This document shows, in pieces, positions 1-60,922 of a DNA stretch of 60,922 nt (positions within the stretch are counted from its first letter, which is position 1; every line of letters begins with the position of its first letter). The translations under genes were made by a program, and so were the position numbers. This DNA is from Bacteroidales bacterium (lineage in GTDB: Bacteria; Bacteroidota; Bacteroidia; Bacteroidales; UBA3824). The DNA is taken from contig JAGCDD010000369.1 in the NCBI GenBank assembly GCA_017651345.1, positions 1 to 60,922 on the forward strand, read 5' to 3'. The notes beneath the pieces are model-generated. The model ran no database searches, had not been told where the DNA came from, and saw only the letters and a list, made by a program, of their open reading frames with translations.

Positions 1-1030
1 TCTCGTCGTTAGAAGAATAGTCGATACGGCTTTTGAGCTGTCCATTAGAAATATCTTTAATGGCGGTAGACAACTGCCCAAGGGGATTTGAAAGCATACG
101 TTTGAGGCACACAACCACCACAATAGCAATAATAGCAATCACAAAGACAAGGAAAACAATCATAACTCGGAGGTTTTCGGTGGCAGCGCTTTTAAGTTCC
201 GAATCGGGAAGGCTACCGATAACAAACCATCCGGGAGTACCTTCAATTTTGCGGCTCATAGTGTAAAGATAATCACCCGAGGCGGCATCTTTGCAATATT
301 TGATGCAATCCTCACCACGAAGCACAGCCTCGCCCACCTCTTCGAGACCGGGGTAAACTGTTTTGCCGTCGCTTATGAGGTTGAAATTCATAATCAAATC
401 GTCGTAAATACTGCCAATAATCACAGCCTTTTCGTCTACCATAAAGGTAACGCCATTATTACCAAACTTACATTCCGTCACCACTTTTTTAAGAGTGTTG
501 AGGCTGACATTGGCACAGAAAGCACCTACAACCTTGCCATCGCGCTTGATGGGCACGGCAAGAGTGTATTTTTTTTCGCCGGTAGATTTAGAAATGTCGG
601 GACTTGTCATCGAAAAGTCCTTACCAAGTTGAAAAATATTCTTAAAATATTGACGGTCGGCGATATTAGCCTTAGAAAAACCCTTTCCATTAATGTAGTA
701 ACTGCCATCGGGATATGCCACAAACATCATCGAAAAATACTCCTTTTTGTCTTTGGCAATAGCGTCAAGACGTTTTGAATACTGTTTTTCGTCCATTGAT
801 GTAAAAATCTGTTCTGAGGCAATCCATTTAAGTTCGTCGGTCATAGTGGCGAGTTTATCAGTTACCTCCTGAGCAGATTTAGCCGAAAGTTCCTGCATAC
901 AGTATTCAAAGAAAGTTTTCTGAGATTTAAAATTAATATGATAACTTACCGCCATCATAATTATCAATGTGATAGCAACAATGGGGATAATTATCCTAAG
1001 TATCTTTGAGTAAACAGAAGTTCTTTTCAT
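1..1030 (-). CDS. dCache-HAMP transmembrane sensor (3' part outside window)
   Basis: Reads from the ATG at 1030 leftwards off the window edge, 343 codons visible without a stop. An N-terminal membrane segment (about residues 8-29) is followed by a roughly 250-residue extracytoplasmic region. It carries a dCache-type signature around residues 120-190 (ANIADRQYF, later TLAVPIKRDGKVVGAF). A second membrane segment lies at about 281-304, and the start of a HAMP helix (SNPLGQLSTAIKDISNGQL) is cut by the edge. Such proteins bind small ligands outside the membrane and signal through HAMP to a cytoplasmic output. That output, which could be chemoreceptor, kinase, phosphatase or cyclase, is not visible. 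It is monocistronic as far as can be seen. The upstream 140 bases separate it from the dnaJ terminator and show no clear -7 element. Confidence 0.85.
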   Translation of the reverse strand, partial: MKRTSVYSKILRIIIPIVAITLIIMMAVSYHINFKSQKTFFEYCMQELSAKSAQEVTDKLATMTDELKWIASEQIFTSMDEKQYSKRLDAIAKDKKEYFSMMFVAYPDGSYYINGKGFSKANIADRQYFKNIFQLGKDFSMTSPDISKSTGEKKYTLAVPIKRDGKVVGAFCANVSLNTLKKVVTECKFGNNGVTFMVDEKAVIIGSIYDDLIMNFNLISDGKTVYPGLEEVGEAVLRGEDCIKYCKDAASGDYLYTMSRKIEGTPGWFVIGSLPDSELKSAATENLRVMIVFLVFVIAIIAIVVVVCLKRMLSNPLGQLSTAIKDISNGQLKSRIDYSSNDE

Positions 1031-1171
1031 AGGTGTACGATTTAATGGTGATTGAGAATAAATCTACAAATTACGTGCCTTTTAACAAAGGGATAACATT
1101 TGATTAACCAAATATACAAAAATGTGAGAAATATCGGAGAGTTACAATGTTAAAAAATTATTAAATAAATA

Positions 1172-1199
1172 AAGGGGGCTGCATCACTGCAACCCCCTT
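1172..1199 (-). terminator. Terminator of grpE-dnaJ
   Basis: Arms AAGGGGG (1172-1178) and CCCCCTT (1193-1199) enclose an inner TGCA/TGCA pairing. On the minus strand the hairpin is followed by TTTATTTATTT. It lies 45 bases after the dnaJ stop, so it should end the grpE-dnaJ transcript. Confidence 0.75.
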
Positions 1200-1243
1200 A
1201 AACCTATGATCAAGACATTTAAACAAAAAGTCTTGCGATATTA

Positions 1244-2398
1244 TTAGCGATTAAACAATCTATCGAAAAAGCCTGATTTTTGCGAATCTTCTACACCGGG
1301 CTTAAACGAATCGGATTTTTGGAAACCTTCGATGGCTTTCTGCTCGTCTTTGGTGAGTTTCTTTGGAATCCAAACGTTGACAATGGCAAGCAAATCGCCA
1401 CGACCGTAAGAGCCGTATGTGGGCAAACCCTTTCCTTTTAAACGGAGCACCTTGCCGGGCTGAGTTCCAGGGTCAATTTTTACTTTCACCTTGCCGTCGA
1501 TGGTAGGAATTTCGGCTGTGGCTCCGAGTATTGCATCGGGAACGCTGATGCTGAGGTTGTAAATCAAATTGTTGTCTTCGCGGGTGAGTTGCGGATCTTG
1601 TTCTTCTTCAAAAACAACAAGAAGGTCGCCATTTTCGCCGCCGTGCTTAGGAGCGTTACCCTTGTTAGGGACGGTCATCTGCATACCGTCTGCCACACCT
1701 GCGGGAATATTGATAGAGATTACCTCCTCGCCAAGCACTACGCCATCGCCGCCGCAATCTTTACATTTTTTGGCAATGATTTTTCCAGTGCCGCCGCACG
1801 CCGAACATGTGGTTTGTGTTTGCATACGTCCAAGAATTGTGTTGCGCACTTGGGTTACAACGCCCGTACCGTGACATGTGGGACATGTATTCATACTTGA
1901 ACCTGCCTCGGCACCTGTTCCGTTGCACGATTTGCAAGCACAATATTTTTTAACCTTGATTTTCTTTTCGCATCCGTTGGCAATGTCTTTGAGGCTGAGT
2001 TTCACTTTTACGCGCAGACTACTGCCTTTGTTGACACGTTGACCGCGTCCGCCACCGAAACCACTGCCGCCGCCAAAGCCGCCGCCGAAACCAAAGCCGC
2101 TAAAGATATCGCCAAAGTGGCTGAATATGTCTTCCATATCCATTGAGAAACCACCGGCACCACCTGCGCCGCCCATTCCTGCGTGTCCGAATTGGTCGTA
2201 GCGGGCACGTTTTTGGTCGTCGCTAAGCACCTCGTAAGCCTCGGCTGCCTCTTTAAATTTTTCTTCCGCCTCCTTGTCGCCAGGATTGCGGTCGGGGTGA
2301 TATTTGAGCGCGAGTTGACGGTAGGCCTTTTTAAGTTCGTCCTTAGTGGCGTTTTTGCCTACGCCAAGCACTTCGTAATAATCTCTTTTTTCTGCCAT
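1244..2398 (-). CDS. dnaJ: Chaperone protein DnaJ
   Basis: Full-length (384 aa) type I Hsp40 that stimulates DnaK ATPase and delivers unfolded clients in the cytoplasm. Residues 1-70 are the J domain ([20 protein letters not shown], then YHPDRNPGD with the HPD motif). A Gly/Phe linker ([20 protein letters not shown], then repeated GFGGG) follows at about 75-120. The zinc-binding region has all four CxxCxGxG motifs: [24 protein letters not shown] and CKDCGGDG. The C-terminal client-binding beta domains follow. It lies 14 bases downstream of grpE on the same strand and is probably cotranscribed; dnaK is not in the window. A terminator follows at 1172-1199. Confidence 0.98.
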
Positions 2399-2412
2399 TG
2401 TTGTAGTTTTAT

Positions 2413-3006
2413 TTATTCACCAACCACGACTTTTGCATAGCGTATCACCTTGTCGTGCAGGTAATAGCCTTTTTCAATAACGTCGATAATCTTGCCTTTG
2501 AGGTCTTCGCTCGGTGCTGCAAATTTTGTAACAGCCTCGTGAAGGTCGGTGTCGAGTTCTTTGTTGAGAGCCTCAATTTCTTTGATACCACGTTTTTCGA
2601 GAAATTCTTTGAACTTTTTGTAAATCAAATCAATACCCTCTTTTACAGCGTTGATATCTTGAGCCGATTCAAGACTCTTGATGGCACGTTCCATATTGTC
2701 TACCACAGGGAGAATACCTTTGATAACGTCTTCCTCGGCATATTTGGTAAGATCCATCTTCTCTTTGAGAGTGCGCTTGCGATAGTTGTCGAACTCTGCC
2801 ATCAGGCGCAAGTAGCGGTCGTTGAGTTCGTCGTATTTTTTTTGAAGATCGCCGCCATTGTCAGTATCTTGAGCGGCTTTGTCAGTGTCATTTGCTGCCG
2901 TTTTGTCCTGACTGTTGTCAGTTTCTGACGTTTTGTCATCGGCATTATCACCTTCGGGCTGTGATTTTTGCTCGTCGGTGATTTCAGTGTTTTCTTGCTC
3001 TTCCAT
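2413..3006 (-). CDS. grpE: Nucleotide exchange factor GrpE
   Basis: 197 aa from the ATG at 3006, chosen because AAGGAAG lies six bases upstream; an ATG at 3054 (MSKRKRHH) is a possible alternative giving 16 more residues. GrpE releases ADP from DnaK. The N-terminal 65 residues are acidic and disordered (many D, E, N, Q). A long coiled coil then begins with a typical GrpE stretch ([19 protein letters not shown]), and the C-terminal beta domain ends in [12 protein letters not shown]. The length is usual for the family. It is first in the grpE-dnaJ heat-shock pair and divergent from the peptidase gene at 3196. No clear promoter element was found between them. Confidence 0.95.
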
Positions 3007-3195
3007 TTTAACTTCCTTATTATAAGAACTATGGTGTCTTTTTCGTTTGCTCATATTTGTATATGTTTTTAAATTCTGCTTATATAGGTTCAAATAGTTT
3101 GCCACACGACCGTAAAATGACAAATTGGCAGTATTAAAATTTGCTTTCAATAATTAAAATCCGTACCTTTACATTCGCAAATTAAATAAAACACT

Positions 3196-4260
3196 ATGAA
3201 AAATACACTTATATTATTAGTAGCAATATCAACAGCCCTTTCGGCAACGGCTCAAAAAGGATTAACATTTATTGAAACCAATCGCTTATGGTGTCCTGAG
3301 GTGCAAGATCAAGCGCAATCGGGCACTTGCTGGTGTTTTTCAACACTTTCGTTTTTGGAGAGCGAAATGAAAGCCGCCGGTGCAGAGGATATTCCAAACC
3401 TTTCAGAAATGTTTGTGGTGCGATATTCGTATCTCGACAAGGCTAAAAAATACGTTATGATGCACGGCAAAACCAATTTTTCGGAAGGCGGATTTTTTTA
3501 CGACAACATTTACGCTATGAAAAATTATGGTCTCGTGCCCGAAGAGGCGTATCCCAACACTCTAAGAAAAGGCGCAAGTATCTATCACTTTGGATTTTCG
3601 GGCAAAATGAAAACCTTTATTGATTCGGTGGCTACCGACGACAACAAAACCATCGACCCAAAATGGTTTGAGATTTTTACCCAAAAAACCGATAATTTTC
3701 TTGGCACAGTGCCGCAAGAATTTGAATACAAAGGCAAAACTTACACGCCCAAAACCTTTGCACAAGAGGTTGTGAAACTCAACCCCGACGATTATGTGCA
3801 AATAACATCGTTTACCCATCACCCATTTTACGAATATTGCATCTTGGAATTGCCCGACAATTGGCGCTGGGGTCAGTTTTATAATGTGCCAATCGATGAT
3901 TTGGTGGCCGCCATTGACAGTTCGTTGGCACAAGGACACACTGTGGTATGGTCGTCCGATGTATCAGAAACAGGTTTTAACCAAAGCAAGGGTTGCGCCA
4001 CAATGCCACGCCACACCAAGGTAACGCAAGAGAGCCGTCAAGCCGATTTTGAAAGCCGCAGAACCACCGACGACCACGGTATGCAGATAATAGGCACAGC
4101 CAAAGACCTCGATGGCAATAAATTTTACATTGTAAAAAATAGTTGGGGCAATTACAACAAATTCGGCGGATACCTTTATGCCTCAGAAGAATTTGTAAGG
4201 GCAAAAACCACGGGGATAATGGTTAATAAAAATGTTTGTAATTTTTTATTTCAAAATTAA
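3196..4260 (+). CDS. C1B family cysteine peptidase (aminopeptidase C / bleomycin hydrolase-like), exported
   Basis: 354 aa with a signal peptide (MKNTLILLVAISTALSATAQ), so probably periplasmic or secreted, unlike cytoplasmic PepC. The papain-like catalytic set is complete: Cys in QAQSGTCWCFSTL with its oxyanion Gln, His in DDHGMQIIG, and Asn in IVKNSWGN. The protein is shorter than classical bleomycin hydrolases (about 450 aa), as is common for Bacteroidota members. The activity expected from the family is aminopeptidase cleavage of peptides. The 3' end overlaps the convergent gene at 4246 by 15 bases. Confidence 0.9.
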   Translation: MKNTLILLVAISTALSATAQKGLTFIETNRLWCPEVQDQAQSGTCWCFSTLSFLESEMKAAGAEDIPNLSEMFVVRYSYLDKAKKYVMMHGKTNFSEGGFFYDNIYAMKNYGLVPEEAYPNTLRKGASIYHFGFSGKMKTFIDSVATDDNKTIDPKWFEIFTQKTDNFLGTVPQEFEYKGKTYTPKTFAQEVVKLNPDDYVQITSFTHHPFYEYCILELPDNWRWGQFYNVPIDDLVAAIDSSLAQGHTVVWSSDVSETGFNQSKGCATMPRHTKVTQESRQADFESRRTTDDHGMQIIGTAKDLDGNKFYIVKNSWGNYNKFGGYLYASEEFVRAKTTGIMVNKNVCNFLFQN

Positions 4261-4599
4261 GAAAGCACCCGAAACTATAAGCGCGAGGCCTATCCATCGT
4301 GTAGGCGGAACGCTTTCGTGAAAAATAAAAACAGCAGCCAACATTCCAAACACATAACTAAAACTTATTAAAGGATAGGCGATTGAAAAATCCACGTGTT
4401 TGAGAATATAAAACCACAAGAGCGTGGCGGCACCCATACTGAGACCCGAAAACAATAGATTCCAATTAGTGAGATAATCTTTGATAACAGGCCAAGTAAA
4501 CGAAAATTTGGGCGCGTTTTTCATAGCAATTTTCAAAAAAACCTGTCCTGCGGCAAGGCAGGCAGATTGCGATAAGGATAAGAGAAGGAGTTTTAACAT
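4246..4599 (-). CDS. Small four-helix membrane transporter, SMR/EamA-like
   Basis: 117 aa from the ATG at 4599 (MLKLLLLSLSQSACLAAGQV). Longer frames upstream lack support because the promoter at 4629-4636 would fall inside them. Four hydrophobic segments of about 20 residues and the late motif SIAYPLISFSYVFGMLAAV resemble half-size DMT proteins such as ArnE-like flippases and small multidrug resistance proteins, which act as dimers in the inner membrane. The substrate cannot be told from sequence. Its stop lies within the 3' end of the convergent peptidase gene. Confidence 0.75.
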   Translation of the reverse strand: MLKLLLLSLSQSACLAAGQVFLKIAMKNAPKFSFTWPVIKDYLTNWNLLFSGLSMGAATLLWFYILKHVDFSIAYPLISFSYVFGMLAAVFIFHESVPPTRWIGLALIVSGAFLILK

Positions 4600-4628
4600 A
4601 AGTGAGTGTGGGTTACAACTATTAAATG

Positions 4629-4636
4629 CAAAGATA
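4629..4636 (-). promoter_or_regulatory. Promoter of the SMR-like gene
   Basis: TATCTTTG matches the Bacteroidota -7 element TAnnTTTG. A TTTG lies 20 bases upstream (4657-4660) at the edge of the repeat copy 4655-4700, and the ATG is about 30 bases downstream. Confidence 0.65.
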
Positions 4637-4654
4637 GGGATTAGGTTACTTTTA

Positions 4655-4700
4655 TCCAAATTTATTTTTTGGCATCTTCTTTTTATCACCGAATTAAACG
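4655..4700 (-). repeat. Promoter-proximal imperfect direct repeat, copy A
   Basis: Shares 19 identical bases (4682-4700 with 7211-7229) and a second identical block at the other end (TCCAAATT at 4655 and 7191) with copy B, with short indels between. Both copies supply the TTTG -33 element of a minus-strand promoter whose -7 element lies exactly 20 bases further on. The copies bracket the Rpn nuclease and the membrane-protein gene. Confidence 0.6.
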
Positions 4701-4850
4701 AAGGGAACGAAGAGTTTTTTTAACCACGGAAGGCACGGATTGAGGGGCAAGAAATGTGTTTAATTTCACTTGCAGAGGATTTTTCCTCATAAAAATTTGG
4801 CTAATTAAACAAAAAGCACCATATTTGCGTTAGTAATTAAAAGCAATTTT

Positions 4851-5738
4851 ATGGCAAGATACATAAATCCGGCTACCGATTTTGGATTCAAACGCATCTT
4901 CAAAGATGAAGAGATAACACGAGGGTTTCTAAACGCCCTTCTGAAAAGCGAGGATCCTACGGTGAATATTGCAAAAGTGTCTATCACCGACGGCGAGGCC
5001 GACGACAGTAGCAAGGATATACGCCGAGTGGTGTACGACGTACACTGCACTACCGACACAGGCGAGGAGTTTGTGATTGAGATGCAGAACGAGGCGCAGG
5101 ATTTTTTTGCCGAGAGGATTGTTTACTACCTTGCCCGTGCAGCATCGAGACAACAGGGCAAAGGTCAAATAAAGAGTCTCGATAAAGATGGAAAACCGCT
5201 GTTTAAGGAGTGGGACTATCACTTGAAAAACATCTACGGTGTGTTTTTTATGAATTTCAAAGACGCTAAACACCCCGCTCCCTTGTCGCACTTTGCATTT
5301 ATGGAGACCAAGGAGAAATACCGAGACACCGACGTATTTCAATATTGGAAGATACAGATGCCGTTTTACCGACAAATGAAGGAGTCGGACTGTAAAACTG
5401 ATGTTGATAAATGGATTTATAACCTATCAAATATGGAGAATATGGAAAAGGAACTATCATTCACAAACGAGATTCCGCTGTTTATGCGGCTCGAAAAAAT
5501 AGCGACATACTCTGCCCTATCGCCCAAACAACAGATGCAGTACGACGATAGTTTTCACAACTATGTTAGTTATCAAGGGCAGATGGATTTTAAGTATAAA
5601 GAAGGAAAAGCAGAAGGCATAGCCCAACGCAACAAGGAGATTGCCAAAGAAATGAAAAACAACGGTATGTCGGAGGAAGTTATTTCTGTGATTATGAAAC
5701 TGCCTGTGGAGGAGGTGGAAAAACTGTTAGCGCCATAA
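4851..5738 (+). CDS. Rpn-family PD-(D/E)XK nuclease / putative transposase
   Basis: 295 aa beginning MARYINPATDFGFKRIF, the standard start of the PDDEXK_2/Rpn family. Rpn proteins are DNA nucleases that promote RecA-independent recombination and are scattered in many paralogous copies in Bacteroidota genomes. Likely active-site residues are Asp63 (VYDVHC) and Glu77-x-Gln79 (FVIEMQ). The C-terminus has the usual charged EGKAEGIAQ stretch and a helical tail (VISVIMKLPVEEVEKLL). The same tail type appears in the truncated gene at the right edge (60653-60922), so the genome carries at least two. The 3' end overlaps the convergent membrane-protein gene by 12 bases. Its role here, mobile element or phage defence, is open. 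Confidence 0.88.
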   Translation: MARYINPATDFGFKRIFKDEEITRGFLNALLKSEDPTVNIAKVSITDGEADDSSKDIRRVVYDVHCTTDTGEEFVIEMQNEAQDFFAERIVYYLARAASRQQGKGQIKSLDKDGKPLFKEWDYHLKNIYGVFFMNFKDAKHPAPLSHFAFMETKEKYRDTDVFQYWKIQMPFYRQMKESDCKTDVDKWIYNLSNMENMEKELSFTNEIPLFMRLEKIATYSALSPKQQMQYDDSFHNYVSYQGQMDFKYKEGKAEGIAQRNKEIAKEMKNNGMSEEVISVIMKLPVEEVEKLLAP

Positions 5739-6965
5739 ACGATCATAATCATTATATAATTTTATAACTCTTTGAGGATCTTCTATTATTTCATCGCTGT
5801 TACGGTAATGCTCTTTGTATTCTTCTATTCGTTGCTTTATAATAGGGAACGATTCTTCGATTAGTTCTTTTGAAAAAATGGTATTGTTGAACATATAACC
5901 GTAATCTGATATTTTTGACAAGTTGGAAGGTGTAGTGATATCGTAATGACATAATATATAGTCCTTTTGTTTGCCATCGAAAATATCTTTATAGATTAGT
6001 TTTTGTTTAGTCATTACAGTATCATTATAGTATACAGTTGCAGAATCTCCGTTGATGTTAATAAAATTCAACATAGTACCCGGCTCGTTCCACGGTCTTG
6101 TTCCATCGCGATATGCTTTGAACACTATCCTTATGCCTGGATTATTAAAAAGAATTTTGTGACTATTGGCTAAGTATTGTGGGTTGATATTGATGATTTT
6201 GGCAATACGGTTGACCATATATCGCTCTCGTTGTTCTATTAAATAATTGCGGATTTCGGGACTTACCGTCTCCAAAAAACGGTTGGTAAACAAATTGTCG
6301 CCAAGCACATTAGTGTTTACGTCTATTATAGTAGTGTCTTTACCCAAATATTTGGTACGCAAGTTTTTATCGTCTTCTATTTTATCCAAATCGGTTTCAT
6401 ACCCGTCATAAAAAACGCCAAAGGCAAATTTGGAAATGCTATTTGGAGTATTTAGTTTTGCGATAAAAGCCACATCATCAGAGCCATCGACGCTACATAC
6501 TATTACTACCGTATCATTCTTATTTAATCTTTGCGTAATAGGTTCAATTGTTCGTTTCGTTATTTTGTTATTATAATCACAATACTTCAAAGAAACATAT
6601 CTCTTTCTACCATAATGGAAAGTAGATTCCCAACTCTTAGTTACAACTGCCGTGGTATAGTATCCACCGTGGATTCGAATTTCATTTCTATAACGAATTA
6701 TTTTAAAAGATGTTAATGGTACGAGAGTTATTAATGCAAATGCAAAGTATAATTTAAGAAAGTCGAATATAAACCGCTCTATTTTGTTACATTCTGAATC
6801 ATCCGGACAAAATTCGTCACAATACTTGGAAGTTACAATTATCAGAATAAATGTTATAACAGCGAAAATACCAAAACAAATTAAATTGACAAATGCAAAT
6901 AACAATTGCAGAAGCAAAGAAATCCACATTAGATAAACTAAGAAAACATAAATACGTTTATTCAT
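5727..6965 (-). CDS. Uncharacterised membrane protein
   Basis: 412 aa and not recognised. Two hydrophobic stretches lie near the N-terminus (about residues 5-48) and a third at about 68-90. About 320 mostly hydrophilic residues follow, rich in Ile, Lys, Asn, Asp and Tyr, with no motif I can name. The first soluble part (GGYYTTAVVTKSWEST, later KRYVSLKYCD) looks beta-rich. The ATG at 6965 follows a promoter at 7165-7172, giving a long leader of about 190 bases. Base composition is more AT-rich than in the neighbouring fatty-acid genes, which fits recent arrival with the Rpn gene inside the flanking repeat. Confidence 0.7.
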   Translation of the reverse strand: MNKRIYVFLVYLMWISLLLQLLFAFVNLICFGIFAVITFILIIVTSKYCDEFCPDDSECNKIERFIFDFLKLYFAFALITLVPLTSFKIIRYRNEIRIHGGYYTTAVVTKSWESTFHYGRKRYVSLKYCDYNNKITKRTIEPITQRLNKNDTVVIVCSVDGSDDVAFIAKLNTPNSISKFAFGVFYDGYETDLDKIEDDKNLRTKYLGKDTTIIDVNTNVLGDNLFTNRFLETVSPEIRNYLIEQRERYMVNRIAKIININPQYLANSHKILFNNPGIRIVFKAYRDGTRPWNEPGTMLNFININGDSATVYYNDTVMTKQKLIYKDIFDGKQKDYILCHYDITTPSNLSKISDYGYMFNNTIFSKELIEESFPIIKQRIEEYKEHYRNSDEIIEDPQRVIKLYNDYDRLWR

Positions 6966-7164
6966 TGCTGGATAGGTTAAGTGGTTTCTTGTAAAACTCT
7001 GTTGCCAATTTAGCGAGTATTTTGTTGGAAGTATTTAAACTAATTTCAACAGATTTTATATTTTTAACTGTCTTTTTACAAATACAATACCCTATTTCAA
7101 ACACTTCGCTACAAATTTGAGGTATCGTTATTGTGCAATAATCTAATGGCTTTGTGTTTAGGAG

Positions 7165-7172
7165 CAAAAATA
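7165..7172 (-). promoter_or_regulatory. Promoter of the membrane-protein gene
   Basis: TATTTTTG matches TAnnTTTG. TTTG lies 20 bases upstream at 7193-7196, inside repeat copy B. The spacing is identical to that of the promoter at 4629-4636. Confidence 0.55.
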
Positions 7173-7190
7173 GCGTATTGCTTTCATTTC

Positions 7191-7229
7191 TCCAAATTAA
7201 TTTTTGCGTCTTTATCACCGAATTAAACG
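7191..7229 (-). repeat. Promoter-proximal imperfect direct repeat, copy B
   Basis: Partner of the repeat at 4655-4700 in the same orientation. It includes the last codons and TGA stop of the ketosynthase-like gene (7215), so copy A carries what looks like a copied 3' end of that gene. Confidence 0.6.
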
Positions 7230-7787
7230 GACATATATATCCTCCAAGTTTTCCGCATTAAAATCAAGCATATCATCATTGCCATTGCGGGAAACAAGGA
7301 AAATTATGGCGGAAGGGTGGTTGCCGGTGACTTCGATCCATGCCACAAGCACGTTGGAGGCTACGGTGAGGGTGTCGGAAACAATGTCTGCAATCTGCGA
7401 TGGTGGAAAATCGGGACTTAGATAAACGGCTGTTTCGTTTGTAAATCCGTGACGGATAGCAATTTCGCCTGCCACGATATTAGGCAGAGAGTAAACAAAC
7501 ACCGAGGGCGAGGGGAAACAGTTGTCGGGGTCGGAAATGGTGTTTTCAAAGGCTACGTCGGTAAGATATGTTCCCGAGGCGGTAAAAACTACCACGGATG
7601 TGTCGTCAGGGGCAAGAGGAGGATTGCCACAGCCGCTAACAATATCTTCGGCAAGCAAAAAACCCGCCTTGCAAAGAGCGTCCATTTTAAAAAACTTGGG
7701 ATAATCCGCTCCTGCACTGCGATAAACGGCGGAAAGAGCGTCGGCAGAAAGGTTGCTGAGATATGAATATTTTGCTATTTTGGCCAT
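7215..7787 (-). CDS. Ketosynthase-like protein, thiolase fold without the catalytic triad
   Basis: 190 aa. Motifs DDTSVVVFTASGTYLTDVAF and FVYSLPNIVAGEIAIRHG match the N-terminal half of beta-ketoacyl synthase-like proteins found next to active ketosynthases in aryl-polyene, flexirubin and resorcinol clusters. No Cys nucleophile or HGT motif is present, so it should not condense substrates itself. A role as a chain-length or structural partner of the enzyme encoded two bases upstream (7790-8902) is inferred. It is the last gene of a tightly packed minus-strand run. It is about half the size of a complete ketosynthase, and I see no downstream remnant of a second half. Confidence 0.7.
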   Translation of the reverse strand: MAKIAKYSYLSNLSADALSAVYRSAGADYPKFFKMDALCKAGFLLAEDIVSGCGNPPLAPDDTSVVVFTASGTYLTDVAFENTISDPDNCFPSPSVFVYSLPNIVAGEIAIRHGFTNETAVYLSPDFPPSQIADIVSDTLTVASNVLVAWIEVTGNHPSAIIFLVSRNGNDDMLDFNAENLEDIYVRLIR

Positions 7788-7789
7788 AA

Positions 7790-8902
7790 TTACTCTCCTT
7801 TTTTAAAAACTGCGGCGGCGTTGCATCCACCAAAACCCGAAATTAGTTTTATAGCATATTGTTTATCTGTACTGCCAAGGCTACGCTGTATGTTGATTTT
7901 TTTGGAAACTCCATATTCATTGAAGTTCATCGTTGAAAGCACCGCACCGTCTTGCAGAGCGCAAATTGAGAGAATGCTCTCCAAGAGTCCCGCAGCGCCG
8001 AGAGTGTGTCCAAAAATAGGTTTGAGCGAGTTGACCGGCACATCTTGCAATCCGGCACGCGAAATTGCCACCGACTCCATTTCGTCGTTGTACATTGTGG
8101 AAGTGCCGTGAGCGTTGATAAAAGCAAACTGAGACGGTATAAATTCCTGAGTAGCATCACATAACGAACGGTAAGAGCCTTCGGCGGTTTTTGAGAGCGA
8201 CGAAATATGGTATGCATCGTTGTGAATAGCACCCGACACATACTTGGGATATTTAGAGCCATTTCCAGCGCGACGCATTACCACAGTGGCAGCGGCTTCG
8301 CCAAGATTTAGTCCCGTGCGCTCAATATCAAACGGCCGACAAGGATTTTGCGATAAGGCTTTTAGGCACGAAAATCCTGATACAATGAACTTTGAGAGCA
8401 TATCCACACCTGTTACCACGGCAGTGTCGATACGGTTTGATTTTAGTGCACGTGCAGCAGAAATCATAGCCGAAAGTCCCGAAATACAAGCATTTGACAC
8501 CACAATCGGGGTGTTTTCATTTCCAAAAAACTTTGAAATTTTTAGTGCGGTCTGCCAAAGATGAATATTTGGATTGTTGAAATCGCCACTGTCAAGCAAT
8601 TCTACATTGCCTTTGGTAGTAGAAAAAAAGAATGTGGTTTTTGGGTGGGAAAAATCCACATCACAATTATCCAAAGCCGATTTAATCGAAAGTATTGCGG
8701 CTTTTTCTACTTTGGTGTAATTGGCGGGATTCTGCGTACAAATATCAGAGAATGCATTGTCTAACAATTTGTTATCGATATACGCCGCACAATATCCATC
8801 AAAAGGTTTTACAGCCGACACTCCCTCTTTGGCAGCGGTGTAATTTTGCAAGGTGCTGAATCCCAAGGGCGAAACTATATTGTTTGAAATTATATCTACC
8901 AT
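7790..8902 (-). CDS. Beta-ketoacyl-[ACP] synthase (FabF-like)
   Basis: 370 aa thiolase-fold condensing enzyme. The triad is complete: Cys139 in VVSNACISGLSA, His265 in NAHGTSTMYNDEM and His299 in PIFGHTLGAAGLLES. It would extend acyl-ACP by two carbons. It is somewhat shorter than FabF (about 410 aa) and lies between a ketosynthase-like partner and an LpxL-like acyltransferase with 2-base gaps, the arrangement seen in aryl-polyene and flexirubin loci of Bacteroidota rather than in housekeeping fab operons. No ACP, dehydratase or ketoreductase gene lies nearby, so it must use partners encoded elsewhere. Confidence 0.88.
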   Translation of the reverse strand: MVDIISNNIVSPLGFSTLQNYTAAKEGVSAVKPFDGYCAAYIDNKLLDNAFSDICTQNPANYTKVEKAAILSIKSALDNCDVDFSHPKTTFFFSTTKGNVELLDSGDFNNPNIHLWQTALKISKFFGNENTPIVVSNACISGLSAMISAARALKSNRIDTAVVTGVDMLSKFIVSGFSCLKALSQNPCRPFDIERTGLNLGEAAATVVMRRAGNGSKYPKYVSGAIHNDAYHISSLSKTAEGSYRSLCDATQEFIPSQFAFINAHGTSTMYNDEMESVAISRAGLQDVPVNSLKPIFGHTLGAAGLLESILSICALQDGAVLSTMNFNEYGVSKKINIQRSLGSTDKQYAIKLISGFGGCNAAAVFKKGE

Positions 8903-8904
8903 AA

Positions 8905-9804
8905 TTATTCCACAAAAAAATCATAAAAGTTGAACCACTGCGTAGGATTACTTAATACCTGACGTTCAAGCAATTGAGCAAAACGGATAGCCATTGCCTC
9001 GGCGCGTTTTTTGGTTGGAAGGTTGTCGGCGTTTTCACATTCCACTTTCTCAACAATAACGTTGTAGCGGTAAGTGGCTGTTTTAAAAACAAATACAGCA
9101 ATTACCGGCACATTACGCAAAGCAGCCACGGCAAAAGGTCCAACAGGAAAATCGGCTTTGGCGTATCCAAAATTACACCTAACAGATTTGCTGCTGCCAA
9201 AAATACGGTCGGCTGGCATTGTGATTATGTCGCCGTTTTCGAGTGCCTGATTAAGCGTAAAGAGGTGACTCATATCGTCTTTCACCGCCACCATTTCTAC
9301 ATTGTTTTGGTCAAATTGGGCAAAACGCTGTTGTTTCATTACCTCGCTTTCGCCGCCAAACACAAGAGCATAGATTTTCTTAATGTTTTGACTAAGAAGG
9401 TAACCGCAAATTTCAAAATTACCAGTGTGGCTACCCAGCATTACAAATCCGCCGGGCTGAGCCACAAGATTGTTGAAAATTTCCATACTCTGGCTCTCAA
9501 CGGTAAACCTATTGCGTTGCCCCGAAAAGATTGCAAACCTATCGAGCATTACTTTGCCAAAATTATTGTAGGTAGTCCACGTGCTAAAAAACGCTTTTAC
9601 CTTGCCGTAATGGTGCACCTGACGGAAATATTTGCACGAAGCCTTGCGAGCCTTTCGCCCAAAAATCAAATAGAAGGGTATGGAGATATACATAAAGAAA
9701 TAGCCCACACGCACACCAAAGTGTCGGAACAAGAAAATCAATGACTTCTGTCCGAAATTACCACCGCCGGTAGTGCCCTTCCATTTGTTGGATTTAACGT
9801 CCAT
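8905..9804 (-). CDS. LpxL/HtrB-family acyltransferase
   Basis: 299 aa. The HX4E catalytic motif is present as LGSHTGNFEICG (His about residue 142), followed by a typical MPADRIFGSS segment. A hydrophobic stretch near residues 25-50 should tether it to the inner membrane. Classical LpxL/LpxM enzymes add secondary acyl chains to lipid A; homologues next to ketosynthases act on polyene or resorcinol products. The adjoining ketosynthase (2-base gap) favours the second role, but a lipid A role cannot be excluded. It starts 17 bases after the ricT stop and so belongs to the holB-ricT transcript unless an unseen promoter exists. Confidence 0.82.
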   Translation of the reverse strand: MDVKSNKWKGTTGGGNFGQKSLIFLFRHFGVRVGYFFMYISIPFYLIFGRKARKASCKYFRQVHHYGKVKAFFSTWTTYNNFGKVMLDRFAIFSGQRNRFTVESQSMEIFNNLVAQPGGFVMLGSHTGNFEICGYLLSQNIKKIYALVFGGESEVMKQQRFAQFDQNNVEMVAVKDDMSHLFTLNQALENGDIITMPADRIFGSSKSVRCNFGYAKADFPVGPFAVAALRNVPVIAVFVFKTATYRYNVIVEKVECENADNLPTKKRAEAMAIRFAQLLERQVLSNPTQWFNFYDFFVE

Positions 9805-9821
9805 TGCGCCAATAAGTTAAA

Positions 9822-11252
9822 TTATCCTTGCTTTGGCGGCTGAGGTTTTTGATAATAGTCGCCGTTGCGGTTTTTCTGCCCCTTGAAAGGCTTGTTTTGA
9901 TTGTTCTTATTGTTAAATTTTATATTAAAACGCTTTTCGCCACCTTGCTGAGGAGTGTTTGGCTGAACGGCAGGAACCACAGGCTGTTTTGGCTGAGGCA
10001 CAGGCGAAACGGTAAGCATCTGTTGCGGCTGGTCTGCCTGTTCGGGTTGCGCGGTTGGAGTGGCATTGGCATTGGCGGCTTTGTTTTTCTTCTTTTTCTT
10101 TTTCTTTTTGCGGAGACTGTCGAAACGAGTGATGTCCTCCGAATCGGAAGCGTCAACAAACTCATCCACAATCTCTTTCTTGGGTTGCGGTGTGTTTTGC
10201 TCGGCGTTTTTGTCGTTGAGGAGGAGCGTGTCGGGCTTTTCGCCGCGCTTGTTCATTGCGATAATTTCCTTAACACGGTCGATGGGCACCACGGTGATGT
10301 TTGCCGAGGAGTTTTGGTCGTAACTAAACCACATAACACGCTTGAAAATATCGGTTTTTTGGTGGTAAGCCGTTCCCTCCATAGTTTCGAGCGGCTGGCG
10401 TACCGAGGGGAAATCGCGCTGAGCGTCTAAGTAAGCATCGATCTCGTAGTTGAGGCAGCATTTGAGTTTGCCGCACTGACCGGCGAGTTTCTGCGGATTC
10501 AAAGATAGTTCCTGCTGACGGGCATTGTTGGTAGAAACCGACACAAAGTTGGTAATCCACGTGGTGCAGCAAAGTTCTCTGCCACAAGGACCTATGCCTC
10601 CTATCCTACCCGCCTCCTGACGTGCGCCAATCTGCTTCATCTCGATGCGGATTTTAAACTCATCAGCCATTATCTTGATAAGTTCACGGAAGTCAACTCG
10701 CTCATCTGCAATATAATAGAATATTGCCTTAGAGCCGTCTCCTTGAAACTCCACATCGCCGATTTTCATATCCAAACGGAGACTTTCGGCAATTTGACGC
10801 GATTTGAGCATCACTTGATCCTCTTTTGCCACCACTTGTTTCCATTTTTCAATGTCAGATTGTTTTGCCTTGCGGTAAATTTTTTTAAACTCGGTGTCGG
10901 GTCTGATTCGGGCACGTTTCATCTGCAATTTTACAAGCGGACCTTTTACCGAAACCACACCGATATCGTGTCCCGGAGAGGCCTCAATAGCCACAATATC
11001 ACCCACTTCGAGTTCAAGATTATTTACATTTCGGTAAAATCCTTTGCGAGTGTTTTTAAAACGTATTTCGCAAATATCGCAATCGGTATTCATCGACGGT
11101 GGAATTTCGTCTAACCAATCGCGAACGTCTAATTTGTTGCAACTATTGGTATTCAAGCACTTGCCGCAGCAATCAGAGCCGCAATCAAAGCAGGCGTACT
11201 CTATTCCGTCGCAACCTCGCTGTATGTTTTTATAATCGTCGTATTCTTCCAT
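9822..11252 (-). CDS. ricT: PSP1-domain protein RicT
   Basis: 476 aa from the ATG at 11252 (MEEYDDYKNIQRGCDG); an in-frame TTG seven codons earlier is less likely. The N-terminus is Cys-rich (CFDCGSDCCGKCLN), then comes the PSP1 core with RIGGIGPCGRELCCTTWITN and QCGKLKCCLNYEID, the conserved Cys clusters. In Bacillus the RicT-RicA-RicF complex carries Fe-S clusters and aids RNase Y-dependent mRNA maturation; the role in Bacteroidota is not settled. The last 110 residues are low complexity: a lysine run, then Q/P/N-rich sequence, probably disordered. It follows holB after 33 bases. This holB-ricT pairing is conserved in Bacteroidota, where gldH usually follows; here gldH sits at 42137 instead. 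Confidence 0.9.
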   Translation of the reverse strand: MEEYDDYKNIQRGCDGIEYACFDCGSDCCGKCLNTNSCNKLDVRDWLDEIPPSMNTDCDICEIRFKNTRKGFYRNVNNLELEVGDIVAIEASPGHDIGVVSVKGPLVKLQMKRARIRPDTEFKKIYRKAKQSDIEKWKQVVAKEDQVMLKSRQIAESLRLDMKIGDVEFQGDGSKAIFYYIADERVDFRELIKIMADEFKIRIEMKQIGARQEAGRIGGIGPCGRELCCTTWITNFVSVSTNNARQQELSLNPQKLAGQCGKLKCCLNYEIDAYLDAQRDFPSVRQPLETMEGTAYHQKTDIFKRVMWFSYDQNSSANITVVPIDRVKEIIAMNKRGEKPDTLLLNDKNAEQNTPQPKKEIVDEFVDASDSEDITRFDSLRKKKKKKKKNKAANANATPTAQPEQADQPQQMLTVSPVPQPKQPVVPAVQPNTPQQGGEKRFNIKFNNKNNQNKPFKGQKNRNGDYYQKPQPPKQG

Positions 11253-11285
11253 TTTGTTGATGCTAAATAGCAATATATATGTGTT

Positions 11286-12437
11286 TTAAATTCGTTTTAT
11301 CTTTAATAATGGTGAAATTTTGAGAGCAAGGTCGGTAAACACAAGTTTGCCGTAAGCATTGCGCTCAATATTGCGGCACGCCTCGCCAAATTGCTCCGAC
11401 AGGGCGCCCACGTTGGCTTGATGTATAAAAGGCGAAAATTTGCGTGCAAAATCCAATTCGCCCGGAGTAAGGTTTACAAGACTCTCCGACACGCTACTGA
11501 GCATAAAACACTCGCGCAGCATACGGTTGCAGTAGTCGAAAAACTTTTTCTGTTTTTCGCGACCGAGTTTTGCAAGGTTGTCGCTAAGTTTGATAATGGC
11601 ATCGTATTTGGCAGAAAAAGCCTCGCGCATAAGTGTGGTAAACAGTTCGAAATAAGGCGTTTCCACAGTTCCCGACTTAAATTGGCGGAGAGCGGCGCAG
11701 GCTTCGAGATAATTACCGTCGGCAAGCATTGCGCTATTTTGAAGTGTTTGAGGGTCGGCATCGGGAAATTCTTGCTGCAACGACGCCACAATATCCTGAT
11801 TTGTAGGGCGGTCGATTTTTACCAACTGCACACGGCTGCGGATGGTGGTGAGTATCATCTCCTCGTTTTCTGCCACAAGGATAAAAAGCGTTTTGGCAGG
11901 CGGCTCCTCAATCATTTTCAGGAGTTTGTTGGCGGCGGTTTCGTTGAGTTTTTCAGCCATCCAGATTATCATTACCTTGTATTCTGCCTCAAAAGTTTTT
12001 AAGCCGAGTTTGCGTATAATCTCCTGACTCTCTTGGGCAAAGATGGCTCCCTGCGAATTGTCGGAACCAATAAAATCGTACCAATCATCCAAGCGGTGAT
12101 AGTTTCTTTGCAAAACAAATTTGCGCCAATCGGTAAGGAAATCGTCGCTCACAGGCTTGGTTGTGCTCTTGCCCGACACCACAGGGTAAACAAAGTGAAG
12201 GTCGGGATGCACAAGTTTCTGATACTTAACGCAATGAGGACAAGTGCCGCAACTATCCGTATCGCCGGGTTTGCGACCTGTGCAGTTGATATACTGTGCG
12301 TATGCAATAGCCAGAGCGAGTTTTCCGCATCCCTCATTACCCAAAAACAATTGGGCGTGACTGATACGGTTGTCGCTTACAGTGTTGATTAGTCGCTGTT
12401 TAACCTCGTCGTGTCCTGGTATATCTTTAAACTGCAT
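11286..12437 (-). CDS. holB: DNA polymerase III subunit delta' (HolB)
   Basis: 383 aa clamp-loader AAA+ subunit. The P-loop region reads GNEGCGKLALAIAYAQYI, with Leu where Ser/Thr normally follows the Lys, consistent with delta' usually not hydrolysing ATP. The zinc module follows as CTGRKPGDTDSCGTCPHC. The segment MIIWMAEKLNETAANKLLK then EEPPAKTLFILV is diagnostic of delta'. The usual SRC motif reads IRSRV. Function: loading the beta sliding clamp with DnaX and delta. It is the first gene of the minus-strand block, with a promoter at 12463-12470. Confidence 0.95.
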   Translation of the reverse strand: MQFKDIPGHDEVKQRLINTVSDNRISHAQLFLGNEGCGKLALAIAYAQYINCTGRKPGDTDSCGTCPHCVKYQKLVHPDLHFVYPVVSGKSTTKPVSDDFLTDWRKFVLQRNYHRLDDWYDFIGSDNSQGAIFAQESQEIIRKLGLKTFEAEYKVMIIWMAEKLNETAANKLLKMIEEPPAKTLFILVAENEEMILTTIRSRVQLVKIDRPTNQDIVASLQQEFPDADPQTLQNSAMLADGNYLEACAALRQFKSGTVETPYFELFTTLMREAFSAKYDAIIKLSDNLAKLGREKQKKFFDYCNRMLRECFMLSSVSESLVNLTPGELDFARKFSPFIHQANVGALSEQFGEACRNIERNAYGKLVFTDLALKISPLLKIKRI

Positions 12438-12462
12438 TATTAGCCAAATATAAATATCGGGG

Positions 12463-12470
12463 CAAAGATA
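12463..12470 (-). promoter_or_regulatory. Promoter of the holB-ricT block
   Basis: TATCTTTG (TAnnTTTG type) about 26 bases upstream of the holB ATG. A second possible element, TATATTTG, lies at about 12444-12451, very close to the start codon. Confidence 0.55.
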
Positions 12471-12506
12471 ATAAAAAAATGGGAATGTGGGGGATTTTTT
12501 TGCATC

Positions 12507-13583
12507 CTACCAACTCTTTTTTCGAAATAATCCCCACCCCGTGCACACCACAGTATAAACTGGATAAATCACAGCCAAGACAAAAATATCTATCAATTTA
12601 ACGGGAATTTTGTAATGTTTGGCTGGAATGATGACCGAAAATGCGTCAGCAGCAAATTTAATAATCCATACTAATAAAAAAACATACCAATCAATCACAC
12701 CCACTGCCCACAATCCAATGGCAAGCAATATGGAAATGTTTGCACCAAAAACCAACACCGCCACCAAAATGGTAACCTTATCGGTATAGCCCGAAACCTT
12801 TCCAGCCCAACGTGCACGCTGACGAATTAACGCCCTAAGTGTCTGTGGACTATGGGTATAAACTACTGAATCGCAACTTTTAACAAAAATCATTTTTTTG
12901 TTCTGAGCCACTGCAAATTGCAATAAAAAAATATCATCGCCTGAACGGTAATGGTCTTTAATGTAGGCATCGGCAGTGGTACGCAGTGCGGTTTTCACCA
13001 TCATATTGCCGCCGTTGCACATTATGGGATGACCTGCTATTGCAGCCCCAGCCGTAAGTGTGAGAATAGCAAGCGATTCGGTTTGCCAAAGACGTTGGAA
13101 AATGGATTTTTGGTTATCGGCTTTTATTATCAAAGGTGCTAAAATAATATCAGCCTTGGTGTGCTGCGCCGAGGCTGCCATAATGCTTGCCCACTGTGGA
13201 TTGCTATAACAATCGGCATCGGTAAACAATACATAAGGTGCATTGCAATGAGTCAAGGCTGTGCGCAGGGCGGCTTTTTTGCCGTTGCCGTTATTATGAC
13301 ATAATATAAAATTATAGCGTTTTTTATACTCTGAGGCAATGCGGTAAGTGCCATCGGTGGAATGGTCGTCTACTAAAATCAACTCTACATTTTGATAATT
13401 TTGAGATGCGATGTGCGATAAGAATTTATCAATATTCTCCTCCTCGTTTTTGGCAGCGGTGATGATGTTGATGGGGATATTAGGGGAAAAGGTGCGGATA
13501 GAATCGTGGTAATAACGAAATTTGATACAATAAAATAATATCAACAGTGAATAAATCGCCACCAAAATTAATACCACATACAT
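12507..13583 (-). CDS. Membrane-bound family 2 glycosyltransferase
   Basis: 358 aa. An N-terminal membrane helix precedes a GT-A domain with LILVDDHSTDGTYRIA, YVLFTDADCYSNPQW (DxD-like metal site) and IRQRARWAGKVSGY, the QRxRW motif of processive or membrane GT2 enzymes. Three further hydrophobic helices form the C-terminal third. It should transfer a sugar from a nucleotide-sugar on the cytoplasmic face; the acceptor is unknown. Its ATG overlaps the stop of the upstream symporter by one base (TAATG), so the two are translationally coupled, although no functional link is evident. Confidence 0.87.
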   Translation of the reverse strand: MYVVLILVAIYSLLILFYCIKFRYYHDSIRTFSPNIPINIITAAKNEEENIDKFLSHIASQNYQNVELILVDDHSTDGTYRIASEYKKRYNFILCHNNGNGKKAALRTALTHCNAPYVLFTDADCYSNPQWASIMAASAQHTKADIILAPLIIKADNQKSIFQRLWQTESLAILTLTAGAAIAGHPIMCNGGNMMVKTALRTTADAYIKDHYRSGDDIFLLQFAVAQNKKMIFVKSCDSVVYTHSPQTLRALIRQRARWAGKVSGYTDKVTILVAVLVFGANISILLAIGLWAVGVIDWYVFLLVWIIKFAADAFSVIIPAKHYKIPVKLIDIFVLAVIYPVYTVVCTGWGLFRKKSW

Positions 13584-15100
13584 TATTCCGCAGATTTTTG
13601 AATACCAACCCCACTAATCCACAATCCCAATGCCGTTATTGCGCCGTTGAGCAGGAGGAGTTCGTAGCCCATTTTGTAGCCGTTGAACCACGCTTCGCTG
13701 TTGAGACTGATTACAAGGCAGATAAGGGGCGAAAGTATGCAGATGAGCGGCACAAGACGGTCGCGGACAGGGCGTTTTGAATATAGTCCGTAAAAATACA
13801 ATCCGAGCAATGGTCCGTAGGTGTAACTTGCCACCACGTACACCGCTTCAATTACGCTTGTGCTGCCTATCGCCTTAAAAAGATAGATAATTACGCCCAT
13901 TACTAATGCGTTGATAATATGCACTTTTTGACGTGTGCGGCGGAGGCTTTCGTCGTTACCCTTTTTGTCGGCACGGAGAATGTCGATGGTTACCGATGTG
14001 GTGAGAGCCGTTACCGCGCTTCCTGCCGAGGAGAATGCCGCAGCCACCAATCCCAAAATAAACAAAACGCCTACCGCTGCGGGCAAGAAAGGCACGCCGT
14101 CGGCACCTGTGGCAGTGGCGAGATAGGGAAAAAGTTCGTCGCTTTTGAGAGCGTTGCCCTGAATATCGGTGAGTGTACCGTTGGTAAAAAGTCCGAGTTG
14201 AGCGGCGTAGTTGTAGAGCAATATTCCGAGCGCAAGAAACAAGAGGTTAACTGGCAGAAAGCCAAAACCATAACTGATAACATTCTTTTGAGCGTCTTTG
14301 AGATTGCGGCAAGAGAGGTTTTTCTGCATCATATCCTGATCCAATCCCGTCATTGCAATGGTGGTGAACATTCCGGCAAGAAACTGCTTGAAAAAGAAAC
14401 GTTTATCGTTGTAATCAGAAAAGAACCACGTGTCGGACATTTCGCTCGACGCTATCGACGAACAAAGGCTGCTCAAATCCAATCCCATTTGTTGGCACAC
14501 AAAATATATGCACAGCACCACGGCGGCAATCAGCGAGAGAGTTTGCAGCATATCGGTCCACACAAGGGTCTTGACACCTCCTCGAAACGTGTAAAGCCAC
14601 ACAATTATCATTGTTACAGCCACATTGAGCGCAAAAGGCACTCCAATCTGATTAAAAAGCACCAACTGCAACACTATTGCCGTAAGGTACATTCTAACAC
14701 CGCATCCCAAAAACTTGGAAATCAAGAAGAAAACCGCGCCAATGCGGTAACTCCCGTGTCCAAAACGCTGGTCTAAATAGGTGTAGATGCTCTGCAAATT
14801 GAGTTTGTAATAGAGCGGCAACAGCACGTAGGCAATGGCAAAATATCCCGCCACAAAGCCGAGAACCATCTGAATATAACTGAATTGCGACCCCGCCACC
14901 ATTCCCGGCACGGAGATAAACGTTACACCCGAAATACTTGTGCCAATCATTGCGATAGCCACAATATACCACGGCGACTGACGCGAGCCGGTGAAAAAAG
15001 CCTTGTTGTCGTTGCCCGATTTGCGGCTGGTGTAGACGCTCACGGCAAAAATCATTGCGAAATAAACAAAAATTATAGATAAAATCAGAATCGGTGACAT
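13583..15100 (-). CDS. Sodium:solute symporter (SSS family)
   Basis: 505 aa from the ATG at 15100 (MSPILILSIIFVYFAMIF). The frame remains open 17 codons further upstream, but that part contains the trpB terminator at 15117-15138, so the later start is preferred. It has about 13 hydrophobic helices and SSS signatures such as MIGTSISGVTFISVPGMV near the N-terminus and GLVAAAFSSAGSAVTALTTS. Substrates in this family include sialic acid, sugars, amino acids and nucleosides; none can be assigned. It overlaps the downstream glycosyltransferase by one base. No separate promoter is visible between the hairpin and the ATG, so read-through or processing from trpB is possible. Confidence 0.92.
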   Translation of the reverse strand: MSPILILSIIFVYFAMIFAVSVYTSRKSGNDNKAFFTGSRQSPWYIVAIAMIGTSISGVTFISVPGMVAGSQFSYIQMVLGFVAGYFAIAYVLLPLYYKLNLQSIYTYLDQRFGHGSYRIGAVFFLISKFLGCGVRMYLTAIVLQLVLFNQIGVPFALNVAVTMIIVWLYTFRGGVKTLVWTDMLQTLSLIAAVVLCIYFVCQQMGLDLSSLCSSIASSEMSDTWFFSDYNDKRFFFKQFLAGMFTTIAMTGLDQDMMQKNLSCRNLKDAQKNVISYGFGFLPVNLLFLALGILLYNYAAQLGLFTNGTLTDIQGNALKSDELFPYLATATGADGVPFLPAAVGVLFILGLVAAAFSSAGSAVTALTTSVTIDILRADKKGNDESLRRTRQKVHIINALVMGVIIYLFKAIGSTSVIEAVYVVASYTYGPLLGLYFYGLYSKRPVRDRLVPLICILSPLICLVISLNSEAWFNGYKMGYELLLLNGAITALGLWISGVGIQKSAE

Positions 15101-15116
15101 AACAACATAATAAAAA

Positions 15117-15138
15117 ACAGCCGCCGTATAGCGGCTGT
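15117..15138 (-). terminator. Hairpin between trpB and the symporter gene
   Basis: A perfect 8-bp stem, ACAGCCGC (15117-15124) with GCGGCTGT (15131-15138), with a six-base loop. On the minus strand TTTTTTATTATG follows. It ends trpB 28 bases after the stop, or acts as an attenuating leader for the symporter gene. Confidence 0.75.
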
Positions 15139-15165
15139 TGAAAACAATCAATAGATATTAATCAA

Positions 15166-16530
15166 TTAAATAATATGTTCAAGTTTAGAAGTGGTCTTGT
15201 CGATTTCTTCTTGTGGGAGAGTGAAGTTGGTAAGGTCGCCTGAGAGGTATTGGTCGTAGGCGGTCATATCGATAAGGCCGTGTCCTGAGAGGTTGAACAA
15301 GATGGTTTTGCCTTTGCCTTCCTCTTTGCATTGTTTTGCAAGGCGGATGGTGGCAGCGATAGCGTGAGCCGATTCGGGAGCAGGGATAATACCCTCGGCC
15401 TGTGCAAAAAGACTTGCGGCTTGGAACGATTCTAACTGAGGAATGTCAACGCCTTTCATATAACCGTCTTTGAGCAACTGGCTTACGATTGTGCCTGCGC
15501 CGTGGTAGCGGAGACCGCCTGCGTGGATATGAGCCGGAGCAAAATCGTGTCCAAGGGTAAACATCGGCAGCAGAGGAGTATAGCCAACCTCGTCGCCAAA
15601 ATCGTACTGGAACACGCCGCGGGTCAATTTGGGACAAGCAGCAGGTTCGGCAGCGATAAACTCGGTTGTCTTGCCGTCGAGAATATTGTGACGCATAAAA
15701 GGGAACGAGATTCCGCTGAAATTGCTACCACCGCCAAAGCATCCCACCACAATGTCGGGATATTCGCCAGCCATTGCCATTTGTTTTTCGGCTTCAAGAC
15801 CTATAACTGTTTGATGCAGCGAAACGTGGTTCAATACGCTACCGAGCACATACTTGCAGTTGGGAGTCTGCATAGCAAGTTCCACAGCCTCCGAAATTGC
15901 TGTTCCGAGACTTCCCTGATAGTTGGGGTTAGCGGTAATGATGTCTTTACCAGCGCGAGTTCCCATACTTGGAGATGCAACCACCTGAGCACCATAAGTT
16001 TGCATAATTAAGCGACGGTAGGGCTTTTGGTTGTAACTGATTTTTACCATAAACACAGCGAGTTCAAGTCCAAACACCTTGGCAGCGTACGACAGAGCCG
16101 CACCCCACTGACCTGCGCCGGTTTCGGTGGTGATATTGGTAACGCCCTCTTTTTTGCAATAATAAGCCTGAGCAAGAGCCGAATTGAGTTTGTGGCTTCC
16201 CACGGGACTAACGCTCTCGTTTTTAAAATAGATATGAGCGGGAGTATCCAAAGCCTTTTCTAATCCGTAAGCACGTACCAAGGGGGTAGAGCGATAATTT
16301 TTGTATTGATCGCGCACCTCTTCGGGAATATCAATCCAAGCGTGAGTAGAGTCTAATTCCTGTTCGGAGCAAGCACGGGCAAAGAGTGCCGAAAGTTCGT
16401 CCACAGTAATAGGCTTACGAGTGCCGGGGTTGAGCATAGGTAGCGGCTTGGTTTTCATATCAGCCACTATATTATACCATTGAGTAGGAATGTCCTTCTC
16501 TTGAAGGAAAAAACGTTTTTGACTTTCCAT
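15166..16530 (-). CDS. trpB: Tryptophan synthase beta chain-like protein (TrpB2 type)
   Basis: 454 aa PLP enzyme of fold type II. The PLP lysine sits in NESVSPVGSHKLNSALAQ and the phosphate-binding loop in GCFGGGSNFSGI. Length and motifs such as YTLG-type HDFAPAHIHAGGLRYHG mark the TrpB2 branch (about 450 aa) rather than TrpB1 (about 400 aa). TrpB2 makes tryptophan from indole and serine and often stands alone, without TrpA, as here, which suggests indole salvage. It is monocistronic, with a promoter at 16569-16576 and a terminator at 15117-15138. Confidence 0.94.
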   Translation of the reverse strand: MESQKRFFLQEKDIPTQWYNIVADMKTKPLPMLNPGTRKPITVDELSALFARACSEQELDSTHAWIDIPEEVRDQYKNYRSTPLVRAYGLEKALDTPAHIYFKNESVSPVGSHKLNSALAQAYYCKKEGVTNITTETGAGQWGAALSYAAKVFGLELAVFMVKISYNQKPYRRLIMQTYGAQVVASPSMGTRAGKDIITANPNYQGSLGTAISEAVELAMQTPNCKYVLGSVLNHVSLHQTVIGLEAEKQMAMAGEYPDIVVGCFGGGSNFSGISFPFMRHNILDGKTTEFIAAEPAACPKLTRGVFQYDFGDEVGYTPLLPMFTLGHDFAPAHIHAGGLRYHGAGTIVSQLLKDGYMKGVDIPQLESFQAASLFAQAEGIIPAPESAHAIAATIRLAKQCKEEGKGKTILFNLSGHGLIDMTAYDQYLSGDLTNFTLPQEEIDKTTSKLEHII

Positions 16531-16568
16531 AATAAATGATGTATTTTTTTAGTAATTGTTTCAAATGC

Positions 16569-16576
16569 CAAATGTA
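16569..16576 (-). promoter_or_regulatory. Promoter of trpB
   Basis: TACATTTG fits TAnnTTTG and is about 38 bases upstream of the ATG. An overlapping weaker element (TATCTTTA) lies next to it. No tryptophan-codon leader was seen. Confidence 0.55.
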
Positions 16577-16651
16577 AAGATATTTTTGAAAACAGATTAT
16601 TTTAATAATGATTTATTTTATCTATATTGCAATGGGCAATATTTCAATATG

Positions 16652-17824
16652 TTAATAATTCAATCCAAACTGCCATAGGGGAATAACATTTAAATAACCG
16701 CTTTCAATATCGTCTTTAACAACATAACTATCAGGAGTGTTCTTAATTTGCCGTTGGGTTTTGCCTTTGCCGCCAACCTCAAATGTCTTGCCATCTACAA
16801 GGAAATCCGACACAGGCGATGCCTTAACTATATTATTTACAGCCAGAAGTGAGAAAAATGCAGTTTCTCTGATGTTCCCGATATTTGGCTTGCTTTCGCC
16901 AAGTGCGTTAATGAGTGTTGTGTTGGCAAGAAACAACTTTTCGGGGCGTTCAATAAGCGACATACCATTACCCGGAGTTCGCAATTGTCGCAAAAGTCCC
17001 GCCTTTTCCATATAGACGATGTAATCAGACACCGTTCCCCGGTCGCACTCTATCGCACGACCAATTTCGGAAAGATTTGGCTTAAAAGGCGAACTCTGCG
17101 CTATCACAAAGAGTAGTTTTTTTAGTTTTTGCGATGTAGTAGCGCTCATTCTGGCAAAGGCAGGAATATCAACTTCAAGTGTTTGGTTAACAACATTATT
17201 GATACGAGCATAATAGCCATCCGCTGCAAAAAAAGGATAACTTCCGCGCATAAGGTACTCGTTCCACAGCGGCAACGGGTGAGGTATTTCGGGTAAATTT
17301 ACTGCATTGTTAACAATTTCGTCGAAAGAATATGCTTTCAAATTAAGCCCTTGTGTCATATTGATATATTCGCGAAACGACATTCCTTCCATTGTATAAC
17401 GTATTGCGCGACGGCTTAGGTCGGCATCGGTAGATTTGCCAATATCGAGAATCGACGAACCTGTAATTATAATATTCAAACCCGGAAGAGTATCGTATAT
17501 CATTTTAACCTCCTGCGACCAACGTTTGTATTTGTGCGCCTCGTCGATGTAAAGATATTTTCCATTGAGTTTGTAAAAGGCTGCGGCTGTGTCGTAAAGA
17601 GAGTGTGCGGCAAAATATGTATTGTCGGCACTGAGATAGAGCGATTCTTTTTCGGCTCCTGAAATTTTAATGTGTTGTAGCAACAAAGTAGTTTTACCCA
17701 CACCACGAGCGCCCACAATAACAATTAGCCGTGATTGCCAATCGACAACGCTATGCAGATACCTTACAAAAGCAGTTTCGGTATTTTTCAGAAGATCGGC
17801 GTATATTTGAAATAATTGTTCCAT
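16652..17824 (-). CDS. DUF4143-type AAA ATPase 1
   Basis: 390 aa. Walker A is VGARGVGKTTLLLQ (about residues 37-50) and Walker B is YLYIDEAHKYKRW with both acidic residues intact. Sensor-like IIITGSSILDI follows. The middle is a winged-helix-like segment and the end resembles the nuclease-like C-terminal part of DUF4143 proteins (SDFLVDGKTFEVGGKGKTQ). These ATPases exist in many copies in Bacteroidota and archaea; their role is not established, with defence or replicon-maintenance proposals. It is monocistronic. Its promoter at 17851-17858 is abutted by three 33-bp palindromic repeats (17865-17948), as seen for the related gene at 21899. Confidence 0.85.
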   Translation of the reverse strand: MEQLFQIYADLLKNTETAFVRYLHSVVDWQSRLIVIVGARGVGKTTLLLQHIKISGAEKESLYLSADNTYFAAHSLYDTAAAFYKLNGKYLYIDEAHKYKRWSQEVKMIYDTLPGLNIIITGSSILDIGKSTDADLSRRAIRYTMEGMSFREYINMTQGLNLKAYSFDEIVNNAVNLPEIPHPLPLWNEYLMRGSYPFFAADGYYARINNVVNQTLEVDIPAFARMSATTSQKLKKLLFVIAQSSPFKPNLSEIGRAIECDRGTVSDYIVYMEKAGLLRQLRTPGNGMSLIERPEKLFLANTTLINALGESKPNIGNIRETAFFSLLAVNNIVKASPVSDFLVDGKTFEVGGKGKTQRQIKNTPDSYVVKDDIESGYLNVIPLWQFGLNY

Positions 17825-17850
17825 AATGCAGTGTTTTTACTATTACGCTG

Positions 17851-17858
17851 CAAATATA
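17851..17858 (-). promoter_or_regulatory. Promoter of AAA ATPase 1
   Basis: TATATTTG on the minus strand, 27 bases upstream of the ATG. A TTTG 15 bases further upstream is the spacer of the first palindrome of the repeat array, so a protein bound there would cover the -33 region. Confidence 0.7.
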
Positions 17859-17864
17859 AAAAAT

Positions 17865-17948
17865 TGCGGAATACAAACCGCAGTTTTTAAGAAAAATTGC
17901 GGAATGCAAACCGCAGATTTTATAAAAAAGTGCGGAATGTAAACCGCC
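17865..17948 (-). repeat. Array A: three 33-bp repeats with a palindromic core
   Basis: Cores start at 17865, 17898 and 17931, exactly 33 bases apart. Each is TGCGG, eight bases containing CAAA, then CCGCA (CCGCC in the third), an inverted repeat of 5+5 bases. On the minus strand each core is followed by an A/T stretch beginning AATTTTT or close to it. The array ends seven bases before the -7 element of ATPase 1. Because 33 is a multiple of three, the array reads as an 11-residue protein repeat, which I take as a side effect. Confidence 0.85.
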
Positions 17949-18020
17949 GAATTTAGGAAAGGCTGTTTTTAACCCCAAAAAAGAACCCCCAAATTCTTTT
18001 GTATGTTAAAAGAAAAACAT

Positions 18021-18028
18021 TATATTTG
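18021..18028 (+). promoter_or_regulatory. Promoter of the small antitoxin-like gene
   Basis: TATATTTG with TTTG 19 bases upstream (17998-18001), a near-ideal Bacteroidota promoter. It is 28 bases upstream of the ATG at 18057. Confidence 0.75.
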
Positions 18029-18056
18029 CGCTTGAAAACAAAACATTTACCTAAAA

Positions 18057-18239
18057 ATGACTATACCAGAGCAATATCGCTGCAACCCGTATGAAATCAG
18101 TCCATCTGGCGACCCATTCTTTGCTGATAAGAGGAATGTGGAGTACGTAAGGAAATGCGCAGAGTCGGCAGCCAATGAGAAAGATGTGATTACAATTCAC
18201 GGACACGACGAACTTGACAAATTTCTTGAAACACTATGA
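18057..18239 (+). CDS. Small protein, antitoxin-like
   Basis: 60 aa. The N-terminal stretch NPYEISPSGDPFFADKRNVE and the ending ITIHGHDELDKFLETL resemble small antitoxin-type proteins that precede RelE-like toxins in Bacteroidota, as I recall them; no DNA-binding motif is obvious. It has a strong promoter and its stop overlaps the ATG of the next frame (ATGA at 18236-18239), the translational coupling usual in toxin-antitoxin pairs. The partner frame is broken (see 18236-18409). If it is an antitoxin it is now an orphan. The assignment rests on memory of the family and on layout. Confidence 0.5.
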   Translation: MTIPEQYRCNPYEISPSGDPFFADKRNVEYVRKCAESAANEKDVITIHGHDELDKFLETL

Positions 18240-18409
18240 CATACAACCTGCAATACAAGCCATCAGCGTTAAAGGAAGCATTATCCATACAAACAAACTA
18301 GGTCGCGGCGATTAAAAAATGGAGGATAAATTACCTTACACAAAAATATGTATTAGCAATTTTGTTCGTAACATCACAATTAGGCTCAGGATTACCTGCT
18401 TCAATTTGA
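18236..18409 (+). pseudogene. Broken partner frame of the antitoxin-like gene
   Basis: Starts with an ATG overlapping the upstream stop and reads MTYNLQYKPSALKEALSIQ, reminiscent of RelE/HigB toxin starts, to a TAG at 18299. The same frame then stays open for 35 more codons to a TGA at 18407. One in-frame nonsense codon would explain this, but the second part (WRINYLTQKY and on) is not recognisably RelE-like, so a deletion or rearrangement is equally possible. The end runs into the 3' end of the convergent methyltransferase gene. Confidence 0.35.
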
Positions 18410-19387
18410 AAGAATATTATATATCCTTGTTGCAATTACTTCTGCTAACCTTGGTGGCACTGCGTTGCCAACCATTTTGTAACCATCCTTGATGTCAGAA
18501 TAAATAAACCGAAAAGAATCGGGGAAAGATTGTATTCTCGCACATTCTCTAACACTCAAACGCCTATATAAATGTTCGTAACCTTTGGCAAAAATCCTTT
18601 GGTTGTAAGAAACATATTGCATTTTTGGCGCTTGCGGATGCAAGGGCTCGTTTTTCGCTTGCGCTTGAATCGTAAAAGAAACCTCATCCCAAGAGCGCAC
18701 GCGATTCCTTGACATATATTTTTCGTCAAAATTACCAATATAGACATCGTGGTTTAGATATTTTCCATATTGCTGATTAACTATTTGATTGTCAGAATAA
18801 AATCGAGGTTCTTCGTTTATTCCGCCAATTGCTTGATGCAAAGTTATTGGTTTTTCTGTGGTTGGATTTGGGAAAAGGCAGAATGTATCAAGTTGATTTA
18901 CAATGCCCACAATAATAATACGTTTACGATCTTGCGGAATTTTAAAATCTTTTGTATTAAGCAAAGCATACGTTACATCGTAGTCGGCATTTTCCAATTC
19001 AGAAATAAAATAATTTAGTGTTCCAATATGTCTATCTGATAAAATGCCTTCAACGTTTTCTATCACAAAAAACAATGGCTTCTTTTCTTTTATCAAACGA
19101 ATATAATCGAGGAAAACTTTTCCTCTGTCGTCTTTCAACCCTAAATTTCTACCACCCTCACTCCACGCTTGGCAAGGAGGTCCCCCAATAAAACCGTCAC
19201 AATCAGGTATTTCGACAGTCTTAATAGTGCGAATATCGGCGGATAAGAATTGAGTTTTAGGGTGGTTGTAACGATATGTTTGTTCAACTGTTTTGTCGAA
19301 ATCATTTGCCCAAATTACATCGAAACCTGCCCTCGAAAAGCCTAAATCTAAGCCGCCACAACCGCAGAAAAAAGAACAAACCCTCAT
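18401..19387 (-). CDS. C5-cytosine DNA methyltransferase 2 (specificity unknown)
   Basis: 328 aa. Conserved motifs in order: [13 protein letters not shown] (Cys where Ser/Ala is usual), [17 protein letters not shown] with catalytic Cys72, [46 protein letters not shown] and [16 protein letters not shown]. The target-recognition region (about 185-260) differs from that of the methyltransferase upstream. The ATG overlaps the upstream stop by four bases, so it is the third gene of the HaeIII-like operon. It may add protection at a second site or be the remnant of another system. Confidence 0.92.
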
Positions 19388-20385
19388 ATGGCTTTGTACT
19401 TTTTCAATGTATTTTTTATCTGTGTGGCAACGTGGTACGCCAAGTTGACAGGCACAGCGTTTCCTATCATTTTATATCCAATATTCACATCATCATAGAT
19501 GAATTTGAATTCGTCTGGAAATGTCTGAACTCTTGCCACTTCACGCACAGTCATTCTACGATAAAGATTTTCTTTGCCCGGGACGAAAATTTGTTTATTT
19601 TTTTCTATTTTTATCATTTTCGGGGCTTGTGGATGGAGTTGGCACTGCCGTCCACTTGCCTGAACTGTAAAGCCGGGTTCGTCCCACTGTCTTACTCGGT
19701 TTCGAGACATAAATATCGGCGAATAACTACCAATAAAATACTCGTGATTAGACACTTGACACTTGTCGCCATTGGTCTTGTTGTGTACGAGTGCGGGAAT
19801 CGCATTGTCTTTCAAATCCCAAATTGCTTCGCGCAATGTTGGCTTGTGTTCCAATGGTTTTGGATATTCAAAATCGTTGATTTTTAAATCTTTTCTAAAA
19901 CCAATATAAAACACTCTATCACGGTCTTCGGGCACATCAAAATCGTTGGCATTTAGCATTTTGAGATTTACATCGTAACCTGCATCGTCAAAAAGTTGCA
20001 TAAAACCCTTGACCGCTTCGGAATGACGAGCGGCGAGCATTCCGGAAACATTTTCGGCGACAAAAAACAAAGGTTTTGTCGCTTTTAAAACTCGAATATA
20101 TTCATAAAATAATTGACCTCTGGCATCTTCGATGCCCTTCAACGAACCCGCTTCGCTCCACGATTGACAAGGAGGTCCACCAATTATCCCAATAATGTCT
20201 TTTGGGAAAACATCTTCACTTATTTTGCGAATGTCATCTTCAAGAAGTTCTGTTTCGGGGAAATTAACCCTAAAAGTAGGACATATCTGTTTATCGTATT
20301 CATTGGCTATAACGGTATGAAAACCGGCGTTGTGGAATCCTAAGTCCAAACCACCCGCACCACTGAAAAGACTTATTAACTTCAT
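19384..20385 (-). CDS. C5-cytosine DNA methyltransferase, M.HaeIII family
   Basis: 333 aa from the ATG at 20385 ([17 protein letters not shown]); a TTG seven codons earlier would overlap the endonuclease gene and is not needed. The sequence follows M.HaeIII closely by memory: [19 protein letters not shown] with Cys73 (Cys71 in M.HaeIII), [36 protein letters not shown] and [17 protein letters not shown] in the target-recognition region. The likely target is GGCC, methylated on the internal cytosine. It starts five bases after the endonuclease stop. The strong resemblance in the recognition region makes the specificity call fairly safe. Confidence 0.93.
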
Positions 20386-20390
20386 TTTGT

Positions 20391-21344
20391 TTAGTTCCAA
20401 ATACAATTTATGGTTATAATAGTTGCAGGTAATCCCGCAAGTTGTATGTCAAATTTTAATGTTGGTTTTACGTATGTTTCTGCATTGTGAATACGGAACG
20501 TAAAATACCATCCTCCATCCAAATACAATTCTGCCGTATTGCTTCTTTCGGGCATAAAATCCAATTTAATAATTCGCTTAGGTAATGCTGCAACAGGTAT
20601 TTGAATTTTTGGTTTAGCATTTTTTGCTGGTGCATTCAAAGTACCGTGAATGTTATATGATTGAATCTGAGTTTCCCTTTTTGCGTCAATACTAATTACT
20701 TTATAGAAATCAAACTTACTCAACAGATACTCAACCAATTTTTTGGGGATAGTCGGATTGCTTTCATATTGGCGGTTAATTTCATCTATAAACGCTTGAA
20801 CAAGCGGTTTATACACATCGTTTTCTTTGTCAGGTAACTCGCTGAATTTTGTATTTTTATTTTTCTCTTTTTCAAGATAATCAAAAATAGGTTTAATATC
20901 TGCCCAATATTGTTGTGAGCACGGTACACCATACCATTTGTCACCAAAATCAATTGAGTGAGAAAGACGACTGTGTTTCACTGCAAAATGATTATGCTTA
21001 ATACTCAGTCCTATTTCCCATTGAATATCATTTCTGACAATAATAATGTCGCGGACATCGCCATCTTTCCCTGCTTCATCTTTTTGGATAAAGAGTTCAA
21101 TTATGTCATCGTCTTGTTCTATTATCCTTGGCTCGCAATCGAAAATGGATGGTATCATCGCTAACGCACTTTGATGATAAAGTGTTTTCTCCACGCTTGT
21201 CAGTGTGTCGAATGCTTTTTGTGCGGCTTTGAAACTACTGTTTTCAATTATTTGCACCTTCCGAAACTTGCTAATTTCATCATAAAGTGCATTCAAACAG
21301 ATAAATTCATACGCTCTGCCCTGATTATTGCTAAGATCGCTCAT
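20391..21344 (-). CDS. Type IIP restriction endonuclease, HaeIII family
   Basis: 317 aa from the ATG at 21344 ([20 protein letters not shown]); the in-frame TTG at 21368 is a weaker alternative. Characteristic stretches are [20 protein letters not shown] and [16 protein letters not shown], where D, E and K residues fit a PD-(D/E)XK nuclease core. HaeIII-family enzymes cut GGCC. The cognate methyltransferase follows directly. Endonuclease before methylase on one transcript is unusual because the nuclease is translated first. I found no clear promoter and no controller (C) protein gene upstream. Confidence 0.85.
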
Positions 21345-21368
21345 TTGTGTCGATAAATTTCTGGCCAA

Positions 21369-21590
21369 ATTAAAAAAAAAGAATGACTAAAAAAAATTTT
21401 GTGGGCGCAACAAAATTTACATTTTTACACAAAAACGGCTTACATACACTTACAAGATAGATATAAATATAGATAGCAATTCAAATCTTCAAAACTTCAA
21501 GGCAATTGATTAACTATACTACACATTTTGCGATTTTCGACAAATCGGGTCTACAAGGTATTGTAAGGGGGCTTTTTTTGACATAATAAT
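21369..21590. other. AT-rich gene-free stretch upstream of the restriction operon
   Basis: No convincing coding frame. Runs of A and T dominate near 21370-21400. A possible weak minus-strand -7 element (TAAATTTTG, one base too long) lies near 21415. Nothing else is recognisable before the repeat array at 21596. Confidence 0.4.
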
Positions 21591-21595
21591 CATAA

Positions 21596-21683
21596 GTCCG
21601 AAAAAGTGTGAGTCTTGACCATATTTATGTCCGAAAAAATGTAAAAAACTGAGATTTTATGTCCGAAAAAGTGTAAAAATAAT
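21596..21683. repeat. Array C: three ~33-bp repeats without a linked gene
   Basis: GTCCGAAAAA(G/A)TGT occurs at 21596, 21629 and 21661, spacing 33 and 32 bases, preceded by TAT or TAA and followed by A-rich sequence. The period matches arrays A and B, but no TAnnTTTG element or ATPase gene follows directly on either strand. It may be left over from a lost ATPase gene, or act on array B's gene. Confidence 0.7.
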
Positions 21684-21769
21684 AGGTCAAATATTTAGAA
21701 AACAGACAATTAAACAAAATTAGCAAAAATCAGATTTTAGATGGTGGATTATTCGGTACAAATGGTGGC

Positions 21770-21858
21770 AAATCTTGGTGCCAATTTTTACGTTTTCCAT
21801 TCAAATCTTGATGCCATTTTTTACGTTTTTTTAGTAAAATTCGGTGCCAATTTTTACG
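21770..21858 (+). repeat. Array B: three 33-bp repeats upstream of AAA ATPase 2
   Basis: Units start at 21770, 21803 and 21836, exactly 33 bases apart. The 23-base core is AAATCTTGGTGCCAATTTTT followed by ACG, with a few changes per copy. TTGG-TG-CCAA forms a short inverted repeat in the first unit, followed by AATTTTT as in array A. The array ends nine bases before the -7 element at 21868. Confidence 0.85.
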
Positions 21859-21867
21859 GATTATTAT

Positions 21868-21875
21868 TATATTTG
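21868..21875 (+). promoter_or_regulatory. Promoter of AAA ATPase 2
   Basis: TATATTTG, nine bases after array B and 23 bases before the ATG at 21899. There is no good TTTG at -33, so the promoter may depend on the array region. Confidence 0.65.
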
Positions 21876-21898
21876 CGGTATAAAAAAAATATAACAAT

Positions 21899-23218
21899 AT
21901 GAATAACAAATATTTAAAACGGAATATAGACACCGCTCTTACCGAGTGGTAAAATTCGGCAGAACACAAGCCAATTTTGTTACGTGGAGCAAGGCAGGTG
22001 GGAAAGACGTCGGCAGTGCGAAATCTCGGCAGAAAGTTTGAAAACTATGTAGAGATAGACCTTCATCTACGGCAAGATCTACATCCTTTATTTAACAAAA
22101 TGCGAACTCCTCAGCAACTCTGCGAGGAGATAGCGATGCTTGAAGGCTGCACTTTCAAACCTGGCAAGACGCTCTTTTTTATCGACGTAATTCAAGATTG
22201 CCCAGCAGCGATTGGCTGTTTGAGATATTTTTACGAACATTTTCCCGAACTGCACGTAATAGCCGCTGGTTCGCTTTTGGAATTCGCTCTTGAAGAACTT
22301 CCATCGTTTGGCGTTGGACGTATTCACTCACTATATATGTATCCGTTTTGTTTTTCAGAATTTCTCGAAGCCACTAACAATATGCCACTTGCCGCTGCAA
22401 TAGATTCTGCCTCACCATCATCGCCATTGTCCGACATTGTGCATAACCGTCTTTTAGAATTGTTGCGCACTTTTATAATAATCGGCGGGATGCCTGCCGT
22501 TGTTAAAAAATATGCTGAAACTGCATCGCTGACCAATTGTCAGAAACTGCTTGGCGAACTAATAGCATCATTTAGAGACGATTTTGCAAAATATCGGCGA
22601 CGCATTCCCTCTTCGAGAATCGATGCCGTGTTTATGTCAGTAGCGGCGCAATCACAAGGCAAATTTATGTATTCCAAAATTGACGGTGTGCGCACAGAAC
22701 AGGCTCAGGCGGCATTACAGACCTTAATACTCGCTGGATTGGTATATCCTGTTACTCACACTGCTGCAAACGGCATTCCACTTGGTGCAGAAACCGACGA
22801 ACGATACCGAAGAATGATATTGTTTGACACAGGACTATTACAACGTCTACTCAATCTCGATCTAAGCGACATAATACTTACAAATGATACTGCTTTTATC
22901 AACAAAGGGTCTCTGGCTGAGGTGTTTGTGGGCTGTGAATTTGTAAAAAATATGCCCGCCGATTATCCTGCCGCACTTTATTGTTGGCACCGCGACAAAA
23001 AAGGAAGCGATGCAGAAATCGACTACATAGTGCAGCGTCACAATCAAATATGGCCTGTGGAAGTAAAATCAGGTAAGTCGGGCAAAATGCAGAGTTTAAG
23101 AATCTTTATGGAACAAAAACACTCTCCGTTCGGAATCCGTACCTCGCTCGAAAATTTCTGCGAATACGATAACATAAAGGTGTATCCGCTGTATGCAGCG
23201 GGTAATATTGTGAGATAA
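21899..23218 (+). pseudogene. DUF4143-type AAA ATPase 2, damaged by a nonsense codon and a Walker B change
   Basis: From the ATG at 21899 the frame reads MNNKYLKRNIDTALTEW, then TAA at 21950, then continues in frame with NSAEHKPILLRGARQVGKTS and on to 23218. In relatives this position is normally a charged residue (AAA to TAA would explain it). Walker A (RGARQVGKTS) is intact. Walker B reads FFIDVIQDC, where the usual DE has become DV (GTA). The rest of the DUF4143 protein is intact, including the late segment EIDYIVQRHNQIWPVEVKSG, a nuclease-like D...E-x-K arrangement. Restart at an internal TTG (21977) would lose the N-terminus. Two independent lesions suggest early decay; a sequencing error could explain one. 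Confidence 0.8.
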
Positions 23219-23226
23219 TCACCCCC

Positions 23227-25167
23227 TCACTCCACCACCTTCACCTCTGTTCTTCGGTTCTTAGCCCTGTTTTCGGGGGTGTCGTTATCAACGGCGGGTT
23301 GCGATGAGCCGTAACCTTTGCTGCTGAGGCGGGCAGAGGGGATGCCTTTGGATATTAGGTAGTTGACTATGGCTGTGGCACGGTTTTGACTCAGTTGTTT
23401 GTTGTGGGTTTCAGTGCCGGTATTGTCGGTGTGTCCGCCAATCTCTACCTTTATTTTGGGATTGTCGTTGAGGAACTTAACGAGTTTGCCAAGTTCGTAA
23501 TCAGATTCGCGGCGAAGATTATATTTGTCAGTTTCAAAGAAAATATTGTTGAGCACAATGGTGGTGCCGGTGGCGATTTTTTCGAGGGGAATATCAAGCG
23601 TGATTTTTTCCACCTTGCTGTCTAAGTTTTTGAGACTGAAATTCTTAGAATCCATCATATAGCCATCCGACGATACATTGAGAGCATAATCGTTTCCCAT
23701 TGGTAGATATAATAAAATATTATTATATTTTGGTTCGGTAGATGCAGTTTGGAGAGTGTCGCCGGTGGAGATGTTAACCAACTGAAACTGCGATTTCAAC
23801 GGATTGCCATTAGCCTTGTCGTAAACAGTGCCTTCTACAAAAATTGTTCGCGAGGGACGAATCTGCGGAGGCAGCGAAATTTCGTACAAATCAAGACTAC
23901 GATTTGCGGCTGTATCGCGGTTAGAGGCTATTATGGCAGTGTTTCCAAGTACCGAAATGGCAAGACGAGCCTCGTCGTAGCGGGTGTTGATGGGATAGCC
24001 GAGATTTACGGGCTCGCTCCATTCGCCATTATTAAAATGTGATACAAAAATATCTTGTCCGCCCATTCCCACACGAGCATCGGTGCAGAAATAAAGAGTG
24101 CGGTTGTCAGCGTGAATAAAGGGCGAGGTTTCGTTGCCAGAGGTATTTATTTTAGGTCCACAGTTGAATGGACCGTTCCAAGTGCCGTTGTCGTTGCGGG
24201 TGCAATACCAAATATCTTTGCCACCAAAACCTCCTGTGCGATTGCTAACAAAATATAAGGTATTGTTGTCGGCAGAAAGGCAGGGCTGCGATTCCCAATA
24301 CTCTGAATTTATGGGCGACGAAAACTTTTTTGGAAGTACGAAATAAGGTGCTTGGTCAAGTTCCACATATTTAATATCGCAACAGCGAATCAAGCCGTCG
24401 AGACAAGTGCAACTTGTATACAAAAGTCTTGATCCATCGGCAGTTATATACGGGGCACCTTCGTTGTTCATAGTGTTAACAGCCGCGCCGATGCTCCTTG
24501 CCTGCTGCCACGGAAGAGTGTCGGCAGCACGATTGGTAATGTAAATATCTTCCTGAGTATAAGGCAATAAGGGATTATCTTTGGTTTGCGGCAACTCAAT
24601 GGTGTAAACAAGCGTTTGTCCATTGGCAGAAAGCGCAGGAAAATAATCGTTGTAAACTGTATTTACCTTATTACCAAGATGTTTTGGGTTAATATCTAAT
24701 GGATGCGAAAGAGCATAAATACGAAATTCGGCATTTGCCATATTTTTCATCACGCGGTTTCTGTTGGTTTCGGAAATTCGCGGCAATTGTAATACTTTTT
24801 TATAATAAACCAAAGCCGAATCGTTTTTATAATCAAAAAAGAATGCATCGCCAAGAGCAAGAATCGTGTTTTCGTCCTTAGGTTGCAGATTGAGAGCCTG
24901 TTTGAGCACCGTTACCTCGTTGGCAAAATCCTTGCGTTTGTGGGCAATGTCGGCTTTGAGCCAAAGAGCCTCCAAAAATTTGGCATCCAATTTCAAAGCC
25001 TTGTCGGCAAGTTCGTTGGCGGCATCAAGTTCCTCAGCCTGATAGCGACTCATAGCCTGCTCAAATGTCTGGACGGCCTTTTTATTTGATGACGTGTACT
25101 GCGCGGAGGCTGGAATGGCGACAAATAGTGCCGATATTAGCAAGGTGATATATATTAAGCGTTGCAT
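23227..25167 (-). CDS. porE: PorE-like TPR / beta-propeller / OmpA protein
   Basis: 646 aa with a signal peptide (ending ASAQYTSS). TPR-like helices cover about residues 28-155, a PD40/WD40-like propeller about 170-430 (repeats such as ADNNTLYFVSNRTGGFGGKD), a CarboxypepD_reg-like fold about 445-520, and a C-terminal OmpA peptidoglycan-binding domain (IGGHTDNTGTETHNKQLSQN, RRTEV). This domain order is that of PorE, the type IX secretion component linking the outer-membrane complex to peptidoglycan. PorE is usually a lipoprotein, whereas this one lacks a lipobox Cys, so a paralogue is possible. It is monocistronic, and other T9SS-related genes are at 42137 and 49525. Confidence 0.8.
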   Translation of the reverse strand: MQRLIYITLLISALFVAIPASAQYTSSNKKAVQTFEQAMSRYQAEELDAANELADKALKLDAKFLEALWLKADIAHKRKDFANEVTVLKQALNLQPKDENTILALGDAFFFDYKNDSALVYYKKVLQLPRISETNRNRVMKNMANAEFRIYALSHPLDINPKHLGNKVNTVYNDYFPALSANGQTLVYTIELPQTKDNPLLPYTQEDIYITNRAADTLPWQQARSIGAAVNTMNNEGAPYITADGSRLLYTSCTCLDGLIRCCDIKYVELDQAPYFVLPKKFSSPINSEYWESQPCLSADNNTLYFVSNRTGGFGGKDIWYCTRNDNGTWNGPFNCGPKINTSGNETSPFIHADNRTLYFCTDARVGMGGQDIFVSHFNNGEWSEPVNLGYPINTRYDEARLAISVLGNTAIIASNRDTAANRSLDLYEISLPPQIRPSRTIFVEGTVYDKANGNPLKSQFQLVNISTGDTLQTASTEPKYNNILLYLPMGNDYALNVSSDGYMMDSKNFSLKNLDSKVEKITLDIPLEKIATGTTIVLNNIFFETDKYNLRRESDYELGKLVKFLNDNPKIKVEIGGHTDNTGTETHNKQLSQNRATAIVNYLISKGIPSARLSSKGYGSSQPAVDNDTPENRAKNRRTEVKVVE

Positions 25168-25200
25168 AGTGAATGAAGATCAGTCCTTTTTATTAGGTGT

Positions 25201-25422
25201 TTATAGTTGAGCACCTGTCACAGACTGACGAGTCTGATGGAATATCACAGGTGAGGGCTTTGCTATCGGATAATGTTCTTTTTCATAAGACACAACGATA
25301 TCAGACATTATCATTAGTTCAATAGCGTTATTGTCGTCGGGTGGAGTATTGTCGTCAACCAAAGGCAGAAGGTGCTCTATCCGATCTAAGGCAAACTCAT
25401 ATATTTTCTTTGTAATCTTCAT
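25201..25422 (-). CDS. HigA-type antitoxin lacking its DNA-binding domain
   Basis: 73 aa from the ATG at 25422 (MKITKKIYEFALDRIEHLLP). The N-terminal part up to YEKEHYPIAKPSPV matches HigA antitoxins that normally continue into a helix-turn-helix domain of about 60 residues. Here the frame leaves the family at that point and ends 14 codons later inside a palindrome (25212-25253). It starts 10 bases after the stop of the HigB-like toxin gene. The part that remains would be the toxin-facing or dimer region in this family, but operator binding should be lost. Confidence 0.65.
   Translation of the reverse strand: MKITKKIYEFALDRIEHLLPLVDDNTPPDDNNAIELMIMSDIVVSYEKEHYPIAKPSPVIFHQTRQSVTGAQL
25212..25253. 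repeat. Palindromic element at the 3' end of the truncated antitoxin
   Basis: Outer arms CACCTGT (25212-25218) and ACAGGTG (25247-25253); inner hairpin CAGACT-gacg-AGTCTG (25221-25236). The element covers the exact place where the antitoxin frame leaves its family. There is no T-run on the minus side, so it does not look like a simple terminator. Confidence 0.6.
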
Positions 25423-25432
25423 AACTCTTGGT

Positions 25433-25732
25433 TTATATGTTTGAAACATCTATTTTATCATACTCAGCGTGTGTACCCACAAAACGTATAAAAATATGAC
25501 CTATCGTAAACTTAACAACGACAACAAGCCTATATTTGTTACCTTTAATATTAAATACATAATGTTGGTTTCCTACATAGTCTGTTGCCGGATAATCTTT
25601 TTTTATATCAGAGAGATTGTGCCAAAGAGTATTCTCAGCAACATCGTACCATTGTTCAAGAGGTAACTTAGCATCTCCGTGCCCACCCGAACTGTAAAAC
25701 TCAACCAGTTTTCTATGTGATACTACTCTCAT
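25433..25732 (-). CDS. HigB-family toxin (mRNA interferase)
   Basis: 99 aa. MRVVSHRKLVEFYSS at the start, LPLEQWYDVAENTLWHNLSD, NQHYVFNIKGNKYRLVVVV and HIFIRFVGTHAEYDKI match the HigB_toxin family of RelE-fold ribosome-dependent mRNA interferases. Late conserved residues (YRL, THAEYD) are present, so it may be active. Toxin-before-antitoxin order is typical of higBA. The partner downstream lacks its DNA-binding half. No clear promoter was identified in the 44 bases upstream. Confidence 0.87.
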   Translation of the reverse strand: MRVVSHRKLVEFYSSGGHGDAKLPLEQWYDVAENTLWHNLSDIKKDYPATDYVGNQHYVFNIKGNKYRLVVVVKFTIGHIFIRFVGTHAEYDKIDVSNI

Positions 25733-25776
25733 TACAATCGCAAAGATATAATATTATCTAATAAAATCAAAATAAA

Positions 25777-27420
25777 CTAATATTCCATCACCTCGTTAAT
25801 CGTTTTACCTGAGCAATAATCAGGTGCACAAATACTTAGGAGCGTGGCAAGAGTTGGCGTGATGTCGGTGATACTAATGCGGCGGTTAACTGTTTTGCGG
25901 CGGATGTTTTTGCCAAAGAACACCAAAGGCACGTGCGTATCGTGGTTGTAGGGCGAATTTTGCGCCGAAACGGAATAATCCTGCGATGTTTCAGTAACCT
26001 CTTGCCATCCCGGAGCAAAGTTGAGAACGATGTCGCCAGATTTGTCGCTGCAAAACGAGTTTTGAGCCTGCTGCCAAATGCCGCTTGTGTAATTGCTTGT
26101 AAGAAACGACGATGCGGGCATAGCGTTGTCGATACCCGAGAACTCCATCATCAATTGCGCCGCCATATTCTGAACTTCCGACAGTTTGAGTTTTTTGCTC
26201 TCTATCACGGTTTGATTCAAGTAAATATTGCGACGATGATAACGGTCGATCCATTTTGCCTGTCCATAAAGTGCACTGAGATAAGAATTTAGCACAGTTA
26301 CATTGCTGTTGCAGTTGATTTGATTTCCCGGAATGCCAATCTCGTTCAAAAACGTGGGGCAATCTGACGAGCCACGGTCGGCAGTTAAGAATACCACATA
26401 ATCGTCGTGACCAATGTATTTATCCAGTTTTTCAAGCACTTTGGCAATTTCGGTGTCGAGGCGCAGATACACATCCTCCAACTCAATAGAGCGTATTCCG
26501 TAAGCGTCGCTCACATAACCCGGCACGGCGTAATTAATCAACAGAAGGTCAGGGAACTCATCGCCGCCAAGATTCTCGCTTTCAATGGCTTGCAAGGCAA
26601 ACTCTGTGGTAAGGCTGTTGCCGTGAGGTGTGTAGCGCATTACGGCGTAACCCATATTTTGTTTCAACTTGTCGAGGTTGTACGGAAAAGTGGTCTGTCC
26701 GCCCACGCCAATCTCGTAAACGCTGTTGTCGGGAAGACTCTCGATATACTGCTTGATACTTTTGATAGTGTACCAACCTTTGTAGATATATTCGTCGGGC
26801 AGTTTTCTATTGTTAAAATCCATTACCCATTGCGGCAAAACTCCTGTGTAATAAGAATTTGTGATAAAATTACCCGTACTATCGTCTAACCAATAAACGC
26901 CGTCGGCAAGACGTCCCGCCGAAAGTATTGCGCTGCGATGGTTTAGCGAAACCGAAATCACCTTGCTGCGCTTAAAAGTGGCAAGTTTCATCTCGTCGCC
27001 AAGGGTTGTGCCGCGCAATTGAAGTGGCGACGATGCACCTGTGTTGCTCGAACCACCTATGGCAGTGTAGTTTTTGTCGCCTACTGCGGTTTGCACCTTG
27101 CGGTCGAGACGCTGATACCACGAGTTTGCAATTATTCCGTGGCTGCAAGGGTTGGCACCAGTGTAAATAGTGGCAAAACCGGGAGCAGATTCTGTCACAA
27201 GATATTCGTAATGAGCGTTGGTACAGTTAGTTCCGCCGCTAATAAGGCGTTTAAAACCGTTTTCGCCCATATGGCGTCCATAGCGATAGAGGCAGTCGTA
27301 ACGCATTTGGTCAATTACTATGCCCACAACAATACGCGGCTCTTTTTGCAATTGAGCCGATGACGATGCTGATAAAAGAATGTTCAGGGAAAGAACAAGG
27401 GGAATAATTTTGAATAACAT
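25777..27420 (-). CDS. PafA-type alkaline phosphatase family protein, probably inactive
   Basis: 547 aa from the ATG at 27420 (signal peptide MLFKIIPLVLSLNILLSASS, cleaved near SAQ). The fold is that of the PafA phosphate monoesterase: VGIVIDQMRYD (Asp37), NAHYEYLVTESAPGFATIY, FLTADRGSSDCP, YNHDTHVPLVFFG. Compared with PafA, the nucleophile Thr79 position is Ser, Lys162 is Asn, the Zn ligands Asp305 and His309 are Gly and Asp (PGYVSDAYG), and ligand His353 is Arg (TADRG). Asp38, Asn100, Arg164, Asp352 and His486 equivalents remain. Loss of three of the usual zinc ligands argues for a non-catalytic or altered periplasmic protein. Promoter at 27444-27451. Confidence 0.85.
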   Translation of the reverse strand: MLFKIIPLVLSLNILLSASSSAQLQKEPRIVVGIVIDQMRYDCLYRYGRHMGENGFKRLISGGTNCTNAHYEYLVTESAPGFATIYTGANPCSHGIIANSWYQRLDRKVQTAVGDKNYTAIGGSSNTGASSPLQLRGTTLGDEMKLATFKRSKVISVSLNHRSAILSAGRLADGVYWLDDSTGNFITNSYYTGVLPQWVMDFNNRKLPDEYIYKGWYTIKSIKQYIESLPDNSVYEIGVGGQTTFPYNLDKLKQNMGYAVMRYTPHGNSLTTEFALQAIESENLGGDEFPDLLLINYAVPGYVSDAYGIRSIELEDVYLRLDTEIAKVLEKLDKYIGHDDYVVFLTADRGSSDCPTFLNEIGIPGNQINCNSNVTVLNSYLSALYGQAKWIDRYHRRNIYLNQTVIESKKLKLSEVQNMAAQLMMEFSGIDNAMPASSFLTSNYTSGIWQQAQNSFCSDKSGDIVLNFAPGWQEVTETSQDYSVSAQNSPYNHDTHVPLVFFGKNIRRKTVNRRISITDITPTLATLLSICAPDYCSGKTINEVMEY

Positions 27421-27443
27421 TGTGAGGTTATTTAATCTTTGTT

Positions 27444-27451
27444 CAAAGATA
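27444..27451 (-). promoter_or_regulatory. Promoter of the PafA-family gene
   Basis: TATCTTTG (TAnnTTTG) 23 bases upstream of the preferred ATG at 27420. It lies after the stop of the upstream antitoxin gene and argues against the longer frame starting at 27465. Confidence 0.65.
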
Positions 27452-27461
27452 TAATTAAGAA

Positions 27462-27782
27462 TCAAACTATCGAAAAACTTATCCTCTTGCCAAGGCTGTG
27501 GAAAATATTCAATAGCGACGACAACTGAATATCAAGACTGCCATTCTCTATTTTTGAAATTACGCTTTTTTCAGTTCCCAATTTATCGGCAAATTCTTCT
27601 TGCGAAAGACCTGCCGTAGTACGCTCATCTTTGAGACATTCCGCCAAGCAATACATATCAGCATCAGACTCGAATTTTTCACGTGCAGGGTCGCCACGTT
27701 TGCCATACTCGATTTCAAGTAGTTGCTCAAAATTGGTACATTCCATAAGTTTTTCGCGTTGTTTCTCAGTTAATTCTGCCAT
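27462..27782 (-). CDS. XRE-type antitoxin of a toxin-antitoxin pair
   Basis: 106 aa. The C-terminal half is a Cro/CI-type helix-turn-helix: TTAGLSQEEFADKLGTEKSV then ISKIENGSLDIQLSSLLNI. This layout is standard for antitoxins that neutralise Gp49/HigB-like toxins and repress the operon. The N-terminal 45 residues are charged and helical. It overlaps the 3' end of the toxin gene by 17 bases, implying coupled translation. Confidence 0.88.
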   Translation of the reverse strand: MAELTEKQREKLMECTNFEQLLEIEYGKRGDPAREKFESDADMYCLAECLKDERTTAGLSQEEFADKLGTEKSVISKIENGSLDIQLSSLLNIFHSLGKRISFSIV

Positions 27783-28122
27783 TTCGTTTGTCGTTAAAGT
27801 AATCGTCCATTATTTTTTTAGCACGTTGTATCTCATCAGAAGGTGTCTTTTGGCTCTTCTTTTGAAACCCATTAAATAATACGACAATTGAGCCGTTATC
27901 GTTGCAACAAAAAATTCTAAAAATATTGCTTTCAAACTCTATCCTAATCTCGTACAATCCGTTGACACCTTCAATTTTTTTTAAAAACCTTGAAGGAACA
28001 ATCTTTTGGGTTTCAATAATTTTGAGAGTATATTGAATCTTCAAACGCTCCTTTTCAGTACGTTGGAGATAAAAATCCATAAAATAATTCTTATACCATT
28101 TTATCTCTCTGATTCTATCCAT
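27766..28122 (-). CDS. Gp49/HigB-like (DUF891) toxin
   Basis: 118 aa. MDRIREIKWYKNYFMDFY at the start, then FLKKIEGVNGLYEIRIEFES and FRIFCCNDNGSIVVLFNGF then QKKSQKTP are the conserved core of phage-derived Gp49-like toxins of the RelE superfamily. The basic and aromatic residues expected at the mRNA site (R in YEIRIEF, F-R-I-F, K-K-Q/S-K-T-P) are present, so it looks intact. It is first in the pair, with the antitoxin overlapping its end. Promoter at 28144-28151. Confidence 0.9.
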   Translation of the reverse strand: MDRIREIKWYKNYFMDFYLQRTEKERLKIQYTLKIIETQKIVPSRFLKKIEGVNGLYEIRIEFESNIFRIFCCNDNGSIVVLFNGFQKKSQKTPSDEIQRAKKIMDDYFNDKRNGRIN

Positions 28123-28143
28123 TTCCTTTTATGTTATTTGACA

Positions 28144-28151
28144 CAAATGTA
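28144..28151 (-). promoter_or_regulatory. Promoter of the Gp49-like toxin-antitoxin pair
   Basis: TACATTTG (TAnnTTTG) about 22 bases upstream of the toxin ATG. Confidence 0.6.
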
Positions 28152-28298
28152 ACAATTATTACTGATTTATCAACACTCTTTACAATTTTTTTTGACACTC
28201 TTATTGGTCAATAATATCCCAATTATGCAAGCGGCACTTGCACAAATTGATAATAACGAGACTCATCTGCGTTATTCTTCATATACATAAGTTTTGTA

Positions 28299-29507
28299 CT
28301 ACATTATAGAAATAAAAAACTGAATAATGCCCGCCGCACCGCCAAGCACAGCACCTACGGCAATAAGTTTCCACTCGTCTTGCTCAAAGGCGGGACGCAA
28401 GAAACCGATAAACTTTTTGGGCGGCAACGATGCCATTTTGTTGCCGATAGTATTCTGAATATCAAGGGCTTTTTCGGCGTAGGGGAACACCGCACGGATA
28501 TAAAGCGGCATTTCGCACATAAGTTCAAAAAGTGCCACATTTTTGATTTCGCGGATTTTTTCGTCGGGCATAAGAATGCGCACAGGCACGGGCATACGCT
28601 CCATAACGCGGTCTACGGCAGATGAAATCTCGCGACCAAGTATTTCCTTAACCCGTGGATTGTCTTTGCGAAAAATGGTGTCGAACAGATTGTCGATGGT
28701 GAGAATACGTTCTGAAATTATCTGCGCATAACGAAACGACTCCTCTTTTTGACGTTTGAGAAACAATCCCCAAAGCACAAACGGACCAATATATACAGGT
28801 TCGGCAGGTTCAAATATCAGTTTGATAGCCAAATAGTTAGTAATATAACCGATAAAAATGCCATAAAGCAAAAACATCAGCCAATGCGAGGTGTAAGCAC
28901 TTGTAAAAATCTGACCTATACCGAAAAACGCACCAAGAAACAATCCCGACGTTTCGATAAAGCGGAATTGTTTGCCGCCAAGATCAAGGAATATCTTGTT
29001 AATCAGCGTTTTATCTTGTTTTAATGTGTCAATGGTGATTTTTTTCAGGTCGATAATATCGTCAACATTATCTTTTATGCTCTGCATAGAGTTTTGAACG
29101 GCAGAAGGCATCGCGGTTTCAATCACCTGACTTACAGTGTTTTTAATTTTATTACCCGAAATACTCCACACAATAGGCATTCTCGATTGCATCACCTTAG
29201 AGGTAATCTTGCCGCAGAGTTTTTTTAGATCGTCGCTGCAAATTTCGGTAACTTTCTGAGTGTCAATACGGGCGAACACTTCCGAAGTTTTAAAAAGGTC
29301 GCGAGTAAGAAGGTCGACAGATTTTTCTGCCATCTGAGTGGTTTTAGAAGGGATAATGCCTTGCCAACCAAAGGGACGAATGCCAAAATAGTCGATGGGA
29401 TAGAATGTCATTTTTACCGCTAACACATTGGTAATCCAACCGATAAGTCCGCTGATAACGGGCATCAGTATGTAGACGTAATTTTGATATATAAAATCCC
29501 AAAACAT
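28299..29507 (-). CDS. DUF445 family membrane protein
   Basis: 402 aa from the ATG at 29507 (MFWDFIYQNYVYILMPVISG). The frame is open 23 codons further, but the promoter at 29530-29537 lies inside that part. DUF445 marks: SGLIGWITNVLAVKMTFYPI near the N-terminus and the repeated related segment IGYITNYLAIKLIFEP in the middle, each a membrane hairpin. A soluble helical region lies between them and there is a final membrane helix. The function is unknown; a scaffold or transport role in the envelope has been suggested for relatives. It is monocistronic, with a weak hairpin (AATAACG/CGTTATT around 28251-28276) downstream. Confidence 0.85.
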   Translation of the reverse strand: MFWDFIYQNYVYILMPVISGLIGWITNVLAVKMTFYPIDYFGIRPFGWQGIIPSKTTQMAEKSVDLLTRDLFKTSEVFARIDTQKVTEICSDDLKKLCGKITSKVMQSRMPIVWSISGNKIKNTVSQVIETAMPSAVQNSMQSIKDNVDDIIDLKKITIDTLKQDKTLINKIFLDLGGKQFRFIETSGLFLGAFFGIGQIFTSAYTSHWLMFLLYGIFIGYITNYLAIKLIFEPAEPVYIGPFVLWGLFLKRQKEESFRYAQIISERILTIDNLFDTIFRKDNPRVKEILGREISSAVDRVMERMPVPVRILMPDEKIREIKNVALFELMCEMPLYIRAVFPYAEKALDIQNTIGNKMASLPPKKFIGFLRPAFEQDEWKLIAVGAVLGGAAGIIQFFISIM

Positions 29508-29529
29508 AACTGTACGGCATTGATGAATG

Positions 29530-29537
29530 CAAATATA
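29530..29537 (-). promoter_or_regulatory. Promoter of the DUF445 gene
   Basis: TATATTTG (TAnnTTTG) 22 bases upstream of the preferred ATG. It lies just before the end of the upstream DUF1573 gene region at 29566. Confidence 0.65.
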
Positions 29538-29565
29538 ATAAAAAACGGCTTGCGATGTATCAAAA

Positions 29566-30639
29566 TCACTCTGCAATCTGCGCCGAAATTTTCAACACCA
29601 CATTGTCGTGTCCGCTCTGTGGACTATTGGTAACAAGAGTTAAGTATTTGGTTACCAAATTCTTTTTACCTTCTGCGTTGAAAAAAATTGTGATAGTGCC
29701 GTTTTCGCCGGGCTGCACCACAGGCGTGTTGATTTTGTAAGATACGCAGTCAGAAAAATTCCTCACAGCACGTATTTCAAGTGGCGAAGTACCAGTGTTA
29801 GAATATGTTAACTTCTGATATACAGTTGATTCTTTTTCCACATTCTTAAAAGAAACATCCTTGCCGTTTGGGAACTCAATCAAAGGAGGATTCTTTATTT
29901 GCTCGGCGGTAAACTTCTCTGTGATAATAGATTTGAAGTTTAATTTGTAAGAATATGTGTTAACCAGAATGCCAGCCTGAAAATCAAAATAGTCCCAACC
30001 GTCGCATTTTTTGGTAACAAATTCTACTTTGATTTCACCCTTTGCGCCGGGTTTCAAAACCTTTGGCGACACGGTAAGCGACAGATATTGAGGTATTTTA
30101 TCATTGTCGGGCTCAACCACAAGGTCGGCTTTGGTAGGATTGTAAATTTCGATTGTCTGTTTTACGGTTTCGCCTTTTGAAACGCTGCCAAAATTCACAG
30201 TGGTTTTCTTCAACCGCAAATCAAAAAATGTATAGGGATATTCAGCAGAAATAGGCTCAGGGCGAGGCTGCACATTGCCCGAAATATACAGCACATCTTG
30301 GATACTTTTGCCATTGTGCATCACGGTAATGCTTTTGGTAAAAGCCCCCGGACGGTCGCGCGGGTCGAATGTTGCATCCACATAACCCTCCTGCCCCGGC
30401 ATCACAGGCTCTTTGCTCCACGCCGGCGAAGTGCATCCGCACGATGTATACACCTTTGACACCACCAAAGGCGAATTTCCCGTATTCTTGTACACAAATC
30501 GGTGAGTAACAGCACCATCTAGTTCGCCGATGTTGCCATAATTATATTCCAATTCGGCAAATTCGGTCACAGGCTGAGCCGTTGCGGTTATAGAAAATGC
30601 CAACAAAAATGTTACTATATATATAAGGTGTGGTTTCAT
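29566..30639 (-). CDS. DUF1573 domain protein, exported
   Basis: 357 aa with a signal peptide (MKPHLIYIVTFLLAFSITAT, ending AQ). The first DUF1573 domain has the hallmark VSKVYTSCGCTSPAWSKEPV followed by PGQEGYVDATFDPRDRPGAF, an Ig-like (HYDIN/ASPM-related) fold. A second Ig-like domain (VNFGSVSKGETVKQTIEIYN) and a third less conserved one follow. DUF1573 proteins are abundant exported proteins of Bacteroidota of unknown function, likely periplasmic. It is preceded by a 14-bp tandem repeat at 30657-30684. Confidence 0.88.
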   Translation of the reverse strand: MKPHLIYIVTFLLAFSITATAQPVTEFAELEYNYGNIGELDGAVTHRFVYKNTGNSPLVVSKVYTSCGCTSPAWSKEPVMPGQEGYVDATFDPRDRPGAFTKSITVMHNGKSIQDVLYISGNVQPRPEPISAEYPYTFFDLRLKKTTVNFGSVSKGETVKQTIEIYNPTKADLVVEPDNDKIPQYLSLTVSPKVLKPGAKGEIKVEFVTKKCDGWDYFDFQAGILVNTYSYKLNFKSIITEKFTAEQIKNPPLIEFPNGKDVSFKNVEKESTVYQKLTYSNTGTSPLEIRAVRNFSDCVSYKINTPVVQPGENGTITIFFNAEGKKNLVTKYLTLVTNSPQSGHDNVVLKISAQIAE

Positions 30640-30656
30640 AGTTCAAAAGTTTAAAT

Positions 30657-30684
30657 GCATAATTCATAATGCATAATTCATAAT
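30657..30684. repeat. Two tandem copies of a 14-bp AT-rich unit
   Basis: TGCATAATTCATAA occurs twice in a row. Such ATGCATAATTCATAAT strings are common intergenic simple repeats in Bacteroidota. The unit is partly palindromic (ATGCAT), and no function is implied. Confidence 0.75.
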
Positions 30685-30688
30685 TAAA

Positions 30689-31621
30689 TTAATCCAATCC
30701 AATTTGATAAATATCTATCGTATTGTTAAAAAACGTAGGAACAATAAGAATATTTTGCTGCGGCAGATACTCAAAATCGGCGGCATTAACCCCCTCACGA
30801 GCGTTCACAAGCAAACGACATTCTTTTTGAGTTACTGCAAAAATATTGCCCAAAAAATCTGACGCTATAAAAGTGCTATCATTGTGATATTTAAGTCCGT
30901 CGGGAGTAAAATGAAGTTTTGCAAAAACCCTTCTACGAGCATTTAGAGGGTCGATAGTAATAATTCGGTCGGCGGCTGCAATGGCAATTTTAGCATCAGC
31001 ACGGCAAATACCGTTGGCACCTGCGCAAAGCGAATCGGCAAACAGTTTCTGTAATTCACCTTGCTGCGAAATTTTAAACACGCATCCAGCCTTAGTGTCA
31101 GACACATACACATTATTGTCGGCATCAGAAGCCACATCGTTGAGAAACTCCGCACCTTCGGGCTGGTAGATTTTCGTAACCGTTTGCGATTCAATATTAT
31201 AAACCACAATTCGGTCGATATCAGCAATAAAAAGAGTTTGCTCTGCAACGGTCATTCCCTTTGGCGCATTCAAATTGGCAATAGGCAGAGTATCAATAAT
31301 TTCACCCGAAAGCATTACACGTGTAATATAGCCAGAAGAATCTTTTACATCGGGTTCGCCATTGATATTCGACACATAGATATAGTTATTGCGCGTATCC
31401 AACGTAATAGATTCGGGAATTTTGAAACCCTTATTCGACGCCAACAACCTTGCACCCACAAAACCAGATTGAGATATTGGTTCTGAGTCGTATTCGTCGA
31501 TAGGAAATACAATTTTTGATTGATTGTTGGTGCTATTTTTCGATCGGCACGATGTAATCATTAATGCCGAAAACGTTATCAGCAAAAGAGTTGCAAGCGG
31601 TAGTATGTGTTTTCTCATCAT
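30689..31621 (-). CDS. NHL/SMP-30-like beta-propeller lipoprotein
   Basis: 310 aa. Lipobox at ALMITSC (Cys about residue 25), so anchored in a membrane on the periplasmic or surface side. Regular repeats such as NNYIYVSNINGEPDVKD, KGMTVAEQTLFIADIDRIVV, NDVASDADNNVYVSDTKAGC and CRADAKIAIAAADRI indicate a six-bladed NHL or gluconolactonase-like propeller. No metal-binding set of an active lactonase can be identified with confidence. It might bind a ligand or partner protein. It is 50 bases upstream of the DUF1573 gene on the same strand and may be cotranscribed with it. Confidence 0.8.
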   Translation of the reverse strand: MMRKHILPLATLLLITFSALMITSCRSKNSTNNQSKIVFPIDEYDSEPISQSGFVGARLLASNKGFKIPESITLDTRNNYIYVSNINGEPDVKDSSGYITRVMLSGEIIDTLPIANLNAPKGMTVAEQTLFIADIDRIVVYNIESQTVTKIYQPEGAEFLNDVASDADNNVYVSDTKAGCVFKISQQGELQKLFADSLCAGANGICRADAKIAIAAADRIITIDPLNARRRVFAKLHFTPDGLKYHNDSTFIASDFLGNIFAVTQKECRLLVNAREGVNAADFEYLPQQNILIVPTFFNNTIDIYQIGLD

Positions 31622-31692
31622 TTTTATTTTACTTAATATACAAAATACTATACTAAAATAATGCCATACATCATCAAATTCTCAAAATAAAA

Positions 31693-31723
31693 GCCGTTTC
31701 CCTGGGGGGGTATGGGAAACGGC
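31693..31723 (-). terminator. Strong hairpin terminator downstream of the HAMP-GAF-PAS sensor
   Basis: A perfect 10-bp stem, GCCGTTTCCC (31693-31702) with GGGAAACGGC (31714-31723). The 11-base loop holds seven consecutive G residues. On the minus strand TTTTATTTT follows. It lies about 160 bases after the sensor stop; the A-rich low-complexity stretch 31726-31800 separates them. Confidence 0.7.
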
Positions 31724-31886
31724 CAAAATCAATAACAATAAAAATCAATAAAATAAAATCAAATCAAATAAAATTTAAACAAATAAAAATAACATGAATA
31801 ATACACAATTAAAAACAAAAAAATACTCATTTCTAAATCAAATCACCATTGCACAAAGCAATTACATTATAATAAATAACCCATTA

Positions 31887-34682
31887 TTATTCAAATTTGT
31901 ACTTAGTAATCAGTATCATAAACTGATTTTTGAGATCGGTAACCGTGGTAATAACCTCGGCAGGAACGCTATCTTTGTTTTTACGCAATACCCGCTCAGC
32001 TTCGTCCATAACTGCCACATGGCGTTCGAGATTGTGAACAAACTCTGCCATGATTTTCATACGTGTGCGCTCAAGATTGCGGTCAGCATTTTGAAGAGCC
32101 TTAGATTGCAATTTTTCTTTTTCTTGCAATTCGCGGTTTTGTTCAAGGATTTCAGCTTGTTGCAATTCAAGTTCTTTGTGAAGCTTGTTGAGTTCTTCAA
32201 CTTTTTCTTGAAGTTCTTTTTCTTGCGCTTTCGATTTTTCTATTGCGCTAATCAAGTTAGATTCGTTATCGTGAAGTTTTTGATTTGCCTTGTTGAGTTC
32301 TTCCTGCTGAGCCGCCATAGCTTGCTGCGCATTTTGGAGCTCAGTTAAATTGTTTCGCATTTCATCCTCTTGTGCCGCCATTTTATCGGCCTGAAGTTTC
32401 AATTCAAGCTCCTGCTTTTTGCTTGCAGTAATGTCAGTTGCCATATTGAGGATTTTGTATGGGAATCCGTCGCTGTCAATAATCGGGGTAAACACTTGGT
32501 GCAACCAATGCTCCTCGCCACCTGTAACATACTTGTCGGTACGTTTAACAACTTCACCATCGCGTACGCGATTCCAGAAATCGGCATCTTGAAGCGAATT
32601 TTCTGCAGAAGTATCGCGAAATTCGTCTAATGTACGTCCAATGGTTTGTTCGCGCTGCAGGTTCATAGTCTTGCAGAATGCCTCGTTCACACTTGTGATG
32701 TTGCCAGTGAGGTCGTACTCAATAACGAGCGACGAACTGTTAACGGCGTTGAGAATACTCTGCATCTCTGCCTCCTTGCGTGCTGATTCTTCCTGAGTGG
32801 CTTGAAGTTCTTCGAGGTTTTGACGCATCTCCTCTTCTTGCGAAGCCATTTCTTCGGCTTGCTGCTGCGATTGAGCAAGTAGTTCGGCTGTTCTCTGGTT
32901 GATTTTGGCGATAGAGAGTGTGGATGCAATTGATTCCGAAACCTTCTCCACAAAGTCGATTTCGTGTTTCTCCATCTTCTTAAACGATGCTATCTCCATC
33001 ACACCAAAAATCTGTTCCTCTACCTTGAGCGGCATAATCAACAGACAGTTGGGATTTGCTCCACCAAGACCTGATGTTATTGAAAGATAATCGTTTGGTA
33101 GGTCGGTAAGGTAAACATACGATTTTTCAATTGCACATGTACCAATTAAGCCCTCGCCAAGATATATTTTCTTTTTCTTCTTGCGCTCTTGGTTGTAGGC
33201 GTATGAGGATACGAGTTCGAGATAAACGTCGTTTTTATCGTTGTCGTTGTAGAGGAAAAGACCGCCTTGGTTGGCATCCAAGAAATGGATAAGATTCTTT
33301 AACACATTGTTAGCCAAGTCGGTAATATTGCTCGTACTTTGACGAAGAATTTCAGAAAACTGTGTTAAACCTTCGTTTGCCCACTTACGCAAGCTGTCCT
33401 CGCGCTGACGCTTCTGGTCTTCCTGTTGCGATTTGTAAAGATTTCCACGCATCTCAAGAAGCGAGTTTCCTAACAAGTCGTTTTCGCTCAAAGGTTTAAA
33501 TTCGGTGTCCAAGTTGCCGCTACCAATGCTGCTCGCAAACTGAGTGGTTTCTTTCAAGCCATGGGCAAAAGTATTAAGTTCCACAGCCATATCTGCCAAC
33601 TCGTCGTTGGTGTTGCACTTGATTTCCTCATCGGGAATGATACCTTTACTGAGTGCGTTGACATATCCGCTGATTTTGGAAATTGCCGAAGTGATTTTGC
33701 TTGAAAATTTTGCAATTGCCAAAGCCAAGGCACAAATGATGAGTATCGCAATTATTATAAGGAATATTCTTGTGGTAGATGCTGTATGCTCTTTTTGCTC
33801 CGAAATCTTGGTAAGCATTGAATCAATGTCGTCAAGTTTAGATTTTTCAACCGAAAGGTCAAACAGAAGACCCTCTTCGCGGTTAAAACCAATCTCTTTG
33901 TCGATTTTTACCAGAGAAGTAAAGAATCGTTTGAAATCGTTGACAGGTTTAAGCTTTTCGGTAGATTTTGCCTTGTTTTTTTGTTGAGATTGAACTGGCG
34001 GTTGAGGAGCAACAGCTGCCGAATCGGATTGTGTGGTATCGCGTTGAACAATCGGAATAGGTTCGGGCTCAATAATTGCCGCGCTACCCATATTTTGAGT
34101 ATAAATGGTTACAAAATCGTTGTAATAAGCTGGATCTTTGCGGTTTAGATATTGCACTTCCATCTCTTTCAACGACGACAATATCGGTGCGGGAAGCGAT
34201 TTTTGAGCTACGGCAGATGCGTAACTGCGCTCAATCTCGCCAATTATACCAGTAGTAAACGAACCGCGCTTGTAAAATTTAGAAGCTACCAGATTTAACA
34301 AATCGCCGTAACTTGTAGCGTTCTCTTTTAGCATGTAAATGTTGTTGTTGAGGTCGAGAACTGCTGTTGTGGGCATGTTGAGTAGTTCGTCAAAATTTTT
34401 ATTGATCTGCTTTTGCTCAAGTTCGAATTTACGCAAATATTCGTTTTCCATTGTTTTGAAAAACGTATTGTCGGTAGTGTAATAAAGCAAAAACGATTGC
34501 TCATACTCTTTGAGTTTGAGATATTCGAGTTTGAGTGTGAGCACTTTCTGCTCATAATCTTCGTAGGCTTTGTTCCTGCCCAAAAGTACCACAAATATCA
34601 CAGATACAATAATAAAGGGCAATAGAGTTATTAACAGGAATAACCTAAACTTCGACTTTATGGAGAGTTTGAACTTTTTCAT
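31887..34682 (-). CDS. Large HAMP-GAF-PAS sensor without output domain
   Basis: 931 aa from the ATG at 34682 (MKKFKLSIKSKFRLFLLITL). A TM helix at about 15-36 is followed by a helical extracytoplasmic region of about 280 residues with a disordered P/Q/S-rich insert at about 205-245. TM2 (FLIIIAILIICALALAIAKF) lies at about 305-325, then HAMP segments. A GAF domain at about 440-600 has GLFLYNDN, EGLIGTCAIEKSYVYLTDLP and LLIMPLKVEEQIFGVMEIAS. A PAS domain lies at about 665-780 (SSLVIEYDLTGNITSVNEAF). Two coiled coils end in a helical tail. No HisKA, HATPase, GGDEF, phosphatase or MCP hairpin signature was found, so it must signal through a partner. Confidence 0.85.
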   Translation of the reverse strand: MKKFKLSIKSKFRLFLLITLLPFIIVSVIFVVLLGRNKAYEDYEQKVLTLKLEYLKLKEYEQSFLLYYTTDNTFFKTMENEYLRKFELEQKQINKNFDELLNMPTTAVLDLNNNIYMLKENATSYGDLLNLVASKFYKRGSFTTGIIGEIERSYASAVAQKSLPAPILSSLKEMEVQYLNRKDPAYYNDFVTIYTQNMGSAAIIEPEPIPIVQRDTTQSDSAAVAPQPPVQSQQKNKAKSTEKLKPVNDFKRFFTSLVKIDKEIGFNREEGLLFDLSVEKSKLDDIDSMLTKISEQKEHTASTTRIFLIIIAILIICALALAIAKFSSKITSAISKISGYVNALSKGIIPDEEIKCNTNDELADMAVELNTFAHGLKETTQFASSIGSGNLDTEFKPLSENDLLGNSLLEMRGNLYKSQQEDQKRQREDSLRKWANEGLTQFSEILRQSTSNITDLANNVLKNLIHFLDANQGGLFLYNDNDKNDVYLELVSSYAYNQERKKKKKIYLGEGLIGTCAIEKSYVYLTDLPNDYLSITSGLGGANPNCLLIMPLKVEEQIFGVMEIASFKKMEKHEIDFVEKVSESIASTLSIAKINQRTAELLAQSQQQAEEMASQEEEMRQNLEELQATQEESARKEAEMQSILNAVNSSSLVIEYDLTGNITSVNEAFCKTMNLQREQTIGRTLDEFRDTSAENSLQDADFWNRVRDGEVVKRTDKYVTGGEEHWLHQVFTPIIDSDGFPYKILNMATDITASKKQELELKLQADKMAAQEDEMRNNLTELQNAQQAMAAQQEELNKANQKLHDNESNLISAIEKSKAQEKELQEKVEELNKLHKELELQQAEILEQNRELQEKEKLQSKALQNADRNLERTRMKIMAEFVHNLERHVAVMDEAERVLRKNKDSVPAEVITTVTDLKNQFMILITKYKFE

Positions 34683-34953
34683 AAATTTCAACTTTGTTTT
34701 TCAGTCCACTATACCTAAAATATAGGCTACTAAAATTATAAAATTTTAAATTAATGTCAAAATTTTTTAAAAGAAAAATTTTTATTTCTAATTCTTTGTG
34801 TAATAGCATAATAACCCGACACTTTTATTAATAATGTCTTTTAATGTTATGTAATTCGGGAAAAAAGGATTACTTTTGACCCGTTTTTTGTTTGCTATTG
34901 TTTGCAAATATACAAATTTAGTACCGAATATAAAAATTTTCTGCATTAATATA

Positions 34954-35955
34954 ATGAGCAATATTTTATACCCGCTAAAATTTTCTCCAGTCTACAAGAC
35001 GAGAATATGGGGTGGAAACAAATTTGAAAAACTATTCAATCGTCACGGTTTGCCAGGACATTGCGGCGAAAGTTGGGAGGTTAGCGATGTGCCCAACTCG
35101 GTGTCGGTGGTTAGCAACGGATTTTTGAAAGGCAACAGTCTCGACGAGTTGGTAGAAGTTTACATGGGCGACCTTGTGGGCGACTCGGTTTACGAAACCT
35201 TTGGCAACTATTTTCCGCTATTGGTTAAATTTATCGATGCTACCGACGACCTTTCGGTACAGGTGCATCCCGATGACAACCTTGCTTGGCAACGCCACAA
35301 TTGCCCGGGAAAAACCGAAATGTGGTATGTGGTTCACGCCGAAAAAGATTCAAGCCTTATAGCGGGATTCAACAACAAAATAACTAAAGATGAATACGTT
35401 ACAGCCGTAGAAAATGGCAGTTTGCACAATAAGCTCAACATCCTTGACGTAAAAGAGGGCGATGTGTTTTTTGTTCCGCCGGGCTGCGTTCACGCTATTG
35501 GAAAGGGGGTTCTTTTGTTAGAAGTGCAGCAATCAAGCGATATTACATACCGAATTTTTGACTACAACCGTCGCGACGACGATGGCAACTTGCGCGAACT
35601 GCATACCGAACTTGCCGTTGACGCTTTGGATTTTGAATGTGTAAGCAATAGCAAACAAAAATACACTCCTAAAAAAAACACAGAGGTCAATATCATTGAT
35701 TGTAAATACTTTACAACCAATATTTTTGAACTCGACATGCCTATTGAACGCGATTTTCCCGAAATCGACTCCTTTATAATATATATATGTGTGGAGGGTA
35801 GTTGCCGAATTGAATATGGCGACAAAGACGAAAGCGTAGACCTTGTTTGTGGCGAAACGGTGCTTATTCCTGCAGTTATCAAAAACTTACGTTTTTTCCC
35901 GCAAGGCAACGCCAAACTTTTAGAGGTATATATCAAGATAGACAACAACAATTAA
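34954..35955 (+). CDS. manA: Mannose-6-phosphate isomerase, class I
   Basis: 333 aa from the ATG at 34954 (MSNILYPLKFSPVYKTRIWG); the longer frame starting at 34876 adds an unrelated hydrophobic stretch. It interconverts fructose-6-phosphate and mannose-6-phosphate, feeding GDP-mannose and fucose synthesis. The Zn site of the cupin fold is visible: LSVQVHPDDNLAW (Gln, His), KTEMWYVV (Glu) and VPPGCVHAIGKG (His). The ending region is a second cupin repeat. It is the first gene of a plus-strand run, 18 bases ahead of the MMPL fusion gene. Confidence 0.94.
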   Translation: MSNILYPLKFSPVYKTRIWGGNKFEKLFNRHGLPGHCGESWEVSDVPNSVSVVSNGFLKGNSLDELVEVYMGDLVGDSVYETFGNYFPLLVKFIDATDDLSVQVHPDDNLAWQRHNCPGKTEMWYVVHAEKDSSLIAGFNNKITKDEYVTAVENGSLHNKLNILDVKEGDVFFVPPGCVHAIGKGVLLLEVQQSSDITYRIFDYNRRDDDGNLRELHTELAVDALDFECVSNSKQKYTPKKNTEVNIIDCKYFTTNIFELDMPIERDFPEIDSFIIYICVEGSCRIEYGDKDESVDLVCGETVLIPAVIKNLRFFPQGNAKLLEVYIKIDNNN

Positions 35956-35973
35956 GAGGTATTTCGGCGGCTG

Positions 35974-38900
35974 ATGCTAACACGTTTTTTTATAAAATTA
36001 TATAGGTATCTCGGCAAGCGTAAAACACTTACCGCGATACTATTGTTGCTGGCATGCACAGTGGCTGCTTTATGCGCTTCAAGGCTCAATTTTAGAGAAG
36101 ACATCTCGGATTTTCTTCCTCAAAAAAGCGGTTATTCAAAGGTGTCGAAATTTATTGGTATTGCAGCTGGCAATTCGCGTATCTTTATATATATCAAGCA
36201 AAAAGACAGCACTTACACACCCGACTCTCTTACCCGCCGAATGGATAGTTTTGCCAACTATCTCAAAAAAACAGGATTACCGCTTGTGGCTGATATTAAA
36301 GCCCGCAACGACGAAAATGCAATCAACGCAACAGCTAAATTTGTTCAAGAAAATATACCTCTGTTTGTTAGTAATCAGAACTTTAAGTTTGCAGAAGATT
36401 CTTGTTTAACGCCTCAACACGCTCAAAAAGCTATTCAAACCGATAAAACTATTCTGCAATCGCCTGCTCCGGGATATGTAAAAAATGTGGTTCAAAACGA
36501 CCCGCTCGGAATGTTTATAAGCGTATTATCTGATTTACAAAACTTTAAACCGGCAGGAGGTTATCAAATTTACAACGGCTACATAATGGAGCCCGAAATG
36601 AAACGGGGTGTAATATTTTTTGATTCGCCTACTGGAATGAGCGAAAGCGGCGTTAACGCGCAGATTGTTAATATTATGCAAAATGCTGCCGATGATTTTC
36701 AAAAAATATATCCCGATACTGAGGTTACAATTTTTGGTCCTCCAGTAATTGCCGTGTGCAATGCTGCCCAAATCAAAAAAGATTCGCTCATTACTTCGGT
36801 ATTTTCTATTATACTTATTTTGCTAATACTGTGGTTTTCAATACGAAACATACGCAACCTTTTGGTAATGGGAGCAACACTCGTGTTTGGATTTGTCGCA
36901 GCTGCAGCTATGTCGTGGATAGTGTTTGGAGGCATTTCGGTAATAGCACTTGGCATTTGCGCAGTGTTTACGGGCATAGCTGCTAATTATCCGCTACATT
37001 TTATAACGCATTATTACCATAGCGGCGATATGGAGCAAAATATCAGGGAGATAACAGCGCCACTTATTACTGGAAACGTTACTACTGTAGCAGCTTTTCT
37101 TGCGTTGGTATTTGCCGACAGTCCAGCACTTCGTGATTTAGGTTTTGCTGGAGGTATTTTGCTAATTGCAGCCATATTGTTCACATTAGTTTTTTGTCCG
37201 CATTTGGTAAAAAAGATAGACACAGAAAAAGAATCTACAAAACGTGGTATTAATCTGAATTTCAATTTTTTGCAAAAAAAATATGTAATAATACCCGTTT
37301 TGATAATCACCCCTGTGCTTGTGTGGCTTAGCACCAACACAAAGTTTGACGGCGATATGAGTCGTCTAAACTATATGACCCCTGACCTTCGCACCGAAGC
37401 AAACCATACTTTTGGAATGCTCAACAGCGACAGTGCAGTGTCGGTTTATGTTGCCACCACAGGAAACAACATCGAAGAGGCACTTCAACGCTACGAAAAA
37501 GCAGCACCAATAGCCGACAGTCTTCTCAAATCCAAAACAATATTAAAAGTTTCTGGTATTGGCAATTTTGTTCCATCGAAACAAATGCAGCAGCAACGCA
37601 TCAATCAATGGAACTCATTTACAACCAATTACCGCGATTCTATTATCCATCTTACTGATTTTAATGCCGAACAACAAAATCTCAACAAAAATTATTTCAA
37701 CAAAGCGGCAAAGATACTTTCAGACACTTTTTTGGTTAAGGACTTAGCATTTTTTGAACCTATAATCAACACAGGTGCAGGTGGTTACATCAACGAAGAT
37801 TCGTCGGGCGCGGCAGTTATCACAATTTTGCGAGTAAAACCAGATATGGCTAAAAACGTTGCAGAATGTTTTGCCAATATCGACCCCAACATCACAGCAT
37901 TTGACGAACGCATTGTGTCGCAAACTCTTACCGAAAGTCTTAGCGACAATTTCAATTTTGTGCTATTTTCGGCAGGTTTTATAGTTTTTGTGTTTTTAAC
38001 CATATCGTTTGGAAGGGCAGAACTTAGTATTATATCGTTTATTCCACTAACAATCAGTTGGTTTTGGATTCTTGGCATAATGTATATATGTGGAATCAGT
38101 TTCAATATTGTCAACATTATCCTCGCAACGTTTATTTTTGGTCAGGGCGACGACTACACCGTTTTTATCACCGAAGGACTTATCTACGAACATTCGCGCG
38201 GACGCAAGGTGCTCGACTCGTTTAAAAGTAGCGTGGCTATATCATCGCTGATTATGTTTGTGGGCATTGGTTCTCTGGTGTTTGCTCAGCATCCTGCAAT
38301 GAAAAGTCTTGGCATTGTGGTAGTTATCGGAATGTTTTCGGTGGTGGCGGCAGCATATATTTTTCCACCGATGCTCTACAACTTTTTGGTAAAAGAGCGC
38401 AACGGCAATCCTCGAATATTTCCATACACGTTTAGAAGTATGGCAAATTCGCTGTTTTATTTTCTTAAGTTTTTGTGGATATGCATTTTGATGCGCGTCT
38501 ACACCATTTTTGTAAAAAACCGCGACAAAATACACTCTCAAATGCACCGATATGTGCAAATGATATACAAGGCTCCGCGCGTAAAATTTGAAGTATCAAA
38601 CCCTCACGGCGAAAATTTTTCAAAACCATCGCTCATAATTGCCAATCATCAAAGCAGTTTTGACATTCTCGCTATCAAGAGTCTCGCAAAAAAAATCCTT
38701 TTCCTCACCAACGACGCACAGCAAAAAAACTTTATCTACGGAAGTTTTCTCAAAAAAGCCAATTTTTACCCTTCGTCGCTTGGTTACGATGTGCTTACAG
38801 AAAAATTCAAACCGCTTGTAGCACAAGGATATTCTATTGTGATTTTTCCTGAAGGAACACGCTCAAACAACGGACAAGTTCACCGTTTTCATCAAGGCGC

Positions 38901-39414
38901 ATTCTATTTGGCAAAGCAACTCAACCTCGATATAGTGCCTGTGGTTTTGCTCGGGCTCAATCTCATTTTCAAAAAAGGCAGTTTGATTGTAAACCCCGGC
39001 AAAATGGTGTTAGAAATAGGAAAACGTTTTACTCAAGACGATCCTCTAATGGCCGACACCACTTTGGAAACCGCGCGAAATTTTCGACATCATATCATCA
39101 ACCGTTTGGAAGATATGCACAAGCAACATCAAAATACCGATTTTTACCGTCAGTTGGTATTTCACAACTATCTTTACAAGGGAAGTGAAATTGCCAATAC
39201 AGTAAAAAAGAATCTCAACGGCAATCTCGAATATATTGATACTTTTGAGGGCGCAACTAAGCATATCGACAACTGCGGCTATGGTGAAATTGCTCTTATG
39301 TTTGCTCTTGTCCACCCCGAAACTGAGGTTACAGCTTCGGATCCCGACTCCGACAAGATTCTCGTTGCCAAAAACTGCGTATCTGTTCCACCAAACTTAA
39401 AGTATATCGGATAA
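35974..39414 (+). CDS. MMPL/RND exporter fused to PlsC acyltransferase and a methyltransferase-like tail
   Basis: 1146 aa. Residues 1-830 are an RND/MMPL permease with about 11-12 helices, two large periplasmic loops and the repeated hairpin motifs (FTGIAANYPLHFITHYYH; FIFGQGDDYTVFITEGL with GD-D). Residues about 875-1050 are a PlsC-type glycerophosphate acyltransferase: IANHQSSFDIL (HX4D, His about 891) and VIFPEGTRSNNGQV (about 956). The last 60 residues (NCGYGEIALMFALVHPETEV, then ASDPDSDKI) look like the SAM-binding start of a methyltransferase that stops early. MMPL proteins of this kind accompany aryl-polyene/flexirubin loci. Export of a lipid or pigment precursor plus its acylation is inferred. 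A hydrolase gene follows after three bases. Confidence 0.88.
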   Translation: MLTRFFIKLYRYLGKRKTLTAILLLLACTVAALCASRLNFREDISDFLPQKSGYSKVSKFIGIAAGNSRIFIYIKQKDSTYTPDSLTRRMDSFANYLKKTGLPLVADIKARNDENAINATAKFVQENIPLFVSNQNFKFAEDSCLTPQHAQKAIQTDKTILQSPAPGYVKNVVQNDPLGMFISVLSDLQNFKPAGGYQIYNGYIMEPEMKRGVIFFDSPTGMSESGVNAQIVNIMQNAADDFQKIYPDTEVTIFGPPVIAVCNAAQIKKDSLITSVFSIILILLILWFSIRNIRNLLVMGATLVFGFVAAAAMSWIVFGGISVIALGICAVFTGIAANYPLHFITHYYHSGDMEQNIREITAPLITGNVTTVAAFLALVFADSPALRDLGFAGGILLIAAILFTLVFCPHLVKKIDTEKESTKRGINLNFNFLQKKYVIIPVLIITPVLVWLSTNTKFDGDMSRLNYMTPDLRTEANHTFGMLNSDSAVSVYVATTGNNIEEALQRYEKAAPIADSLLKSKTILKVSGIGNFVPSKQMQQQRINQWNSFTTNYRDSIIHLTDFNAEQQNLNKNYFNKAAKILSDTFLVKDLAFFEPIINTGAGGYINEDSSGAAVITILRVKPDMAKNVAECFANIDPNITAFDERIVSQTLTESLSDNFNFVLFSAGFIVFVFLTISFGRAELSIISFIPLTISWFWILGIMYICGISFNIVNIILATFIFGQGDDYTVFITEGLIYEHSRGRKVLDSFKSSVAISSLIMFVGIGSLVFAQHPAMKSLGIVVVIGMFSVVAAAYIFPPMLYNFLVKERNGNPRIFPYTFRSMANSLFYFLKFLWICILMRVYTIFVKNRDKIHSQMHRYVQMIYKAPRVKFEVSNPHGENFSKPSLIIANHQSSFDILAIKSLAKKILFLTNDAQQKNFIYGSFLKKANFYPSSLGYDVLTEKFKPLVAQGYSIVIFPEGTRSNNGQVHRFHQGAFYLAKQLNLDIVPVVLLGLNLIFKKGSLIVNPGKMVLEIGKRFTQDDPLMADTTLETARNFRHHIINRLEDMHKQHQNTDFYRQLVFHNYLYKGSEIANTVKKNLNGNLEYIDTFEGATKHIDNCGYGEIALMFALVHPETEVTASDPDSDKILVAKNCVSVPPNLKYIG

Positions 39415-39417
39415 ACC

Positions 39418-40269
39418 ATGCGACACCTTATTATATTAATAGCAATTTTTGTTTCGGCAAATCTTAACGCGCAAGAATACATACAATTATGGGGAAAACA
39501 CCCCGAAGATTTTCGCAAAAAAGCGGTGCGCCTCTACCCTATGCCTGCCGGCGAAATGCAAAGCAACAAAGCCATAATATTTTGTCCCGGAGGTAGTTTC
39601 TGTTATTTGGCAAAAGAAAACGAAGGTTTTTCACCAGCACGGTTGTTCAATAAATATGGTTACGATTGTTATGTGCTTATTTATCGTCGTGGAATGCGTG
39701 GCAACCGTTATCCATCGCAAATTCAAGATTTGCAAATGGCTATCAACTACATCAAAACAATGTATCAGACATACGATACTCTCGGAGTCTGCGGTTTTTC
39801 GGCAGGAGGACACCTCAGCGGTACGTCTGCAATATATTTCGACAAGGATTTCAACAATCTTTTTGACGACAATTTGCCCAAGAACTATTTCCGTCCCGAT
39901 TTTGCTATTATGATTTACCCCGTAATAACTATGCAGGACGGATTTGTGCACAAAAAATCGCGTAGAAACCTACTTGGGCAATACTATACCGAGGCTACCA
40001 AAGACAGCATGAGTCTCGAACGTCACGTGCATAATCAAATGCCTCCAATATTTGTAATCAACTGCACCGACGACCCTATTGTTGATTATCACAATGCATT
40101 GATATTCAACGACTCACTTAATGCAACATCAGTTAAACATCACTACAAACTATACAACGAAGGCGGACACGGATTCGGCATCAAAACCGAACGTATAAAA
40201 TCAGAGGATAAATCCGCAGCTTTGTGGTACGAAGATTTTTTCAAGTTCATCAACGAGTGTTCGCATTAA
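39418..40269 (+). CDS. Alpha/beta hydrolase, exported (esterase-like)
   Basis: 283 aa with a signal peptide (MRHLIILIAIFVSANLNAQ). The serine hydrolase triad is visible: Ser in VCGFSAGGHLSGTSA, Asp in INCTDDPIVDYHN and His in NEGGHGFGIKT. The HGG-like oxyanion segment reads IIFCPGGSFCYLAKENEG. It resembles the BD-FAE / acetyl-xylan-esterase-like group. It starts three bases after the MMPL fusion gene, so it probably shares that transcript, suggesting a role in maturing the exported product; a polysaccharide deacetylase role is the alternative. Confidence 0.87.
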   Translation: MRHLIILIAIFVSANLNAQEYIQLWGKHPEDFRKKAVRLYPMPAGEMQSNKAIIFCPGGSFCYLAKENEGFSPARLFNKYGYDCYVLIYRRGMRGNRYPSQIQDLQMAINYIKTMYQTYDTLGVCGFSAGGHLSGTSAIYFDKDFNNLFDDNLPKNYFRPDFAIMIYPVITMQDGFVHKKSRRNLLGQYYTEATKDSMSLERHVHNQMPPIFVINCTDDPIVDYHNALIFNDSLNATSVKHHYKLYNEGGHGFGIKTERIKSEDKSAALWYEDFFKFINECSH

Positions 40270-40271
40270 AC

Positions 40272-41414
40272 CTATGGCTTGATAAAACAGCTGATAGCGT
40301 TATGATCAGAAAGATATTCAGGATGAGTTTGAAATCCCCACGACTGCAATTCGGGCGAATGAAGAATATAATCGATACGAAACTTTAAGAATTTCAACGA
40401 CATAGTAGTACCGAACCCTGTACCGCTTGAGCAAAACGCATCATCTAAATCACCCCTTACTTTTCGATAGCAATACGATACTGGAGGCTCGTTAAAATCG
40501 CCGCAAACCACCACAGGATATGGCGAGGCTTTTATCATAGAATCTATTGCCGCAGCTTGCATACAGCGTTCAGAATATGCAGAACCTATTTTTTGGTAAA
40601 TATTTCTAAATCCTGTAATATTTTTGCTGTTGTTTTTATGGTCGAGACTATCAATAAAACTATAATCGTCGTAGCCCAAGTGAATAGATTTCAAATGTAT
40701 ATTAAAAATGCGGATACGCTTGCCATACACCACAGCGTCGGCAGTAATACCGTTGATATGATTGGCACTGTCGATAATATAACGGCGGTTTTCAAGTTTA
40801 AAACGCGAAAAAATCACATATCCCTTGTCGGTTTTTAGCCAATGTTCGTCGGTATTATAATCGTGGACAATATATGAAGCATTCAATTCATTACTGATGA
40901 TAGTTTCGTTGTTGACACTATCGGCATAACGCGCGTAAAACTCCTGAAAACACACTATATCAGGCGATTGAAAAGCCAAAAATTTAAAAATCTGTTCGCG
41001 AGTGTTGCCGTTTTTATCTATCCAATTGTATCTATCTAAAAGTCTGACATTAAACGACATAACTTTGATAGCCGAATCATTGGTGCCATTTCGGTTACCA
41101 TTACTAAAATATGCCGAAGGGTTCAACTGCACTGTATTGCGAACAAAACCAATTCCAAGCAGCACAACGCCTGCCACTATAAAAGCCGCTTTGCGTTTAA
41201 GAACCAGCAGCACAATGATATACAAGATATCAATAGCAAGAATGTATGGGAAAGCCATTCCCACAAATTGCGGAAACTGAAACACTTCTGGATTGATATA
41301 CACTGCAGAATACGCCAACAATGTAACAAATACCAAAACCGCCGTAATATAATGTTTACAACGGCTAAGTATTCTCCACACAATATGTCTGCGGTTTTCG
41401 CCTTCGTTTTCCAT
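40272..41414 (-). CDS. Membrane-anchored endonuclease/exonuclease/phosphatase (EEP) family protein
   Basis: 380 aa. Three hydrophobic helices at about 20-100 precede an EEP domain with IKVMSFNVRLLDRYNW, DIVCFQEFYARYAD (catalytic Glu), IRIFNIHLKSIHLGYDD, YPVVVCGDFNEPP (Asp, Asn) and HPEYLSDHNAISCF (Asp-His). The active site is complete. Relatives in Bacteroidota sit in the inner membrane with the catalytic domain outside; the substrate (nucleic acid, phospholipid or sugar phosphate) is unknown. It is the third gene of gldH-trmB-EEP, 13 bases after trmB. Confidence 0.88.
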   Translation of the reverse strand: MENEGENRRHIVWRILSRCKHYITAVLVFVTLLAYSAVYINPEVFQFPQFVGMAFPYILAIDILYIIVLLVLKRKAAFIVAGVVLLGIGFVRNTVQLNPSAYFSNGNRNGTNDSAIKVMSFNVRLLDRYNWIDKNGNTREQIFKFLAFQSPDIVCFQEFYARYADSVNNETIISNELNASYIVHDYNTDEHWLKTDKGYVIFSRFKLENRRYIIDSANHINGITADAVVYGKRIRIFNIHLKSIHLGYDDYSFIDSLDHKNNSKNITGFRNIYQKIGSAYSERCMQAAAIDSMIKASPYPVVVCGDFNEPPVSYCYRKVRGDLDDAFCSSGTGFGTTMSLKFLKFRIDYILHSPELQSWGFQTHPEYLSDHNAISCFIKP

Positions 41415-41427
41415 TGCTGGATTTGCA

Positions 41428-42135
41428 TTAAGGTTCTTCTACAAACTTAGGAATTTCTACCACAGGTTTGTTTTTGTCAAGCAAAAATGTCAAATAGGTA
41501 ATCTTTTTACCCTCAGCAAGAAACATTTTTTCGTAAAATGTTTGAATCTCCACTGCCACTCCCTTAAAATCAGAAGCATAAAGGTCATCGGTGGCAAACT
41601 CTGGGGTAATGCCGTTGGCTTCAAGCAACGCCTTTGTGTAAAAATGCAACAATCTACTATCTGTTTTTAAGTGAATACGAGCACCGTTGACACAAATTTT
41701 TCGATAAAGATTTAAAAAGTAAGCAGATGTAAGACGTTTGTTCTGTTTTTTGGGCTGCGGGTCGGCAAATGTTACCCAGATTTCTGAAACTTCGTCTTGA
41801 TCAAAAAACTTATCTATTAAATCAATCTTAGTGCGTAGAAATCCCACATTATCAAGATTTTGCTCCAAAGCCGACTTGGCACCTGTCCAAATTCGGGCAC
41901 CTTTGATATCAATACCGATATAGTTGCCAGAAGGGTTGTTTTTGGCAAGTCCCACTGTGTATTCGCCTTTGCCACAGCCGAGTTCAAGTGTTAATGGGTT
42001 GGCGTTGTGAAAAAAATCGTCGCGCCATTTTCCTCTTAATATATAAGGTGTGCGGTCAAACGAAACATCGTCTGGTTGCACAACATTTTTAAAATCTGCC
42101 ATTTCGGCAAATTTGGCAAGTTTGTTTTTCGACAT
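41428..42135 (-). CDS. trmB: tRNA (guanine-N7-)-methyltransferase
   Basis: 235 aa SAM-dependent enzyme forming m7G46 in tRNA. Motif I TLELGCGKGEYTVGLAK, then YIGIDIKGARIWTGAKSAL, the TrmB signature WVTFADPQPKKQNKRLTSAY and late GARIHLKTDSRLLHFYT. The usual acceptor motif FPDPWxK(x)RH is modified to FADPQPKKQNKR, which is typical for Bacteroidota. Two bases separate it from the gldH stop. Confidence 0.95.
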   Translation of the reverse strand: MSKNKLAKFAEMADFKNVVQPDDVSFDRTPYILRGKWRDDFFHNANPLTLELGCGKGEYTVGLAKNNPSGNYIGIDIKGARIWTGAKSALEQNLDNVGFLRTKIDLIDKFFDQDEVSEIWVTFADPQPKKQNKRLTSAYFLNLYRKICVNGARIHLKTDSRLLHFYTKALLEANGITPEFATDDLYASDFKGVAVEIQTFYEKMFLAEGKKITYLTFLLDKNKPVVEIPKFVEEP

Positions 42136-42136
42136 T

Positions 42137-42613
42137 TTACTTATCTGATTTTGGATGTTTATCCATTATGATGCCTATCTCGTCGATACATGGAAGTTTT
42201 TCCATACGCATACCTTGTTGAATAGCAAAGCGATAGTTGCCCGTAGTTGGAAATCTAACGCCTGTTTTAAAAGGTATCTCGTAGTCGATGATATCAAGTG
42301 CAGGGTCGCCTGTGGTATGTCCCTGTTCATCGGCAAGTATACATTCAAGCGTATCCACCTCAACAACATGGTCGGGTGAATATGTATTGATAAAAAGCCA
42401 AAGGTTGCGCGATTGAAAATATACATTGCTCCTGATGGCGATTTTTATATCATAAAACTGCGCCGAATCGTCTACCGGTACTGTAATATTAACCAAAGAA
42501 TCCATGTGCCACACCATATTAGGTATGGTAACGCGCTCCACAAAAACGCGGTTTGGGTTGCAAGCTGCCAATACAAACGCCAATAAGCCAATAAACAATA
42601 ATTTTATTTTCAT
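42137..42613 (-). CDS. gldH: Gliding-motility-type lipoprotein GldH
   Basis: 158 aa from the ATG at 42613 (MKIKLLFIGLLAFVLAACNP; lipobox LAAC). Family hallmarks: YDIKIAIRSNVYFQSRNLWL then FINTYSPDHVVEVDTLEC, LADEQGHTTGDPALDI and the ending GNYRFAIQQGMRMEKLPCID. GldH is needed for gliding in flavobacteria and is retained in non-gliding Bacteroidales, where its role probably relates to the envelope or type IX secretion. It normally lies next to ricT/holB; here it leads an operon with trmB. Promoter at 42633-42640. Confidence 0.88.
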   Translation of the reverse strand: MKIKLLFIGLLAFVLAACNPNRVFVERVTIPNMVWHMDSLVNITVPVDDSAQFYDIKIAIRSNVYFQSRNLWLFINTYSPDHVVEVDTLECILADEQGHTTGDPALDIIDYEIPFKTGVRFPTTGNYRFAIQQGMRMEKLPCIDEIGIIMDKHPKSDK

Positions 42614-42632
42614 ACTAAAAAAATATTTTCTG

Positions 42633-42640
42633 CAAATGTA
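42633..42640 (-). promoter_or_regulatory. Promoter of gldH-trmB-EEP
   Basis: TACATTTG (TAnnTTTG) 20 bases upstream of the gldH ATG. It is divergent from the pgeF promoter 37 bases away. Confidence 0.7.
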
Positions 42641-42676
42641 GTTTATTTTATAAACGCCGCCAAATAAAAATGGAAC

Positions 42677-42684
42677 TATATTTG
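42677..42684 (+). promoter_or_regulatory. Promoter of pgeF
   Basis: TATATTTG about 42 bases upstream of the ATG at 42726. Confidence 0.7.
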
Positions 42685-42725
42685 TAAAAAGGCATTTAAA
42701 GACAACAAGAATAAAGTAAAAAACA

Positions 42726-43511
42726 ATGTACGTAAGCGAGGAACATCGAAACATATTGAAGTTCGACATTTTTAAAGACCATGTCGGCATACTCAACTTT
42801 GTGACTACAAGTTTTCAGCCCGACGTTGACTACGGGATATTCAACATCGGATATTCTGGAATGAGCGACTTTGTGGTAAACAGAGTAAAACTTGCTATGA
42901 CATTTGGACTTACGCCCGAAAATTTTGTGTTCCAAACTCAGGCGCATTCTGCCAACTATCACATTGTTACCCAAGAAGATGCTGGTGCTGGATTCTATCT
43001 CAAACAAAACGCAATTCAAGACAACGATATTCTTATTACCAATCAACCCGGATTGTGCCTTATTACACGCAGTGCCGATTGTGTGCCGGTGCTTATGTAT
43101 GCACCTAAGGTTAAGGCTATTGCTGCCATTCACTCTGGACGCGAAGGATGCAGATTAGGAGCAGCACCCAAAGCCGCTGAAATACTCCACACCAAGTTCG
43201 GAGCATCATACGACGATATTCTTGTAGGCATTGGTCCGCACATTTGCAAAAACTGCTACACCGTAGACTTAGAGTGCGTCAACAACTATATGCAACGCAA
43301 ATACTACGCTCCTGACATCGTAGGGCTTGCTGACTATGGAAAGTACACCATTGATATGAAAAAAACTATCATTGGTGACCTCATGCACTTAGGCATACCA
43401 ATAAGCAACATTGAGCAAAGCAACCTTTGCACTAAGCACCATGCCCCATCGTTTTTTTCGGCTCGCAATGGCAACTCAGAACGTTTTTGTGCTGGCATAA
43501 TGCTGCTATAA
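42726..43511 (+). CDS. pgeF: Peptidoglycan editing factor PgeF (DUF152/laccase-fold)
   Basis: 261 aa. Zinc-site motifs of the YfiH family: FQTQAHSANYHIV, ITRSADCVPVLMYAP (Cys), IAAIHSGREGCRLG (His; usually HAGWRG, here HSGREG) and VGIGPHICKNCYTVD. PgeF removes wrongly incorporated L-serine-type precursors from UDP-MurNAc peptides in E. coli; older annotations call it polyphenol oxidase. Length is standard. It is divergent from gldH and has its own promoter. Confidence 0.92.
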   Translation: MYVSEEHRNILKFDIFKDHVGILNFVTTSFQPDVDYGIFNIGYSGMSDFVVNRVKLAMTFGLTPENFVFQTQAHSANYHIVTQEDAGAGFYLKQNAIQDNDILITNQPGLCLITRSADCVPVLMYAPKVKAIAAIHSGREGCRLGAAPKAAEILHTKFGASYDDILVGIGPHICKNCYTVDLECVNNYMQRKYYAPDIVGLADYGKYTIDMKKTIIGDLMHLGIPISNIEQSNLCTKHHAPSFFSARNGNSERFCAGIMLL

Positions 43512-43549
43512 AAAATTCAGCCCAAGGTGCACATTATTAAAAAAATGAG

Positions 43550-43557
43550 TATTTTTG
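43550..43557 (+). promoter_or_regulatory. Promoter of the lipoprotein gene at 43580
   Basis: TATTTTTG (TAnnTTTG) 22 bases upstream of the ATG. Confidence 0.65.
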
Positions 43558-43579
43558 CACCAATCAATTCTACAACAAC

Positions 43580-44323
43580 ATGAAAACTAAAATCGCATTA
43601 TTTCTTATGCTTGCCTTTGTGGTATCATGCTCGCAAAAAAGCACACAAACCGAAGGCAATGTCAGCATGGCAATTGAATCAAAAGAGAGTCCTGTAACTA
43701 TGTCGGTATCAGCTGCTCCAACACCCACCGAACAAGAATCAGAAACCGACACAATAGTGGAAATTCAAGAACCCATCACTGTTCCTGAGGCTTACAGCAA
43801 ATTCAACCTCGATATTATTGACGACGATTCGTTAGTCTCTGCCGACAACGACACCATAGCTGTTGAAGACATTATCACCGATTCTACCGACAGCAACAAA
43901 TACCGTCAGGCTTATCGCACAGGCATTTCGTTTGGTGCAGTTCGGAAAGGACGCCCAAACAATGAGAAATTTTCAGAAATAATTTTGCAAAACGAACAAA
44001 AAGGCGATGCATCTTCGGCTGCAATTATGGTGGCTGGAAAATATTTTAAAATGCTGCAAATGTTTGCCGACAAAACCAAAGACGAAAAACGTTTGAAACA
44101 AGCTATTGACGGACTCGACAACCTCCGTGGCTATATCAACGAGGCTTTGCAGTCAAACAAAGACGTTAGCACTAACATTCTTTTACAAAAAATATCGGAT
44201 AATGCCATAGCTTGCCGCACCGTTTACGAAAAATGCAATGCCGATTACGATGGTCAAACCGATAAATACCGAGCTCTCGCCGATACTATTCGTATTATGC
44301 AGACAAACCTTTTTGCAGAATAA
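43580..44323 (+). CDS. Uncharacterised lipoprotein
   Basis: 247 aa, lipobox FVVSC (Cys17). About 100 residues of acidic, Ser/Thr-rich, probably disordered sequence follow (rich in E, D, S, T, P). A helical domain from about 110 to the end (EKFSEIILQNEQKGDASSAA, DEKRLKQAIDGLDNLRGYIN) has no family I recognise. It may be an envelope-anchored adaptor. Its own promoter and the next gene's separate promoter make it monocistronic. Confidence 0.7.
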   Translation: MKTKIALFLMLAFVVSCSQKSTQTEGNVSMAIESKESPVTMSVSAAPTPTEQESETDTIVEIQEPITVPEAYSKFNLDIIDDDSLVSADNDTIAVEDIITDSTDSNKYRQAYRTGISFGAVRKGRPNNEKFSEIILQNEQKGDASSAAIMVAGKYFKMLQMFADKTKDEKRLKQAIDGLDNLRGYINEALQSNKDVSTNILLQKISDNAIACRTVYEKCNADYDGQTDKYRALADTIRIMQTNLFAE

Positions 44324-44356
44324 CATTATTTAACTTGTAGTTAAAAAATGAATGTG

Positions 44357-44364
44357 TAATTTTG
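44357..44364 (+). promoter_or_regulatory. Promoter of the FKBP lipoprotein gene
   Basis: TAATTTTG (TAnnTTTG) 25 bases upstream of the ATG at 44390. Confidence 0.65.
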
Positions 44365-44389
44365 CAGCGTTACAAAAATAAATTACAAA

Positions 44390-44887
44390 ATGAAAGCATC
44401 ACAACTGATTATTTTATTTGCCGTAATGTGCATTGCGGCAGTATCTTGCAAAAAAGAAGAACTGCAAATCGACAAAGATACCGACGTTATAAAATCGTAT
44501 CTCAACGAACACAACATCAACGCAGTGGATATCGACCACGTTTTTTATGTAGAAAATGTTGTAGGTACAGGTGAACAATGTGAAATGGGCGACACTGTGT
44601 TTATCAAATATTCTTACAAGTCGCTCAAAGACCCTAACAAAGTATTAGTAAATCAATTAGACATTGCCGAACAGATTTTTCTACCATATTCTCGCACATC
44701 GAGTTCAAGCATACTTTATGGATTGCAAATTGGTTTGCCCACAATGAAAGAGGGAGGAAAAACCACATTTTACATTCCTGCCTCGTATGCATTTGGTCGT
44801 GATTCAATTGCTAATGGCGAAACCTATGCAAACCTTATCTTCGACGTAGAACTCTGCGAAATTTACCATCGAGACAAACGCCACTAA
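44390..44887 (+). CDS. FKBP-type peptidyl-prolyl isomerase lipoprotein
   Basis: 165 aa, lipobox AAVSC (Cys20). The FKBP fold is shown by MGDTVFIKYSYKSL, ILYGLQIGLPTMKEGGKTTF, then YIPASYAFG and the final strand LIFDVELCEI. Several active-site aromatic residues of classical FKBPs are recognisable (Y/F in SYAFG), though the VIxGW motif is replaced by LYGLQ, so catalytic strength is uncertain. FKBP lipoproteins of Bacteroidota (GldI is one) assist periplasmic folding. It is followed 23 bases later by mnmA. Confidence 0.87.
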   Translation: MKASQLIILFAVMCIAAVSCKKEELQIDKDTDVIKSYLNEHNINAVDIDHVFYVENVVGTGEQCEMGDTVFIKYSYKSLKDPNKVLVNQLDIAEQIFLPYSRTSSSSILYGLQIGLPTMKEGGKTTFYIPASYAFGRDSIANGETYANLIFDVELCEIYHRDKRH

Positions 44888-44910
44888 TTAGGTGCGAAAA
44901 ATTTTCTGAT

Positions 44911-46095
44911 ATGAAGAAAAAAGTGGTTATAGGCCTCAGCGGAGGTGTTGACAGTGCAGTGTCGGCTCTATTGCTAAAACAGCAGGGCTACGATGTGCAT
45001 GCTCTGTTTATGATCAATTGGAAAAATAGCTCAGTAACACTCTCAGGCGATTGCACTTGGGAAGAAGATCAGCTTGTGGCTCAGATGGTTGCCAAGCAAA
45101 TTGGTATTCCGTTGCATGTGGTTGACTCTTCAGAACGTTATATGAGCCACGTGGTAGACTATATGTTCAACGAATATAGCCGTGGTCGTACTCAAAACCC
45201 CGATGTACTCTGCAACCGCGAAATCAAGTTTGAAATTTTCAACCGTTACGCCCAAGAACTTGGAGCTGACTATGTTGCCACAGGTCATTACTGCCGTCGC
45301 GACGAGATAGTAGGTGCCGATGGTAAAACTTACAGTCGTTTGCTTGCAGGGTCTGACCCTAACAAAGACCAAAGCTATTTTCTTTGTCAAATGAGTCAAG
45401 AGCAATTAAAAAATGTGCTCTTTCCCATTGGCGATATCATTAAACCCGAAGTTAGGCGAATAGCAGCCGAAGCCAATCTTGCTTGCGCCAAACGCAAAGA
45501 TTCTCAAGGCATTTGCTTTGTGGGCAAGGTAGATTTGCCAGTTTTTCTTCAACAGAAACTAAAATCAAAAGAGGGCGATATTGTAGAAATCACCGACGAT
45601 GCTTATGTTTACCGCCGCCGTCACGACGACCCCAACGACCTTGAAGCTCTTGCAAAACCATACGTCTACACTCCCGACGATGGCTTTATCATAGCAAAAC
45701 ATATTGGTGCTCAATATTATACTATAGGTCAGAGAAAAGGTTTGAATATTGGCGGACACGAAAAGCCTGTTTACGTAATTGCCACCGATATTGAACGAAA
45801 CGTTATATACATAGGCATGGGCGACGAGCATCCTGGTCTGTTTCGCAAGGCTCTTTTTATCAACGAAGACGAAATTCACAACGTTCGTCCCGATCTTGCA
45901 TTAAAAAATGGCGAATCTCTCCGTTGCAAGGTGCGAATCCGTTATCGTCAACCGCTGCAAGATGCCGAAATTTTTAAAACCGAAAAGGGAATTTTTATAA
46001 AATTTGATGTTCCGCAAAAAAGTATCACCCCCGGACAATTCGCCGCTTGGTATCAAAACGACGAACTTATCGGATCGGGAGTAATAGCCTTTTAA
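44911..46095 (+). CDS. mnmA: tRNA-specific 2-thiouridylase MnmA
   Basis: 394 aa. PP-loop ATPase motif GLSGGVDSAVSALLLK, catalytic cysteines in NPDVLCNREIKFEIF and DSQGICFVGKVDLP, plus GADYVATGHYCRR and KDQSYFLCQMSQEQL, all standard for MnmA. It installs the 2-thio group at U34 of tRNA-Lys, -Glu and -Gln. Length is slightly above the usual (about 360), with an insertion after the FLQQKLKSKEGDIVEI segment. It is likely transcribed with the FKBP gene and ended by the hairpin at 46352-46382. Confidence 0.96.
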   Translation: MKKKVVIGLSGGVDSAVSALLLKQQGYDVHALFMINWKNSSVTLSGDCTWEEDQLVAQMVAKQIGIPLHVVDSSERYMSHVVDYMFNEYSRGRTQNPDVLCNREIKFEIFNRYAQELGADYVATGHYCRRDEIVGADGKTYSRLLAGSDPNKDQSYFLCQMSQEQLKNVLFPIGDIIKPEVRRIAAEANLACAKRKDSQGICFVGKVDLPVFLQQKLKSKEGDIVEITDDAYVYRRRHDDPNDLEALAKPYVYTPDDGFIIAKHIGAQYYTIGQRKGLNIGGHEKPVYVIATDIERNVIYIGMGDEHPGLFRKALFINEDEIHNVRPDLALKNGESLRCKVRIRYRQPLQDAEIFKTEKGIFIKFDVPQKSITPGQFAAWYQNDELIGSGVIAF

Positions 46096-46126
46096 AGCCA
46101 TTCTAAGGGCATTTATTTACCCAAAA

Positions 46127-46152
46127 TGTAACATCATCAAAATAATGTTACA
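46127..46152. repeat. Inverted repeat after mnmA
   Basis: TGTAACAT (46127-46134) and ATGTTACA (46145-46152) separated by 10 bases. A further GTAAC occurs about 20 bases on. There is no T-run on the plus side. It could be an operator-like site or a weak terminator read from the minus strand. Confidence 0.5.
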
Positions 46153-46293
46153 CGAATAATTGGGGTATGTAACGACCTTAGGAAACACAGGAAACAAAAG
46201 GCGGATTTATGAAACAAAAGAAAAATTTTCAACCTTGCAACATCAAAAAACACAATTGTAACAAAAATCTTAGGTCAACTACTTTTATCAATG

Positions 46294-46301
46294 TATATTT
46301 G
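46294..46301 (+). promoter_or_regulatory. Candidate promoter in the mnmA-kinase gap
   Basis: TATATTTG on the plus strand with no protein-coding gene downstream before the terminator at 46352-46382. A short non-coding transcript is possible. Confidence 0.45.
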
Positions 46302-46308
46302 CACATCG

Positions 46309-46388
46309 TTTAAAAGTATTGATTTAAGTATTAATAGGTTAGAGTAAAAGGAAAGCCGCCCGTAGTGATTACGCGCGGCTTTTTTAAT
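46309..46388 (+). ncRNA. Candidate small RNA ending in a strong terminator
   Basis: Predicted from layout only: a -7 element at 46294-46301, about 80 bases without a coding frame, then a long hairpin ending in TTTTTT. No known RNA family was recognised. The hairpin alone could simply serve mnmA and the convergent kinase gene. Confidence 0.3.
46352..46382. terminator. Bidirectional terminator between mnmA and the histidine kinase gene
   Basis: AAAGCCGC (46352-46359) pairs with GCGGCTTT (46375-46382). Inner CGTA/TACG continues the stem after one mismatch. T-runs occur on both strands, fitting two convergent genes. Confidence 0.8.
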
Positions 46389-46408
46389 AAACACAAACCC
46401 CATGATTT

Positions 46409-47998
46409 TTAAATCACAAAATAAAATACTGTCTTTTCTGTATTGCTCGATACGTGCAAACGGCTATTGTGAAGCGCAAGAAAACTATTGCAAAGTTGCA
46501 AACCAAGCCCTGTGCCTGTTTCGCCGTTTGTTCCTCGCGACGATGCCACTTCGTGAGCGTTTTCTATCTTAGATATTATTTGCGGAGGTATTACCACACC
46601 AGTATCCCAAACACTTATTTGATGTTGGTCGCCTTTTTCGGTTAGTTCTATACCCACAGAGCCTCCTTTGTTGCAAAATTTCACAGCATTCGATACCAAA
46701 TTGCGCAAAATTGTATAAATCATTGTTGCGTCGCCATTAATTACCGAGCCGCCCGACACTTTATTATATATAGTAATTTTTTTATTGTCGGCCATCAATC
46801 TTACAAGACTTATCACATTGTCTACCACATCGCTCAAGTCAAAATCAGAAACATTCATCTTGATACGACCTGTAACGCATTTAGAATAATCCAAAAGATT
46901 TACCAACAAATCGTATCCTCTCGATGCCGAATCGCGAAGTATGCGGGCATATTCAAGAGCATCGTTGTATCGTTGCTGTTTTATCACCCTGTCGAGCATT
47001 TCTGAAAAGCCTATGATGGCATTAAAAGGATTTCGTAGGTCGTGACCAATAATGCCCATCAATTTGGTGCGCTCTTCTATCTCGGCTTTTAAACGGAATT
47101 GGGTCTCTTTGTAAAGTGTTATATCCGAAATAGAACCAAAAATTTTAACAATTTCGCCATCGTTTCCTGTAATAGGGCTGCCTTTGATAGTAATCCATCG
47201 CTTTACTTGATCGATAGGGCGGATAATTTCCAAATCAATATCTACCTCATCTTTCTGAGATTCAATAAGGTTTGTAAAATACTTGTAAGCAATTACTTTA
47301 GATTCGCGCGTAAAGAGTCCAAGAAAACCAGAAAAATCGTTGCGATAACTATCGTCGATTCCGAGTATGGTTTTCACCTTGCGTGTGCAATTCCAAGTGC
47401 CCGACACAAAATCATAATCGTAGCAAGGACTATAAAGATTGTCTAAATACTCGTGAACACGCGAAAAATTAATTACGCTATTGATATAAAACGAACTGTG
47501 GTTCAGTTTTGGCGACCTGTTTTCGTAATATGTGCTTGCCCGCCTGAGTATTAGCGAACCTACCGCACAAGCCCATTTACCCAATCGTTTGAGAGTTTGT
47601 GGGTCGAATGTGTTTTCGCCATGAGGCGACAAGCAGGTGGTTTCAGCCATTTTAAAACCGTCGATAAACTCCACGGCTATTGTAGCTCCGTTATAAACGA
47701 TGGGTATGATAATCACCAGCGAACCATCGGCAAAAGAGGTCATCATCGCCTCTTTTAAACCTGCATCAATAAAATGCTTGCCAATTTGCCCAATGTATTG
47801 ATAAGTGCGGCGGAAACCGTTGTTGATTGGATGGCTAACCTTGCCCGACATCGACACTGCCACCAAATCACCTGTGGTGAAACTTGTAATCAGCAGCACA
47901 GAATCTGACGCTACCACTAACTGCAAATAATTGTCGGCAACTTCAGCAGCTTGCGTCACCGGCACTGTACTGTCGTAGGATACGCATCCGCCAAGCAT
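46409..47998 (-). CDS. PAS-containing histidine kinase, cytoplasmic
   Basis: 529 aa from the ATG at 47998 (MLGGCVSYDSTVPVTQAAEV); the frame upstream lacks an ATG and contains the promoter at 48058-48065. No membrane segment. An N-terminal sensory region of about 170 residues is GAF-like in outline. A PAS domain at about 200-305 ends in IKIFGSISDITLYKETQ-type sequence. HisKA (LMGIIGHDLRNPFNAIIGFS, phospho-His) is followed by HATPase with N box NLVSNAVKFC, a G1 box reading WDTGVVIPP (second Gly replaced by Val) and G2 GTGLGLQLC. No response regulator gene is adjacent, so it is an orphan kinase. Confidence 0.87.
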   Translation of the reverse strand: MLGGCVSYDSTVPVTQAAEVADNYLQLVVASDSVLLITSFTTGDLVAVSMSGKVSHPINNGFRRTYQYIGQIGKHFIDAGLKEAMMTSFADGSLVIIIPIVYNGATIAVEFIDGFKMAETTCLSPHGENTFDPQTLKRLGKWACAVGSLILRRASTYYENRSPKLNHSSFYINSVINFSRVHEYLDNLYSPCYDYDFVSGTWNCTRKVKTILGIDDSYRNDFSGFLGLFTRESKVIAYKYFTNLIESQKDEVDIDLEIIRPIDQVKRWITIKGSPITGNDGEIVKIFGSISDITLYKETQFRLKAEIEERTKLMGIIGHDLRNPFNAIIGFSEMLDRVIKQQRYNDALEYARILRDSASRGYDLLVNLLDYSKCVTGRIKMNVSDFDLSDVVDNVISLVRLMADNKKITIYNKVSGGSVINGDATMIYTILRNLVSNAVKFCNKGGSVGIELTEKGDQHQISVWDTGVVIPPQIISKIENAHEVASSRGTNGETGTGLGLQLCNSFLALHNSRLHVSSNTEKTVFYFVI

Positions 47999-48057
47999 TA
48001 TTGATCTGTCTGATATTTTATCGATTGAAACCACAGTTGATTTGTATCTTTGGTTCA

Positions 48058-48065
48058 CAAATATA
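48058..48065 (-). promoter_or_regulatory. Promoter of the histidine kinase gene
   Basis: TATATTTG about 60 bases upstream of the ATG at 47998. It is divergent from the pgk promoter. Confidence 0.6.
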
Positions 48066-48163
48066 AGAAAATATTTATTCGCCGTACACAAAAAAAGAGA
48101 AAAATTGCAAAAAAAATCGCACGAATTAACATATTTTTTGACGATTATTAAGGCAGAAATCTC

Positions 48164-48171
48164 TATATTTG
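48164..48171 (+). promoter_or_regulatory. Promoter of pgk
   Basis: TATATTTG 46 bases upstream of the ATG. TTTG lies 23 bases upstream of it, slightly wider than usual. Confidence 0.6.
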
Positions 48172-48217
48172 CAAAAATTATACACGATATTATTTAACAC
48201 ATTAAAACAATATAATA

Positions 48218-49468
48218 ATGCAAAAAATTGACAATTACAATTTCAAAGGCAAAAAAGTTATTGTTCGTGTTGACTTTAACGTTCCTTTGAACAAAGAGAC
48301 TCACGAAGTTTCGGACGACACTCGTATCCGCGGTGCCCTCCCCACAATCAAGAAAATTATCGAAGACGGCGGCTGCGCTATCCTTATGAGCCACATGGGT
48401 CGTCCTAAAAAGAACCCCGATCCTCAATTCTCGCTCAAACAGATTATCCCCGCTATCGAAAAATATCTCGGACCTATCAAGTTTGCTGCCGACTGCGCTA
48501 ACGCTGATGCCGAGGCTAAAGCTTTGAAAAACGGCGAAATCCTCCTTCTCGAAAACCTCCGTTTCTACGCTGAGGAAGAGGGCAAACCCAGAGGCATCGA
48601 AAAAGACGATCCCGCTTACGACGCCGCTAAAAAAGAATTAAAAACCAAACAAGCCGACTTTGCAAAAAAACTCGCTTCTTACGCTGACGTTTATGTAAAC
48701 GACGCTTTCGGTACAGCTCACCGCAAACACGCTTCTACAGCCGTTATCGCCGACAGCTTTACTGAAGAGAACAAAATGTTCGGTTTCCTCATCAACAAGG
48801 AGCTCGAAGCTATGGACAAAGTTCTCAACGATTCTCAGAAACCTTTCACAGCTATCATGGGTGGTGCAAAAGTTTCTGATAAAATCAACGTTATTAAAAA
48901 CCTTCTCGACCGTGTACAAAACCTCATCATCGGTGGCGGTATGACCTACACATTCATCAAAGCTATGGGTGGTCAAATCGGTGCTTCGCTCTGCGAGGCA
49001 GACAAACTCGATATGGCTAAAGAAATCCTCGACCTTGCTAAGGCTAAAGGTGTTAAGGTATATCTTCCTATCGACGCTGTTAACGCCGACAAGTTCGACG
49101 CTAATGCCAACACAAACGTTTCTGACGTTGACAAAACTCCCGAAGGCTGGATGGGTCTCGACATTGCCGACAAATCTATCGCTAAATTTGAGGAAGTTAT
49201 CACATCGTCTAAAACTGTTATCTGGAACGGACCTATGGGCGTATTCGAAATGGATAAATTTGCCAAAGGTACTTCAGCTATCGCAAAAGCAGTGGCTAAA
49301 GCTACAGCTAACGGCGCATTCACCCTCATCGGTGGTGGCGACTCGGTAGCAGCTATCAACAAAAACGGTCTTGCCGACAAAGTAAGCTACGTTTCTACTG
49401 GTGGCGGCGCAATGCTCGAATACATGGAAGGCAAACAATTGCCCGGCATTGTAGCTATTCGCGGATAA
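48218..49468 (+). CDS. pgk: Phosphoglycerate kinase
   Basis: 416 aa glycolytic enzyme converting 1,3-bisphosphoglycerate and ADP to 3-phosphoglycerate and ATP. Signature [13 protein letters not shown] at the start, [48 protein letters not shown], the nucleotide site [12 protein letters not shown] and the closing [11 protein letters not shown]. The family's usual length is 390-417. Codon use is strongly biased (CTC for Leu, GCT for Ala, AAA for Lys) compared with its neighbours, as expected of a highly expressed gene. Own promoter and terminator. Confidence 0.98.
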
Positions 49469-49497
49469 TAATAATAAATTTGAATAGTTTTAATTTT

Positions 49498-49526
49498 GGG
49501 AGTGCAGAAATGCGCTCCCTTTTTTT
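49498..49526 (+). terminator. Terminator of pgk
   Basis: GGGAGTGC (49498-49505) pairs with GCGCTCCC (49512-49519) including one G-U pair, followed by a run of seven T. It overlaps the very end of the convergent porT gene. Confidence 0.8.
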
Positions 49527-50229
49527 ATCCCTCAAAATGCAACGAAATCACAAACGCGTTGCTCTTTAAGTCTTTGATACACTGTGTATATTTGGTATCA
49601 TCGTATTCTAAGCAATTGTTGATTCCTTTGCTGTATTTCAACTCAATCGAAAACTTGAAATAAGGCAAATAAAAGTCAAAACCTCCACCCCACTCTACGC
49701 AAGGGTCGATCTTTTTCAATTTTACCGACAATTCACCCTCCTTTGGCTTGCCAGCTGTAAGGTCGTATCTAAAATTTCCGCCCGCTATAACGTATGGTGC
49801 AAAATTGTGCATGCGCTCGGCACGGTATTTAAACTGAACAGGAAATTCCAATAGAGTGCTGTTTACACTAATAGTCTCGTTAGAAATAGTTTTTTGCGAT
49901 TCTTCGGGATAATAATAATATATCAAATCGCGCTGATTAAACGAAAGGTCAAACAAAGCACGAAAATCAAAATACTTATTTAGTCGCAAATTGGCAATAG
50001 GACCAACATGAAATCCTGTATATTTTTTAGCTTCAACGCCATAAATATCAGTACGTTGATAAAAATCATCGCATTGAGTAACGCCAAAAGTCATAGAGTT
50101 AACTCCAACCGAAAATCCAAAATGGACGAGCTTGTTGTTGTAATCTGGTAAGTTTTTCATGCTACGCTGCGCAGATGCAGATAGCGACATCATCAAAATA
50201 AAAATCGGTAATATATAAAGGTGTTTCAT
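49525..50229 (-). CDS. porT: Outer-membrane beta-barrel protein PorT
   Basis: 234 aa with a signal peptide (MKHLYILPIFILMMSLSASA). Alternating hydrophobic strands end in FVISLHFEG, a typical outer-membrane closing strand. PorT-like features are LVHFGFSVGVNSMTFGV near the start, TGFHVGPIANLRLNKYFDFR and LLEFPVQFKYRAERM. PorT is a type IX secretion component in Porphyromonas. Its position directly downstream of ubiE, the usual partner in Bacteroidota, supports the call. A generic PorT-family porin is the fallback. Confidence 0.82.
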   Translation of the reverse strand: MKHLYILPIFILMMSLSASAQRSMKNLPDYNNKLVHFGFSVGVNSMTFGVTQCDDFYQRTDIYGVEAKKYTGFHVGPIANLRLNKYFDFRALFDLSFNQRDLIYYYYPEESQKTISNETISVNSTLLEFPVQFKYRAERMHNFAPYVIAGGNFRYDLTAGKPKEGELSVKLKKIDPCVEWGGGFDFYLPYFKFSIELKYSKGINNCLEYDDTKYTQCIKDLKSNAFVISLHFEG

Positions 50230-50310
50230 TTTCGTAAATTTTCAACCATTTATATATTAAACAGAAGATTACAAAAAATATTTTGCTATCGCCCTTAATT
50301 TTTACAAAAA

Positions 50311-51036
50311 CTATTTCTCGCCCCAATAGATAGCAGCAATTCCGCAACTAAGCCATTTGAGTTTTGTGTTTTTGAATCCGCAATCAGTCATAATGTCTAC
50401 AAAACGTTGACCGTAAGGAAAATTATCCACACTATTGGGCAAATAGGTGTATGCGCTGCGGTCTTTGGATACAAGACGTCCCGCCATAGGAAGTACTTTG
50501 TGAAAATAAAAACCGTACAAACCTTTGATTAAAGGATTCGAAGGTTCGCTAAGTTCCAATACCACAAGTCGTCCAGAGGGTTTTAGCACACGGTGTATTT
50601 CGCGCAATCCAGCAGGAATATCGGCAAAGTTTCTTACACCAAAACCCACAGTAACAGAGTCAAAATAGTTATCGTCGAAAGGCATATCAAGCGAATCGGC
50701 TTTCATAAACTTGATACGGTTTTCAAAATTCTGCTTTTTTGCTTTCTCGATAGCCACATTAAGCATGTTTTGCGAAATATCAATGCCAATAATTTCTTGA
50801 GCATTAGTGCGTTTGGCTTCTAAAATAGTAAAGTCGCCCGTACCTGCGGCTATGTCCAATAGTTTTTGAGGATTGTTTCGCGAGGCTATTTTGATTGCCT
50901 TGCGTCGCCAAATTTTATCAATTCCTACAGTAAGTGAGTGGTTTAGCAAATCGTATTTAGGAGCAATATTGTCGAACATTTCTTCCACTTGTTCGCGTTT
51001 GCTCTTGTCGCTGTCGGCGTATGGTCTTACTTCCAT
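50311..51036 (-). CDS. ubiE: Demethylmenaquinone methyltransferase UbiE/MenG
   Basis: 241 aa. MFDNIAPKYDLLNHSLTVGI at the start, SAM motif LLDIAAGTGDFTILEAKR, GVRNFADIPAGLREIHRVLK and ELSEPSNPLIKGLYGFYF are the UbiE/COQ5 signature. It methylates demethylmenaquinone in the last step of menaquinone synthesis; ubiquinone activity is not expected in this phylum. It starts two bases after the stop of the secreted protein gene upstream and is followed by porT. Confidence 0.95.
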   Translation of the reverse strand: MEVRPYADSDKSKREQVEEMFDNIAPKYDLLNHSLTVGIDKIWRRKAIKIASRNNPQKLLDIAAGTGDFTILEAKRTNAQEIIGIDISQNMLNVAIEKAKKQNFENRIKFMKADSLDMPFDDNYFDSVTVGFGVRNFADIPAGLREIHRVLKPSGRLVVLELSEPSNPLIKGLYGFYFHKVLPMAGRLVSKDRSAYTYLPNSVDNFPYGQRFVDIMTDCGFKNTKLKWLSCGIAAIYWGEK

Positions 51037-51038
51037 TT

Positions 51039-51668
51039 TTAGTAATAGAGAAAATCGATTTCGCCGTCCATCAGGCGCATACCGATTGTTTCAAACATAT
51101 TTTTATCGTAAATAATTTTATTGATGTCAATTTTAGAAAACTGAATTTTGCGCATGTCGGTATCTTTTGAGTTGCCCTCACCATCGCGGACTATATAGCC
51201 CCACGGTTTGCCGTTGTCGCCAAACACCATGCGTTTTTCTTCAAAGGTAAAATTGTAACCTACCTCTTCTAAGGGATTATCTAAGTCGAACTCTTTGGTA
51301 TAATAAGAGTGGATTGTTAGCAATAATTTGTGATTATAGAAAAAGTAAACGGTTTTATCCTCGTTTTTTTGTCCGTAAATATTGCCGGTGTAATGCTCAA
51401 ACATTGCATAATCACCTTTTTCTTTGCTGCGGAGAAACTTAAAGTCGTGAGTGTTTTCGAGCAAAAATGTATCGCAGGTTTCTTCGTCAAAATAAAAATT
51501 ATCGCCAAAACTTACAAGCTCGGTTTTTTCATAATTAACATTTTTTAACTGCTTATCAAACACAGAGATAATAGAATCAGACTTAGCAAGAATCTCGTAC
51601 GATTCTTGTGCCAAGACTGATGCGCATGTCCACATGGCAAAGAGGGCTATTACAAATAACTTTTTCAT
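51039..51668 (-). CDS. Uncharacterised exported protein
   Basis: 209 aa, signal peptide MKKLFVIALFAMWTCASVLA. The mature part has alternating beta-type sequence (TVYFFYNHKLLLTIHSYYTK) and many acidic and aromatic residues; no domain recognised. The Cys in the signal peptide is not followed by a lipobox context. It is the first gene of a set with ubiE (two-base gap) and porT, so a role in the envelope is likely but unproven. Confidence 0.7.
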   Translation of the reverse strand: MKKLFVIALFAMWTCASVLAQESYEILAKSDSIISVFDKQLKNVNYEKTELVSFGDNFYFDEETCDTFLLENTHDFKFLRSKEKGDYAMFEHYTGNIYGQKNEDKTVYFFYNHKLLLTIHSYYTKEFDLDNPLEEVGYNFTFEEKRMVFGDNGKPWGYIVRDGEGNSKDTDMRKIQFSKIDINKIIYDKNMFETIGMRLMDGEIDFLYY

Positions 51669-51701
51669 GGTACGTTTGAAATTAAATCTATCATTTACAT
51701 T

Positions 51702-52775
51702 TTATCCTTGTTTAACGGCATTTTTCCAAATCTGTTCCATATCTTTATCAGTTCCAAACTGCTGATCAGAATAGAGCGCACCTTTTTGCTCAATATCAAA
51801 TGTGCGTTGCTTAACTTCAAAGTTCTTCTGTTCAGGGTCTTGCATTTGTCCGGGACGTATTTCTGGACCTTTTTCTTCTACCTTTTCGGGTTCAACTTCG
51901 CGAGTAATACCAAAACGACGGTTGCGCAATATCATACGCAGCAATGTTATCACATACTCTAAGTTTACAGCCACAGCCTTAGGACCCGGCAGCGATGGTA
52001 TCTCGTTGATTACCGAGATGTTTTCGCCCGAAACGTTTGCCACATTAAACACTCTTCCGCCGCCCACAGGCTGTTCAGGATTATCTATAAATGTGTGCTC
52101 TATTTCGCGCATATCGTTGCGTATCGAGGTGATGTCGGTAAAATAAAACTCGTTGGTAGAAATAGCTGTCATTGTGTTGGTTAGCCAATTGTAATTACAC
52201 TTAAACAGACTGATATAATGTGTGGTAAGCACCAAAATCTGCACCCTCCACAGCGAAAACAGATATGTTCCGTCGGAATTTGCCTGACGACAAATGTTTG
52301 AGGGGTCAACTCCCGGAGTTTCCCAATACACCGGCACGGGAATTATGATAAAGTTTTCGGGCTTAACATCGCTCATATTAAGTCCAAGGGTGGTTATCGA
52401 CTTGGGTTTAACATTCTCTTTTAAATCTTTTATCAGCCATGCTATCATCTGCTCTTCTTTTGGACGCATTGCAAAAAGTTTCTTGGTATTTAAATAAGGT
52501 ATAATAAACCTATAAAAATGCCAAAAGGCAAATACAAAGCACGATAAACTTACAATTACTGTAGGAATTGCGTTTTTGAGATAAAAAATCATTACCAAAC
52601 CCAAGAAAGCACCTATGTATGTGAGTATTGCGTGCCCCGAAAGTAGCGACGGAAACTCCACATGGTTGATTTTAAAATAATTTTCAATCAAAAGTCGGCG
52701 GTCTTCTTCGCTGAGTTCGTGCTCGGCAAAGGGGTTGCGGTTGTTTGGGTTATCTTGTTTTCTTTGTTCTTCCAT
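51702..52775 (-). CDS. Uncharacterised membrane protein
   Basis: 357 aa. A charged cytoplasmic N-terminus of about 45 residues is followed by two adjacent membrane helices (about 45-65 and 70-90). A soluble domain of about 230 residues follows with WRVQILVLTTHYISLFKC and FNVANVSGENISVINEIPSL. The last 60 residues are charged and probably disordered (KVEEKGPEIRPGQM, QGALYSDQQFG). No family recognised. It lies nine bases downstream of the M14 peptidase gene. Confidence 0.7.
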   Translation of the reverse strand: MEEQRKQDNPNNRNPFAEHELSEEDRRLLIENYFKINHVEFPSLLSGHAILTYIGAFLGLVMIFYLKNAIPTVIVSLSCFVFAFWHFYRFIIPYLNTKKLFAMRPKEEQMIAWLIKDLKENVKPKSITTLGLNMSDVKPENFIIIPVPVYWETPGVDPSNICRQANSDGTYLFSLWRVQILVLTTHYISLFKCNYNWLTNTMTAISTNEFYFTDITSIRNDMREIEHTFIDNPEQPVGGGRVFNVANVSGENISVINEIPSLPGPKAVAVNLEYVITLLRMILRNRRFGITREVEPEKVEEKGPEIRPGQMQDPEQKNFEVKQRTFDIEQKGALYSDQQFGTDKDMEQIWKNAVKQG

Positions 52776-52784
52776 AATGCACTG

Positions 52785-53960
52785 TTAGTATAATTGATTT
52801 ATAGGAACTTGTGTTCCATTATTGAGTAGTATCGTATAATCTGGTATGTCGCCAATTTTTACACCTTTATTTAATGTAATGGAGCATTGCGACCCGTCAA
52901 AAACCTTGATTCCGCCATATTGCGAAAGGTCGCCAAACCCTTCCACATGGTATTCGGTGCTAAAATCGGCAAAATCTTCAAAATCAACACCTTTGTAACG
53001 TCGTATGCCAATATCAGCTCTAAAAGCACCTCTGCTTGGTAGATGTATTTCTATATTGTTGATTTTCAAGTCAAATGTATTGTCTCTAATATTATTTGGT
53101 ATGGCGTGATAGAGAATAATGTCAATATTAGCGTAATCTTTTGATGCTATGGATTTTAACATACGAATAATAGCAAGAGCGGCGGCACGTCGAGGTTGCA
53201 AACGTTCGGGGTCGTTTGGAGCAGAACCACATTCCACAAGTATTGTAGACGCACCCCACAACTGCATATTATCGCCAAATGCGTTTGGCATAAAGCTATC
53301 GCTATATTTGGCAATGCAACCTTCGGCAATGGGCTTGATAAAATCCTGTGCCACTGAGATTAACTGCATTGCTGTGCGTCGATTGTCGTTAATATCGCCT
53401 TCTACATTATATTTTGGCGCAAGAAACGAAATCATTGTTTGCTTCCTTTCGGGCAATGTGGTGTAATATTGCTCTTGATCGTGCATATTAAACGCCACCT
53501 GAGGTTTTATTCTATCATATAAACCTTTGAGTATCTGCGATTCTGGAGCTGTCAACCGTATTGCATCGCGATTGAGGTCGATGCCCATAGCATTACGACG
53601 GCAAAACATTTCGTTTCCATCGGGATTGAGCAATGGCAATGCACACACTGTTAGGCTTTTGAGCAATGGAAGCGCATTAACTGTTTCTAAATAATTCATC
53701 ACATCAAGCAATGCCAACGTTGACACTGGCTCATTGCCATGCATCTGACTCCAAAGCATCACTACAGTTTTGCCACTGCCGATAGTATACGACTTGATTT
53801 CGCGCCCGAGCACCGAAAACCCTTCTAAATTCACTTGATATTTAGTTTTATGACGTTGAAGCACAGGCACAATATCTGCGTACAAAAACTTTCTACAAGG
53901 AAGTTTTGCCTCAAAAAAATTATTGTAACTTTCGTAATTATTACTACTTTTGCGTTGCAT
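52785..53960 (-). CDS. M14 family zinc carboxypeptidase
   Basis: 391 aa from the ATG at 53960 (MQRKSSNNYESYNNFFEAKL), chosen because the promoter at 53984-53991 would otherwise lie in the gene. Zinc ligands: HxxE in LWSQMHGNEPVSTLALL and the later His in QVAFNMHDQEQYY. Substrate contact residues are in NPDGNEMFCRRNAMGIDLNR, where NxR is typical. The C-terminal 100 residues form an extra beta domain. There is no signal peptide, so it is probably cytoplasmic; peptidoglycan-peptide trimming is one possible role. Confidence 0.88.
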   Translation of the reverse strand: MQRKSSNNYESYNNFFEAKLPCRKFLYADIVPVLQRHKTKYQVNLEGFSVLGREIKSYTIGSGKTVVMLWSQMHGNEPVSTLALLDVMNYLETVNALPLLKSLTVCALPLLNPDGNEMFCRRNAMGIDLNRDAIRLTAPESQILKGLYDRIKPQVAFNMHDQEQYYTTLPERKQTMISFLAPKYNVEGDINDNRRTAMQLISVAQDFIKPIAEGCIAKYSDSFMPNAFGDNMQLWGASTILVECGSAPNDPERLQPRRAAALAIIRMLKSIASKDYANIDIILYHAIPNNIRDNTFDLKINNIEIHLPSRGAFRADIGIRRYKGVDFEDFADFSTEYHVEGFGDLSQYGGIKVFDGSQCSITLNKGVKIGDIPDYTILLNNGTQVPINQLY

Positions 53961-53983
53961 ATTACGGTCAAAAAATTTTTTTA

Positions 53984-53991
53984 CAAATATA
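53984..53991 (-). promoter_or_regulatory. Promoter of the M14 peptidase gene
   Basis: TATATTTG 24 bases upstream of the ATG at 53960. The divergent gene at 54043 has no equally clear element. Confidence 0.6.
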
Positions 53992-54042
53992 TACTTTTTT
54001 TGTAAATTATATAACACATTATAAATAAAACACATTATTAAT

Positions 54043-55401
54043 ATGAAATTTAAATTATTGACCCCATTTGCAGCCGCTGCAATAATCATTTCAGGCTGTC
54101 AGGAACAAAAAAAACAAGACGTGAAATTCTCGTGCCAATATCCGGTTATATACGCTATCGACACTATACAAAGTCTTACTACTGAGGATATTATCAAAGA
54201 CGGCAAACCCGGTGCAAAGGTTAAAGGCGAGGCTCTGCCTTTCAATTCTTCCGATTCCGAAGGCTTTTTGAAGCTAACAATGAAACAGACTCTCCACCCA
54301 ATGTCGGAGGCGTTAGGAAAAGCGTTTGGAGGTAATATTTTTTACGCGCTCGACTCTACTGGAGCTATCAATTCGGCTTTTTTGCTTAGTGCCGACCATC
54401 AAATCCTTTATGTTTACCCCGATGAAATAGCTTCACAATCTACCAAAGACGCTACTCCCGAAGAGGTTGCTCTCTATATGCAAGGTTTGGCAGATGCGCC
54501 TTTGCACGCAGTTTCGATGGCTATGCAGCTTGCCAACCAAGACAACACCACTCCTCAGTTGGAACTTCTCCACCCCAAAAGCATATATATGCTCGGCAAG
54601 GTAGATGTGGAAATGCCCAAACAGCGTTTCGACCTTAGCGGTTTTGCTATCTACAAGGGCAGAACTATCTGTATAGCCGACAAATCGTGGACTACCGACG
54701 TCTACTATTTCGACACCACATCCACAGGCGAGTTTAATGTAAGTTTCTGCTGCAAAGGTCCCGACTACAAGACCGAAGACTGCGACATTGAGGCTGTAGA
54801 CGTATACAACAACCAAATTGTAGTTTCTGAAGAAACCAACAACCTTATGTATATGCAAAACAAGAAGGGCGAGTTTGAACTTATGCCCACCGATTTCACC
54901 AAACTCGAAGCCGACCTTTCGCGTTGGGGCGCAGCCAACGCAGGTGTTGAGGGTTTCTGCGTGGATGCTAAAAACAATACAATCTACTTTGCCAAAGAGC
55001 GCGAACCCCGCCGACTTTTCTCTTACGATATGAAGAAAAACGAATTTCATACCGATTTCGACGACGTGGTGCTGCCAAACGACGGCGACATTTCTGATAT
55101 GAAATATCTCAAAGGATACGTTTACTATCTCGACCGCGCCAACTGTCTTGTGGTTCGTATCGACGTTAAAACCAAAGAAAAAGTACAATATTCTTTCCGC
55201 AAATACTCCAACAACGGCAAAGAGCACATTTACAAAGCTGACTACGGAATGGCTGAGGCTCTCCTCATCACCGACAACGCAATATTTTTAGGTATGGAAA
55301 ACAACAACGACCCTGTATCTAAATACGGCGAGGAAATCGGTTTGAAAGCTGGCAGCACTGCTCCATCAATTTTCGTATTCAAACGTCCCGCCAATTTTTA
55401 A
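54043..55401 (+). CDS. Lipoprotein with a phytase-esterase-like / SdiA-regulated beta-propeller
   Basis: 452 aa, lipobox IIISGC (Cys19). From about residue 175 a propeller-like pattern: DLSGFAIYKGRTICIADKSW, CDIEAVDVYNNQIVVSEETN, GVEGFCVDAKNNTIYFAKER with EPRRLFSYD, and YLKGYVYYLDRANCLVVRID. The repeated EG/EA-hx acidic marks match the esterase-like activity of phytase family (PF13449-like). The N-terminal 150 residues have no assignable domain. It is exposed at the envelope and its substrate is unknown. Codon use is biased towards the highly expressed set, as in pgk. Confidence 0.75.
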   Translation: MKFKLLTPFAAAAIIISGCQEQKKQDVKFSCQYPVIYAIDTIQSLTTEDIIKDGKPGAKVKGEALPFNSSDSEGFLKLTMKQTLHPMSEALGKAFGGNIFYALDSTGAINSAFLLSADHQILYVYPDEIASQSTKDATPEEVALYMQGLADAPLHAVSMAMQLANQDNTTPQLELLHPKSIYMLGKVDVEMPKQRFDLSGFAIYKGRTICIADKSWTTDVYYFDTTSTGEFNVSFCCKGPDYKTEDCDIEAVDVYNNQIVVSEETNNLMYMQNKKGEFELMPTDFTKLEADLSRWGAANAGVEGFCVDAKNNTIYFAKEREPRRLFSYDMKKNEFHTDFDDVVLPNDGDISDMKYLKGYVYYLDRANCLVVRIDVKTKEKVQYSFRKYSNNGKEHIYKADYGMAEALLITDNAIFLGMENNNDPVSKYGEEIGLKAGSTAPSIFVFKRPANF

Positions 55402-55409
55402 CAATTGAT

Positions 55410-55437
55410 GTAGAGACGTGCCATGGCGCGTCTCTAC
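55410..55437. repeat. Interspersed palindrome (GTAGAGACG type)
   Basis: Arms GTAGAGACG (55410-55418) and CGTCTCTAC (55429-55437), loop with the palindrome GCCATGGC. Very similar 28-base palindromes are scattered in many bacterial genomes, so this is a mobile REP/MITE-like element rather than a gene-specific terminator. Confidence 0.7.
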
Positions 55438-55462
55438 CAAACCCAAAATCATAAAAAACAGA

Positions 55463-55490
55463 AACGGTCGCCAGCTTGCTGACGACCGTT
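55463..55490. terminator. Hairpin terminator between two convergent genes
   Basis: AACGGTCG (55463-55470) pairs with CGACCGTT (55483-55490), with inner AGC/GCT. The minus strand continues into TTTCTGTTTTTTATG, the plus strand into a weaker T-rich tail. It serves the convergent genes ending at 55401 and 55711. Confidence 0.65.
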
Positions 55491-55710
55491 CTATTTGTCT
55501 AATCTAAAAAATCACAACTCTTTATAATGGAAGAGTTTGAAACCTAAAAAACACATCATCAAAAAAAACTTAATCTCTAAATCTCATGAAACTATTTATT
55601 CAATCGCTTCAATTATATTAATCCACCTATGGCAAAAATCTTAGTTTCTTTTCTTTATTCATTAATATAACACACAAAATACGCAATACCCTAATAAAAA
55701 AATCCACATT
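55491..55710. other. AT-rich gap without recognisable features
   Basis: No coding frame, promoter pair or repeat stands out in these 220 bases. Confidence 0.5.
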
Positions 55711-56865
55711 TTAATAATGCTCAACAGGACGCTTAAAATCAATATAATACCAATTATCTTTAAGTCTATACAATCTTTTTTCAAAAATATGTTCCAAAAA
55801 CTCCTGAGGCTGTTCAGAATAGACATATATCAGATAATGATTATTAGTAACATTTACTTTTAGATAATTACTATTATAAAAAAACTCAAAAGGATATTGA
55901 TCATTAACATCAGCATACAGAGAATCAAGTAGTCGAGTTTTAGTATATAGCAACCATTGACCCTTTGATGTTGCAACTCTCCATAAACCTTGATTCATAT
56001 TATCGAGGAAAATATTATAATCCCCATCAAAAACTTTTTCATAATAATACCCAGAACTCCATACCTTGCGCATCAAAGCATTAACAATAACCTTGTCGGT
56101 ATCATTGCTAAATATTCGCTTAAATTCATCCTTTATCAACGTCAATGTGTCATAAGTTTGATAAAAAAACTTTTCCTTATTGGTCATAGCCCATTGATAA
56201 GTTGGTCTAATATAATATGTGGAATCATTAAAATAGATTTTTTTTGGCTGGTAGATATACCAATTGTCTTCTATCTCCCAGAAAAACGAATCCTTTTTTT
56301 TGGGGACAGAATCGTGAGGATAAACATCCATTCCAAACGAACGATTCTTAAGTTGGTCGAAACTTAATTCAGAATAGCAAAGAGCAGAGAGATATCTATT
56401 GTCGAAATTATCAAAATCGTAAAAAAGATACAAATCTGAATCGCAAATAAAATGAAAATGAGTCTGTTTTTTAGTAAATATGTCATGGATATTACTATCC
56501 AAAACTTGATTCATTTTGATAATATTCTTCAAAACTCCATCCTTATTAAGATAAAAATCATGTCGCTTGATAGCGGTATAATGACATAATACTCCATCAA
56601 AATGATGAGCTTTAACTTTATCCATTATCATCAACATAGCAAACCAATTGCGAGCGAGAACTTTTTCTGCCTTGTACATTAGCGTGTCGGGACACTCATT
56701 TACAGGTGGTTTTTCTTCCTGATTCAATTTAGCAAAAACAATCAGAAGCACAAAAAAGAACAAACCAATACCCCCGCAACCTATTTTATAACGGACGTTA
56801 GTATTTAAATCATCAATAAACTCTGGCAAAGTCATTGAATCATCTTCTTGATTAGTTTTTGACAT
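55711..56865 (-). CDS. Uncharacterised single-pass membrane protein
   Basis: 384 aa from the ATG at 56865 (MSKTNQEDDSMTLPEFIDDL); the earlier ATG at 56910 overlaps the promoter. One membrane helix at about 30-48 (CGGIGLFFFVLLIVFAKL) is followed by a long soluble domain with many aromatic and charged residues (QTHFHFICDSDLYLFYDFDN, WYIYQPKKIYFND). No family recognised. AT-rich, Lys/Asn/Ile-rich composition differs from the neighbouring PFOR and lipoprotein genes and resembles the orphan protein at 5727, possibly marking acquired DNA. Confidence 0.7.
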   Translation of the reverse strand: MSKTNQEDDSMTLPEFIDDLNTNVRYKIGCGGIGLFFFVLLIVFAKLNQEEKPPVNECPDTLMYKAEKVLARNWFAMLMIMDKVKAHHFDGVLCHYTAIKRHDFYLNKDGVLKNIIKMNQVLDSNIHDIFTKKQTHFHFICDSDLYLFYDFDNFDNRYLSALCYSELSFDQLKNRSFGMDVYPHDSVPKKKDSFFWEIEDNWYIYQPKKIYFNDSTYYIRPTYQWAMTNKEKFFYQTYDTLTLIKDEFKRIFSNDTDKVIVNALMRKVWSSGYYYEKVFDGDYNIFLDNMNQGLWRVATSKGQWLLYTKTRLLDSLYADVNDQYPFEFFYNSNYLKVNVTNNHYLIYVYSEQPQEFLEHIFEKRLYRLKDNWYYIDFKRPVEHY

Positions 56866-56897
56866 AGAAATGTATTTTATAGACCTTAAATATATCG

Positions 56898-56905
56898 CAA
56901 ATATA
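56898..56905 (-). promoter_or_regulatory. Promoter of the gene at 55711-56865
   Basis: TATATTTG 33 bases upstream of the preferred ATG. Confidence 0.65.
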
Positions 56906-56927
56906 ACCATTTTTGAACATAAAAAAA

Positions 56928-56950
56928 GCGGAACCCAAAACGGATTCCGC
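56928..56950 (-). terminator. Terminator of the PFOR gene
   Basis: GCGGAA (56928-56933) pairs with TTCCGC (56945-56950), with further CC/GG pairing inside. On the minus strand the stem is followed by seven T. It lies 26 bases after the PFOR stop. Confidence 0.8.
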
Positions 56951-56975
56951 CTTTTTATTGAGAGTTAACTCTTAG

Positions 56976-59900
56976 TTACTTAGTATAATCCATTGCTGCA
57001 TATCTCTTGTAAGAGTTGTAGCGTGTTTGAGCGGCTTCCTTAGCAGCGGCGTAGAGTTCCTGAGCCTCTGCGGGGAACGACTTAGCAAGCGATGCGTAAC
57101 GTACCTCGCCGTCGAGGAAGGCTTGGAAGTTGTCCCAGTTAGGCTCTTTGCTGTCTAATTGGAACGGATTCTTGCCCTCTTTTTCGAGTTCGGGGTTGAA
57201 ACGCCACAAGTGCCAGTAACCACATTCAACTGCTTTTGCTTCCTCGGCTTGCGATTTGCCCATACCTCCTTTGGCTTTGAGGCCGTGGTTGATACAGGGA
57301 GCGTAAGCGATTACGAGCGACGGTCCCGGATAAGCCTCTGCCTCGCGCAATGCTTTGAGGGTTTGTGCTTGGTCGGCACCCATTGCAATTTGTGCAACGT
57401 AAACGTAGCCGTATGTGGTAGCGATAAGACCGAGGTCTTTTTTGCGAACGCGTTTGCCCGATGCGGCAAATTTTGCAATTGCGCCAAGAGGAGTAGCCTT
57501 TGAAGACTGTCCGCCGGTGTTAGAGTAAACCTCTGTGTCAATTACAAATACGTTAACATCTTCGCCCGAAGCGATAACGTGGTCGAGTCCACCGTAACCG
57601 ATGTCGTACGAAGCACCGTCGCCACCGATAATCCATTGCGAACGTTTTACAAGGTGATCTTTGTAAGTGAGGATTTCTTTGCACTTGTCGCATCCGCAGG
57701 CTGTGCAAGCCTCCACAATCTTAGGACCAAGAGCCTTGGTAGCGTCGGCATCGTTCTGTTTCTCAATCCACTCGTTGAAGAGCGCTTTGAGTTCGGCAGA
57801 GCAACATTCGCACGATTGAGCCTCTGTCATAAGTTTGGTAAGACGTGCTTTCATCTTCTTGTTGGCAATTGCCATACCGAGACCAAATTCGCAGAAGTCC
57901 TCAAACAATGAGTTAGCCCAAGCAGGACCTTGACCTTTGGCGTTTTTGGTGTAAGGTGTAGAAGGAACTGAGCCTGAATAGATCGACGAGCAACCTGTTG
58001 CATTGGCAACGATTTCGCGGTCGCCAAAGAGTTGCGAAATAAGTTTTACATAAGGAGTTTCGCCGCAACCTGCACATGCGCCAGAGAATTCAAACAAAGG
58101 CTGTGCAAACTGCGAGTTCTTAACGTTGGCTTTGATGTCAACGAGGTCTTGCTTAGATGTAACTTTTTCAACGCAGTAATCCCAGTTAGCAGCCTCTTTC
58201 TTAGCAGCCTCTGAGTTGTCGTCGTAAGCCACCATTGTAAGAGCCGAGCCGCCGAGTTTGGGATTGCCGGGACATACGTCGGCACAGTTGCCGCAAGCCA
58301 AGCAGTCTTTTACGCCAACTTGCATTACAAAGTGCATTCCCTTCATAGCAGCAGGAGCCTTGATTTCGATGGTCTTGCCGCCAAAGCCCTTAACCTCTTC
58401 GTCGGTCATAACGAACGGACGGATGCAAGCGTGAGGACAAACGTATGCACATTTGTTACATTGAATACATTTTTCAGGATCCCAAACAGGAACGAAAGCA
58501 CCTACGCCGCGTTTTTCAAATTTGGCTGTGCCGGCTTTCCAAGTACCGTCTTCGATACCCTTGAAGGTAGATACGGGGAGAAGGTCGCCGTCCTGAGCGT
58601 TGATGGGGCGAACAATGTTGTTGATAAAGTCGTCGCCATCGGCGTATGTTTTGGGAGTAACTTCGAGGTTAGCCCATGCGGGATCAACTGTAAGTTCTTT
58701 ATACTCACCACCTCGGTCGATAGCAGCATAGTTCATATCCACGATGTTCTGACCTTTTTTGCCGTAAGATTTGAGAGCAAAGTGCTTCATCTCCTCAACA
58801 GCCTTGTCAACAGGAATTACACCGGTGATACGGAAGAATGCCGACTGCAAAATAGTGTTGGTACGGTTACCGAGACCGATTTCCTGACCTATCTTGGTAG
58901 CGTTGATGTAGTATACTTTGATATTGTTTTTAGCGAAATAAGCCTTAACCTTGTTGGGAAGGTTGTGAACGAGGTCGTCGCCGTCCCAAATTGTGTTCAA
59001 GAGGAACAAGCCGCCCTTCTGCAAACCACGTGTAACGTCGTACATGTGGAGGTAAGCCTGCTGGTGGCAAGCCACAAAGTTAGGAGTGGTTACCAAGTAG
59101 GTAGAGCGGATGGGAGTGTCGCCAAAACGGAGGTGCGAGCAGGTGAAACCGCCCGATTTCTTAGAGTCGTAAGAGAAATAAGCCTGGCAGTATTTGTCGG
59201 TGGTTTCGCCGATAATCTTAACCGAGTTTTTGTTGGCACCAACTGTACCGTCAGATCCGAGACCGAAGAATTTAGCCTGGAACATACCTGCGGGAGCAAC
59301 CGAAACTTCTTCGCCTACGGGCAACGATGTAAATGTAACGTCGTCGGTGATACCGAGAGTGAAGTGGTTTTTGGGTTGTTTAAGAGCGAGGTTTTCGTAA
59401 ACTGCGATAATCTGAGCAGGTGTGGTGTCGTTAGAGCCGAGACCGTAACGTCCGCCAACAACTTCGATTTTGCTCAAAAGACCGAGCTCTGACAAAGCGT
59501 CAACAACATCCAAATAAAGGGGTTCGCTGTTGGCACCGGGCTCTTTGGTACGGTCGAGAACGCAGATGCGTTTTGCCGAAGCAGGAATAGCCTCTTTTAA
59601 GTATTTGAGCGAGAACGGACGATAGAGGTGAACCGAAATCAAACCAACTTTTTCGCCGTTTTTGATTTTGAAGTCAACAACTTCTTTGATACATTCGGTA
59701 GCCGAACCCATAGCAATGATGATGTTTTCAGCATCGGGTGCGCCGTAGTAGTCGAACGGACGGTATTTGCGACCTGTGAGAGCCGAAACTTTGTCCATAT
59801 AATCGGCAACGATGTCAGCAACAGCGTTGTAATACGGGTTGCAAGATTCTCTGTGAGCGAAGAAAACATCGGGGTTTTCTGCCATACCGCGCATTTCGGG

Positions 59901-60542
59901 ACGCTCGGGCGAGAGAGCTCTTTCTCTGAACGCCTTTAATGCGTCCTGATCAACGAGCTTAACAAGGTCGTCTTGTTCAACAACCTCAACTTTCTGATAT
60001 TCGTGCGAAGTACGGAAACCGTCGAAGAAGTTTAAGAAAGGAACTCTCGATTTCAAAGTAGCCAAGTGAGCCACACCTGCGAGGTCCATAACTTCCTGTA
60101 CCGAACCTTCTGCCAACATAGCAAAACCGGTTTGACGGCAAGCCATAACGTCTTGATGGTCACCGAAAATACAGAGTGCGTGCGAAGCCAAAGTACGAGC
60201 CGAAACGTGGAACACGCACGGAAGCAATTCGCCAGCAATCTTGTACATATTGGGGATCATAAGCAGAAGTCCCTGCGATGCTGTAAAAGTGGTAGTTAAA
60301 GCGCCAGCCTGCAATGAGCCGTGTACTGTACCAGACGCACCGCCTTCGGATTGCATTTCCTGAACGGTAACTGTTTCGCCGAACATGTTTTTGCGACCCT
60401 GAGCAGCCCACTCGTCAACGTTCTCAGCCATAGGCGAGGACGGAGTGATGGGGTAGATAGCGGCCACCTCGGTAAACATGTAGGCAATGTGTGCGGCGGC
60501 GGTGTTGCCGTCGCAGGTCATAAACTTTTTGTCTTTTGCCAT
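56976..60542 (-). CDS. nifJ: Pyruvate:ferredoxin (flavodoxin) oxidoreductase
   Basis: 1188 aa single-chain homodimeric type, full length. It oxidises pyruvate with CoA to acetyl-CoA and CO2, reducing ferredoxin. Order: pyrimidine/PP-like domain with MTCDGNTAAAHIAYMFTEVA and YPITPSSPMAE; the gamma domain with KFFGLGSDGTVGANKNSVKI; the 2[4Fe-4S] ferredoxin domain (CIQCNKCAYVCPHACI and CLACGNCADVCPGN); the TPP domain with GDGASYDIGYGGLDHV and VIDTEVYSNTGGQSSKATP. Proximal cluster cysteines are in SGACAGCGETPYV. Strong codon bias suggests high expression. Own promoter (60602-60609) and terminator. Confidence 0.98.
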   Translation of the reverse strand: MAKDKKFMTCDGNTAAAHIAYMFTEVAAIYPITPSSPMAENVDEWAAQGRKNMFGETVTVQEMQSEGGASGTVHGSLQAGALTTTFTASQGLLLMIPNMYKIAGELLPCVFHVSARTLASHALCIFGDHQDVMACRQTGFAMLAEGSVQEVMDLAGVAHLATLKSRVPFLNFFDGFRTSHEYQKVEVVEQDDLVKLVDQDALKAFRERALSPERPEMRGMAENPDVFFAHRESCNPYYNAVADIVADYMDKVSALTGRKYRPFDYYGAPDAENIIIAMGSATECIKEVVDFKIKNGEKVGLISVHLYRPFSLKYLKEAIPASAKRICVLDRTKEPGANSEPLYLDVVDALSELGLLSKIEVVGGRYGLGSNDTTPAQIIAVYENLALKQPKNHFTLGITDDVTFTSLPVGEEVSVAPAGMFQAKFFGLGSDGTVGANKNSVKIIGETTDKYCQAYFSYDSKKSGGFTCSHLRFGDTPIRSTYLVTTPNFVACHQQAYLHMYDVTRGLQKGGLFLLNTIWDGDDLVHNLPNKVKAYFAKNNIKVYYINATKIGQEIGLGNRTNTILQSAFFRITGVIPVDKAVEEMKHFALKSYGKKGQNIVDMNYAAIDRGGEYKELTVDPAWANLEVTPKTYADGDDFINNIVRPINAQDGDLLPVSTFKGIEDGTWKAGTAKFEKRGVGAFVPVWDPEKCIQCNKCAYVCPHACIRPFVMTDEEVKGFGGKTIEIKAPAAMKGMHFVMQVGVKDCLACGNCADVCPGNPKLGGSALTMVAYDDNSEAAKKEAANWDYCVEKVTSKQDLVDIKANVKNSQFAQPLFEFSGACAGCGETPYVKLISQLFGDREIVANATGCSSIYSGSVPSTPYTKNAKGQGPAWANSLFEDFCEFGLGMAIANKKMKARLTKLMTEAQSCECCSAELKALFNEWIEKQNDADATKALGPKIVEACTACGCDKCKEILTYKDHLVKRSQWIIGGDGASYDIGYGGLDHVIASGEDVNVFVIDTEVYSNTGGQSSKATPLGAIAKFAASGKRVRKKDLGLIATTYGYVYVAQIAMGADQAQTLKALREAEAYPGPSLVIAYAPCINHGLKAKGGMGKSQAEEAKAVECGYWHLWRFNPELEKEGKNPFQLDSKEPNWDNFQAFLDGEVRYASLAKSFPAEAQELYAAAKEAAQTRYNSYKRYAAMDYTK

Positions 60543-60601
60543 AATGCTTTATAAATATTATTTGTTTGAATTTTTACTCTTAAATCAATAAATTAATCGG
60601 G

Positions 60602-60609
60602 CAAAGTTA
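60602..60609 (-). promoter_or_regulatory. Promoter of the PFOR gene
   Basis: TAACTTTG (TAnnTTTG) 60 bases upstream of the ATG. Confidence 0.65.
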
Positions 60610-60652
60610 AAAAAAAATTTTTACTGAGTAGAATTTTTTTTCAAATTGTTTG

Positions 60653-60922
60653 TTATTTTAACAATGATTGCAGGTTTGCAACATCTTCAACAGATAGTTT
60701 AGAAAGCCTTGCCACCAATTCAACCGACATACCTTCTTTAAGCATCTCAACAGCAGCTTCTTTACGGCCTTCTGCCAAACCTTCTGCCAAACCTTGGGTA
60801 CGGCCTTCTGCCAAACCTTCTGCCAAACCTTGGGTACGGCCTTCTGCACGTCCTTCTGCCAAGCCTTGGGTACGTCCTTCTGCCAAACCTTGGGTACGGC
60901 CTTCTGCACGTCCTTCTGCCAA
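60653..60922 (-). CDS. C-terminal part of an Rpn-like protein with tetrapeptide repeats (5' part outside window)
   Basis: The frame enters from the right edge. 89 codons are visible: 13 consecutive tetrapeptides of the types AEGR, AEGL and TQGL, then KEAAVEMLKEGMSVELVARL and a final SKLSVEDVANLQSLL. The tail has the same layout as the Rpn-family gene at 4851-5738 (EGKAEGIAQ followed by GMSEEVISVIMKLPVEEVEK), so this is most likely the end of another Rpn-type nuclease. The 12-bp DNA repeats keep the frame and can expand or contract in steps of four residues. Confidence 0.75.
   Translation of the reverse strand: MAEGRAEGRTQGLAEGRTQGLAEGRAEGRTQGLAEGLAEGRTQGLAEGLAEGRKEAAVEMLKEGMSVELVARLSKLSVEDVANLQSLLK
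60767..60922 (-). repeat. In-frame 12-bp tandem repeats (AEGR/AEGL/TQGL)
   Basis: Thirteen 12-bp units, some grouped as 24-bp AEG(R/L)-TQGL pairs with near-identical DNA, so recent slippage or recombination is likely. The array continues beyond the window. Confidence 0.85.

Follow-up and report, generated by a model that had tools for sequence, protein, structure and literature searches.

The question raised by this locus is why two related ATPase genes, located on opposite strands of one stretch of Bacteroidales DNA (the window, that is, the whole 60,922 nucleotides that were analysed), are each preceded by a short tandem array of their own. ATPases of the AAA_14/DUF4143 family are very common in bacteria and archaea and poorly understood. 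The argument starts from the following features:

16652..17824, minus strand: ATPase1, AAA_14 with winged helix and DUF4143, 390 aa, intact (Pfam, PADLOC, AlphaFold2)
17851..17858, minus strand: -7 element of ATPase1, exact match to TATATTTG, 6 bases from the nearest unit of array 1
17858..17955, minus strand: array 1, three palindromic TGCGGTTTGCATTCCGCA-type units preceding ATPase1 (TRF period 33, 3.0 copies)
18401..21368, minus strand: HaeIII-type restriction-modification set between the arrays (Pfam RE_HaeIII and, twice, DNA_methylase: two C5 methylases)
21526..21544, plus strand: single orphan unit TTTTGCGATTTTCGACAAA, no mismatch
21595..21679, plus strand: orphan array of three TGTCCGAAAAARTGTAAAAA units, the first degenerate, spacing 33/32
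21769..21858, plus strand: array 2, three GGTGCCAATTTTTACG units spaced 33 bp, preceding ATPase2 (TRF period 33, 2.7 copies)
21868..21875, plus strand: -7 element of ATPase2, exact match to TATATTTG, 9 bases from the nearest unit of array 2
21899..23218, plus strand: ATPase2, AAA_14 and DUF4143 (both Pfam domains over cut-off), broken

An earlier note on this DNA had described three repeats with a period of 33 bp before each ATPase gene, ending 6-9 bases before TATATTTG, and both TRF and the comparison with shuffled sequences agree: when the 450 nt upstream of the AAA domains were scored, array 1 reached 47.0 and array 2 reached 31.2, against shuffle maxima of 13.6 and 14.6 (60 shuffles). The units occupy 17865-17882, 17898-17915 and 17931-17948 (minus strand) in array 1 and 21777-21792, 21810-21825 and 21843-21858 (plus strand) in array 2, with two mismatches each in the outer unit of array 1 and in the middle unit of array 2. 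The inverted repeat that the note had ascribed to every unit is clear in array 1 (TGCGG...CCGCA), whereas GGTGCCAATTTTTACG of array 2 is at best weakly palindromic. Likewise, both genes do belong to the AAA_14/DUF4143 family, but while ATPase1 is intact, with Walker A present, ATPase2 is broken by an in-frame stop 17 codons after the ATG at 21899, and its Walker B acidic residue is replaced; its relatives in the related genomes G003, G008 and G011 are open and full-length. For ATPase1, Pfam returned AAA_14 over cut-off (E 5.1e-27) and DUF4143 with E 3.5e-6, the latter scoring 27.3 bits in the protein scan, against a cut-off of 28.1, and 29.1 bits, over cut-off, in the genome scan. In its AlphaFold2 model (pLDDT 91.6) the winged helix comprises residues 228-299, and helix 262-274 is taken as the recognition helix. 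A related array of 3.9 copies precedes an ATPase in G002 that is 79% identical to ATPase1. Because arrays of type 1 and type 2 adjoin in G003, about 0.2 kb apart and without a restriction-modification set, the HaeIII-type set is outside the ATPase/array module.

The general picture that emerged from a survey of the window genome and 20 relatives is that such arrays are a regular attribute of the family, as the earlier note had expected: 102 of 125 evaluable AAA_14/DUF4143-type genes have an upstream tandem array scoring above all 100 shuffles, and a private array, of roughly 2-5 units, stands before most of the genes examined. The periods, 32-33 bp in 76 genes, 22-23 in 10 and 52-54 in 9, amount to 3, 2 and 5 helical turns, so that unit spacing approximates a whole number of turns, and 13 of the 23 array-less genes have an inverted repeat above shuffles. 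Family members were found in all 21 genomes searched; the window genome holds 40 matches, 35 of them over cut-off. As controls, arrays of period 31-34 precede 7 of 188 genes outside the family and 1 of 26 PF09820 ATPases; the latter had been expected to share upstream arrays, an expectation abandoned with 25 of 26 lacking one of this period. The motif TAnnTTTG follows 96 of 127 arrays, compared with 14 of 122 control windows placed before arrays. Arrays also occur upstream of relatives in six other phyla, one of them archaeal; among 79 relatives from named genomes, however, only 31 arrays exceeded all shuffles, and for plasmid-borne relatives no significant 32-34 array was detected in 8 of 19. 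Within a genome, arrays resemble one another no more than shuffled units do (mean 9.94 of 16 versus 10.44; 31 arrays, 465 pairs), which speaks against a single family-wide regulator and bears out the note's view of arrays that differ in sequence and are self-specific.

If each array belongs to its own ATPase, unit and protein should vary together. In the first, window-type subfamily, residue 261, where the recognition helix of the winged helix begins, tracks the half-site and ranks first of 389 columns: D mostly pairs with TGCGG, S with TGCAC, H with TGCTR, R with TGCGC and Q with TGCTT, with 31 of the 107 first-subfamily genes left out for having no clear TGC-type pair. The correlation of repeat with a variable ATPase region that the earlier note had proposed is thus seen at this residue, but it is not significant after tree correction. 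On a tree built without winged-helix columns, independent pairs for and against were 1:0 for D/GG, 2:0 for D or R/G, 1.6:0 for H or Q/T and 2.0:1.1 for S/A, and none of these tests, with few independent pairs and low power, reached significance. In the first subfamily, comparing the unit with regional identity gives the winged helix no special place (permutation p 0.61). In the second subfamily winged-helix identity is tied to the array unit, a result unchanged by a refined array choice, although unit similarity is likewise correlated with the identity of the AAA domain on its own (Mantel p 0.026 and 0.022). The closest second-subfamily pairs with low unit similarity involve L021, which has GGTGCC units spaced 33/32/33, and L091, for which the array of a neighbour seems to have been taken in place of its own. 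Judged from sequence, the array unit appears tied to its own protein, and the earlier suggestion that each ATPase or a partner recognises its own array gains support: the unit follows the protein, and no conserved partner gene turned up at the 80 ATPase loci searched, the commonest neighbour family occurring at 6.

We therefore favour, with a probability of about 0.7, the reading that every AAA_14/DUF4143 ATPase binds the array at its own promoter and thereby autoregulates its gene. The winged helix (228-299 in ATPase1) would read one half-site, one dimer would occupy each palindrome, and several dimers would sit side by side along the same face of the helix. Since the array mostly ends beside the -7 element, its last unit overlaps the -33 region, and the bound array would block RNA polymerase and keep expression low, at a level set by the protein itself. 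With paralogs reading different units, dozens of copies could coexist in a genome with none controlling another. ATP and the nuclease-like C-terminal domain may act at a later step, possibly in phage defence, because the proteins correspond to the defence candidate PDC-S01.

A promoter array by itself does not identify its reader, and each array could in principle be read by a separate regulator; we consider this very improbable, as no neighbour is conserved, a genome with dozens of unrelated arrays would need as many regulators, and the covariation peaks within the recognition helix of the ATPase itself. Practically no weight is given to the idea that the arrays are functionless by-products of replication slippage. 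Unit number does differ among relatives, but the cores of the units are conserved while the spacers are free, a test by which slippage is disfavoured, and helical spacing recurs in several phyla, with arrays rare before other genes.

A possible role for the ATPases is suggested by their match to PDC-S01, a single-gene phage defence candidate of PADLOC: ATPase1 matches in part (E 5.2e-31, residues 30-308) and the G003 relative of ATPase2 over 6-437 of 438 residues (E 8.9e-136), both E values standing without a PADLOC cut-off. According to the accessible part of its description, PDC-S01 is a fusion of an ATPase with a PD-(D/E)XK domain and the fourth commonest defence across prokaryotes, and most such candidates await validation (PMC12988326); a second source, likewise accessible in part, ranks it as the most frequent single locus among candidate defence genes (PMC13356809). 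The earlier note knew of no description of the module. The proteins are known as this candidate, but our literature searches found no description of upstream arrays for the PDC-S01/DUF4143 family, and the accessible part of the PDC-S01 account is silent on upstream arrays, autoregulation and a recognition code (PMC12988326). D375, E388 and K390, candidates for the D...ExK residues of a PD-(D/E)XK nuclease, are invariant in 45 second-subfamily sequences and lie on or beside model strands 373-380 and 383-389, in a C-terminus barely covered by structural matches; no match listed by VIA-align covers this domain, so the comparison is uninformative on its fold. In the first subfamily the motif is altered to FEVGG. 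Structural comparison by Foldseek and VIA gave matches to 2fna, 2qen, CED-4 and NLRs that comprise the AAA/NB-ARC core plus winged helix, a structural kinship to STAND proteins that includes Avs4 and Avs3. A PDB sequence search gave mostly P-loop matches and a weak match to the ORC4 winged helix (E 0.005).

The PDC-S01 match, the invariant second-subfamily triad and the STAND kinship would also suit an array that serves as a cis-acting licence or antidote, the candidate ATPase-nuclease being inactive or counted while array-bound and attacking DNA once the array has been lost, is foreign or is present in excess. We regard this as rather unlikely, because orphan arrays coexist with array-bearing genes and the motif is changed in the first subfamily. 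Also fairly unlikely, though worth stating, is a further reaching reading: PDC-S01-type genes might form a new class of defence module in Bacteria and Archaea, each a single gene for an array-addressed ATPase-nuclease, in which the winged helix of a STAND-type protein reads, by a residue-to-base code, a helically phased array of its own next to the gene. The array would set expression and report that its locus is present and intact, and array loss, titration or foreign copies, as in phage takeover, would release the nuclease-like domain.

Self-specific repeats, autoregulation and insulation between paralogs are familiar from iteron-binding Rep proteins and from autoregulated toxin-antitoxin operators; the ATPases differ in belonging to another protein family, and no antitoxin-like partner was seen at their loci. 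Orc1/Cdc6 initiators on origin repeats (PDB 2qby, 2v1u) likewise place an AAA domain and a winged helix on DNA, and structural matches to 2qby were obtained (E 1.5e-6 and 2.9e-6), but the sites described here are found at the promoter of the protein's own gene and vary from paralog to paralog, and the C-terminus is nuclease-like. The archaeal ATPases SSO1545 and PABY2304 (PF01637; PDB 2fna, 2qen) share only 14-15% identity. Unlike STAND NTPases (Avs, CED-4, NLR), the 390-aa model has no visible repeat sensor domain, and its winged helix appears to read DNA. In mycobacterial IniR, as far as the accessible part of its description goes, DNA is bound by a separate SdiA-like domain at the C-terminus, and the target is another operon (PMC5760070). 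An array feature shared between Bacteria and one archaeon offers a handle on regulation, in that sequence alone predicts the DNA of each protein and a predicted target renders function and trigger directly testable. Should the code hold, the family would constitute a natural winged-helix series in which specificity depends mainly on one residue and many paired binding sites are available.

Arrays also stand without an ATPase; the array alone is thus not tied to the gene, which speaks against autoregulation. The earlier note had counted two things against itself, family genes mostly without arrays and the same repeats occurring widely without ATPases; most genes have arrays, but some arrays do stand alone, which goes part of the way towards the second. 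Its third array, suspected to mark a lost member, consists of GTCCGAAAAA at 21596, 21629 and 21661 (spacing 33, then 32) and fits that suspicion, its unit being the array unit of ATPase L097 in G009, and TTTTGCGATTTTCGACAAA is the array unit of L024, another ATPase in the window's own genome. ATPase-less arrays look like relics of lost genes, and module gain and loss could be read from genomes if arrays do mark such losses, as they may. The rival reading, which we consider improbable, makes the array a landing or recombination site, with a mobile ATPase gene joining pre-existing arrays and the empty sites ancestral. It draws on array 1 units directly 5' of trpB in G003 and G005 and 5' of the D-Ala-D-Ala ligase gene in G009 and G004, on the absence from these four genomes of any long ATPase1 match above 44% identity (fragments of 32-83 residues reach 46-59%), and on three ATPase-less array types side by side at L159 of G005. 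Against it, ATPase-linked arrays end near a -7 element, the trpB promoter resembles, by eye, an ATPase promoter, as gene loss predicts, and the orphan arrays of different relatives differ in length by whole units, which fits shrinking relics, though the change may have run either way. G005 has three TTTTGCGATTTTCGACAAA-type units with one mismatch each; TGTCCG orphan units number three in the window and one in G003, TTTTGCGATTT orphan units three in G005, one in the window and one in G003, and TGCGG orphan units two in G009 and one in G004.

Two AAA_14/DUF4143 ATPase genes (ATPase1 on the minus strand, ATPase2 on the plus strand) are each preceded in the window by three repeat units with a period of 33 bp (arrays 1 and 2), just where an earlier note had placed them, and the spacing it gave, 6 and 9 bases between the arrays and the -7 promoter element TATATTTG, was borne out as well. 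The tandem scores are 47.0 for array 1 and 31.2 for array 2, with shuffle maxima of 13.6 and 14.6. The third array proposed in that note also exists. The surroundings comprise:

16652-17824, minus strand: ATPase1, gene intact
18401-21368: RE_HaeIII and two C5 methylases, a HaeIII-type restriction-modification set that separates the two ATPase arrays
21526-21544: single unit of a fourth type
21595-21679: third array

An early stop breaks the gene for ATPase2, and the Walker B motif is altered; unbroken relatives exist. In the close relative G003 the two arrays are separated by about 0.2 kb and the HaeIII-type set is missing, so this set appears to have been inserted into an island of arrays.

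Upstream arrays are a trait of the whole family. In the window's own genome (G000), DUF4143 has 40 matches at E 0.001, of which 35 pass the cut-off, and AAA_14 has 74; upstream sequence was taken for 47 of the latter, and for 36 of these 47 a tandem repeat exceeded 1.3 times the best of 60 shuffles. Loci from 20 relatives were then added, chosen as best matches or by hand and not at random. The enlarged set comprised 138 distinct ORFs, of which 13 were dropped because a Walker A could not be recognised or the upstream sequence was too short. The expectation that most DUF4143-type genes carry such arrays held in this non-random collection: of 125 evaluable genes, 8 of which belong to the PF01637 class, 102 have an upstream array above all 100 shuffles. 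The period is 32-33 bp in 76 genes, 34 in 3, 22-23 in 10, 52-54 in 9 and different in 4; it tracks the protein subfamily, and the main values are close to three, two and five DNA turns. Inverted repeats above 20 shuffles occur in 13 of the 23 array-less genes, some with arms of 21-25 bp, and also in 57 of the 102 genes with arrays. In one array-less DUF4143 subfamily (L051, L054-L056, L058-L060), the place of the array before the gene is taken by a single long palindrome whose arms measure 15-25 bp.

When stretches of G000 picked for the presence of ATPases were scanned, significant arrays of period 31-34 preceded 15 of 24 ATPases versus 7 of 188 other genes; four of these seven lie beside two orphan arrays, two apparently have their array in common with a divergently oriented ATPase, and the remaining one is PF09820-like. 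In the PF09820 family (28 of the G000 matches examined), 3 of 26 evaluable genes have an array, one of them at period 33, and in the PF01637 class (22 examined) 10 of 19 have a period of 49-54; inverted repeats of this class were listed without a shuffle test. Besides its upstream array, one ATPase of the PF01637 class has a downstream array of similar type with period 53 (TTGCCACAA, L050:16270-16406). The ATPase load of G000 is large for 4.6 Mb, with 37 PF09820 and 30 PF01637 matches (E 0.001) besides the 40 for DUF4143, in lists that may overlap and include some matches under the cut-off. Among 19 plasmid-borne relatives, selected for diversity and not at random, 11 are preceded by significant 32-33 bp arrays (Treponema, the archaeon Methanosphaera, Persicobacter, Emticicia, Parabacteroides, Collinsella, Fusobacterium, Acinetobacter junii, Vibrio, Agathobacter and Segatella). 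Two Aliarcobacter relatives (34 bp) and one from Methanomethylovorans (32 bp) stay below the shuffle maximum, the Vescimonas array is significant but has a period of 42 bp, and no array was found upstream in Acinetobacter seifertii, Desulfosarcina, Thermococcus and B. thetaiotaomicron.

The repeats behave as binding sites would. Copy 3 was compared with the first two in the 71 arrays that have 2.4 copies or more. Where copies 1 and 2 agreed at a column, copy 3 agreed with them in 1395 of 1563 cases, a figure favoured by setting the array bounds by matching; where copies 1 and 2 differed, copy 3 agreed with copy 1 in 82 of 311. Even allowing for this choice of bounds, the core is fixed and the spacer free. 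The -7-type motif TAnnTTTG lies no more than 80 bp downstream of the array in 96 of 127 cases; for windows upstream of arrays the figure is 14 of 122, and for shuffled sequence 8.8 of 127. The unit GGTGCCAATTTTTACG, with at most one mismatch, has 21 matches in 6 of 21 genomes, all inside arrays (reversed control, 3). Within G000 the arrays are private, units being no more similar than shuffled ones (31 arrays, 465 pairs): mean likeness is 9.94 of 16 versus 10.44, and 10 pairs (2.2%) reach at least 13 of 16 versus 3.0%. The most similar pairs are an array near L013 with that of L029, and those of the paralogs L024/L026 and L003/L004. L013 is an ATPase without its own array; an orphan two-unit TTCGGTTTATAARCCGAA array ends 331 bp upstream of its AAA domain, with a core nearly identical to the array of L029, another G000 ATPase. 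Orthologs have units in common (L007 with a 97% relative, L005 with a 99% relative), and ATPase1 and its 79% relative in G002 share them less strictly.

Comparison of proteins and units points to an apparent code between residue 261, which in ATPase1 lies at the start of the presumed winged-helix recognition helix, and the half-site, one arm of the palindromic unit. The sample consisted of the best 80 of 566 named-genome ATPase1 relatives, by their titles all but one from Bacteroidota, and 29 others. On tandem score alone, 31 of the 79 best named-genome relatives that could be evaluated lie above all shuffles and 44 above the 95th percentile, 40 of these 44 with a period of 32-33 bp. Paired palindromes 32/33 bp apart were found in 88 of 107 genes (12 shuffles each), and half-site extraction with only TGC fixed by rule passed in 76 of 107 (20 shuffles each).

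Residue 261 and half-site bases 4 and 5 in the 76 genes
S (49 genes): mostly AC
D (9): mostly GG
H (8): mostly TG/TA
R (5): mostly GC
Q (2): mostly TT
N (2): AC/AT
G (1)

In 57 genes below 80% identity, column 261 ranks top of 389 columns in mutual information with base 4, and when both bases are considered it comes first by excess and second by z. In the AlphaFold2 model of ATPase1 (pLDDT 91.6), the residue immediately precedes the winged-helix helix 262-274. Changes counted on a tree built without the winged-helix columns agree where comparable (D/GG 1:0; D or R/G 2:0; H or Q/T 1.6:0), but S/A changes stand at 2.0:1.1; none of these tests is significant. The second subfamily has arrays in 43 of 45 genes; here unit similarity is predicted in joint regression by winged-helix identity (p 0.006 and 0.009) and not by the AAA part, which does correlate when considered alone. 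In the winged-helix region, the model of this subfamily (pLDDT 90.8) bears out two helices, 238-250 and 266-278, and a wing at 282-308. The proposed covariation of unit and variable protein region was seen for column 261 and for the second-subfamily winged helix; on the tree it does not reach significance, and the regional identity test of the first, ATPase1-type subfamily separated no protein regions.

Array 1 units also occur without the ATPase. In the relatives G003 and G005 they precede trpB, whose product is 100% identical to that of the window over the part present, and in G009 and G004 they precede a D-Ala-D-Ala ligase gene; none of these four genomes has a long ATPase1 match above 44% identity, and fragments of 32-83 residues reach 46-59%. 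G005 has three array types in a row, none adjoining an ATPase, and G000 has other orphan arrays, which lie upstream of a permease-like and of a DUF1016-like gene and downstream of a transporter-like one (genes named by eye). Comparable orphan arrays differ by whole units. We read the orphans as remnants of lost ATPases; alternatively, ATPase genes may have been gained recently at arrays already there. The TGCGG arrays before the D-Ala-D-Ala ligase gene of two species (L158:7465-7524 and L163:2188-2205) differ by exactly one 33-bp unit.

The best structural matches of the ATPase1 model are SSO1545 and PABY2304, followed by CED-4, plant NLRs and clamp loaders, with Avs4 and Orc1/Cdc6 also among the Foldseek matches; the second-subfamily model retrieved SSO1545, ORC, Orc1/Cdc6 and NLRs. 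Self-addressed operators are known as a principle. The comparisons support the idea that each ATPase recognises its own array. Because a STAND-like AAA protein with a winged helix would sit on units that are in phase on one side of the DNA and overlap the promoter's -33 region, the arrangement is most simply explained by cooperative autorepression through private operators, repression being suggested by the array geometry. The family is already catalogued: the proteins match PDC-S01, the PADLOC single-gene phage defence candidate, described as an ATPase fused to a PD-(D/E)XK domain that ranks fourth among prokaryotic defences by frequency, most candidates of this kind still awaiting validation (PMC12988326), and as the single locus found most often in rumen genomes (PMC13356809). 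The passages on PDC-S01 do not mention upstream repeats, a literature search for such repeats with these ATPases returned nothing relevant, and DUF4143/PF13173 appears by name for a Thermus gene with changed expression. As far as the literature was searched, the arrays across the family, their helical phasing and the apparent code are new. Apart from these loci, a 36-bp period repeat with units CCTTCTGCCAAA occupies 60757-60922, possibly within coding sequence, and reaches the window end.
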